From contig VHCW01000049.1 of the NCBI GenBank assembly GCA_016871575.1, forward strand, positions 1-35,431: DNA of 35,431 bases, given 5' to 3'. This DNA comes from Verrucomicrobiota bacterium (GTDB lineage: Bacteria; Verrucomicrobiota; Verrucomicrobiia; Palsa-1439). The notes below the pieces were generated by a model. The model saw only the letters and a list, made by a program, of their open reading frames with translations. It made no database searches and was not told the DNA's origin. Made by a program: the position numbers and the translations under genes. This document shows positions 1 to 35,431 of this stretch, one piece after another. Within the stretch, counting starts at the first letter, position 1. The number at the start of each line of letters is the position of its first letter.

Positions 1-11
1 CCCGCCCGACG

Positions 12-29
12 CGGCCTCCGCAGAGGCCG
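12..29. terminator. Short perfect hairpin at the window edge
   Basis: A 7-bp perfect stem (CGGCCTC / GAGGCCG) encloses the tetraloop CGCA and is followed within 10 nt by a weak pyrimidine stretch ending in TTT. It could be the terminator of a gene lying to the left of the window. The T-run is poor, so this is tentative. Before position 56 one frame reads a short tail ending at a TGA (38-40), possibly the end of that gene. Confidence 0.25.
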
Positions 30-55
30 TCGTCCTTTGAAACTGCTGATGACTC

Positions 56-874
56 TTGGGCAGAGGGTTCAGAGCCTCAATCAAATCGAAAAACCATCAC
101 AACCTTTCGTACGGTGAAACAAATGGGTTAGCTGTCCCTGTTCACGCCGCCACAAGCGGAAATCCGCCGAAGGAAATGACAATTGAGCTTGGGGACGGTG
201 TGAAGATGGAATTCATCCTCATCCCCACAGGCTCATTCCGGATGGGGTCGGACAAGCGTCCGGACACGAAGCCAATGCACAGGGTGGAGTTTACCAAACC
301 ATTTTACATGGGTAAGTATGAGGTCACACAAGAGCAATGGGAAAAAGTCATGGGCAACAATCCGAGCAGGTTCAAAGATACAAAGAACCCGGTTGATTCC
401 GTCAGTTGGGACGATTGCCAAAAGTTTATTGCGAAGTTGAAAGAAAAGATGAGAGGCCAAACATTCCGACTGCCATCGGAAGCAGAATGGGAATATGCCT
501 GCCGAGCAGGTTCAATAACGGATTACTGCTATGGGGATAAAAAGGACAAATTAGGTGACTACGCTTGGTTCAAAGACAATAGTGGACAAAGCTCTCATCC
601 CGTCGGGCAGAAGAAACCAAATCGTTGGGGCTTGTACGACATGCACGGCAACGTCTCTGAATGGTGTCAGGACGCTTGGCATGATACCTACAAAGGTGCG
701 CCAACGGACGGTAGTGCATGGATACAAGCCGGCGCATTGGATGGTGTGCACCGCGGCGGGCATTTAACGTGCCTTTCGGGCTACCTTCACTCTGATTACC
801 GATACAGGTACCCACACGGTGCCCGTAGTTCCGCCCTCGGTTTGCGGTTGGTGGCGGTGGTAGGTACTCCGTAA
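56..874 (+). CDS. Formylglycine-generating enzyme (SUMF1/FGE-sulfatase) family protein
   Basis: The protein carries the family hallmarks: a start like KMEFILIPTGSFRMGS (from about residue 50), YEVTQEQW, FRLPSEAEWEYACRAG, GLYDMHGNVSEWCQD and a closing GLRLV block. Family members either oxidise a sulfatase active-site cysteine to formylglycine or are related non-FGE proteins of varied function. In true FGE two copper-binding cysteines lie five residues apart near the C-terminus. Here the first is present (Cys239, TGC at 770-772) but the position of the second (residue 244) is Leu, so genuine FGE activity is doubtful. The start is uncertain: TTG at 56 is the first codon after in-frame stops at 38, 47 and 50, and an ATG at 176 lies just before the conserved domain. 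No signal peptide is visible, although many relatives are secreted, so the 5' end may be degraded. The nearest sulfatase gene is 28 kb away. Confidence 0.82.
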   Translation: MGRGFRASIKSKNHHNLSYGETNGLAVPVHAATSGNPPKEMTIELGDGVKMEFILIPTGSFRMGSDKRPDTKPMHRVEFTKPFYMGKYEVTQEQWEKVMGNNPSRFKDTKNPVDSVSWDDCQKFIAKLKEKMRGQTFRLPSEAEWEYACRAGSITDYCYGDKKDKLGDYAWFKDNSGQSSHPVGQKKPNRWGLYDMHGNVSEWCQDAWHDTYKGAPTDGSAWIQAGALDGVHRGGHLTCLSGYLHSDYRYRYPHGARSSALGLRLVAVVGTP

Positions 875-1002
875 TTCCGTTTGGCGTTTGGCATTTTCCT
901 TTTCCATTGGCCGGCAAGGAAGATAGCACCTCTGCACGTTGTTCAGTTCGCCCTTATTCCTTGCTTTCCCCGTGAGTTGGATTGGGGTAAAACTCGGCGT
1001 GT

Positions 1003-1071
1003 ATGAAAACGATCCTGCTTCTGTTGATTACGGCGATTGCATTGCCACGGCCAGCCGGTTGTACGTCGTAA
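1003..1071 (+). CDS. 22-codon signal-peptide-like ORF, possible gene remnant
   Basis: The ORF begins MKTILLLLITAIAL and ends in PAGCTS followed by TAA. That is a charged start, a hydrophobic core and a lipobox-like Cys with no mature protein. In the +1 frame the reading continues for about 17 codons (RKHTQDEYATSC and so on) before a TGA at about 1116. It may therefore be the broken 5' end of a secreted-protein gene, or a coincidence. I recognise no family. The rest of 875-1153 shows no convincing gene; its last 36 bases hold the promoter of the next gene. Confidence 0.25.
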   Translation: MKTILLLLITAIALPRPAGCTS

Positions 1072-1117
1072 ACATACGCAGGATGAGTACGCCACGTCAT
1101 GCCTCCAGACAAGGTGA

Positions 1118-1145
1118 TTTACAGCCGCGATGCAGTTGCGATAAT
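1118..1145 (+). promoter_or_regulatory. Putative promoter of the large glycoside-hydrolase-like gene
   Basis: TTTACA (1118-1123), a 16-nt spacer and GATAAT (1140-1145) make a good sigma-70-like promoter. Only 8 nt separate the -10 hexamer from the GTG start at 1154, so the transcript would begin at or next to the start codon (leaderless). Confidence 0.45.
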
Positions 1146-1153
1146 CTGGCGCC

Positions 1154-4100
1154 GTGAAAACACTTCGCTTCATTCTTGCATTGATTCTCAGTTCGTCGGC
1201 CTTTGCGTTCAACGGACACCGTGTCACTGAGGGGCCGTTGACGCTCACCATCGGCGACATCGCCACCGTCACGAATTTCGACGTGGCACAGCCTGTCAGC
1301 GTCATGCTCTCTAATTCTTCCAGCGGGCCGCTCGATGTGGCGCTGGAGATGAAAGGATTGGTTGACGATTGCCGGGCTGTCGGCGAGACGAAACGCCGTG
1401 TCACCGTGCCGGCGAAGGGAAACGCCACGGCTGAGTTCCGTTTTGCCTGCGGACGCGGGACGTACTCGGCGTTGTACCCCGTGCGCGTCGAGGCGCGATT
1501 CGGAAGCGCGAGGGTGCGCGCCGTGCAGATTTTCGAGACGAAGTTTCCGGTGGAAACGAAGTCAGTGGAGTTCGCGGTGAACAACGTGCCCGCATCGGGC
1601 GCGTTGGCGCTGACGAGTCTCAAAACCCATCGCGTCGCATGGTCCTACATCAACGGACCGCTTGCGTACGGCTCAGACGCAGTTTCGGGCGCTAGTTTCA
1701 ATCGCGGCCCCATGACGCGCGGCGGCGAAACGCGTCAATCGCTCAACATGCACCCGGCATATCGTCCGCGTGCCGGCACCGTGTTCGCCGAATACCGGCT
1801 CAAGCTGCCGGCAGCGACGCCGATACGGCTGACTTTCTACAACGCCATCCGCGACAGCACGCCAAAGGAAGGCAAAAGCGACGGCGTCACATTCCGGGTC
1901 TGGGCGGGTGAGCAGAAGTTGTTCGAGCGCCACACCGATTCGAAGACTTGGCTACCCGGCGAGACTGACCTCAGCATGTTTGCCGGGAAAGAGATTCTAT
2001 TGCGACTCGAAAGCCATCCCGGCCCGAAGAACAATACATCCTGCGATTCCTGTTATTGGGGCGACCCCATCATCTTTGTCGGCCCGCAGCCGAAGGTATT
2101 GACCGATGCCGAACGACAAGAACTGTTCGCTCGTGCCCGCAAGGCATTGGCGGGCGGGAAGGACTCGTTTGTGTTCGATCTGGGCAGCGGTTGCCGCGCA
2201 GTGTTCGTGCCAGGGCCGAACGGCATCACCGACGGCGTCATCGGTTTCGGCGACGGCGAACGCAACGTGTTCTGCAACGGCCTCCAAATCGCCGTGAACG
2301 ACCAGCCCGTCAGCGGGGCCAAGTCCGCACTGCGCACACGCATCTGGAGCGATGGACCAGCCTTGCGCATCAAAGTCGAGTCTCGCCAGCGGATCACCAG
2401 CCTCGGCGCGGCGGCGTTCGACCAGAAGGCAACACGCGTTTATTACGGACACGGCTACTGCATCGTCGAGCCGGAAGCGTTCCGCGCAGGCGCGGGCGGA
2501 CACAACCTGGCCACCAGCCATGTTGCGTGCGATTTCGAGCGCGGCGTCTCGTTGCTTACCGCCACTGACACGCCGCCGGATGCGTTTGTCGTCAATCCAG
2601 CAACGCGCATCTACCAACTCCTGACCCACCCCGACGCCACGCTGACGTTCGTGCCGAGTTTCACCGGCGCGTTCGACGCCGCGTTGAAATACCGGCCGCT
2701 CTCCGACAAACGCGCGTCACGCGGCTTCGTGCGCAAGGCGGGCCGGTTCGTGTTCGACATCTGGGGCGGCCGCTACGCTGACGATGCGGCGAAACTCGCG
2801 CGCTGTTTTGACTACGGCCTGACCAACTCGCTCGTGATGATGCACAACTGGCAACGTTGGGGCTACGATTACCGCCTGCCCGACATCTTTCCGCCAAACC
2901 CCGCATACGGCACGCTGGAGGAACTGCGCGAGCTTGGCCGCGTCTGCACGACGCGCGGCGCGTTGTGGGGACTGCACGACAACTACATTGACTTCTATCC
3001 CGACGCCGACGATTTCAGCTACGACCACATCACGTTCACGCCCGACGGCAAGCCGCGTCGCGCCTGGCTTAACGAAGGCCGCGACGCGCAAAGCTACCAG
3101 TTCCGTCCCGATCGCGTGATGCCGTTCCTGAAACGCAATCTCGATCTCATCATTCCCGCGCTGAAACCGACCGCGTCGTTTGTGGACGTCTTCACTTCGG
3201 CCAGTAGCTTCGATTTCTACGACCGCCACGGCAAACTCCACTCCAAGCGCGAGACACAACGTTGCTGGGGCGAAGCGTTCGCCCTGCTCGAACGACGTTG
3301 CGGCCCCGCCGTCAGCGAAGCCGGCGGCGACCATCTCATCGGCTGGCTCTCCGGCGCCGATTGCCAGTTCCTGCAACTCGGAACAAAACCGGAACGGTTC
3401 CACAACGTCATCGCCTGCCGCGATTGGGCGCGCGTGCCGTGGTTCGACGCCGTCAACCACACCCGGTTCAGCCTCCACGGCGTCGGCTACTCCGACCGCT
3501 ACCAAGGCGGCCGCAGCCGCGAGGAGCACGGCATCGAGAGCGACGACTACATCAGCACCGAACTGCTCACCGGCCACGCGCTGATGATTGACCTCGCCGG
3601 TCTCGGTCGCGGCGCCGTCCGCAAATACTGGCTCGCGCAGGATTTCATCGAAAGCATCGCCCGCGATGAAATCGCCAATGTCGAATACGCCGGTGGCGAC
3701 ATCCACCGGCTCATCGTGACCTGGAAATCCGGCGCCCGCGTTTACGTCAACCGCAACGAAACCGACTGGACCGTCGCGGGCCGCACGTTGCCGCAGTACG
3801 GTTACTTCGCCAAGAACGGCGTCATCGAATCGTCCATCGAACGTTTCGGCAACGCCATCGCCGAGCAGTCCCGCGCGAAAGGGAAGTTCTACGTCAACAG
3901 CCGCGTCTTCAACCCCAACGCGCCGCTCGCCATCACGCCGCGCGCCGAGCGTGTCGAGTATCTTGGCGACCAAAAGTTTCGCCTCCTCGTCAACTGGAAC
4001 GTCCAGCAGCCGGTGTCGAAAGATCTCAGTGTCTTCTACCACTTCTCGCGTCCAACGCCCGGTCGCCGGGCACTGACCGAGTTCACGGGCGGCGGCAACC

Positions 4101-4585
4101 CGAAACCGGGGACAAGCCAGTGGCGCGGCAACGTCCTGACCGGTGCGAACTGGACGATCAACATCGCGACGAACATGCCGCTCGGCGAGTATGAAATCCT
4201 CGTCGGCCTCACCGACCGCGGCGTGCGTCAGCGCCTGCTCGGCGACGAAGATTCACGCCGCCGCTACCGCATCGGCAAACTGATTGTCGGTGCCGACAAC
4301 GTTCGCCTCGAAAAACCGGCGCGGGAATTCGTTCCCTCCACCCGCTGGCTTGCGAACACTGCCCCGGTGGATTTTGGTGTCGCCAAAACCGATGGCGCGT
4401 TCCGTTGCGAGACTTTCGACGATCACCTAATCGTCACGCCGTTGCCCGGTGGCGAGGATTTCACCGTGCGCCTGCCGGTTGAGCGCGTGAAGTCCGTCGA
4501 AACCGCGCCGTTCAAGCTCGAAGACGGCGTGTTGACTTTCACCGTCGCCAAGACAAACTTCGCTTATCGGGTGCAGTTGCGATGA
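1154..4585 (+). CDS. Very large secreted protein, putative glycoside hydrolase (DUF5696/GH101-like TIM barrel)
   Basis: This 1143-aa protein starts at GTG with a clear signal peptide (KTLRFILALILSSSAFAF). Residues 20-130 look like a beta-sandwich. Residues about 155-310 resemble an NPCBM-type carbohydrate-binding jelly roll (paired aromatic and charged strands, CDSCYWGDP). The centre, about 530-780, has the character of a TIM barrel: FVFDIWGGRY, an aromatic MMHNWQRWGYDYRLPD strand, SFVDVFTS and SEAGGDHLIGW. The acidic residues ending these strands are the natural catalytic candidates. The C-terminal 300 residues form beta domains. The assignment to a GH101/DUF5696-like fold is from memory of the motif layout, and the substrate is unknown. 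The DUF1080 gene that follows on the same strand supports a role in extracellular or periplasmic polysaccharide breakdown. No Shine-Dalgarno sequence precedes the GTG; a -10 hexamer sits 8 nt upstream instead. Confidence 0.7.
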   Translation: MKTLRFILALILSSSAFAFNGHRVTEGPLTLTIGDIATVTNFDVAQPVSVMLSNSSSGPLDVALEMKGLVDDCRAVGETKRRVTVPAKGNATAEFRFACGRGTYSALYPVRVEARFGSARVRAVQIFETKFPVETKSVEFAVNNVPASGALALTSLKTHRVAWSYINGPLAYGSDAVSGASFNRGPMTRGGETRQSLNMHPAYRPRAGTVFAEYRLKLPAATPIRLTFYNAIRDSTPKEGKSDGVTFRVWAGEQKLFERHTDSKTWLPGETDLSMFAGKEILLRLESHPGPKNNTSCDSCYWGDPIIFVGPQPKVLTDAERQELFARARKALAGGKDSFVFDLGSGCRAVFVPGPNGITDGVIGFGDGERNVFCNGLQIAVNDQPVSGAKSALRTRIWSDGPALRIKVESRQRITSLGAAAFDQKATRVYYGHGYCIVEPEAFRAGAGGHNLATSHVACDFERGVSLLTATDTPPDAFVVNPATRIYQLLTHPDATLTFVPSFTGAFDAALKYRPLSDKRASRGFVRKAGRFVFDIWGGRYADDAAKLARCFDYGLTNSLVMMHNWQRWGYDYRLPDIFPPNPAYGTLEELRELGRVCTTRGALWGLHDNYIDFYPDADDFSYDHITFTPDGKPRRAWLNEGRDAQSYQFRPDRVMPFLKRNLDLIIPALKPTASFVDVFTSASSFDFYDRHGKLHSKRETQRCWGEAFALLERRCGPAVSEAGGDHLIGWLSGADCQFLQLGTKPERFHNVIACRDWARVPWFDAVNHTRFSLHGVGYSDRYQGGRSREEHGIESDDYISTELLTGHALMIDLAGLGRGAVRKYWLAQDFIESIARDEIANVEYAGGDIHRLIVTWKSGARVYVNRNETDWTVAGRTLPQYGYFAKNGVIESSIERFGNAIAEQSRAKGKFYVNSRVFNPNAPLAITPRAERVEYLGDQKFRLLVNWNVQQPVSKDLSVFYHFSRPTPGRRALTEFTGGGNPKPGTSQWRGNVLTGANWTINIATNMPLGEYEILVGLTDRGVRQRLLGDEDSRRRYRIGKLIVGADNVRLEKPAREFVPSTRWLANTAPVDFGVAKTDGAFRCETFDDHLIVTPLPGGEDFTVRLPVERVKSVETAPFKLEDGVLTFTVAKTNFAYRVQLR

Positions 4586-4672
4586 TGGCGGATCCGTGCG
4601 ACGACACGGTAACCACGCCGCGCTTGACGTTGACCAATATGGCGAGTACATCACGCCGGAGGAGAAATCACC

Positions 4673-5428
4673 ATGAAACGTGTATTGATGTTGCTGCTGA
4701 TTCCGTTTGTTGTGAGCGCCGGGGATTGGACGCCGTTGTTCAACGGCAAGAACCTCGACGGCTGGACGCCGAAGTTCAAAGGCTGCGAGCTGGGCGAAAA
4801 CTACAAGGACACCTTCCGCGTCGAGAACGGCGTCCTGAAAGTTTGCTACGACAAGTATGAGAAATTCGACAACCGGTTCGGCCATCTGTTCTGGCGCGCG
4901 CCGTTGTCCAACTATGTCCTGCGCGTCGAGTATCGGTTTGTTGGCGAACAGACCAAGGGCGGTCCCGGCTGGGCGTTCCGCAACAGCGGCGCCATGCTTC
5001 ATTGTCCGAATCCCGAGACGATGACCAAGGATCAGGATTTCCCCGTCTCCATCGAGGTCCAACTCCTCGGCGGCCCCGGCACCGGCAATCGCACCACCGC
5101 CAACATTTGCTCACCCGGCACGCACATCGTGATGGATGGCAAACTTGAAACCCGGCATTGCATCAACTCGAAGTCCAAGACCTACCACGGCGACCAGTGG
5201 GTGACGGTTGAGATTGAAGTCCGCGCCGACGGCTCCAGCCGTCACATCATCGAGGGGCAGACCGTGTTCGAGTACACGGAGCCGCAACTCGACGAGAAGG
5301 ACACCAACGCCCGCAAGCTCATCGAGTCCGGCGCCGACCGCAAACTGCGCGGCGGCTACATCGCACTACAGGCCGAAAGCCACCCGCTCGAATTCCGCAA
5401 AGTCGAAGTCCGCCCGCTTGGCAAGTAA
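4673..5428 (+). CDS. DUF1080 protein (3-keto-disaccharide hydrolase family), secreted
   Basis: The 251-aa protein begins with a signal peptide (MKRVLMLLLIPFVVSAG) and then the family signature WTPLFNGKNLDGW. A single concanavalin-like beta-sandwich follows, with the typical features NYVLRVEYRF, NSGAMLH, SIEVQLLGG, DQWVTVEIEV and a final GGYIALQAESHPLEFRKVEV strand set. DUF1080 proteins are abundant in Planctomycetes and Verrucomicrobia. Some members hydrolyse 3-keto-glycosides; others are binding domains. A strong Shine-Dalgarno (GGAGGAG, about 4660) fixes the ATG. It lies 87 bp after the large glycoside-hydrolase-like gene, probably in one transcription unit, and is convergent with the next gene with a 12-bp gap. 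Confidence 0.85.
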   Translation: MKRVLMLLLIPFVVSAGDWTPLFNGKNLDGWTPKFKGCELGENYKDTFRVENGVLKVCYDKYEKFDNRFGHLFWRAPLSNYVLRVEYRFVGEQTKGGPGWAFRNSGAMLHCPNPETMTKDQDFPVSIEVQLLGGPGTGNRTTANICSPGTHIVMDGKLETRHCINSKSKTYHGDQWVTVEIEVRADGSSRHIIEGQTVFEYTEPQLDEKDTNARKLIESGADRKLRGGYIALQAESHPLEFRKVEVRPLGK

Positions 5429-5440
5429 CCGTCCTCGCGT

Positions 5441-7021
5441 TCACTGGCCGGTGGCGGCCAGATTGTAGCAGGTGATGGCTTTGCGTCCGCGCAGCAGCAG
5501 CTTGCCGTCCGCGATGGACGGCGACGGAACGGACAGCACGCGGACACTGGCCTGGCCCAGCTCGATGTGCTTTTCCGGCGAGGGTTTCAACATGGCGATT
5601 CTGGAACCGCCGCTGACCAGAAGGAAAATCTTTCCGTCCGCGAACAGCGGCGATGTGATGGAGCCGCTTACTTTCTCCTTCCAACGTTCTTTCCCGGTGG
5701 CGAGATCGAAACACCAATGAACGTTGTCGTCCATCAGGTACAAATGACCGTCCAGAATGAGTGGGCTGGATTGTGAACGCAGCGGGTCGTTCGGGAAATT
5801 CCAGAGCTTGCTGAACCCGGTCCCGGTCAACTTTCCAACCATGATACCCACCTTGGCGTTGGAGCTTTGCACGGCCAGTGCGTCGTTGACAATCGCCGGC
5901 GTGCAATCGCCGCCGCCCGGCGTCGTCCAGAGCACGTCGCCGGTCTTGAGGTCAACGCCGGTCATGACGCCGCGGCCGTTGCAGATGACCACGGTCTTGC
6001 CGCCGGATTGCCATGCCACGGGCGAGGAATTGCCGCCGCCGGCTTTCGGTTGTGTCCAGAGCGGCTTGCCGGTGGCGGCATCAAAGGCTGCCAGTTTGCC
6101 GGCGTTGATGACGAGCACGCCGTCGGCGACCATCGGCGACGAGGCGGGGCCTTTGGCGGGCAACGGCGCAGACCAGACGAGTTTGCCGCTGGTCGCGTCC
6201 ACCGCGTAACACTTCACGCTGCCGAGCGCATAGACCCGCCCGTCGGCCACGCAGGGAGTGCTGGAGGCTGTCCGTCCGACGGGTTCGCCAGGCGCTTTGT
6301 GTTTCCAAAGTGTTTTGCCGGTGGCGAGGTCGAGGCAAACGACCACGTCTTCCGCCGCGCGGATCGTCGGCGGCACGGCGGCCAGAATCTCCTTCTTGAC
6401 CTTGTCGCTGAAGTTCTGTTCGTTGAGCCAGGCGACCAGCGCCGCCTCGTTGGGGAACGGCTTTTTCACGACGGTCACCAACTTGTCGTACACCTCCAAC
6501 GGGATGGCATCCTTGCGTCGCTCGAACCGGGTGCGCACAAAGCCGGCGCTGGTTTGTCTCTTTTTCGGGTCGAGATTGTTCTCGATCCAGTCCTTGAAGA
6601 ATTTGTCGAACTCCGGTCCGATCAGGTTCGGATCAAGTGCGAGACGGTCTTTCTCCATTTTCTCCACCGTTTCCTTCGGCCAGCCGGCGACGGATTGATG
6701 GCCGAGCTTGCGCATGATCAAATCGTCTATCACGCGGGTCTCGGACGGCTCATCGGTGTGCCAGACGACAGAGGCATAGACGCGTCCGTTTGCCGCGACA
6801 ACGCTGCTGTGCCCGCCGTCGTCGTCGGACGGGATCATCTCGCTGTCCCACACTTTCACAAGACCCTTGCTGGGCCACTGGCCGGCCAGCGGGGGACTGT
6901 CGGGCACGAGGCCGTTGCGCAACGGGCCGCGCCATTGCGGCCAGTCGCTCCCGTTGGCGGCGGCGCTCAACGCAACGAGGCAAGCGACGAGAAAGGCGTG
7001 AATGAACAGGAACGGTTTCAT
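5441..7021 (-). CDS. Secreted PQQ-like beta-propeller protein (WPQWRGP family)
   Basis: I chose the ATG at 7021 because it gives a canonical signal peptide (MKPFLFIHAFLVACLVALSA) followed directly by SDWPQWRGPLRNG, the family's N-terminal motif. An in-frame ATG 24 nt upstream (7045) is also possible. The mature part has repeated propeller blades marked by LATGKTLWKHK, ATSGKLVWSAP, AATGKPLWTQP, LKTGDVLWTTP and LATGKERWKE. Between blades one and two is a long helical charged insertion of about 110 residues (VIDDLIMRKLG ... KKEILAAVPP). Such proteins resemble quinoprotein dehydrogenases but usually lack proven cofactor or activity. The gene is divergent from the sialate O-acetylesterase gene, with a perfect AT palindrome between them. 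Confidence 0.82.
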   Translation of the reverse strand: MKPFLFIHAFLVACLVALSAAANGSDWPQWRGPLRNGLVPDSPPLAGQWPSKGLVKVWDSEMIPSDDDGGHSSVVAANGRVYASVVWHTDEPSETRVIDDLIMRKLGHQSVAGWPKETVEKMEKDRLALDPNLIGPEFDKFFKDWIENNLDPKKRQTSAGFVRTRFERRKDAIPLEVYDKLVTVVKKPFPNEAALVAWLNEQNFSDKVKKEILAAVPPTIRAAEDVVVCLDLATGKTLWKHKAPGEPVGRTASSTPCVADGRVYALGSVKCYAVDATSGKLVWSAPLPAKGPASSPMVADGVLVINAGKLAAFDAATGKPLWTQPKAGGGNSSPVAWQSGGKTVVICNGRGVMTGVDLKTGDVLWTTPGGGDCTPAIVNDALAVQSSNAKVGIMVGKLTGTGFSKLWNFPNDPLRSQSSPLILDGHLYLMDDNVHWCFDLATGKERWKEKVSGSITSPLFADGKIFLLVSGGSRIAMLKPSPEKHIELGQASVRVLSVPSPSIADGKLLLRGRKAITCYNLAATGQ

Positions 7022-7186
7022 TGGTTGAAAGGATCGGTTTGTCATGCGCGGCAAACTACTGATTCGACCGGTTTTCAACAAGCATAAACGGAGAGAAAAG
7101 GAAGCGCCGCCAGTTCGCCCGCAAAGCCCAACCCCGGCCTACTCCTGATCGCCGTGCCACAATCCCGCGCAACACCAGTCGCGGAT

Positions 7187-7208
7187 TTTTGTTATAATTA
7201 TAACAAAA
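7187..7208. promoter_or_regulatory. 22-bp perfect palindrome with -10 hexamers on both strands
   Basis: The half-site TTTTGTTATAA is followed by its exact complement, giving a 22-bp palindrome with one G-C pair in each half, in a region of about 60% GC. It contains TATAAT on the plus strand (7193-7198) and, by symmetry, on the minus strand. It lies between the divergent propeller (start 7021) and esterase (start 7306) genes, so it could be a dimeric-regulator operator that overlaps two promoters. I see no good -35 box on either side. The rest of 7022-7305 holds nothing I recognise. Confidence 0.5.
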
Positions 7209-7305
7209 TCGTGCGACCCGCGGGGACGCGCGGCCATGCAAGGCGACCGTCTCGCTTCCGCGCCGCCGAACGAATAAACCAACGGCGGAAACGTCTGTTA
7301 CGCGA

Positions 7306-8871
7306 ATGAAACGAGCCTATCTCCTGATCGTGGCCGCCGTTGTCTCGGCGGTCGTCACGTCCGCTTCCGCTGCGGTCAAACCACATTGCACGTTCACCGA
7401 CAACGCCGTTTTGCAGCGCGGCGTGCCGTTGCCCGTCACCGGCACCGCCGACGAAGGCGAACGGGTCGCGGTGGTTTTCCAGAACCAGAAGGTCTCGACC
7501 GTGGCCAAGGGCGGCCAGTGGAAAGTCACCCTCAAGCCCCTCCAAGCCGGCGGTCCGTTTGAGATGACCATCGGCACCACCGTGCTGAAGAACATCCTTG
7601 TCGGCGACGTCTGGGTCTGCTCCGGTCAATCGAACATGGGCTTCATGCTCAACCGCGCGCACGACGCCGAGCGGGTCATCCCGAAAGCCAATCACCCGAA
7701 GATTCGCCTCTACACAGTCCCGCGCGTGATCGCCTTTGAACCGCAAGCAACGTGCGGCGGCAAATGGGTCGAGTGCACAGCCGAGACGGCGAAGGATTTC
7801 ACGGCCGTCGGTTATTTCTTCGGGCGCGACATCCACGCCGCAACCGGTGTGCCCATCGGCCTGATCAACGCGTCGTGGGGCGGCACGCCCGCGCAGGCGT
7901 GGACGAGTTTGCAGGGTTTGCAGAGCGAGCCGTTGCTGGAAGGATTTGTGAAAAGCTACCGCGACATCGCCGCCAACCTCGACGCGCTCGAACAGAAATT
8001 CCAAACCGTAACGTATCCGAAGTGGAAGAAAGACCGCGAGGCGGCCATCGCCAAGTCGCGCAAAGCCATTGCCGATGCCAAGGCCGCCGGCAAACCCGCG
8101 CCGCCGCAGCCAAAATCGTCGCGCGCGCCGCGCGCGCCGAAAAACAATCCCGGCACACCAACCGTTCTTTACAACGCAATGATCGAGCCGCTCCTGCCAT
8201 TCCCCATCAAGGGCGCCATCTGGTATCAGGGCGAGGCCAACTCCGGCCATCCAAAACAGTATCAGGTTCTGTTTCCCGCCATGATCAAGGACTGGCGTCG
8301 CGCGTGGGGTTGCGGCGATTTTCCGTTCCTGTTTGTCCAACTCGCCAACTACATGAAACGCGAGACCGAGCCGACGCAATCCGACGGCGGCTGGCCGGGA
8401 TTGCGCGAAGCGCAGGCGATGACGCTGAAACTCCCCAACACCGGCATGGCGGTCACGATTGACATCGGCGAGGCCGACGACATTCATCCGCGCAACAAGG
8501 CTGACGTTGGCAACCGCCTGGCGCTTGCCGGGCTGAAGATCGCCTACGACAAGGACATCGTTTTTTCCGGGCCGACCTATCACTCAATGAAGGTTGAGGG
8601 CGACAAAGTGCGTCTTCAATTCCAGAATACCGGCAGCGGCCTTGCGACGGTGGAGCGTCTCACCGGTTTCGCCATCGCCGGCGCGGACAGGACATTCGCC
8701 TGGGCCAAGGCGACAATTGACGGCAACAGCGTTGTTGTCTGGAGCGACGCGGTGAAAAATCCCGTTGCCGTTCGCTACGCATGGGCTAATAATCCCGAGT
8801 GCAACCTCTACAACAAGGAAGGCATCCCCGCGTCGCCGTTCCGCACCGACGACTGGGCCAGCAGCAAATGA
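7306..8871 (+). CDS. Sialate O-acetylesterase family protein (SGNH hydrolase), secreted
   Basis: The 521-aa protein starts with a signal peptide (KRAYLLIVAAVVSAVVTSASA). It has SGNH-type blocks: VWVCSGQSNMGF (catalytic Ser region), LINASWGGTPAQAW (Gly block), GAIWYQGEANSG (Asn block) and DIGEADDIHPRNKADVGNRLA (Asp-x-x-His pair). The family removes O-acetyl groups from sialic acids or other polysaccharides. Residues about 220-280 form a Lys/Ala/Pro-rich linker (IAKSRKAIADAKAAGKPAPP) that is longer than in the shortest relatives. The stop overlaps the start of the next propeller gene by 4 bp (ATGA), so the two are translationally coupled. It fits the neighbouring glycan-degradation genes. Confidence 0.88.
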   Translation: MKRAYLLIVAAVVSAVVTSASAAVKPHCTFTDNAVLQRGVPLPVTGTADEGERVAVVFQNQKVSTVAKGGQWKVTLKPLQAGGPFEMTIGTTVLKNILVGDVWVCSGQSNMGFMLNRAHDAERVIPKANHPKIRLYTVPRVIAFEPQATCGGKWVECTAETAKDFTAVGYFFGRDIHAATGVPIGLINASWGGTPAQAWTSLQGLQSEPLLEGFVKSYRDIAANLDALEQKFQTVTYPKWKKDREAAIAKSRKAIADAKAAGKPAPPQPKSSRAPRAPKNNPGTPTVLYNAMIEPLLPFPIKGAIWYQGEANSGHPKQYQVLFPAMIKDWRRAWGCGDFPFLFVQLANYMKRETEPTQSDGGWPGLREAQAMTLKLPNTGMAVTIDIGEADDIHPRNKADVGNRLALAGLKIAYDKDIVFSGPTYHSMKVEGDKVRLQFQNTGSGLATVERLTGFAIAGADRTFAWAKATIDGNSVVVWSDAVKNPVAVRYAWANNPECNLYNKEGIPASPFRTDDWASSK

Positions 8872-10115
8872 AATTCTCGCTCATCGCCGCATTGACATTC
8901 GCAACCGCCGTCACCGCCGAGCACTGGCCGCAGTGGCGCGGGCCGTTCCTGAACGGCTCCACCACCGCAACCGGCCTGCCCACAACCAACGAGCGCATCG
9001 TCTGGGTCGCGCCGATGCCCGGCTTCAGCGGGGCCACACCGGCGATTTGGGGCGACAACATTTTCGTCTCCAGTCCCGACAATGCCAATCGCCTGAACCT
9101 GCTCTGCCTCGACCGCCGCACCGGCAAAGTCCGCTGGCAGAAAACGCTCGGAGACGGTGATTTCGTCAGGGGCCGCAACAACACGGTTTCACCCTCGCCC
9201 GTGACTGACGGGCAACGCGTCTGGGTCATGTACGCGACCGGTCTTGTGGCCGCGCTCGACTTCAACGGCAACATTCTCTGGAAATGCGATCTCTCGAAAG
9301 ACCACGGCAAGTTTGCCATCATGTGGGTGTACGGTTCCAGTCCGTTGCTCTACAAGGGCAGCCTTTACATCCCCGTTCTCCAGCGCGACCCGCCAACGTA
9401 TCCGCACGCGATTGACGACAAACCGTCCCGCGAATCGTTCCTGCTCTGCCTCGACCCGCTCACCGGCAAGGAACGCTGGCGTCACCTCCGCAAGACCGAT
9501 GCGCTTGCCGAGTCCATGGAAGCCTACAGCACGCCGATTCCGTTTGATGACAAGCTTCTCATTGTCGGCGGCGACTACGTCACCGCCCACGACCCCGCGA
9601 CCGGGGCCGAACGCTGGCGTTGCGCCGGCTTGAATCCCACGCGGATGCAAAGCGGGCGGGTCGTTCCATCGGCCGTCATTGCGGACGGCGCGATCATTAT
9701 CTGCGCCCCCAAACGCAACCCGATGTTTGCGATTCGCAACGGCCAAGTGGCGTGGCAACTGGACACCATCACGCCCGACGTTTGCACGCCGCTCTACTAT
9801 CGCGGCAAACTTTTCGTGTTCGATGGCGACCGCCAGATCATCGCCAACGTGAATCCCCAGACCGGTGCTGTCCTGTGGCAGGGTAAACTTGAAGTGCCCG
9901 GCGACGTCTTCCGCGCCTCGCCGACCGGCGCCGATGGCAAGATTTACTGCATCAGCGAAAAAGGAAACGTCTTCGTCCTCGAAGCCGGCGACGCCTTCAA
10001 GATTCTCGCCACGTTCACCATTGCCGAGATGCCGTGCCGCTCCAGCATCGTCGCCTCAGAAGGCCAACTGTTCATCCGCACCGCCAAGAACCTCTACTGC
10101 CTCGCCAAGAAATGA
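8868..10115 (+). CDS. Secreted PQQ-like beta-propeller protein (second copy)
   Basis: The start is the ATG at 8868, which overlaps the preceding TGA (ATGA) and gives a clean signal peptide (KFSLIAALTFATAVTA) followed by EHWPQWRGPFLNGS. A longer reading from 8799 would have an Arg/Gln-rich start and is rejected. Of the 415 residues, the mature part has propeller blades such as RRTGKVRWQKTLG, PLTGKERWRHL, PATGAERWRCAG and PQTGAVLWQGKL. It is shorter than the propeller at 5441-7021 and lacks that protein's helical insertion. It probably acts outside the cytoplasm with the acetylesterase it is coupled to. The catalytic role is unknown. Confidence 0.87.
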   Translation: MKFSLIAALTFATAVTAEHWPQWRGPFLNGSTTATGLPTTNERIVWVAPMPGFSGATPAIWGDNIFVSSPDNANRLNLLCLDRRTGKVRWQKTLGDGDFVRGRNNTVSPSPVTDGQRVWVMYATGLVAALDFNGNILWKCDLSKDHGKFAIMWVYGSSPLLYKGSLYIPVLQRDPPTYPHAIDDKPSRESFLLCLDPLTGKERWRHLRKTDALAESMEAYSTPIPFDDKLLIVGGDYVTAHDPATGAERWRCAGLNPTRMQSGRVVPSAVIADGAIIICAPKRNPMFAIRNGQVAWQLDTITPDVCTPLYYRGKLFVFDGDRQIIANVNPQTGAVLWQGKLEVPGDVFRASPTGADGKIYCISEKGNVFVLEAGDAFKILATFTIAEMPCRSSIVASEGQLFIRTAKNLYCLAKK

Positions 10116-10489
10116 CTCCCGCTGAAAAACTCGCCAAACTCCGCCGCGACATCGAGATCCGTCAAAAAGGGTATCGCGAGCGGGCGCTGCGGATGTTTCC
10201 GCACGTCTGCGCCAGTTGCGGGCGCGAATTTTCCGGCAAACGACTGCCGGAACTTACCGTTCACCACAAGGACCACAACCACAACAATAACCCACCCGAC
10301 GGCAGCAACTGGGAATTGCTCTGCATCTACTGTCACGACCACGAGCACGAAAAGTACAAGCTCGCCGGGTACTTCGAGTCCGAAGCGCGTGAATTGAGCC
10401 AGCCCTCGCGGATGGCCGACCCGTTCGCCAAGCTCGACAATCTCCTGAAGCCGAACCCGGCGGACAACGACACACCAGAAAAGCAATGA
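10112..10489 (+). CDS. Small HNH endonuclease, YajD-like
   Basis: The 125-aa protein has an HNH fold bounded by two metal-binding pairs: CASCGREF (C-x2-C) and CIYCHDHEHEKY (C-x2-C). The catalytic core LTVHHKDHNHNNNPPDGSNWELL lies between them. It matches the architecture of YajD, a small bacterial HNH protein of uncertain role. It starts at ATG 10112, overlapping the preceding propeller stop by 4 bp (ATGA). The coupling of a cytoplasmic nuclease-like protein to a secreted propeller is odd and may only reflect gene packing. It is convergent with nth, with an 8-bp gap. Confidence 0.82.
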   Translation: MTPAEKLAKLRRDIEIRQKGYRERALRMFPHVCASCGREFSGKRLPELTVHHKDHNHNNNPPDGSNWELLCIYCHDHEHEKYKLAGYFESEARELSQPSRMADPFAKLDNLLKPNPADNDTPEKQ

Positions 10490-10497
10490 GCGCCGGG

Positions 10498-11142
10498 TTA
10501 TGACGGTTTGACGCCGATCTTCGGGCAGCGATTGCGAATCTCGCAGTGCGCGCAATCCGGTTTGCGCGCCATGCAGCGGCGGCGTCCGTGCCAGATGAGC
10601 AGGTGCGAGACATCTATCCAGTCCTCGCGCGGCACGATCTTCACCAATGATTGCTCGATCTTTTCGGGCGTGCTCTGGCGGGTCAGTCCCATGCGGCGCG
10701 CGAGACGCATCACGTGGGTGTCCACCACGATTCCCTCGGCTTTGCCGAAGGCAGTGCCGAGGACGACGTTGGCGGTTTTGCGCCCGATGCCGTCAAGCGC
10801 CACGAGTTCGGCGAGCGTGTCGGGAACGCGCCCGCCGTATTGCGTGGCGATGGTCCGGCAACACCGGCGAATCGAGCGCGCTTTGGCGCGAAAGAAACCG
10901 GTCGAGTGAATGATGGCTTCGAGTTCGCCGGGACCGGCGCCGGCAAAATCGGCGGCGGCGCGGTATTTCGCAAAGAGCGCCGGCGTGACCTGGTTGACGC
11001 GTTCATCGGTGCACTGCGCGCTGAGGATGGTGGCGACGAGGAGTTGGAGCGGGTCGGCGTGTTCGAGCGCGCAACGAAAATCGGGATACGCGCGGCGCAA
11101 GGCGGCGATGATAAAATGCACTTTGGACTTGGCATCGTTCAT
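10498..11142 (-). CDS. nth: Endonuclease III (DNA glycosylase/AP lyase)
   Basis: The protein is 214 aa, the usual length. It removes oxidised pyrimidines and cleaves at abasic sites in base-excision repair. The helix-hairpin-helix LVALDGIGRKTANVVLG carries the catalytic Lys122, and VVDTHVMRLARRMGL carries Asp141. The C-terminal loop has the iron-sulfur pattern C-x6-C-x2-C-x5-C (Cys190, 197, 200, 206), which binds a [4Fe-4S] cluster. The ATG at 11142 has no Shine-Dalgarno, but TATACT lies 7 nt upstream. The gene is divergent from a ferredoxin gene. Confidence 0.95.
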   Translation of the reverse strand: MNDAKSKVHFIIAALRRAYPDFRCALEHADPLQLLVATILSAQCTDERVNQVTPALFAKYRAAADFAGAGPGELEAIIHSTGFFRAKARSIRRCCRTIATQYGGRVPDTLAELVALDGIGRKTANVVLGTAFGKAEGIVVDTHVMRLARRMGLTRQSTPEKIEQSLVKIVPREDWIDVSHLLIWHGRRRCMARKPDCAHCEIRNRCPKIGVKPS

Positions 11143-11149
11143 GCCAGCG

Positions 11150-11155
11150 AGTATA
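11150..11155 (-). promoter_or_regulatory. Putative -10 of nth, 7 nt before the start codon
   Basis: On the minus strand TATACT ends 7 nt before the nth ATG, a spacing expected for a leaderless transcript. No convincing -35 was found. Confidence 0.35.
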
Positions 11156-11212
11156 GCACTGGATGCTCATTGCGCGAGCAGTGGAATTCAAATCGAAGAA
11201 GGAGAACTCATC

Positions 11213-11512
11213 ATGGCTCATGTAGTCGCAGAACCCTGTGTCGGTTGCAAGTTCACGGATTGTGTCGAGGTGTGCCCCACGAACAGTTTTTACGAGGTGG
11301 CAGACCGCATGATCATCAATCCCGACGAGTGCATTGACTGCACCTCGTGCGCGCCGGTTTGCCCGATGGCGGCGATTTTCGCCGAGGGCGACTTGCCTGA
11401 ACAATGGAAGAGCTACGCCGAGTCCAATCGCGCCCAGATGTCGGGCGCCACGCAGATCACGGCGAAGAAAGAGCCGCTCGGCAAAGGCAAGCCCGAGTGC
11501 CAGCCGAAATAA
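11213..11512 (+). CDS. fdxA: Seven-iron ferredoxin (FdxA type)
   Basis: The 99-aa protein starts MAHVVAEPCVGCKFTDCVEVCPT, close to the start of classical 7Fe ferredoxins. A second motif, CIDCTSCAPVCP, follows. The Cys arrangement fits one [3Fe-4S] and one [4Fe-4S] cluster. The additional Cys that usually follows the first motif (CPVDCF) is Ser here (CPTNSF); in the classical protein that residue is not a cluster ligand. The C-terminal half is a short helical extension as in the family. It is an electron carrier with unknown partners. A strong Shine-Dalgarno (AAGGAG, about 11199-11204) fixes the ATG at 11213. It is divergent from nth and convergent, 10 bp apart, with the cyclase-like gene. Confidence 0.92.
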   Translation: MAHVVAEPCVGCKFTDCVEVCPTNSFYEVADRMIINPDECIDCTSCAPVCPMAAIFAEGDLPEQWKSYAESNRAQMSGATQITAKKEPLGKGKPECQPK

Positions 11513-11522
11513 TGGCTCGCCC

Positions 11523-13034
11523 CTACTGCGGCGCCAATTGTTGGTAGGTCGGCAGGTAGCGATAATAGACTTCCAACATCAACGCACACAGCGCCGTCGA
11601 ATAGACCGGCGGCTGGTTGAATTCCTTCTCCTTGCTCATTGCGGGCAGGTCCCAATGGCCGTCGTCGGCTTGGCGCTGGAGCAACGCTTCGCGAAACAGG
11701 CCGTTCCAATTCTTCCAGTACGCGCCGCCGGCGTGGAAGAAGACTTGCGTGAGGTAGTACCACTGGTGCAAGACCATGCCCAGCGGCGCCTCGGTCTTGT
11801 CCCACTCAAACCGCACTGATTTCAGTTTTTCCAATGAGACTTTCAATCGCGGGTCCGCGCCCTGCCCAAGAAACATCTGGCTGAGCACGCCAATGGCTGT
11901 CGTGGAAGTCGTGCCGCCGGGGCGCTCGTAACCGAAGGTGCCGTCGTGGTGCATGTTCCAGAGAAATTGCGACGCGCTGTCGAGCACCGACGGCGGCACG
12001 TCGAGGCCGGCCAGGCGCGCGGCACTCAACGCTTGAACGCACCAGCCGGTGACGGAAGTGTCGGCATCCACGGAACCGGCGCTGTAACGCCATCCGCCGT
12101 TGTGTAGGCTTTCGGCCTTCGGGACCTGTTGCGCCTGGAACAGCAACGCCACGCGCTGTTCGAGCGGCTGGCGCAACGACGCCGACCGGGTCATGCCGTA
12201 CCCCTCGGCAAGCGCGTAGGTGACGATGGCGTGTTCGTACATGTTGATGCCCGTGTTGAACGAGGCGGTGAGAAACCGGAACGCCTTTGTCAGCGTCGCG
12301 CCAAACTCCTCCGAGTCCGGCGTCTCGCCGTGACCGAGAAACGCCAGCGTGGCCAGCGCGGAGATGCCCAGCCGGTGCGAGCCGTGACTCCAGCCGCCGT
12401 CGGCTTGTTGCTGGTCTTTCAACCAGCGCAACGCGGCGACCACACCGCGCTCCGCCGCCTCGGCGCCGGGGTGTTGACGGATGGCCTGCGCGCGCATCGG
12501 GGCGGCCCGGTGGCCAAAGCCCGCGGTTCCGCCAAAACCGGTCCCCGTGCCGAATTGCCCCGAACCGTCGCCGCCAAACGGCGCGCCAATTCCGCCGGCC
12601 TCGCCATCGAGTCTTGTCACGCCGGCAAAATGTTCGCCGACGCGGATGCCGATGACTTCGCCGACCACGTCATTGGCCCGGTGCGCGTCGAGCGATAGAA
12701 CGGCGGCCTTGTGGGACGGGGCGGCCAGCGGAGTGCCGCTTCCGCCGCCGCCGCGACCGCCGCCGGCGTATTCGTACTCGCGCAAGGGACGGAATGGATC
12801 GAGGTCGTTGCGCGCCGGCGACGGAACGGGAAATTCCTCGAAAACGGCGGTAATGCTGGGGACGGCCACGACGATTTTGATCGTGGTGAGAACGAGCAGG
12901 AACGCACCGTGAGCGATTGCCGCAAACACGAGGAAGCGCGCCCAACGAAATGGCGGCGTCCGCTCCGGCGCCAGCGCCGGCAATGGGGCGCGCGGCAGAC
13001 GGATCGGTTTATCGGCGCGATGTTTCGGTTGCAT
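11523..13034 (-). CDS. Membrane-anchored prenyltransferase/squalene-cyclase-like repeat protein
   Basis: The 503-aa protein has a basic, Pro-rich cytoplasmic tip and one membrane segment (residues about 32-55, FLVFAAIAHGAFLLVLTTIKIVVAV). A Gly-rich low-complexity stretch follows (GGGRGGGGSGTP, then GQFGTGTGFGGTAGFG). From about residue 200 there is an alpha/alpha-toroid of cyclase-type repeats with QW-like motifs (ADGGWSHG, NGGWRYSAG, DGHWDLP). The cyclase DxDD acid motif is not intact: the nearest match is VDADTSVTGW. Catalysis of terpene cyclisation is therefore unlikely, and the toroid may be a binding module. The TonB-like layout (anchor, then Pro/Gly linker) suggests a periplasmic role. 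The start is ATG 13034; a TTG directly before it (13037) could also serve, with TACACT 8 nt upstream of that TTG. Confidence 0.78.
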   Translation of the reverse strand: MQPKHRADKPIRLPRAPLPALAPERTPPFRWARFLVFAAIAHGAFLLVLTTIKIVVAVPSITAVFEEFPVPSPARNDLDPFRPLREYEYAGGGRGGGGSGTPLAAPSHKAAVLSLDAHRANDVVGEVIGIRVGEHFAGVTRLDGEAGGIGAPFGGDGSGQFGTGTGFGGTAGFGHRAAPMRAQAIRQHPGAEAAERGVVAALRWLKDQQQADGGWSHGSHRLGISALATLAFLGHGETPDSEEFGATLTKAFRFLTASFNTGINMYEHAIVTYALAEGYGMTRSASLRQPLEQRVALLFQAQQVPKAESLHNGGWRYSAGSVDADTSVTGWCVQALSAARLAGLDVPPSVLDSASQFLWNMHHDGTFGYERPGGTTSTTAIGVLSQMFLGQGADPRLKVSLEKLKSVRFEWDKTEAPLGMVLHQWYYLTQVFFHAGGAYWKNWNGLFREALLQRQADDGHWDLPAMSKEKEFNQPPVYSTALCALMLEVYYRYLPTYQQLAPQ

Positions 13035-13086
13035 CAATAGCGCGCAGTGTACGCGTCGAACGAAGCGCGGACAAGCCCCGCCCGTC

Positions 13087-14499
13087 CTACTTGTTCCTCA
13101 CGGTCACGTGCGTGGCGCAGCCGTAGAACACCTCGGCGCATTCCTGCAACGTCTCCGACAACGTCGGATGCGGATGCGTGCACTCGGCCAGGTCGCGCGC
13201 CGTGGCGCCCATCTCGACGGCAAGCACGCCTTCGCCGATCAATTCACCGGCGCCGTGCCCGGTGATGCCGACGCCAAGCACGCGCTCGCTCTCGGGTTCG
13301 ATCACGAGCTTCGTCACGCCATCAGGCCGGTCAAACGTCATCGCGCGGCCGGAGGCCGTCCACGGGAACTTGACAACTTGGACGGTAACGCCTTTTTGTT
13401 TCGCGTCCATCTCGGTGATGCCGCACCAGGCAATTTCGGGGTCGGTGAACACGACGGCGGGAATGATCTGGTCTTCCGAGGTGCTCAGTTCTCCGCCGAT
13501 GGCGTCCACCGCCACGCGGCCTTCGCGCGACGCCTTGTGCGCGAGCAACGCGCCGCCCGCGACATCGCCGATGGCGTAGATCAGCGGGTCGGAGGTTTTC
13601 TGCTGCGCATCCACTTCGATGTAGCCTTTGTCGTCGCGTGTGACCTGTGTGTTTTCCAGCCCGAGGTTGACTGTGTTCGGCAACCGACCAACCGACACCA
13701 GCACGCGGTCGTAAAGCTCTTCGCGTTGTTGGCCGCCCGTTTCGGAGACGACCTTGATCTGGCGGCCGGCAGTGGCCATCGTCAATACCTTGGTGCTGAC
13801 GCGGACTTCCTTGAACGCCTTTTGCACATACTTCAACACCGGCCGCGCCAAGTCGGGGTCGGCGCCCGACAGCACGGCGGGCAACGCCTCGACAACCGTC
13901 ACGCGGCTGCCGAGCGTGGCGTACACCGTGCCGAGTTCCATGCCGATGTAGCCGCCGCCCACCACCAGCAACTCCGACGGAATGTCCGGAACCTCCAGCG
14001 CTTCCGTTGAGGTCATGATCCGCGGGTTGCCGAGGTCGAACGCTTTTGGTATCGCCGCCCGCGAGCCGGTTGCCACGATGACGTGGTCGTAGTTGAAAAA
14101 CTTCTGGCCGGTGCTCGTCTCAACCCGCAACAACTTCGAGTCCTCAAAATATCCGCGTCCGTGCAGCACCTCGACACCGCGCGTGCGCGCCAGCCCGGTG
14201 ATGCCCTGGCCGAGTTTTTCCACGATTGAGTTTTTCCAAGTGCGGAGCTGGTTCAGGTCAATCTTCGGTTCCCCGAACGTGATGCCGCGATGGATGGATT
14301 CGCGCGCTTCCGTCAGCAACTTGGCCGCGTGCAGGTAGGTCTTCGACGGGATGCAGCCCCAGTTCAGGCAGACGCCGCCGAGGCGTTCCTCTTGTTCGAC
14401 GAGCAAGACCTTGCGTCCTTTGTCCGCCGCGTAAAACGCCGCGGCATAACCGCCGGGACCGCCGCCGAGAACGACAATGTCAGTTTGGATGGGTTGCAT
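13087..14499 (-). CDS. lpd: Dihydrolipoyl dehydrogenase (E3)
   Basis: The protein is 470 aa, normal for E3. FAD site: IVVLGGGPGGYAAA. The redox disulfide is Cys44/Cys49 in GGVCLNWGCIPSK. An NAD-binding motif (LLVVGGGYIGMELGTVYA) sits mid-protein. The C-terminal active-site pair is in THPHPTLSET. It reoxidises the lipoyl arm of E2. The start is ATG 14499, followed directly by the FAD motif; a longer in-frame reading to 14550 runs through repeat DNA (HSNTPILHNPITP) and is rejected. The 5' leader consists entirely of 8-bp GGAGT-type repeats from the adjacent four-helix-bundle cassette, so expression of lpd within the operon may be affected. Confidence 0.95.
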   Translation of the reverse strand: MQPIQTDIVVLGGGPGGYAAAFYAADKGRKVLLVEQEERLGGVCLNWGCIPSKTYLHAAKLLTEARESIHRGITFGEPKIDLNQLRTWKNSIVEKLGQGITGLARTRGVEVLHGRGYFEDSKLLRVETSTGQKFFNYDHVIVATGSRAAIPKAFDLGNPRIMTSTEALEVPDIPSELLVVGGGYIGMELGTVYATLGSRVTVVEALPAVLSGADPDLARPVLKYVQKAFKEVRVSTKVLTMATAGRQIKVVSETGGQQREELYDRVLVSVGRLPNTVNLGLENTQVTRDDKGYIEVDAQQKTSDPLIYAIGDVAGGALLAHKASREGRVAVDAIGGELSTSEDQIIPAVVFTDPEIAWCGITEMDAKQKGVTVQVVKFPWTASGRAMTFDRPDGVTKLVIEPESERVLGVGITGHGAGELIGEGVLAVEMGATARDLAECTHPHPTLSETLQECAEVFYGCATHVTVRNK

Positions 14500-14500
14500 G

Positions 14501-14545
14501 GGAGTAATGGGGTTATGGAGTATTGGAGTGTTGGAGTGTTGGAAC
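14501..14545 (+). repeat. 8-bp tandem repeat array, left arm of the four-helix cassette
   Basis: Units read GGAGTAAT, GGGGTTAT, GGAGTATT, GGAGTGTT, GGAGTGTT, then GGAAC. A related array at 14974-15013 has the opposite orientation, so the two arms form an imperfect inverted repeat around the small gene between them. This arm provides the stop region of that gene and the 5' leader of lpd. Confidence 0.75.
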
Positions 14546-14983
14546 AACATCGGCTCCGTAAGCAGCGTTGCTTTCCTTGACCATCAAGGAGTCCACCCAA
14601 GAGCCATCAACTTTCTTATGTTCGAGGCTTTCCACAAGTTTCAAGAGACCATTCTCCAGTTTGAATGCCAGATTGTTCAATGTTTCAAAATCTTCCGTTG
14701 TTAGTTGTTCTGCTTTTTGACACGCGATCAATCCAGAGACGGATTCGCCCAGCGATCCCAAGGCCACATAAAGGAATTGGATGTATTCACGGATTGAACG
14801 GCGACAATATCCTTCCGCAATGTTCCGGTGAATCGAGTCGCTTGCAGCGATTGCCTGCGAACTGACTCTTCTTAACTCATACGGAAAACGCCGAAACACC
14901 GGGCAGGTCAGACGATAGTATTCCACTGCATCCTGCCAGACTCGTAATTGCTGATACCCTCGGTTCTTGTTCCGATATTCCAT
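14513..14983 (-). CDS. Four-helix bundle protein (23S rRNA intervening-sequence S23 type)
   Basis: The 156-aa protein has the family's characteristic start and core: YQQLRVWQDAVEYYRL, FPYELRRVSSQAIAASDSIHRNIAEGY, REYIQFLYVALGSLGE and a C-terminal helix pair. These proteins were first found encoded in intervening sequences of 23S rRNA genes and are also scattered through bacterial chromosomes; their function is unknown. Here it lies between aceF and lpd, where it does not belong functionally. Both ends run into inverted arrays of 8-bp GGAGT repeats, and its last residues (TLQHSNTP) are repeat-encoded. The ATG at 14983 overlaps the aceF stop region; a GTG at 14986 is equally possible. Confidence 0.85.
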   Translation of the reverse strand: MEYRNKNRGYQQLRVWQDAVEYYRLTCPVFRRFPYELRRVSSQAIAASDSIHRNIAEGYCRRSIREYIQFLYVALGSLGESVSGLIACQKAEQLTTEDFETLNNLAFKLENGLLKLVESLEHKKVDGSWVDSLMVKESNAAYGADVVPTLQHSNTP

Positions 14984-15013
14984 CACTCCATCACTCCATC
15001 ACTCCAATTCTCC
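14974..15013 (-). repeat. 8-bp tandem repeat array, right arm of the four-helix cassette
   Basis: On the minus strand the units read GGAGAATT, GGAGTGAT (three times), then GGAATATC. They mirror the array at 14501-14545 in inverted orientation. The array encodes the last residues of aceF (NWSDGVME), its stop codon and the start of the four-helix-bundle gene. Confidence 0.75.
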
Positions 15014-16206
15014 AGTTCCGCCACCAAATCCACCACGAACCGCGCCGCGCTGCCGCCATCAATCACGCGGTGATCATACGACAGCGCCAGTGGCAACATC
15101 AGCCGCGGCACAATCTGCCCGTCGCGCACGACCGGCTTGAGCGCGCCGCGCCCCATGCCGAGGATGGCGATCTCGGGCTTGTTTACAATCGGCGTGAACG
15201 CGCCGCCGCCGATGCCGCCTTGGTTCGAGATGGTGAATGAACCGCCTTTCATTTCGTCGGCGGTGAGCTTGCGATCGCGCGCTTTTGCGGCCAGCAGTTC
15301 CAGTTCCTTCGACAACTCCAGCAAACTCTTTTTGTCAACATCCCGGATGACCGGCACCATCAAGCCGTGCTCGGTGTCCACGGCGATGCCGATGTGAATG
15401 TATTCCTTCCACACGACCTCGCCCGCCGCATCATCGAGGCTCGCGTTGAAATGCAGATGTTTCCGCAACAACGCTGCCACCGCTTTCAGCGCAAACCCCG
15501 TCAGCGTCAGCCGCGCGCCCTTCGCCTCATAGGCCGGGACGTGTTTCTTGCGCAACTCATTCAGCGCGGTGATGTCGGCTTCATCGAATTGCGTCACGCG
15601 CGGCACGGCGTTCCACGATTCGCTCATCCGCCGCGCAATCGTCTGGCGCAACGCCGAGATCGGTTTCTGCACCACGGGTCCCCAGCGCGAGAAGTCAATG
15701 CGCTCGATTGCCGCCGGTTGGGCGGGCGCGGCTTGCGGAGCGGCAGCCAACTGTTGGAGTTGTTGAATGTAGGCGCGCAAATCCGCCATGCCGATCCGAC
15801 CGCCGGCTTCGGTGCCGCGCACGCGGCTCAGGTCAATGCCGAGGTCGCGTGCCACGCGCCGTAGCGTCGGCGACGCCGCCACCGGCAGACCGGGAATGTG
15901 CGGCGCCGTTGTAGTGGCCGCCGTCCCGGCGGCTGGGATAACCGGTTTTGCTGGAGCCGCCGGGACGGCGGCCCCTACACCGGCCAGCGTGAGGATCGGT
16001 TGGCCGACGGAAATCTTGTCGCCCACTTTGACGCGAATACTTTGCACGGTGCCGGCGGACGGCGTGGGAATGGTGCCGACGGCTTTTTCCGTTTCGAGTT
16101 CAAGGATGGGCTGGTCTTTCTGGAGGCTGTCGCCTTCCTTGACCAAAATGTTCACTACGACGCCGCTGTCGGCGCCTTCACCGAGATTGGGGAGTCGAAT
16201 GTCCAT
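14989..16206 (-). CDS. aceF: Pyruvate dehydrogenase E2, dihydrolipoyl acetyltransferase
   Basis: This is the E2 core of the pyruvate dehydrogenase complex. It has one lipoyl domain (residues 1-75, lipoylation site Lys41 in ELETEKAVG), a linker, a subunit-binding domain (about 108-145, SPTLRRVARDLGIDLSRVRG) and the catalytic domain ending with SYDHRVIDGGSAARF. The first linker (residues about 76-99) is almost wholly encoded by two REP repeats facing each other: AAVPAAP, a spacer, then AAGTAATTT. It thus resembles the Ala/Pro-rich swinging-arm linkers normal for E2. The C-terminus (NWSDGVME) comes from the 8-bp repeat array, and I take the TGA at about 14989-14991 as the stop. The start is ATG 16206. 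It lies downstream of aceE, with a RAYT gene between them. Confidence 0.95.
15910..15979. repeat. REPIN (two REP copies, inverted) inside aceF
   Basis: A perfect 25-bp REP copy (15910-15934) and an inverted copy with one mismatch (15955-15979) flank a 20-bp spacer. Each REP has a GTAG tail, a 7-bp stem (GCCGCCG / CGGCGGC) and the loop TCC. It is read as coding sequence in the E2 linker. Confidence 0.88.
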
Positions 16207-16265
16207 ACGGACGCTAATGTGCCCCGGTTCAACGGAAAGACAAGCGAGGAGTTAGCCGGCGAGTT

Positions 16266-16305
16266 AGCCGCCGGGACGGCGGCCACTACAACGGCGGCCA
16301 CTACA
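16266..16305 (-). repeat. REP copy plus 15-bp partial copy at the RAYT 3' end
   Basis: A perfect minus-orientation REP (16266-16290) is followed by a 15-bp repeat of its GTAG-side end (16291-16305). The TAG within the GTAG of the partial copy serves as the stop codon of the RAYT gene. Confidence 0.85.
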
Positions 16306-16786
16306 CACGGTCAATGGCGACAATTTCGCCTTGGTATGGCCAATCGTCCGCTTGTTTTACCAGTCCGTCGCGGACTGGATTTTCGCGGACGTATTGCCAT
16401 TTCTGATCGTAGCTCTCCGAGTTTCGCAGCAAATGGTCAAAGAACCCCGGCTGCCAGATCGTTGTAGTGGCCGCCGTCCCGGCGGCTGTTTGGAGTGCGT
16501 TACGAATCACCCTCTTCAATCCGCGCACCCACAGACCGACATCAAACTCACGTCCGCCACACACGAACGCATGCACGTGATCCGGCATGATGACGTATCG
16601 GCCCACTGCCGCGCGGTTCTCCATTGCACCACGTTCCGCATATTGGCGAAACGCTTCATGCGCTGTGTCACAAGCCAGAAGCGGATGGCGTTCGTATGTG
16701 CAGAAGGTGACGAAGTACACCGGTGAATCGTAGGCCTGAAACACTTCTCGTAGTCGAGGCGGCTTGCCCTTGAAAGGAGGATTCAT
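16301..16786 (-). CDS. REP-associated tyrosine transposase (RAYT, IS200-like HUH family)
   Basis: The 161-aa protein has the RAYT blocks YFVTFCTYERHPLL, YVIMPDHVHAFV (HUH pair His70/His72), a LKRVIRNAL helix, WQPGFFDHLLRNSESY and KWQYVRENPVRDGLV (likely catalytic Tyr132). RAYTs are single-copy domesticated relatives of IS200/IS605 transposases that are thought to spread REP hairpins. Copies of a GTAG-tailed REP lie just upstream (16806-16870), just downstream (16266-16305) and inside the gene (16463-16487, residues 101-108, GTAATTT). The internal copy falls in the loop before WQPGFF, so the protein may still fold. The start is ATG 16786, since upstream codons to 16843 are REP-derived. TATACT lies 6 nt before the ATG. 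It is inserted between aceE and aceF. Confidence 0.9.
   Translation of the reverse strand: MNPPFKGKPPRLREVFQAYDSPVYFVTFCTYERHPLLACDTAHEAFRQYAERGAMENRAAVGRYVIMPDHVHAFVCGGREFDVGLWVRGLKRVIRNALQTAAGTAATTTIWQPGFFDHLLRNSESYDQKWQYVRENPVRDGLVKQADDWPYQGEIVAIDRV
16463..16487 (+). repeat. REP copy inside the RAYT coding sequence
   Basis: A perfect 25-bp REP lies on the plus strand, so the minus-strand RAYT gene reads its complement as A-A-G-T-A-A-T-T in frame. Confidence 0.88.
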
Positions 16787-16792
16787 GTCGGG

Positions 16793-16798
16793 AGTATA
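16793..16798 (-). promoter_or_regulatory. Putative -10 of the RAYT gene, 6 nt before the start codon
   Basis: TATACT on the minus strand ends 6 nt before the RAYT ATG, suggesting its own leaderless promoter within the aceE-aceF gap. No clear -35 is visible because REP sequence lies upstream. Confidence 0.35.
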
Positions 16799-16805
16799 GC
16801 ATAGT

Positions 16806-16870
16806 TGTAGTGGCCGCCGTTCCGGCGGCCATCGCGGGCCCACGGAGCCGCCGGGACGGCGGCCACTACA
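16806..16870. repeat. REPIN between aceE and the RAYT gene
   Basis: A plus-orientation REP with two changes (16806-16830) and a perfect inverted REP (16846-16870) are separated by a 15-bp spacer. It ends 3 nt from the aceE stop codon, so a long hairpin would form at the 3' end of the aceE message and could act in termination or RNA stability. Confidence 0.88.
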
Positions 16871-16873
16871 ACG

Positions 16874-19339
16874 TTACACCACTTGCGGAAACGGTTTCTC
16901 CGGGTCAACTCCCAAATCCTGGATCGCTTGCGCGGCGAGTTTCTTGTCGAGCGCGCCGAGCGTCGCGATGACAACACACTCGGCATCCACCTCGAAAAAC
17001 CGCCGCAGCACCGGGCGCGTATCACTGCGGCCAAACCCGTCGGTGCCGAGCGTTGTGAGACCGCCGGGAATCCACGGGGCGATTTGGTCGGGGACGGTCT
17101 TGATGTTGTCGCTGACGGCGATGAACGGGCCGGTTTCTTTCTCCAACACGGTTTCCAGATACGAGCGGCGCGGCGGCTCGGTTGGGTGCAGCATGTTCCA
17201 ACGACGGCAGGCGAGCGCATCGGTGCGGAGTTGTTTGTAGTTCGTGACGCTCCAGACGTTGACGCCGACGCCGTAGCGTTCGGCGAGGATTTCCTGCGCG
17301 CGCAACGCCTCGCGCAGGATTGGGCCGCTGCCGAGGATGTTGGCCCTGGCGTCGCCGGAACATTTCCGGAATTTGTAGAGTCCCTTGAGGATTCCTTCCT
17401 CGACGCCGTCGGGCATCGCCGGCATGGGGTAGTTTTCGTTGTGAAGGGCGATGTAATAGAAGATATCCTCGCCGTTCTCGAACATCCGCCGCATTCCTTC
17501 GCGGATGATGACGGCGATCTCGTAGCCGAATGCCGGTTCGTAGGCGAGCAGCGTGGGAATGGCGCTGGCCAGCAGCAGGCTGTGGCCGTCCTGGTGTTGG
17601 AGTCCTTCGCCATTGAGCGTGGTGCGGCCGGCGGTCGCGCCGCAGAGGAAGCCGCGCGCGCGAATATCGCCGGCGAGCCAGAACAGGTCGCCGACGCGCT
17701 GAAGGCCGAACATCGAGTAGTAGATATAGAACGGAATCATCGGCGCGCCGTGGCTGGCGTAGGCGGTGGCGGCGGCGATCCACGAACTCATCGCGCCGGC
17801 TTCGGTGATGCCTTCTTCGAGAATCTGGCCGTCCTTCATTTCGCGGTAGTACAACAGCGAAGCGCGGTCCACGGGTTCGTAGAGCTGGCCTTTGCAGGCG
17901 TAGATGCCGTAGTCGCGGAACAGCGCGTCCATGCCGAAGGTGCGCGCTTCGTCGGGAATGATCGGCACGATTCGTTTGCCAATCTGCGTGTCGCGGAGCA
18001 ACTGGCTGAGCAGTCGCACGAAGGCCATCGTGGTGGACATTTCGAGGTTGTTGCTTCCCTTGAACAACTCGGCGGACATTTCCGGCGCCGATAGTTTCGG
18101 AGCATTCACCTTGCGCGCCGGCAGGAAACCGCCGAGCGCGCGCCGGTGTTCGATCAGGTACTTCGTTTCGGCGCTGTCCTCCGGGGGCCGGTAGAACGGC
18201 GTCTCGGCAATGATCTCGTCGCTGACCGGCACGCCGAACCGGGCGCGGAACTCGCGGAGTTCCTTTTCGTTCAATTTCTTCTGCTGATGGGTGATGTTGC
18301 GGCCTTCGCCGGCTTCGCCGAGGCCGTAGCCCTTGACGGTCTTGGCGAGGATGACCGTCGGCTGGCCTTTGTGTGCGACGGCGGCTTGATAAGCGGCGTA
18401 CACTTTTTGCGGGTCGTGACCGCCGCGGCCGAGCCGTCGGACTTGGTCGTCGGTGAGGTGGTTGACCATGTCGTACAGCTCCGGGTATTTGCCGAAGAAA
18501 TGACGGCGCGTGTAGCTGCCTGGTTCGACGACGTATTTCTGGTAATCGCCGTCCACGGATTCTTCCATGCGCCTGCGAAGCAGGCCGTGCGTGTCGGCGG
18601 CGAGCAACGGGTCCCATTCCTGTCCCCAGATGACCTTGATGACGTTCCAGCCGGCGCCGCGGAAGGCGGCTTCGAGTTCCTGGATGATTTTGCCGTTGCC
18701 GCGCACGGGGCCGTCGAGCCGCTGGAGGTTGCAGTTGACGACCCAGATCAGGTTGTCGAGTTCCTCGCGCGACGCGAGCGTCGTCGCGCCGAGCGTTTCC
18801 GGCTCGTCCACCTCGCCGTCGCCGACAAACGCCCAGACTTTCGGCTCGTCGCCGGTGAGAAAGCCGCGCGCCTTGAGGTAGCGGTTGAAACGCGCCTGAT
18901 AAATCGAAAGAATCGGCCCCAGCCCCATCGAGACAGTCGGGAATTGCCAGAACTCCGGCATCAAGTACGGGTGCGGATATGAGGAGAGACCGCCGCCCTC
19001 GGCGAGTTCGCGCCGGAAATTGGCAAGATGCTGTTCGGTGAGGCGTCCTTCGAGGAACGCGCGCGCGTAGATGCCCGGCGTGGCGTGCCCCTGGATGAAA
19101 ACCATGTCGTTGCCGCGGAAGAAATGGTTGAACCCGACTTCGTACAGCGTGGCCGCGGAAGCGTAGGTGGAAATGTGGCCGCCGATGCCGTGGTGGTCGC
19201 GGTTGGCACTGACGACCATCGCGATGGCGTTCCAGCGGATGTAGCTCTTGATGCGCCGCTCGATGTCGCGGTCGCCGGGGTACGGCGGCTCGCGGTCGGC
19301 GGGGATCGTGTTGACGTAGGGAGTGTTCAGTGAGTTCAT
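16874..19339 (-). CDS. aceE: Pyruvate dehydrogenase E1, homodimeric type
   Basis: The 821-aa protein decarboxylates pyruvate with thiamine diphosphate and acetylates the E2 lipoyl arm. It is the single-chain (alpha2) E1 type: YIRWNAIAMVVSANRD, GIGGHISTYASAATLYEVGFNHFF, QGHATPGIYARAFLEGRL, and the ThDP/Mg motif GDGEVDEPE ... NCNLQRLDGPV at about residues 170-205. The C-terminal part has RGFLCGATAGRTTLNGEGLQHQDGHS and GFGRSDTRPVLRRFFEVD, typical of E1. It is somewhat shorter than the roughly 887-aa enterobacterial protein. The start is ATG 19339 (MNSLNTPYVN); an upstream in-frame reading to 19378 lacks similarity. It is the first gene of the aceE-aceF-lpd operon and divergent from a lipoate ligase gene. 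Confidence 0.95.
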   Translation of the reverse strand: MNSLNTPYVNTIPADREPPYPGDRDIERRIKSYIRWNAIAMVVSANRDHHGIGGHISTYASAATLYEVGFNHFFRGNDMVFIQGHATPGIYARAFLEGRLTEQHLANFRRELAEGGGLSSYPHPYLMPEFWQFPTVSMGLGPILSIYQARFNRYLKARGFLTGDEPKVWAFVGDGEVDEPETLGATTLASREELDNLIWVVNCNLQRLDGPVRGNGKIIQELEAAFRGAGWNVIKVIWGQEWDPLLAADTHGLLRRRMEESVDGDYQKYVVEPGSYTRRHFFGKYPELYDMVNHLTDDQVRRLGRGGHDPQKVYAAYQAAVAHKGQPTVILAKTVKGYGLGEAGEGRNITHQQKKLNEKELREFRARFGVPVSDEIIAETPFYRPPEDSAETKYLIEHRRALGGFLPARKVNAPKLSAPEMSAELFKGSNNLEMSTTMAFVRLLSQLLRDTQIGKRIVPIIPDEARTFGMDALFRDYGIYACKGQLYEPVDRASLLYYREMKDGQILEEGITEAGAMSSWIAAATAYASHGAPMIPFYIYYSMFGLQRVGDLFWLAGDIRARGFLCGATAGRTTLNGEGLQHQDGHSLLLASAIPTLLAYEPAFGYEIAVIIREGMRRMFENGEDIFYYIALHNENYPMPAMPDGVEEGILKGLYKFRKCSGDARANILGSGPILREALRAQEILAERYGVGVNVWSVTNYKQLRTDALACRRWNMLHPTEPPRRSYLETVLEKETGPFIAVSDNIKTVPDQIAPWIPGGLTTLGTDGFGRSDTRPVLRRFFEVDAECVVIATLGALDKKLAAQAIQDLGVDPEKPFPQVV

Positions 19340-19388
19340 GCCGGTGCCCGCAACGTTATCCGAATCTGGAAAAAACACAATTGCCGGT

Positions 19389-19394
19389 TATACT
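19389..19394 (+). promoter_or_regulatory. Putative -10 of the lipoate ligase gene, 8 nt before GTG
   Basis: TATACT ends 8 nt before the GTG at 19403. A weak -35 candidate (TGGAAA) lies at 19367-19372, 16 nt upstream. The 63-bp divergent gap shared with aceE is too short for long leaders on both sides. Confidence 0.4.
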
Positions 19395-19402
19395 GGCCGC
19401 GC

Positions 19403-20122
19403 GTGAAACATCTCGACCTGACATTGCCGACGCCGGAGGAGAACCTCGCTTGTGACGAGGCGTTGCTGGATTTGTGCGAGGCGGGCGCAACGGACGAGGT
19501 GCTCCGGTTCTGGGAGCACCCGAGACCGTTCGTGGTGCTCGGCTACTCGAACAAGACCGGCGTCGAAGTGCATCTCGACGCCGCGCAACGGGCAAACGTT
19601 CCCGTGTTGCGCCGTTGCACCGGCGGCGGCGCCGTCGTGCAGGGACCCGGCTGCCTGAATTTCTCGCTCATCCTCCGCATCCCCGGATCCGGCCCGCTCA
19701 CCGGCGTCACGGAGACCAACCATCACATTCTGCAACGCCATCACGACGCGCTGTTGCCGGTCATCGGCGACGCGCTTCGCGTGCGCGGCATCAGCGACCT
19801 GACGCTTCGCGATCTGAAAATCTCCGGCAACGCGCAGCGGCGGAAGAAGAACTGCCTGCTGTTCCACGGCACGTTCCTGCTCGACTTTGACATCGAATTG
19901 GTGGAGCATTTGCTGCCGATGCCATCACGCGAACCCCATTATCGCCGCCGCCGTCCGCACCGGGAATTCCTCACGAACGCCGCGACGGCCCGCGCCGCAA
20001 TCAAAACGGCGCTGACAAACGCGTGGCAGGCCACGGAGCCGTTGCGCGCGGCGCCGGTTGATGCGGTGCGCGATCTCGTCCGCAACCGGTACGGCAGCGA
20101 TGAGTGGACTTTCAAGTTTTGA
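19403..20122 (+). CDS. Lipoate-protein ligase / octanoyltransferase family protein
   Basis: The 239-aa protein belongs to the BPL/LplA/LipB fold: LRFWEHPRPFVVLGYSN, RRCTGGGAVVQGPGCLNFS (substrate-binding loop) and DLKISGNAQRRKKNCLLFHGTFL (catalytic Lys in LKISGNAQ). It would attach lipoyl or octanoyl groups to E2, and the pyruvate dehydrogenase operon is directly divergent from it, a strong functional link. It lacks the C-terminal accessory domain of E. coli LplA, so a LipM-type octanoyltransferase or a single-domain ligase are both possible. The GTG start is followed at once by the conserved MKHLDLTLPTPEENLACDEA; no Shine-Dalgarno is visible. Confidence 0.88.
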   Translation: MKHLDLTLPTPEENLACDEALLDLCEAGATDEVLRFWEHPRPFVVLGYSNKTGVEVHLDAAQRANVPVLRRCTGGGAVVQGPGCLNFSLILRIPGSGPLTGVTETNHHILQRHHDALLPVIGDALRVRGISDLTLRDLKISGNAQRRKKNCLLFHGTFLLDFDIELVEHLLPMPSREPHYRRRRPHREFLTNAATARAAIKTALTNAWQATEPLRAAPVDAVRDLVRNRYGSDEWTFKF

Positions 20123-20128
20123 ACCGCC

Positions 20129-20842
20129 ATGAAATCGTTCTTCCTCATTACCCCGGACAACACGATCCACGAACTGTTGCCTGAGAAGTCGCTGCGGATC
20201 GGCCGAAGCAAGATGAGCCAGATTGTGTTCGACGACGGCGCGGTTTCCCGTCTGCACGCCCAAGTGACGGCCACGCCGGAAGGGCCGTTGCTGCGCGACA
20301 ACGACAGCGCCAACGGCACGTTCGTCAATGGCCGCGCGGTCAAGGAATCGCTGTTGCGGCACGGCGACGCCGTGCAGGTCGGCAAGTTCATCCTTTACGC
20401 TTTCCACGGCGAACGATCCGAAGCAGAAGCGTGGATCAAGCGGCGCGCCGGCAAGACCACCAACGACAAGACCATCACCGATTTCAATCTCCAGCGCCTG
20501 CGCCCCGCCGACGTCATCGGCGACCTCACGACCCTCAACGTCATCAACCTGCTCCAGACGCTTGTCGCCCAGTCCCAGAACGGTTGCCTCGAATTGAGTT
20601 GCAACGACAAGATCATCGGACGCATCTTTTTCTGCAACGGACGCATCGTGAATGCCGACACGCACGCCGGCTTGCAGGACAAGGAAGCGTTCTATCAACT
20701 CGTCACCGCCGCCGAGGGACAGTTTGTCTTTCGTCCCGGCGTGCCGCCGCCTTCGATTGCCATCTTTGAACAACCATCCGCCCTCGTGCTCGAAGCCTGC
20801 CGGTTGATTGACGAGAAACGCGCCGCCCCGCCAAACCCATGA
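20129..20842 (+). CDS. FHA domain plus DUF4388 domain protein
   Basis: The 237-aa cytoplasmic protein has an FHA domain at residues about 20-95 (LRIGRSKMSQIVFDD, SRLHAQV, NGTFVNGRAV), which binds phosphothreonine peptides. A DUF4388 domain spans about 130-225 (GDLTTLNVINLLQTLVAQSQNG, then LELSCNDKIIGRIFFCNGRIVNA and AEGQFVF). DUF4388 is found in bacterial signalling proteins, often with FHA or receiver domains, and may mediate protein interactions. It starts 6 bp after the lipoate ligase stop and overlaps the amidotransferase gene by 4 bp (ATGA). No kinase is nearby. Confidence 0.85.
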   Translation: MKSFFLITPDNTIHELLPEKSLRIGRSKMSQIVFDDGAVSRLHAQVTATPEGPLLRDNDSANGTFVNGRAVKESLLRHGDAVQVGKFILYAFHGERSEAEAWIKRRAGKTTNDKTITDFNLQRLRPADVIGDLTTLNVINLLQTLVAQSQNGCLELSCNDKIIGRIFFCNGRIVNADTHAGLQDKEAFYQLVTAAEGQFVFRPGVPPPSIAIFEQPSALVLEACRLIDEKRAAPPNP

Positions 20843-21537
20843 GCGCCCATTCCCTCATCGTCCTCCAGCACGCCGCCTGCGAAACGCCCGGCATCATCGC
20901 CGATGCGCTCAAAGGCTGCAAACTGCAAACCATTCGCTCGTACGACGGCGAGCCGGTGCCGAAAGAACTCGGTCGCGCCGCCGGGCTGATTGTCATGGGC
21001 GGCCCGCAAAGCGTTTATGAAAAGGACAAATTCCCGTATCTTCTCGACGAGCTTCACCTGATCGAGAACGCCTTGCACAACAGTAAACCGGTGCTCGGCG
21101 TCTGCCTCGGCAGCCAGTTGCTCGCCTCCGTGCTCGGCGCGCCCGTGACCAAGGGGAAACAAAAAGAGATCGGCTGGCACGAGGTCACGCTGGATTTCGA
21201 GGCGCGGCGCGACGCCCTTTTCAATCACCTGCCGCACGCGTTCATGGCGTTGCACTGGCACGGCGACGTTTTTGAGTTGCCGCGCAGCGCCGTGTTGCTG
21301 GCTTCCTCCGCGCTGACTCCGCATCAGGCGTTCCGCCACGGTTTCCACGCCTACGGATTGTTGTTTCACATGGAGATGAGCCGGAAACAGATTGCCGAAA
21401 TGACCGTGACGTTTGCTGACGAGTTGCAGGCCGCCGGTGGGGATGCGCAAACGCTTCTCAATGAAGCGGACCGTCATCTCAAGCTGCTTCAGGAGATCGG
21501 CGCCACCGTCTTCGAACGCTGGGCCACGCTGTTGTAG
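20839..21537 (+). CDS. Class I glutamine amidotransferase-like protein
   Basis: The 232-aa stand-alone GATase-1 domain resembles the GMP-synthase-type amidotransferases (GuaA N-terminal-like family). The nucleophile is in KPVLGVCLGSQLLASVLGA. A conserved LHWHGDVFELP block and the catalytic His/Glu pair in GLLFHMEM follow. It hydrolyses glutamine, or related gamma-glutamyl compounds, for an unknown acceptor. Its start overlaps the FHA gene stop (ATGA), so it is coupled. It is convergent with the uracil-DNA glycosylase gene, with only 3 bp between stops. A specific gene name is not justified. Confidence 0.87.
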   Translation: MSAHSLIVLQHAACETPGIIADALKGCKLQTIRSYDGEPVPKELGRAAGLIVMGGPQSVYEKDKFPYLLDELHLIENALHNSKPVLGVCLGSQLLASVLGAPVTKGKQKEIGWHEVTLDFEARRDALFNHLPHAFMALHWHGDVFELPRSAVLLASSALTPHQAFRHGFHAYGLLFHMEMSRKQIAEMTVTFADELQAAGGDAQTLLNEADRHLKLLQEIGATVFERWATLL

Positions 21538-21540
21538 CGT

Positions 21541-22296
21541 TTACGATTGTTTCGGCACTTCACGCCCCAGCTTGGCGAGCACGGTTTTCATGTCCTGCCA
21601 GACTTCCTTCTTTGCCGGCGGATTCCGCAAAAGGTAGGCGGGATGGAACGTCGGCATGATCGGGATGTCGTGGTACGCGTACCAGTTGCCGCGCATCTTC
21701 GTGATGCCGATCTGGATGTCCAGCAACGCCCGCAACGCCGTCGCTCCCAACGCCACGATCACCTTCGGGCGGATCATCTCAATTTGCCTCTGCAAATACG
21801 GCAGGCAATTCGCCGTCTCATCCGGCAACGGCGTCCGGTTCTCCGGCGGCCGGCATTTCAAGACGTTGGCAATATAGACTTCCTCGCGTTTCATCCCCAT
21901 CGCCTCGATGATCTTCGTCAACAACTGTCCCGCGCGACCGACGAACGGCTCGCCTTGCGCGTCCTCGTCCGCCCCCGGCGCCTCGCCGATGAACATCAAC
22001 TCGGCCTGCGGATTGCCGACGCCAAACACGACGTTGCGCCGCGTTCGCGCCAACTCGGCGCATTTCCGGCACTTCTTTGTCTCCGCTTCCAGCGCGGCCC
22101 AATCGGGTGTAGCCGCCGCCGTCCCGGCGACTGGTGTTCTGCGAGTCGGTGCCGCCGGGACGGCGGCCACGACAACCGGCTTGCGCCCCAGCTCCTCCAG
22201 CGTCGCCTGCGAAACCTCGACGTGCGTCACACCGGAGCGTTTCATTTCCTCCAGCGCCTTGATGGTGTCGTCAACGATGTGCTTCAGCTTTTGCAT
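21541..22296 (-). CDS. Uracil-DNA glycosylase, family 4 (iron-sulfur type)
   Basis: The 251-aa protein removes uracil from DNA. The catalytic domain (from about residue 65) has a cluster-binding pair (KKCRKCAEL), the active-site motif [23 protein letters not shown], two more Cys around [21 protein letters not shown] and the C-terminal [13 protein letters not shown]. An N-terminal helix ([17 protein letters not shown]) precedes it. The linker at residues 41-63 is encoded by a diverged [15 protein letters not shown], a spacer, then AGTAAAT. The start is ATG 22296, overlapping the end of the pseudouridine synthase gene by 13 bp; a longer reading to 22341 lacks support. Confidence 0.92.
22108..22174. 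repeat. Diverged REPIN inside the uracil-DNA glycosylase gene
   Basis: A plus REP with three mismatches (22108-22132) and an inverted REP with two mismatches (22150-22174) flank a 17-bp spacer. The central hairpins are intact, while the TG after the GTAG tail and the tail of the second copy have changed. It is in frame in the linker between the N-terminal helix and the catalytic domain. Confidence 0.82.
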
Positions 22297-23180
22297 AAAT
22301 TCGCCATGTCCTCCGGCACCGGCGCCTCGAACTCCAACCAATCGCCGGTCCGCGGATGTGTGAACCCAAGTTTGTAGGCGTGCAGCATCGGACGGTCAAC
22401 GGCAATCTCCGCCGCGCGCGCCCGGCCGTACACCGCATCTCCAACCAGCGGATGCCCGATGTGCGCCATGTGAACCCGAATCTGATGCGTTCGCCCGGTG
22501 TGCGGCGTCACCTCCACCAATGCGAACGCCGTCAGTTGCTTCAACACACGGTACTCGCTCAACGCCGCGCGCCCGCGCGCCACGCGCGCCGACATTTTCT
22601 GGCGGTCGCGTGCGCTCCGCCCGATATCCGTTTCGATCCGTCCGATTGGCCGGACAAATGTTCCCCAACAAAGCGCGCGGTAAACCTTGTGGATCTTTCG
22701 CGCCTTGAACTGCTCGACCAAACTGCAATGCGCCGTGTCATTCTTCGCGACCACGATGCAGCCGCTCGTCCCCTTGTCGAGCCGATGCACGATCCCCGGC
22801 CGCTCCACGCCGCCGATGCCCGACAATCCGCCCCGGCAATGATGGAGCAACGCATTGACCAGCGTGTGCTCGTAGTTGCCCGCCGCCGGATGAACGACCA
22901 TCCCGGCGGCCTTGTTGACGACGATGAGGTCTTCATCCTCGTACAGCACGTTGAGCGGGATCGCTTCCGGCTGGTTGTCGAGCGGGCGGGGCGGGGGAAC
23001 CTCGACGCTGACAACGTCGCCCGCGCGCACCTTGTAGCTGGCCTTGGACGGCTGGCCGTTGACAGTCGCCTGTCCCTCCTCGATCAACTTCTGGAGAAAC
23101 GCGCGCGACCGCTCCGGCATCTGCGTTTGCAGAAACCGGTCAAGGCGCTGGCCGCGTTCGTTGTCGGAGACGGTGAACAT
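22284..23180 (-). CDS. RluD-family 23S rRNA pseudouridine synthase
   Basis: The protein is 298 aa from the start chosen. An S4 RNA-binding domain ([21 protein letters not shown]) leads into the synthase domain with [24 protein letters not shown], the catalytic-Asp motif [18 protein letters not shown] and the closing [28 protein letters not shown]. It isomerises uridines in large-subunit rRNA; the exact site cannot be told from sequence. The start is ATG 23180 ([16 protein letters not shown]), which gives the family's usual N-terminus; ATGs at 23192 and 23225 would add a short hydrophobic piece. It overlaps the uracil-DNA glycosylase gene and is divergent from mqnA. Confidence 0.92.
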
Positions 23181-23232
23181 TGCAGCCAGCATTACCCAGA
23201 CGGCCGCATTCGGCAAGATTTTCATAAGTGGC

Positions 23233-23260
23233 TTGACCGACGGAGGAAAGCCGGTAGGGT
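23233..23260 (+). promoter_or_regulatory. Putative mqnA promoter with -10 close to the start
   Basis: TTGACC (23233-23238), a 16-nt spacer and TAGGGT (23255-23260) lie 7 nt before the mqnA ATG. The -10 is weak, but the layout repeats that of other genes in the window. Confidence 0.35.
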
Positions 23261-23267
23261 GGACGCC

Positions 23268-24104
23268 ATGAATTGGCGAATCGGTAGTGTCCCGCACCTC
23301 AACGTCCGTCCGCTCATCTACGGCATCGAGTCGGAGATGACGTTCTGCACCCCCGCGCAACTCGCCGATGCCCTGCACCGGCGCGAATTCGATGTCGGGC
23401 TTGTGCCGGTCGCCGAAGTGTTGCTCCACGACCAGTACGACATCATTGACGGCATCGGCGTCGTCTCGTTCGGCGACGTTCGCAGCGCCTTTCTCGTCCA
23501 CCAAGTTCCGCCCGAACAGATTCGGAACATTTCCATTGATCCCGCGTCGCGCTCAACGGTCTGGCTGCTGCGCGTGTTGTTTGCGGAATGCTTCGGCACC
23601 GAGCCGAAGTTTCATCCGCGTGGGACGGATTGCGAAGCGACGTTCGTGTTCGGCGACGAGGCCGTCAACCGGCTCGCGCGCATTCCTGATGAACCGCGTC
23701 TCGACCTCAGCGCAGCGTGGACGGAGTGGACGAAGCTGCCCTTCGTGTATGCCGTCTGGGCGGTGCAACGCGGGGTCGCTGACGCTGCGCTTGCCGCGAA
23801 ACTGCGCCAAGCCAAGGCCGACGGCCTCGCGCATCTCGACGAAGTCATCGAGAAGTCCACCCTCGGCACACCGGAGATTCGGCGCGACTATCTCACGCGA
23901 CGGATTCGCTACGACCTCGACGCCGACGCGAAGCGCGGCCTGCGGAAGTTTCAAGAGTATCTCGTCAAACTCAAACTTGTAGAGCCGCACGAATTGCGAT
24001 TCGTTGAGTTGGATACGGCACCAGCGTCTTCACTTCGTTTCGGCTCCGTTGGCTTCGTGGCTAAACTCGCCCCGCCCGAACAGGCGGGACGCCCGTTCCG
24101 CTAA
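23268..24104 (+). CDS. mqnA: Chorismate dehydratase of the futalosine menaquinone pathway
   Basis: The 278-aa protein matches MqnA from its first residues: RIGSVPHLNVRPLIYGIE, a FDVGLVPVAEVLLHDQYDIIDGIGV strand-loop, and a periplasmic-binding-like fold with FGDEAVNRL and LPFVYAVWAV. It converts chorismate to 3-enolpyruvylbenzoate, the first step of the futalosine route to menaquinone; mqnC follows. The start is ATG 23268. The last 25-30 residues (SLRFGSVGFVAKLAPPEQ and onward) look unlike the family and are encoded by repeat-like DNA containing a 6-bp GC hairpin (24071-24088), so the natural C-terminus may have been extended. Confidence 0.92.
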   Translation: MNWRIGSVPHLNVRPLIYGIESEMTFCTPAQLADALHRREFDVGLVPVAEVLLHDQYDIIDGIGVVSFGDVRSAFLVHQVPPEQIRNISIDPASRSTVWLLRVLFAECFGTEPKFHPRGTDCEATFVFGDEAVNRLARIPDEPRLDLSAAWTEWTKLPFVYAVWAVQRGVADAALAAKLRQAKADGLAHLDEVIEKSTLGTPEIRRDYLTRRIRYDLDADAKRGLRKFQEYLVKLKLVEPHELRFVELDTAPASSLRFGSVGFVAKLAPPEQAGRPFR

Positions 24105-24133
24105 TCTGCGTCCATCTGCGTTCATCTGCGGAT
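24104..24133 (+). repeat. Three 10-bp tandem units between mqnA and mqnC
   Basis: Units ATCTGCGTCC, ATCTGCGTTC and ATCTGCGGAT follow the mqnA stop directly. Together with the repeat-like mqnA tail this looks like one copy of a dispersed intergenic repeat, but no second copy lies in the window. Confidence 0.6.
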
Positions 24134-24185
24134 GCTTTGCCTGGTGTTGACTGTTGTGGGGGACTCGGACAGAGTACGCCCCGAC

Positions 24186-25247
24186 ATGAATTGCGATTCA
24201 TTGCGTGACAAAGTCCTCGCCGGCGAGTGCGTGACGCCATCAGAGGCGTTGGCGCTGTATCGCGGGCTGCCGTTGACGGCGCTCGGCTCGCTGGCCGATG
24301 CGGTGCGCTGGCGGAAACACCCGGAGCGGATTGTCACCTACATCGTTGACCGCAACATCAACTACACCAACGTCTGCGACGTGTTTTGTGCGTTCTGCGC
24401 GTTCAGCCGCAAGGAAGGTGCGCCCGACGCCTACGTGCTTACACCCGAACAAGTCGGCGCGAAGGTTCAGGAACTCGTGGACATCGGCGGCGTCCAGATT
24501 CTGTTGCAGGGCGGACATCATCCAGCATTGCCGCTCGATTATTATCTCGGCTTGCTCCGATATCTCCGGACAAAATTCCCGCAGGTCAATATCCACGGCT
24601 TCTCGCCACCGGAGTTTTGTCATTTCGCGAAGCTATTTAAGATGCCGGTCGAAGAAGTTTTGCGACGGTTCAAGGAAGCCGGTCTCGGCTCGATTCCCGG
24701 CGGCGGCGCGGAGATTTTTGTCGAGAGCGTGCGCGGCAAGGTTTCGCCGTTGAAATGCCCGGCGGAAGACTGGTTGCGTGTGATGGAGATCGCGCACGGA
24801 CTCGGCCTGCGTTCGTCGGCGACGATGATGTTCGGACACGTCGAGACGGTCGAGGACCGAATCGAGCATCTGCGCCGGTTGCGCGAGCTGCAGGACCGCA
24901 CTGGCGGGTTCACGGCGTTCATCGGCTGGACGTTCCAGCCGGAGAACACGCGGCTTGGTGGAGCAGAGGCGGGAGCGCACGAGTATTTGCGGACGTTGGC
25001 GGTGGCGAGGATTTTTCTGGACAACTTCGACAACGTCCAGTCATCTTGGGTCACGCAAGGTCCGCAGATCGGGCAGATCGCGTTGACGTTCGGAGCGAAC
25101 GATCTCGGCAGCGTGATGATGGAAGAAAATGTGGTGGCGTCGGCAGGCGCGACGTTCCGGATGGACGAGGCGACGATGCAGCGGCTCATCCGCGAACTCG
25201 GTTGCGAGCCGCGCCGGCGCAATAATTGGTATGAACTGTTGAACTAA
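24186..25247 (+). CDS. mqnC: Cyclic dehypoxanthinylfutalosine synthase (radical SAM)
   Basis: The 353-aa radical SAM enzyme has the cluster motif C-x3-C-x2-C at Cys64/68/71 (YTNVCDVFCAFCAFSRKEG). The MqnC-type blocks IVDRNINYTN, GGVQILLQGGHHPALPLDYY, IHGFSPPEF and LGSIPGGGAEIF follow, and FGANDLGSVMMEENVV lies near the C-terminus. It cyclises dehypoxanthinyl futalosine. It sits 81 bp after mqnA, with a tandem repeat between. The start is ATG 24186, which gives the usual length; an in-frame ATG at 24132 would begin inside the repeat. The homologous mqnE (aminodeoxyfutalosine synthase) is the main alternative, but the QGG and GGGAE blocks favour mqnC. Confidence 0.92.
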   Translation: MNCDSLRDKVLAGECVTPSEALALYRGLPLTALGSLADAVRWRKHPERIVTYIVDRNINYTNVCDVFCAFCAFSRKEGAPDAYVLTPEQVGAKVQELVDIGGVQILLQGGHHPALPLDYYLGLLRYLRTKFPQVNIHGFSPPEFCHFAKLFKMPVEEVLRRFKEAGLGSIPGGGAEIFVESVRGKVSPLKCPAEDWLRVMEIAHGLGLRSSATMMFGHVETVEDRIEHLRRLRELQDRTGGFTAFIGWTFQPENTRLGGAEAGAHEYLRTLAVARIFLDNFDNVQSSWVTQGPQIGQIALTFGANDLGSVMMEENVVASAGATFRMDEATMQRLIRELGCEPRRRNNWYELLN

Positions 25248-25267
25248 AGAAGAAACGGAGAAAGACA

Positions 25268-25888
25268 ATGTCAGAAAAATACAAAGCAATCCTGATGATG
25301 GGCGCCCCCGGCAGCGGCAAGGGCACACATGGCAAATGGCTCGGCAACCTGCTCGGCTTCGTCCATGTCGCCAGCGGCGATTTGTTCCGCGCGCTCGACA
25401 AGAACAGCGAACTCGGCAAAATCTTTGTGGAGTATTCCAGCAAAGGACTACTCGTGCCCGACGATTTCACCGTGCGTCTTTGGGAAGACCACATGAAACG
25501 AATGGTTGCCGCGAAGAAGTTCAATCCTGCCACCGAAACGCTCGTGCTCGACGGCATTCCGCGCAACGTGAATCAGGCAAAGATGATGGACCCGCTCATT
25601 GATGTGCAGAAGATCGTCGTTATCTGTGTCGAACACGGTCTCGATGAGATTGTCCAGCGCATGAAACTGCGCGCCGAGAAGGAAGGCCGCCACGACGACG
25701 CCAACGAAGCCACCATCCGCAACCGGTTCGCCGTGTACCAAAAGGAAACCAAACCGCTTCTCGACCATTACCCGGTGAGTTTGCAGGTTCATGTCAACGG
25801 CCTCCAAGGCGGGCCGGTGCCCGTGGCGCACGACGTCATCTGCGCGTTGCTCGGTCGCACCAACGAAATGAAGCCGCTGCCGCACTGA
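25268..25888 (+). CDS. adk: Adenylate kinase family protein
   Basis: The 206-aa protein starts with the P-loop ILMMGAPGSGKGTHGKWL, followed by VASGDLFRAL, the NMP-binding region (SKGLLVPDDFTVRLWEDHM), TLVLDGIPRNVNQA and RNRFAVYQKETKPLLDHY. It interconverts ATP + AMP and 2 ADP. The LID is the short, metal-free type (MKLRAEKEGRHDDANEATI). Some substitutions (GDLFRA with an otherwise weak family core) leave room for a related NMP kinase. A Shine-Dalgarno (GGAGAAAG, about 25257) precedes the ATG. It is 20 bp after mqnC and 5 bp before fmt, so probably in one operon. Confidence 0.88.
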   Translation: MSEKYKAILMMGAPGSGKGTHGKWLGNLLGFVHVASGDLFRALDKNSELGKIFVEYSSKGLLVPDDFTVRLWEDHMKRMVAAKKFNPATETLVLDGIPRNVNQAKMMDPLIDVQKIVVICVEHGLDEIVQRMKLRAEKEGRHDDANEATIRNRFAVYQKETKPLLDHYPVSLQVHVNGLQGGPVPVAHDVICALLGRTNEMKPLPH

Positions 25889-25893
25889 CGGAT

Positions 25894-26802
25894 ATGCGCA
25901 TTGTTTTCATGGGCTCGGCAGATCTGGCTTGCCCGTGTCTGGAGGCATTGGCCAGACTGCCGAACCATGAAGTCGTTGCCGTCGTTACCCAACCTGACCG
26001 TCCCAAGGGTCGTGATCTGAAACTGTCGCCGCCGCCGGTGAAAGTCGCGGCGGAACAACTCGGCCTTGCCGTCCAACAGCCGCCGAGCATGAAAGACCCG
26101 GCGGCGCAGGAGGCGCTTCGCGCATCGCGGCCCGATCTGATCGCTGTTGTCGCCTACGGACAGATTCTCCCGCGCGCCGTTCTTGATTTGCCGCCGCGCG
26201 GTTGTATCAACGTCCACGCGTCGCTGCTCCCGCGTTGGCGCGGCGCTTCGCCGATTCAGCACGCCATCCTTGCCGGCGACGCCGAGACCGGCGTCACGAC
26301 GATGTTCCTCAACGAAAAAATGGACGAGGGCGACATCATTCTCCAGCGCGTTGAACCGATTCGCACTGACGACACCAGCGGCACACTTTATGATCGCCTT
26401 GCAAAAATCGGCGCTGAATTACTTGTTGAGATCGTGACGGGAGAGAACCTGCCGCGTCGTCCGCAAGATCACTCGCAAGCCACGTATGCCAGGAAACTCA
26501 CGAAAGAAGATGGGCGGGTGAACTGGACGAAACCGGCGATTGAAATCGAGCGAATGATCCGCGCCTTCAACCCGTGGCCCGGCGCGCATACATTTTCCGG
26601 TGAGCTGATGCTGAAGCTGTGGCGGAGCGAGATTGTGGCCATCGGGAAGGACTTGCCGGGCAAGGTATTGGATGGGTTTGTGGTGGCAACCGGGGAGGGG
26701 GGATTGCGGGTGTTGGAAGTGCAGCCGTCAGGGAAACGTCGGATGGGGGCGGCAGAATTTCTGCGCGGGCATCCGCAACTTGTAAGTATGTGCTTACAAT
26801 AA
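25894..26802 (+). CDS. fmt: Methionyl-tRNA formyltransferase
   Basis: The 302-aa protein formylates initiator Met-tRNA. It has the family start RIVFMGSADLACPCLEAL, VTQPDRPKGRDLKLSPPPVK, the formyl-transfer region NVHASLLPRWRGASPIQHAILAGDAETGVTTM and the C-terminal OB-like domain with WTKPAIEIERMIRAFNPWPGA. It follows the adenylate kinase gene by 5 bp. The usual neighbour def (peptide deformylase) is not in the window. Confidence 0.95.
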   Translation: MRIVFMGSADLACPCLEALARLPNHEVVAVVTQPDRPKGRDLKLSPPPVKVAAEQLGLAVQQPPSMKDPAAQEALRASRPDLIAVVAYGQILPRAVLDLPPRGCINVHASLLPRWRGASPIQHAILAGDAETGVTTMFLNEKMDEGDIILQRVEPIRTDDTSGTLYDRLAKIGAELLVEIVTGENLPRRPQDHSQATYARKLTKEDGRVNWTKPAIEIERMIRAFNPWPGAHTFSGELMLKLWRSEIVAIGKDLPGKVLDGFVVATGEGGLRVLEVQPSGKRRMGAAEFLRGHPQLVSMCLQ

Positions 26803-26855
26803 TTTGAATGAATCGGGGGTGGGGGCGTCGAAGCAGGCAGAAAGGAGTCAATCGT

Positions 26856-28172
26856 ATGAAGACTCGAACAATGTGTTTGGCAGTTGTCACCAGTTTGCTG
26901 GCCGTGTTGCCGCTGCGCACTGCGCAGGCTGGAACGGCGTTTTCGGTAGGCATTTCAGTTTCCAACGTCAGTGATTTCTATGCGCCGCTCACTCCGTACG
27001 GACACTGGGTGCATGTGGCTGACTACGGGCGTTGCTGGTATCCCTCCTACATCAGCAGCGATTGGCAGCCGTATGCGAACGGCCATTGGGAATGGACTGA
27101 CCAAGGCTGGTATTGGGTCAGCGATGAGCCGTGGGCGTGGGCGACGTACCACTACGGCCGCTGGGTGTATGATCCGTACTACGGTTGGATCTGGGCGCCG
27201 GACACGGTCTGGGGTCCCTCCTGGGTTGCCTGGCGCGAAGGTGGCGGATACTACGGCTGGGCGCCGTTGCCGCCGGTTCGGTATTGCGGAACGGGCGGGT
27301 TGGTCATGTGGGATCGTGTGGGATGGTTCTCGCGCGCCTTTGTGTTTGTGGAGTTCGGCAGTTTCTGCAGGCCGATCCATTATCGCGGCCACCACCATCA
27401 TCATCGGGGCGGCCACCATCCGGTGTTGCATCAGACTGTGAACATCACCAACATCCAAGTGGTCAACAATCACACGCACATTCATCGCGGGCCGACGGTG
27501 GAGACCGTCCAACGGCATGTTGGTCGTCCAGTGGAGACCAACCGCGCCACGGACCTCTGGCAGCGCCGGTCAGGCCAGGTGATGCAGCGCGCCTCGCTGG
27601 ATCGCGCCCCGGCGCCGCCGACTTCCCCGCGAGGGTTGGAAGGCGCGACAGAACGTCCGCAACGCGGATCCAGAGGCGCGGTTGCGGAGCAACCGACGCA
27701 GCAGCGCGAAACGGAACGCCGCGAGGTGACGCCACGACCGCAGCCGCAGCGGGCACCGGAACGTCGCGAGACCAAACCGGAACAACGCCATGCTGAGGCC
27801 ACCCGTCCGACCATCACGAAACCGGACATGCCACGACAACAACCGGCAGCGCCGCCGCAACGAATGGAGTCCCGGCCGCAAGTTGTCCCGCCGCAACCGC
27901 CGCAGCCGCGCCCGCAGCCGACCTACACGCCGCGTCCTGCGCCGGAGCAACGGACCGTTCGCGCGGCTCCGGAAAATCCGCGACCGACTCGGACATATGA
28001 GCCGCCGGCGCAACGGGAACAGCGTTCTTCCCCGAGTGAAAGGAGCGGTTCGGACCGCAGTGAGCGTTCGGCGCCGGGCCATGTGCAGTCCCATGAATCT
28101 CGCGGGGGCGGTAGCCCGTGGATGACGAACTCGGGCGGCGACCGAATGGGACCGCGAGGCGGACGCCGGTAA
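26856..28172 (+). CDS. Secreted DUF6600-like protein with long disordered tail
   Basis: The 438-aa protein has a signal peptide (KTRTMCLAVVTSLLAVLPLRTAQA). An aromatic-rich repeat domain follows, built of short W/Y motifs: YGHWVHV, WQPYANGHWEWTDQGWYW, GRWVYDPYYGWIWAPD and YYGWAPLPP, as in DUF6600 proteins. A His cluster (GHHHHHRGGHH) lies at about residue 180. The last 230 residues are Pro/Arg/Gln/Glu-rich and presumably disordered. The role is unknown; the aromatic repeats suggest a cell-envelope or matrix-binding protein. A Shine-Dalgarno (AAAGGAGT) and the signal peptide support ATG 26856. Codon use in the tail keeps the neighbours' GC-rich character. Confidence 0.82.
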   Translation: MKTRTMCLAVVTSLLAVLPLRTAQAGTAFSVGISVSNVSDFYAPLTPYGHWVHVADYGRCWYPSYISSDWQPYANGHWEWTDQGWYWVSDEPWAWATYHYGRWVYDPYYGWIWAPDTVWGPSWVAWREGGGYYGWAPLPPVRYCGTGGLVMWDRVGWFSRAFVFVEFGSFCRPIHYRGHHHHHRGGHHPVLHQTVNITNIQVVNNHTHIHRGPTVETVQRHVGRPVETNRATDLWQRRSGQVMQRASLDRAPAPPTSPRGLEGATERPQRGSRGAVAEQPTQQRETERREVTPRPQPQRAPERRETKPEQRHAEATRPTITKPDMPRQQPAAPPQRMESRPQVVPPQPPQPRPQPTYTPRPAPEQRTVRAAPENPRPTRTYEPPAQREQRSSPSERSGSDRSERSAPGHVQSHESRGGGSPWMTNSGGDRMGPRGGRR

Positions 28173-28192
28173 GAGACGGCTTGCTTCAAATC

Positions 28193-28235
28193 GCGTGGCT
28201 CATAGAATGCACGTTCAATGCGCTATGAGCCACGC
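28193..28235. terminator. 13-bp perfect inverted repeat between the DUF6600 and glycosyltransferase genes
   Basis: GCGTGGCTCATAG (28193-28205) and its exact complement (28223-28235) enclose a 17-nt loop that itself has a GCA/TGC pairing. The hairpin starts 20 bp after the DUF6600 stop and ends 23 bp before the glycosyltransferase ATG. It is followed only by a weak TTCATTGTTG. It could be a terminator, or a structure in the leader of the next gene. Confidence 0.55.
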
Positions 28236-28258
28236 TTCATTGTTGACGGTGACAGGTC

Positions 28259-29383
28259 ATGAGGATCTGTCACGTCATTACGCGCTTGATTGTCGGCGGC
28301 GCGCAGGAGAACACCGTTGCCACGTGCACCGGGCTGCGGAAACGCGGCCACGAAGTTGACCTCGTGATCGGGCCGCAGACCGGCCCCGAAGGTTCGTTGT
28401 TGCCGCAGGCCGGTGATGTGATGGTCATTGACGATTTGCGGCGCGAGCCGAACCCCTGGCGCGATGTGCGCGCGTGTGGGGCGTTGGTCCGGTTGTTTCG
28501 GGAACGGCGTTACGACGTTGTCCACACCCACAGCGGCAAGGCCGGCATTCTCGGCCGTCTTGCGGCGCGGCTGGCCGGTGTGCCGGTGGTGGTGCACACC
28601 ATTCACGGGCCGTCGTTTTATCCGTATCAGAATCCACTGGGCAACTGGTTGTTCCGCTGGCTGGAACAACTCGCGGCAGCGTGGACAACGCAGTTTGTGT
28701 CGGTGGCCGACGCGATGACGGAGCAATACCAGGCCGCCGGTGTCGCCGGTCAATTCGTGACGATCCGCAGCGGTTTCAACCTTGCACCGTACGCTGGTGT
28801 AGTGGCCGCCGTCCCGGCGGCTCCTGTCGTCGGGAAGATTGCGCGCTTGTTCCGTCTGAAAGGACACGAGTTTCTCTTCGAGGCAGCGCCACGCATCGTC
28901 GAGGCCGTGCCGAATGTGAAGTTCCTGCTGGTCGGCGACGGGATTTACCGCGAACGATACGAGCGGTGGGCGGAACGATTGGGGTTGCGCGATCATTTTG
29001 AGTTTGCGGGATTGGTTTCACCATCCGACATACCGCGATACGTGGCGCAGATGGACGTGCTGGTGCATCTTTCGTTGCGCGAGGGATTGCCGCGAACGTT
29101 GCCGCAGGCGTTGGCGTGCGGCAAGCCGGTCGTGGCGTTCGACGTGGATGGCGCGCGCGAAGTCTGCCGGGACGGCAAGACTGGTTTTTTGATCCGGCCC
29201 GGCGACACGACGGCGCTGGCCGATGCGGTCATCCGGCTGTTGCAGGACAAGGCATTGGCGGACAGAATGGGCGCGCGCGGACGCGAATTGGTTCGCGAGC
29301 AGTTTGCCGAAGAAAAGATGGTGGAGCAGATCGAGGCGTTGTACCGGCGATTGATCGCCAACGGAGACAAAGAGAGAAAATGA
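28259..29383 (+). CDS. Glycosyltransferase family 4 protein
   Basis: The 374-aa GT-B enzyme begins MRICHVITRLIVGGAQENT, the classic GT4 start. The N-domain has VVHTHSGKAGILGRLAARLAGV and HTIHGPSFYPY; the C-domain has KIARLFRLKGHEFLFEAAP, FLLVGDG and the donor-binding motif HLSLREGLPRTLPQALACGKPVVAF with the expected Glu. It moves a sugar from a nucleotide donor, probably in envelope or exopolysaccharide synthesis (a WecA-type gene lies downstream). Residues 180-188 (VVAAVPAAP) at the inter-domain linker are encoded by a perfect REP copy and probably replace or extend the hinge. The stop overlaps the sulfatase start (ATGA). Confidence 0.9.
   Translation: MRICHVITRLIVGGAQENTVATCTGLRKRGHEVDLVIGPQTGPEGSLLPQAGDVMVIDDLRREPNPWRDVRACGALVRLFRERRYDVVHTHSGKAGILGRLAARLAGVPVVVHTIHGPSFYPYQNPLGNWLFRWLEQLAAAWTTQFVSVADAMTEQYQAAGVAGQFVTIRSGFNLAPYAGVVAAVPAAPVVGKIARLFRLKGHEFLFEAAPRIVEAVPNVKFLLVGDGIYRERYERWAERLGLRDHFEFAGLVSPSDIPRYVAQMDVLVHLSLREGLPRTLPQALACGKPVVAFDVDGAREVCRDGKTGFLIRPGDTTALADAVIRLLQDKALADRMGARGRELVREQFAEEKMVEQIEALYRRLIANGDKERK
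28798..28822 (+). repeat. Single REP copy inside the glycosyltransferase gene
   Basis: This is a perfect 25-bp copy, identical to those around the RAYT gene 12 kb away. It is read in frame as V-V-A-A-V-P-A-A at the junction of the two Rossmann domains. Confidence 0.88.
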
Positions 29384-30900
29384 AAAGACAACAAATACTG
29401 ATTGCGGCTTTGGCGGCGATTGTTCCCGTCTTGTCTGCCGCGCCGTCGCGCCCCAACATTCTGATCGCCATTTCCGATGATCAATCTCATCCACATACTT
29501 CCATTGCCGGGTGCAAGATGGTGCGGACGCCGGCGTTCGACAGGGTTGCGCGCGAAGGAATTTTGTTTCGCAACGCCTTTGGCGCATCGCCCGGTTGCAG
29601 CCCGTGCCGCGCCGCGTTGTTGACGGGGCGGCACACGTGGCAAATCGAGGAAGCGGGCACGCACGCCAGTTCGTTTCCGTCCAAGTACGTGGTATTTCCC
29701 GACCTGCTCGAACGAGCCGGCTACTTCGTCGGCTACACCGGCAAAGGATGGGGACCGGGCAACTGGAAAATCAGCGAGCGCCCACGCAATCCGGCAGGGA
29801 CAGAGTACGCGGGCCGCAAGATTGCCCCGCCTTTCAAGAACATCAGCAACAACGACTACGCCGCCAACTTTCAGGATTTTTTGGCGAAGCGGCCCAAAGG
29901 ACAGCCATTCTATTTTTGGTATGGTGGCCAAGAGCCGCATCGCGGCTACGAAAAAGGTTCCGGCCTGAAATCAGGCAAGAAACTCGAAGACGCGCAGGTG
30001 CCGCCGTTTTTGCCGGATGCGCAGGAGGTTCGCAGCGACTTGTTGGATTACGCCGTCGAGATTGATTGGTTCGACCAGCATCTCGCGCGAATCCTTCGGA
30101 CACTGGAGGAAGCCGGCGAACTTGATAACACGCTGGTCATCGTCACCAGCGACAACGGGATGCCGTTCCCGCGCGCCAAGGCGAACTGTTACGAATACGG
30201 AATCCACATGCCGCTGGCGATTCGCTGGGGCGCGCAGGCCCCCGGCGGGCGCGTGGTGGATGACTTGGTCGGATTTGTGGATTTGACGGCCACCATTCTC
30301 GATCTGGCCGGTGTGGCTGCCCCCGCCGATTATCCTCTTTCCGGTCGCAGTATCCGCAACATTCTCACATCGGCAAAACAAGGAGTCGTGGATTCGTCGC
30401 GCACGGCCGTCTATGGCGCGCGCGAACGGCATTCGTCCTCGCGCTACAACAACTGGACCTACCCGCAACGCGCGTTGCGGACGCCGCAGTTCCTTTATAT
30501 CCGCAACTTCAAGCCCGACCGCTGGCCGGCCGGTGATCCGCAAGTGTTGAAAGAGGACGGCACGCTTGGTCCGATGCATGGCGCGTACACGGACCTTGAC
30601 GGAAGCCCGACCCTGGACTTTCTCGTGGCGCATCACAATGACCCGGTGTTTGGCCGGTTCCTGCAACTGGCCGTCGCCAAGCGTCCGGCGGAGGAACTGT
30701 TCGACATCATCAAAGACCCTGCGTGTCTTCGCAGTCTGGCGACCGATCCCTCCTTTGCGGAAGTGAAGAGCCGTCTTGCCAAACAACTGGTTGATTACCT
30801 CAAACAAACGGGAGACCCGCGCGTCACGGGCAACGGCGAGATTTGGGAGAGCTATCCCCGCTACAGTCCGATCCGAAAATTCCCTGCGCCCAGCGAGTAA
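29380..30900 (+). CDS. Secreted sulfatase (type I, formylglycine-dependent motif)
   Basis: The 506-aa protein has a signal peptide (KRQQILIAALAAIVPVLSA) and the sulfatase core RPNILIAISDDQ (metal-binding Asp33/Asp34). The modification site is CSPCRAALLTG: Cys73 would become formylglycine, and the C-x-P-x-R frame needed by the maturation enzyme is intact although the usual Ser in CxPSR is Cys76. Later blocks are GYFVGYTGKGWGPGNW, the metal site TLVIVTSDNGMPFPRAK and YEYGIHMPLAIRW. It removes sulfate esters from glycans or other compounds outside the cytoplasm. It is coupled to the preceding glycosyltransferase by a 4-bp overlap, which also fixes ATG 29380. The only FGE-like gene in the window (56-874) lacks a key Cys, so maturation probably depends on a gene elsewhere. 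Confidence 0.92.
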   Translation: MKRQQILIAALAAIVPVLSAAPSRPNILIAISDDQSHPHTSIAGCKMVRTPAFDRVAREGILFRNAFGASPGCSPCRAALLTGRHTWQIEEAGTHASSFPSKYVVFPDLLERAGYFVGYTGKGWGPGNWKISERPRNPAGTEYAGRKIAPPFKNISNNDYAANFQDFLAKRPKGQPFYFWYGGQEPHRGYEKGSGLKSGKKLEDAQVPPFLPDAQEVRSDLLDYAVEIDWFDQHLARILRTLEEAGELDNTLVIVTSDNGMPFPRAKANCYEYGIHMPLAIRWGAQAPGGRVVDDLVGFVDLTATILDLAGVAAPADYPLSGRSIRNILTSAKQGVVDSSRTAVYGARERHSSSRYNNWTYPQRALRTPQFLYIRNFKPDRWPAGDPQVLKEDGTLGPMHGAYTDLDGSPTLDFLVAHHNDPVFGRFLQLAVAKRPAEELFDIIKDPACLRSLATDPSFAEVKSRLAKQLVDYLKQTGDPRVTGNGEIWESYPRYSPIRKFPAPSE

Positions 30901-30955
30901 TTCGGTTGTTGCAGCCAGAAAGGGCGAAGGCTAGACTCGTTTGCGGATTCCAACG

Positions 30956-32038
30956 ATGCACTGGATTCTCATCTACTTTTATGTGTTTGACGTGAGCTTC
31001 GCGCTGGCATTGCTGTTGACGCCGGTGTTTGAGCGGCTGTCGTTCAGGCTGAAGTTTCTCGACGAACCGGACAAGGAACGAAAGCTTCACGCCAAGCCGA
31101 TGCCGTTGCTCGGCGGTGTTGCCGTGTTCGGCGCGTTTGCGCTGAACATCGTGATCAACTACTTCCTTCTCATGCCGCTGTTGTCGCGCTGGGCGCCGGA
31201 GGAATTGAGCATCCATGTTCCCGGCGCATTCTCAGTCTGCTCGAAGCTGCTTGTTGTGTTCGCCGGCGGCGCGGCAATGGTTGGGCTTGGCGCATATGAC
31301 GACAAACATGACTTGAAACCACGCGCAAAATTGATTGGCCAAATCATCATCGCCGCGCTGGTCTGGTTTGCGGGGATGCGGATTACGCTGTTCATTCCAA
31401 GCCAGCTCGTCAGTTTCGCGCTGACCGTGCTCTGGATCGTCACCGTGACGAACGCCCTGAACTTCCTCGACAACATGGACGGTCTCTGCGCCGGCGTTGG
31501 ATTGGTGTGCTCGTTGTTGTTCGCTTTTATTGCCGGGGTGCAACATCAGTATTTCGTCTGTGTGCTTGCGCTGGCGCTTGCAGGCGCGCTGCTTGGGTTC
31601 CTGCCGAGCAATTTCAAGCCGGCGAAAATTTTTCTCGGCGATTCCGGCAGCCATTTCATCGGTTATATGCTCGCGGTGTTGCCGGTGATGACGACGTTCT
31701 ACCGCGCGGAAGCGACGCCAACGCATTTGCCGGTGCTGATTCCGTTGCTGGTGCTCGCAGTGCCGCTGTTCGACATGGCGCTGGTCTGCTGGATGCGATG
31801 GCGGCGCGGCCAATGGGTGTCGGTCGGCGACACGACGCACATCTCGCATCGTCTGGCCAAGCTCGGCCTGCCGCAAAGCTGGGCCGTGACGCTGATTTGT
31901 CTCATCACATTCACGCTTGGCCTTGGCGCAACCGTGCTGCTGTGGTCGGAAGCGACAGCCGCCGTTATTGTTCTTGTCCAAGCTGCCGGCATTCTCGCCA
32001 TCGTGACGCTGCTTGAACAACGCGGCGGTAAGCTGTAA
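30956..32038 (+). CDS. WecA/MraY-type polyprenyl-phosphate sugar-1-phosphate transferase
   Basis: The 360-aa multi-pass membrane protein has about ten hydrophobic segments. Signature loops: DEPDKERKLHAKPMPLLGG, GAYDDKHDLKPRAKLIGQ (Asp-Asp pair), NALNFLDNMDGLCAG, KIFLGDSGSHFIGY and a cytoplasmic HISHRLAKLGLPQ. It transfers a sugar-1-phosphate, typically GlcNAc-1-P, to undecaprenyl phosphate, starting O-antigen, teichoic-acid-like or exopolysaccharide synthesis. The HISHRL loop and lack of MraY-specific context favour a WecA/TagO-like role. It starts at ATG 30956; a TTG at 30941 is possible. It is 55 bp after the sulfatase and 10 bp before metG. Confidence 0.9.
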   Translation: MHWILIYFYVFDVSFALALLLTPVFERLSFRLKFLDEPDKERKLHAKPMPLLGGVAVFGAFALNIVINYFLLMPLLSRWAPEELSIHVPGAFSVCSKLLVVFAGGAAMVGLGAYDDKHDLKPRAKLIGQIIIAALVWFAGMRITLFIPSQLVSFALTVLWIVTVTNALNFLDNMDGLCAGVGLVCSLLFAFIAGVQHQYFVCVLALALAGALLGFLPSNFKPAKIFLGDSGSHFIGYMLAVLPVMTTFYRAEATPTHLPVLIPLLVLAVPLFDMALVCWMRWRRGQWVSVGDTTHISHRLAKLGLPQSWAVTLICLITFTLGLGATVLLWSEATAAVIVLVQAAGILAIVTLLEQRGGKL

Positions 32039-32048
32039 GTATCCGCAC

Positions 32049-33560
32049 ATGAAATTCTATGTCACGACGCCGATTTATTATGTCAACGACCGTCCGCACA
32101 TCGGGCATGTCTATACGACGACGATTGCGGACATCCTCGCGCGCTATCACCGGTTGTGCGGTGACGATGTGTTCTTCCTGACGGGCACCGACGAACATGC
32201 GGCGAAGGTCGTGGACTCGGCAGTGGAACGCGGATTGACGGCGCAACAGTGGGCTGACCAGAACGCGGCGGCGTTTCAGGAGACATTCCAGAAACTCGGC
32301 ATCGCGAATGATGATTTCATTCGGACTTCGCAACCGCGCCACAAGGACAAGGTCCAGCAATACGTCGGCGAACTCTTGAAATCCGGCGACGTGTATCTTG
32401 GCGAGTACGAAGGTTGGTACGATGCCGGACAGGAGGAATACCTGCCGGAGAACAAGGCGAAGGAGTACGAGTTCAAGTCGCCGTTCAACGGCAAGCCGCT
32501 CGTGCGAAAGAAAGAAAAAAACTATTTTTTCCGCCTGAGCAACTACGCGGAGCCGTTGCTGAAACTGCTCGACGAGCAACCGAAATTTGTCCAGCCCGAT
32601 GCGCGTCGCAACGAAGTCATCAACCGGATTCGCGAGGGACTGAACGACGTGCCGATTTCGCGCACTGGCGCGGGCGAGTGGGGCATCAAGGTGCCGTGCG
32701 ACAACGAGCACACGATTTACGTCTGGATTGACGCGCTCATTAATTATCTCTCGACGGTGGACACCCCGGATCGGATCAAGTACTGGCCGGCGAATGTGCA
32801 TTTGCTGGCGAAAGATATTTTGTGGTTCCACGCGGTGATCTGGCCAGCGATGTTGATGGCGCTGAAACGTCCGTTGCCGGGGCAGGTGTACGCGCACGGG
32901 TTCTGGATCGCCGAGGGACAGAAGATGAGCAAGAGTCTCGGCAACTTTGTTGACCTCGAAAAAATTGACCGGCACGTCGCGGAATACGGACTGGATGCGC
33001 TCCGGTATTTTCTCGCGGCGTACGGTCCGGTCGGTGCGAACGACAGCGATTTCGCGGAAGCGAAGTTTGTCTCGGTCTATAATTCCGAACTCGCGAACGA
33101 TCTCGGCAATCTCGTGAACCGCGCGTTGACGATGATCGGGCGCTATCGTTCCGGAAACATTCCGGTGACGAATCGTTTTGATTTGCAAGCGGACGCAGAA
33201 GCGGCCTGTGCGGCGTATCAGGCGAAGATGAATGCGATTGAAATCGGCGGCGCGTTGGAGGCGATGCGCGGGTTGGTGACGCGCGCGAACCGGTATGTCG
33301 AGGAAACCGCGCCCTTCAAGTTGGCGAAGCAACCGGAGCAAGCGGCGCGTCTTGACGCGGTGCTGTACAATCTTGCGGAGACGGTGCGATTGTTGTCGGT
33401 GATGGTTGCGCCGGTGATGCCGGCGATTTCGCGGCAGATTCGGGAGCAGCTTGGCGTGGGCGGGAAGATCGGTGCGCTTGGGGAGGAACTGCGCTGGGGC
33501 GGTGTGGTGGCGGGGGGTAAAGTGGGGAAAGTGGCGCCGTTGTTCCCGCGGAAGACTTGA
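32049..33560 (+). CDS. metG: Methionyl-tRNA synthetase, short form without zinc knuckle
   Basis: The 503-aa enzyme charges tRNA-Met. It has the ATP-binding HIGHVYTT near the start (after KFYVTTPIYYVNDRP), FLTGTDEHAAKV, YVWIDALINYLSTVDTP, FHAVIWPAMLMAL and the KMSKSLGN loop. The anticodon-binding helical domain follows (VNRALTMIGRYRSGNIP and onward). The connective-peptide region (YEGWYDAGQEEYLPENKAKEYEF) lacks the cysteines that bind zinc in many MetG enzymes, and there is no C-terminal EMAP/Arc1p-like tRNA-binding extension. Both states occur in the family. The start is ATG 32049, just before the conserved block. Confidence 0.95.
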   Translation: MKFYVTTPIYYVNDRPHIGHVYTTTIADILARYHRLCGDDVFFLTGTDEHAAKVVDSAVERGLTAQQWADQNAAAFQETFQKLGIANDDFIRTSQPRHKDKVQQYVGELLKSGDVYLGEYEGWYDAGQEEYLPENKAKEYEFKSPFNGKPLVRKKEKNYFFRLSNYAEPLLKLLDEQPKFVQPDARRNEVINRIREGLNDVPISRTGAGEWGIKVPCDNEHTIYVWIDALINYLSTVDTPDRIKYWPANVHLLAKDILWFHAVIWPAMLMALKRPLPGQVYAHGFWIAEGQKMSKSLGNFVDLEKIDRHVAEYGLDALRYFLAAYGPVGANDSDFAEAKFVSVYNSELANDLGNLVNRALTMIGRYRSGNIPVTNRFDLQADAEAACAAYQAKMNAIEIGGALEAMRGLVTRANRYVEETAPFKLAKQPEQAARLDAVLYNLAETVRLLSVMVAPVMPAISRQIREQLGVGGKIGALGEELRWGGVVAGGKVGKVAPLFPRKT

Positions 33561-33595
33561 CGGGCAGAGTAAGCTTGCGGTCTGTGAGACGATGG

Positions 33596-33601
33596 GATAA
33601 T
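33596..33601 (+). promoter_or_regulatory. Putative -10 before the small gene pair
   Basis: GATAAT ends 9 nt before the ATG at 33611 but only 2 nt before the competing ATG at 33604. If it is real, transcripts would start too late to include the ATG at 33604. A TTGCGG at 33575-33580 is spaced rather closely (15 nt). Confidence 0.3.
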
Positions 33602-33610
33602 GTATGAGCA

Positions 33611-33847
33611 ATGAAGCTGCGAACCGATTTGCTGGAGCACCTGAACGAGGCGGACATCCTCGAAGAAGCGGTGGCGACCGTTCACCGTTTCAAGCCAGAG
33701 CCGCTTTTATCAAGAACTGGGACTGGGAGTCTGTCGTCCGCATCAATCGAGGAGCGTGCGAGAGAGGTGGCGCGCAGTACGGAGCTAATTCGGAAACTCA
33801 CGAAGCGTGCGCGGCAGACTGGGAAGCCAAGAGCCGGCGTGTCCTGA
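33611..33847 (+). CDS. Small hypothetical protein, first of a coupled pair
   Basis: The 78-aa protein starts MKLRTDLLEHLNEADILEEAV and is rich in Glu, Arg and Lys with an amphipathic helical C-terminal half (EERAREVARSTELIRKLTKRAR). I do not recognise the family. Two frames are open here. This one has clearly more G/C third positions than the overlapping frame from 33604, in keeping with the neighbouring genes, so I prefer it. Its TGA overlaps the presumed start of the next gene by 4 bp. It lies 50 bp after metG. Confidence 0.55.
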   Translation: MKLRTDLLEHLNEADILEEAVATVHRFKPEPLLSRTGTGSLSSASIEERAREVARSTELIRKLTKRARQTGKPRAGVS

Positions 33848-34230
33848 CTCTGGCCGAAACGCTCGATCTGCTCCGGTCATTTCACCGTCGTGCGCCATTT
33901 CTTTTCTTCAATGGCAACACGTTTGCCGCCATCGGGCGGGAACTGACGCGCGTGTTGTTCGGAGACCTGCCGCCTGTTCGTAACCGGGAGATTAGTTCTG
34001 CCGTGGCGCATTACATTGCGGGTGTTCTTGATCGTGAACCGATGGTGGAGATTGTCGAGAGTCTCTGCGCCAGCGCGGAACTGAAGGCAGGCGACCGGGT
34101 AAAAACCTTGCGGGGGTCATTGCGAGGCGCGATCTGTCGCGTGCTGGATGATGGACGGGTGTTGTGGCTTCCCGACGGTGGAGCGCGTGAGTTGGTGGCG
34201 TTGCCGGAGACCTTGATGAAGGTGGAATAG
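33844..34230 (+). CDS. Small hypothetical protein with KOW/SH3-like C-terminus, probable CTG start
   Basis: I place the start at CTG 33844, giving a 128-aa protein (MTLAETLDLLRSFHRRAPF...). The CTG overlaps the preceding TGA as CTGA, the same geometry as the ATGA overlaps elsewhere in the window. The alternative is a long frame from ATG 33604 whose first 80 residues have non-coding-like codon use. The N-terminal 85 residues look helical. Residues about 85-125 (AGDRVKTLRGSLRGAICRVL, then DGRVLWLPDGG) resemble a KOW or SH3-like barrel that could bind nucleic acid or protein. The family is unknown. A programmed frameshift joining both genes is a less likely alternative. Confidence 0.5.
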   Translation: MTLAETLDLLRSFHRRAPFLFFNGNTFAAIGRELTRVLFGDLPPVRNREISSAVAHYIAGVLDREPMVEIVESLCASAELKAGDRVKTLRGSLRGAICRVLDDGRVLWLPDGGARELVALPETLMKVE

Positions 34231-34305
34231 CGGATTTCAATTTCTCGGAAAACTTGACCGCATTGTGCTGACTCTGGTATGCAGGGAGTGGAGACAGGTG
34301 AGAGA

Positions 34306-34809
34306 ATGAAACATTGGGCAAAGCCGATGCACATCGCTGGCGGGAGTTCAGCCTGTTTGTTACCGGGCGCGTTCGCAACTGCCGTCGGAGGGCGCTGCTC
34401 TGTCAGCGCCCTCATTGCGCTCACGGTCGTGATGGGTCTGACGGCTCTGGCGCCTCCGAGCGCGGGAGCATCCACATCACCGCTACGGCTCGCATTATCA
34501 GAAGATTTTCTGATCCCAACGGAAAAAATTCCGCATCTTGTCCTCCCAGAGTACACATTTCCAAACGCTTTAACAAATGTAGTAGATGTTATGAATCCGA
34601 AAGATCATGGAATACATAAAATCGAAGTCGCAAATACTGGAAATGACTTTAATTTTAATTGGCTTTCATATGGAAATGCGATAAACGGCGCAGGAAAAGA
34701 ACAGACATTCACAATCCCCGATTCAGAAAAATCGAGATTTCTTTCGCACACCCATTCAATTCCAAACAAAATAAACCAAGAAAATGATAATTCTGGGAAC
34801 TCCCGGTAA
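34306..34809 (+). CDS. Hypothetical secreted protein, GC-rich start joined to an AT-rich body
   Basis: The 167-aa protein starts at ATG 34306. The N-terminal third is GC-rich and includes a hydrophobic signal-like segment (SALIALTVVMGLTALAPPSAGA). The part GGRCSVSAL is encoded by a 10-bp perfect hairpin (34388-34413). From about 34500 the DNA drops to about one-third GC, yet the frame stays open with protein-like content (DVMNPKDHGIHKIEVANTGN, FNWLSYGNAINGAGKEQTF). I recognise no family. The composition break suggests an acquired gene, or a fusion of a native signal region to foreign sequence; the C-terminus may be truncated near the adjacent insertion sequence. The 75 bp before the start contain nothing I recognise. 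Confidence 0.4.
   Translation: MKHWAKPMHIAGGSSACLLPGAFATAVGGRCSVSALIALTVVMGLTALAPPSAGASTSPLRLALSEDFLIPTEKIPHLVLPEYTFPNALTNVVDVMNPKDHGIHKIEVANTGNDFNFNWLSYGNAINGAGKEQTFTIPDSEKSRFLSHTHSIPNKINQENDNSGNSR
34388..34413. repeat. 10-bp perfect hairpin inside the hypothetical gene
   Basis: GAGGGCGCTG and its complement enclose the loop CTCTGT. This is a compact GC-rich hairpin different from the RAYT-linked REP. Only one copy lies in the window, so its status as a repeat family is untested. Confidence 0.5.
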
Positions 34810-34952
34810 CTATCCTGCGGAACCTTGTTGAGGGTTGTGGTTCAGTTTTCTGTTTGGTTTCGGTCATGGCGACTCCTTCGGTTGTTGGTTTCATTGTACT
34901 GACTCTTTGAATTTTTCCGTTTTCTTGCTTCCGTTGGTTTTCAATTTCCTTT

Positions 34953-35431
34953 TCAGATGGCTCGCAGCGGCAACAACTTCAACCGCACAATTTGTTCATA
35001 GCGGGCCAGATTGTAGATCAAGTTGATGAATCCTATCGCGGCGCCGTTGCGCCGCTTCCCAATGTAACGCAAGTAAAACCCTTTCATCGTCTGGCTCATG
35101 TAGCCAAACACATGCTCAATGCGCGCCCGCACCTTCGATTTCTGCCGGTTTGCTTCTTTCTGCTCCTCGCTCAGCGGCCGATTCCGATACGCCCGCTCGT
35201 GAATCCGACTGTTCAGTTCTTTCTTTGCCAACATCGTTTCCGCTTCTGCGCTCCGATACGCGCTGTCGGCATACACTGCGCCTTCGGTGCCGTCCAGCAG
35301 CGACTCGAGCATCTGCGAGTCATGCACGCTCGCGTCGGTCACCGCATACGACTCAATGAGTTTGCTTTTGGCGTCCGCTTTGACGTGGTTCTTGTAGCCG
35401 TAATGCCGCTCGTCGTTCTTCTTGGTCCAGC
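34953..35431 (-). CDS. IS5-type DDE transposase, partial (5' end beyond the window)
   Basis: The C-terminal 159 residues are present. They start WTKKNDERHYGYKNHVKADAKSKL and continue with YAVTDASVHDSQM, VYADSAYRSAEAET (catalytic Asp), SKVRARIEHVFGYM (catalytic Glu) and a closing NGAAIGFINLIYNLARYEQIVRL. This is the standard IS5-family C-terminal half. The frame is intact to the window edge. The region 34810-34952 would hold one end of the element; I could not identify its terminal inverted repeat. It lies next to an AT-rich, possibly foreign gene. Confidence 0.9.
   Translation of the reverse strand, partial: WTKKNDERHYGYKNHVKADAKSKLIESYAVTDASVHDSQMLESLLDGTEGAVYADSAYRSAEAETMLAKKELNSRIHERAYRNRPLSEEQKEANRQKSKVRARIEHVFGYMSQTMKGFYLRYIGKRRNGAAIGFINLIYNLARYEQIVRLKLLPLRAI

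Follow-up and report, generated by a model that had tools for sequence, protein, structure and literature searches.

How does a transposase gene come to carry, in its own reading frame, a copy of the repeat that surrounds it, and does that copy matter to the protein? The question is raised by a RAYT (REP-associated tyrosine transposase) gene in a 35,431-nt stretch of DNA from a Verrucomicrobiota bacterium (the window), which is one contig (G000:C49) of a 5.19 Mb draft genome.

The RAYT locus and its REP copies

On the minus strand the gene order is aceE, RAYT, aceF and an lpd-like gene, with one small open reading frame (ORF) between the last two. The features relevant to the analysis are:

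13087-14550, minus strand: lpd-like gene
14513-14986: small ORF (157 aa) between the lpd-like gene and aceF
14983-16206, minus strand: aceF, dihydrolipoamide acetyltransferase (E2), downstream neighbour of RAYT
15907-15984: REPIN in frame inside aceF, encoding residues 75-100; its REP units are 15907-15935 and 15955-15984 (inverted)
16266-16291, minus strand: complete REP in the 3' flank of RAYT, adjoining the partial REP
16292-16306: partial REP, GTGTAGTGGCCGCCG
16301-16303, minus strand: TAG stop codon of RAYT, inside the partial REP
16301-16786, minus strand: RAYT gene, 161 aa, ATG start, TAG stop
16460-16488, plus strand: internal perfect REP, read on the coding (minus) strand as A101-T109, AAGTAATTT
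16803-16872: REPIN of two inverted REPs (16803-16831 and 16846-16872), ending 16 nt upstream of the RAYT ATG
16874-19378, minus strand: aceE, pyruvate dehydrogenase E1, upstream neighbour of RAYT
22105-22179: in-frame REPIN close to the N terminus of a uracil-DNA-glycosylase (UDG) gene (about 21544-22395, minus strand; L036)
28795-28823, plus strand: in-frame REP that separates the two halves of a glycosyltransferase (gene at about 28253-29380, plus strand; L020)

The small ORF in this pdh cluster presumably encodes a four-helix-bundle protein of the 23S rRNA intervening-sequence type.

The RAYT protein scores 100.9 bits against the NCBIfam model NF047646 (REP_Tyr_transpos, cut-off 80) and a modest 31 bits (E=2.7e-7) against Y1_Tnp (PF01797). 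It has the full motif set of RAYT/TnpAREP proteins, each element being conserved in alignments: the HUH motif (DHVH, residues 69-72), WQ (W111-Q112), and a single catalytic tyrosine in Y---NP (Y132 in YVRENP). The AF2 model is a confident fold (pLDDT 90.8), for which E. coli TnpAREP (4er8) is the best PDB match. As is characteristic of RAYT/TnpAREP genes, the gene is flanked by GT[AG]G-tagged REPs and REPINs that are dispersed in the genome. With GTAG-type REPs of its own on either side, this RAYT gene forms a REPtron.

The REP unit of the window is GTTGTAGTGGCCGCCGTCCCGGCGGCT. It has nine matches in the window with at most three mismatches versus none in 100 shuffled sequences, which rules out a chance origin. 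The copy inside the RAYT gene contains the 23-nt REP core without mismatches (16464-16486), and all 29 nt of it are identical to the copy at 15907-15935. The residues that it encodes stop two residues short of W111 and lie in the loop between the REP-binding helix (residues 83-102, preceding the WQ strand) and WQ. An earlier note on this DNA had described a perfect REP in the codons just before WQ, a stop codon taken from a partial REP, a REPIN beside the upstream end of the gene, and retention of the HUH residues and the tyrosine. Each of these observations was confirmed; the encoded residues are 101-109, and the partial REP lies one nucleotide from the interval given there (16291-16305).

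Recurrence of own-REP inserts in the RAYT family

Comparison with the nearest relatives identifies the internal REP as an insertion. The closest homologues, one from the same genus (L041) and three others (L042, L070, L071), each have their own, different REP, that of L041 being GTAGCTGCGCTTCTGTGAAGCGC. Their loops read PNRWQ in L041 and ATGRFWQ, SVVGFWQ and VRRGLWQ in the other three, and are shorter and devoid of REP-encoded residues. The earlier note had named the same residues in close orthologues with unrelated REPs as evidence that would speak against an insertion, and these orthologues lack them. The REP-encoded loop peptide of the window was not found in any other surveyed RAYT.

The survey covered about 187 RAYTs of Verrucomicrobiota type, namely L107 and 186 distinct sequences whose motifs could be read; the sources were 57 relatives, 236 genomes from the class, and 80 named GTDB contigs. 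In each gene we looked for core stretches that recur in its own flanks. In this non-random sample, for which 80 loci were chosen by similarity, 12 of the ~187 genes have an in-frame copy of their own local REP or REPIN in the loop between helix and WQ (window, L084, L058/L159, L074, L138, L149, L146, L100, L107, L163, L153 and the first gene of L072). Four more, forming one clade (L161, L057, L150, L169), carry their own REP after the HUH strand. L046 has no insert and forms a natural pair with L084/L159, whose insert is a REPIN. No REP-type match was found elsewhere in the core among the ~187 RAYTs. REPs located N-terminally in some relatives (e.g. L006, L047 and the second gene of L072) precede the likely start codon and were set aside, and single matches of 13-14 nt with no REP palindrome (e.g. 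L143, L095, L123) were treated as chance.

The inserts represent at least eight REP families, the peptides encoded by the loop REPs of different RAYTs share no sequence, and the insertion points lie between 1 and about 20 residues ahead of W. This variation is more in keeping with a tolerant loop than with a fixed target site, and a site-specific target was rejected as the main cause. In trees built without the loop, the own-REP trait requires 8-9 changes by parsimony, at least six of them forced by well-supported branches; the RAYT tree is short with many open forks, which leaves the precise count of gains uncertain and allows for losses among the changes. Two of the loop-REP genes, L107 and L100, have an own REP in the same loop that reads AETAAATT. 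The REPs of the window gene and L107 end at the same place (ACAACG-codon-TGG) and in the same frame, a coincidence that may reflect either shared ancestry or a preferred point.

The internal REPs belong to dispersed families in the genomes that were checked. The window REP has 49 copies with at most two mismatches in its own genome (reversed control, 0), and the families of other internal REPs have 50 copies in G005, 57 in G028, 99 in G020 and 7 in G010. The internal copies in G005 match the variant of the RAYT locus and not the commoner genomic variant, which points to a local origin. The RAYT-locus REPs of this genome (G005:C66, L074) have a common loop variant, TTGTTAA, seldom seen in the rest of it; the pattern hints at local copying or homogenisation.

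Stop codons taken from REPs recur as well. TAG ends 54 of 185 RAYTs, with G preceding it in 37 of those and a hairpin directly following in 19. At least 19 of the 185 end on the GTAG of a REP, so that REPs commonly supply the stop codon in this family. According to Di Nocera et al. (2013, PMC3733652), ORFs next to GTAG REPs often take their TAG stop from the REP terminus.

Origin and possible effect of the internal REP

The same REP lies within other genes of the genome. Within the surroundings of 30 of the 49 copies, it was found in frame in about 13 other genes with recognisable domains, mostly at interdomain linkers. These genes encode MutL, DHPS, an a/b hydrolase, DnaX, a glycosyltransferase, a radical-SAM protein, ETF, two ABC proteins, UDG, E2, a DEAH helicase and a GH95-like protein; the loci outside the window are L010, L013, L014, L015, L021, L023, L026, L028, L029 and L038. 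Positions of the encoded residues include:

MutL: aa 379-386, between 248-360 and 418-560
Glycosyltransferase: aa 183-190, between the two lobes
Radical SAM/SPASM protein: aa 501-508
ABC exporter: aa 447-454
DEAH helicase: aa 297-304
DnaX: after domain III

In aceF the REPIN-encoded residues form the linker between the lipoyl (2-74) and E3-binding (109-143) domains. This peptide is Ala/Pro/Thr-rich and resembles natural E2 linkers. With the RAYT gene included, 13 of 14 genes use only two of the five open frames, those that encode small residues, AAGTAATTT or VVVAAVPAA (binomial 6e-5). GTAG REPs wholly inside a coding gene and in frame, as defined by Di Nocera et al. (2013), are thus present in RAYT, aceF, UDG and the glycosyltransferase of the window and in others in the genome. 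The data show that the internal REP of the RAYT gene is one instance of a genome-wide filter, and that a single REP family also serves as in-frame linker sequence in numerous genes, its presumed own transposase included.

These observations can probably be explained by local insertion of the cognate REP, in frame, into a tolerant RAYT loop, with the stop codon supplied by the 3'-flanking REP and an effect close to neutral. REP mobility near its REPtron would have placed a further local copy in the loop. If the loop tolerates extra sequence, RAYTs with a REP there would persist, their open frame and catalytic core intact. A REP inserted at any other point of the core would destroy the gene and disappear, which would account for the lack of such copies. 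The same filter may act throughout the genome, where the REP reads as a linker-like peptide in two of five open frames and would be kept in interdomain linkers. The share of surveyed RAYTs with an own REP (16/~187) looks far above the intragenic share in the window's own genome (roughly 14 found among thousands of genes), and this excess indicates that something beyond general tolerance concentrates REPs in RAYTs; we assume that it is the local REP density. We infer that the RAYT itself may have made the insertion, that the protein is probably active and that the insert is near-neutral, although neutrality is not assured because the loop adjoins the REP-binding surface.

That proximity is what gives a functional reading its appeal, namely that the internal REP limits its own system, either because the encoded loop next to WQ alters REP recognition or because the REP acts as a cis element, being bound or cut by the RAYT in its own gene or folding as a hairpin in its mRNA. 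In E. coli TnpAREP, the REP is contacted by the REP-binding helix (alpha3 in PMC8266576, alphaC in PMC6006769), by the stretch following it, and by W94-Q95, a pair that also touches the GTAG guide. The loop in question follows this helix and precedes the WQ pair, cognate REPs recur in it, and the REP DNA folds as a hairpin (z = -4.0 for the internal copy; -37.3 kcal/mol and z = -8.9 for the upstream REPIN). In the view of Quentin et al. (2018), short inserts at alphaC:beta4 in subclasses 2.2 and 2.6 may aid REP contact. The location makes tuning of RAYT activity by the insert possible. On the other side, most homologues, the same-genus one included, have no REP in the loop, the encoded peptides lack a common sequence, the insertion points vary, and the same REP sits at linkers of unrelated genes. 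A REP-encoded bulge in a relative is also predicted to be disordered: the 25-residue REPIN-encoded insert of L159 has a pLDDT of 51-55 in a model whose core, like that of the window protein, exceeds 90, and it is predicted to be an unstructured bulge. We therefore consider a function of the internal REP unlikely. The broader idea that several RAYT lineages take their own REP beside the GTAG-binding residues and thereby feed back on the enzyme appears quite unlikely; if true, it would make a self-tuning mobile repeat system, acting through reshaped REP recognition or through an internal cis target that limits expression.

The earlier note had suggested that an insertion into its own transposase could tune or disable activity. 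The insertion and the REP-supplied stop stand, whereas disabling finds no support, and a decaying pseudogene is very improbable. Such decay would be in line with the modest Y1_Tnp score and with L107, whose internal REPIN goes together with loss of the Y..NP motif. Against it, the window gene has an open frame, an NF047646 score above the equivalog cut-off, intact HUH, WQ and tyrosine, a confident fold, and a W-to-Y distance of 21, as in nearly all surveyed RAYTs; and among the 11 other RAYTs with comparable inserts in the same loop L107 alone has lost the Y motif, which is kept in 11 of the 12 loop-REP genes. The chance is very slight, too, that the internal REP descends from an ancestral loop REPIN common to L107 and L100 and was matched to the current REP by gene conversion. 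The common end and frame of the window and L107 REPs would agree with such descent, as would the placement of window, L100 and L107 together in a loosely resolved region of the tree; but no supported branch joins the window gene with L107, the left REP of the L107 REPIN is absent from the window, and L041, L042, L070 and L071, as close or closer, have no loop REP. Most likely, both REP events in the RAYT gene are harmless insertions at tolerant sites rather than a switch.

Relation to known systems

The presence of an own repeat in its own transposase is neither unique to the window gene nor new in kind. In-frame intragenic GTAG REPs have been found most of all in another member of the Verrucomicrobiota, Opitutus terrae, often in DNA repair genes (PMC3733652), and the pattern in the window's genome resembles it. 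Both phenomena of that study, REP-supplied TAG stops and in-frame intragenic REPs, are seen in the window; REPs in the loop of RAYTs are not singled out in its main text. The Rickettsia palindromic elements (RPE) provide an analogy only: they are likewise palindromic repeats lying in frame in protein genes, but a different repeat in a different phylum. The intragenic repeats of R. conorii were classed as CGTC elements, without association with a transposase gene (PMC3733652), whereas in the window the repeat and its presumed transposase are linked.

The best structural match in the PDB, and the only sequence match, is E. coli TnpAREP (4ER8), which shares HUH, WQ and Y..NP with the window protein. 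It differs in having a C-terminal tail that contacts GTAG; the window protein is shorter at this end and has REP-encoded residues in its loop ahead of WQ.

The closest precedent is found in subclass 2.4 (RAYT group 4). Quentin et al. (2018, PMC6006769) describe REPs lying in frame within tnpAREP genes as unique to this subclass, plus some of 2.8. There they form a variable REP-derived insert at beta3:alphaC, and the subclass motifs are NH[IFV]H and YIxNNP (Table 1). The window RAYT likewise has an in-frame REP, but its motifs are DHVH and YVRENP and its insert lies at alphaC:beta4, right before WQ; membership of subclass 2.4, as described there, was rejected on these mismatches. The REPs of L161, L057, L150 and L169 occupy the beta3:alphaC position published for subclass 2.4, in proteins with different motifs. 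The window RAYT thus appears to be a variant of a published phenomenon, some of the surveyed sequences possibly being among the data of Quentin et al., and what seems to be new is i) the loop position and ii) the evidence for repeated origin. A feature reported as unique to one RAYT subclass is now found in further RAYTs and in another loop, beside the GTAG-reading residues, and its repeated separate origins provide natural pairs with and without the insert for probing the role of this loop in REP recognition.
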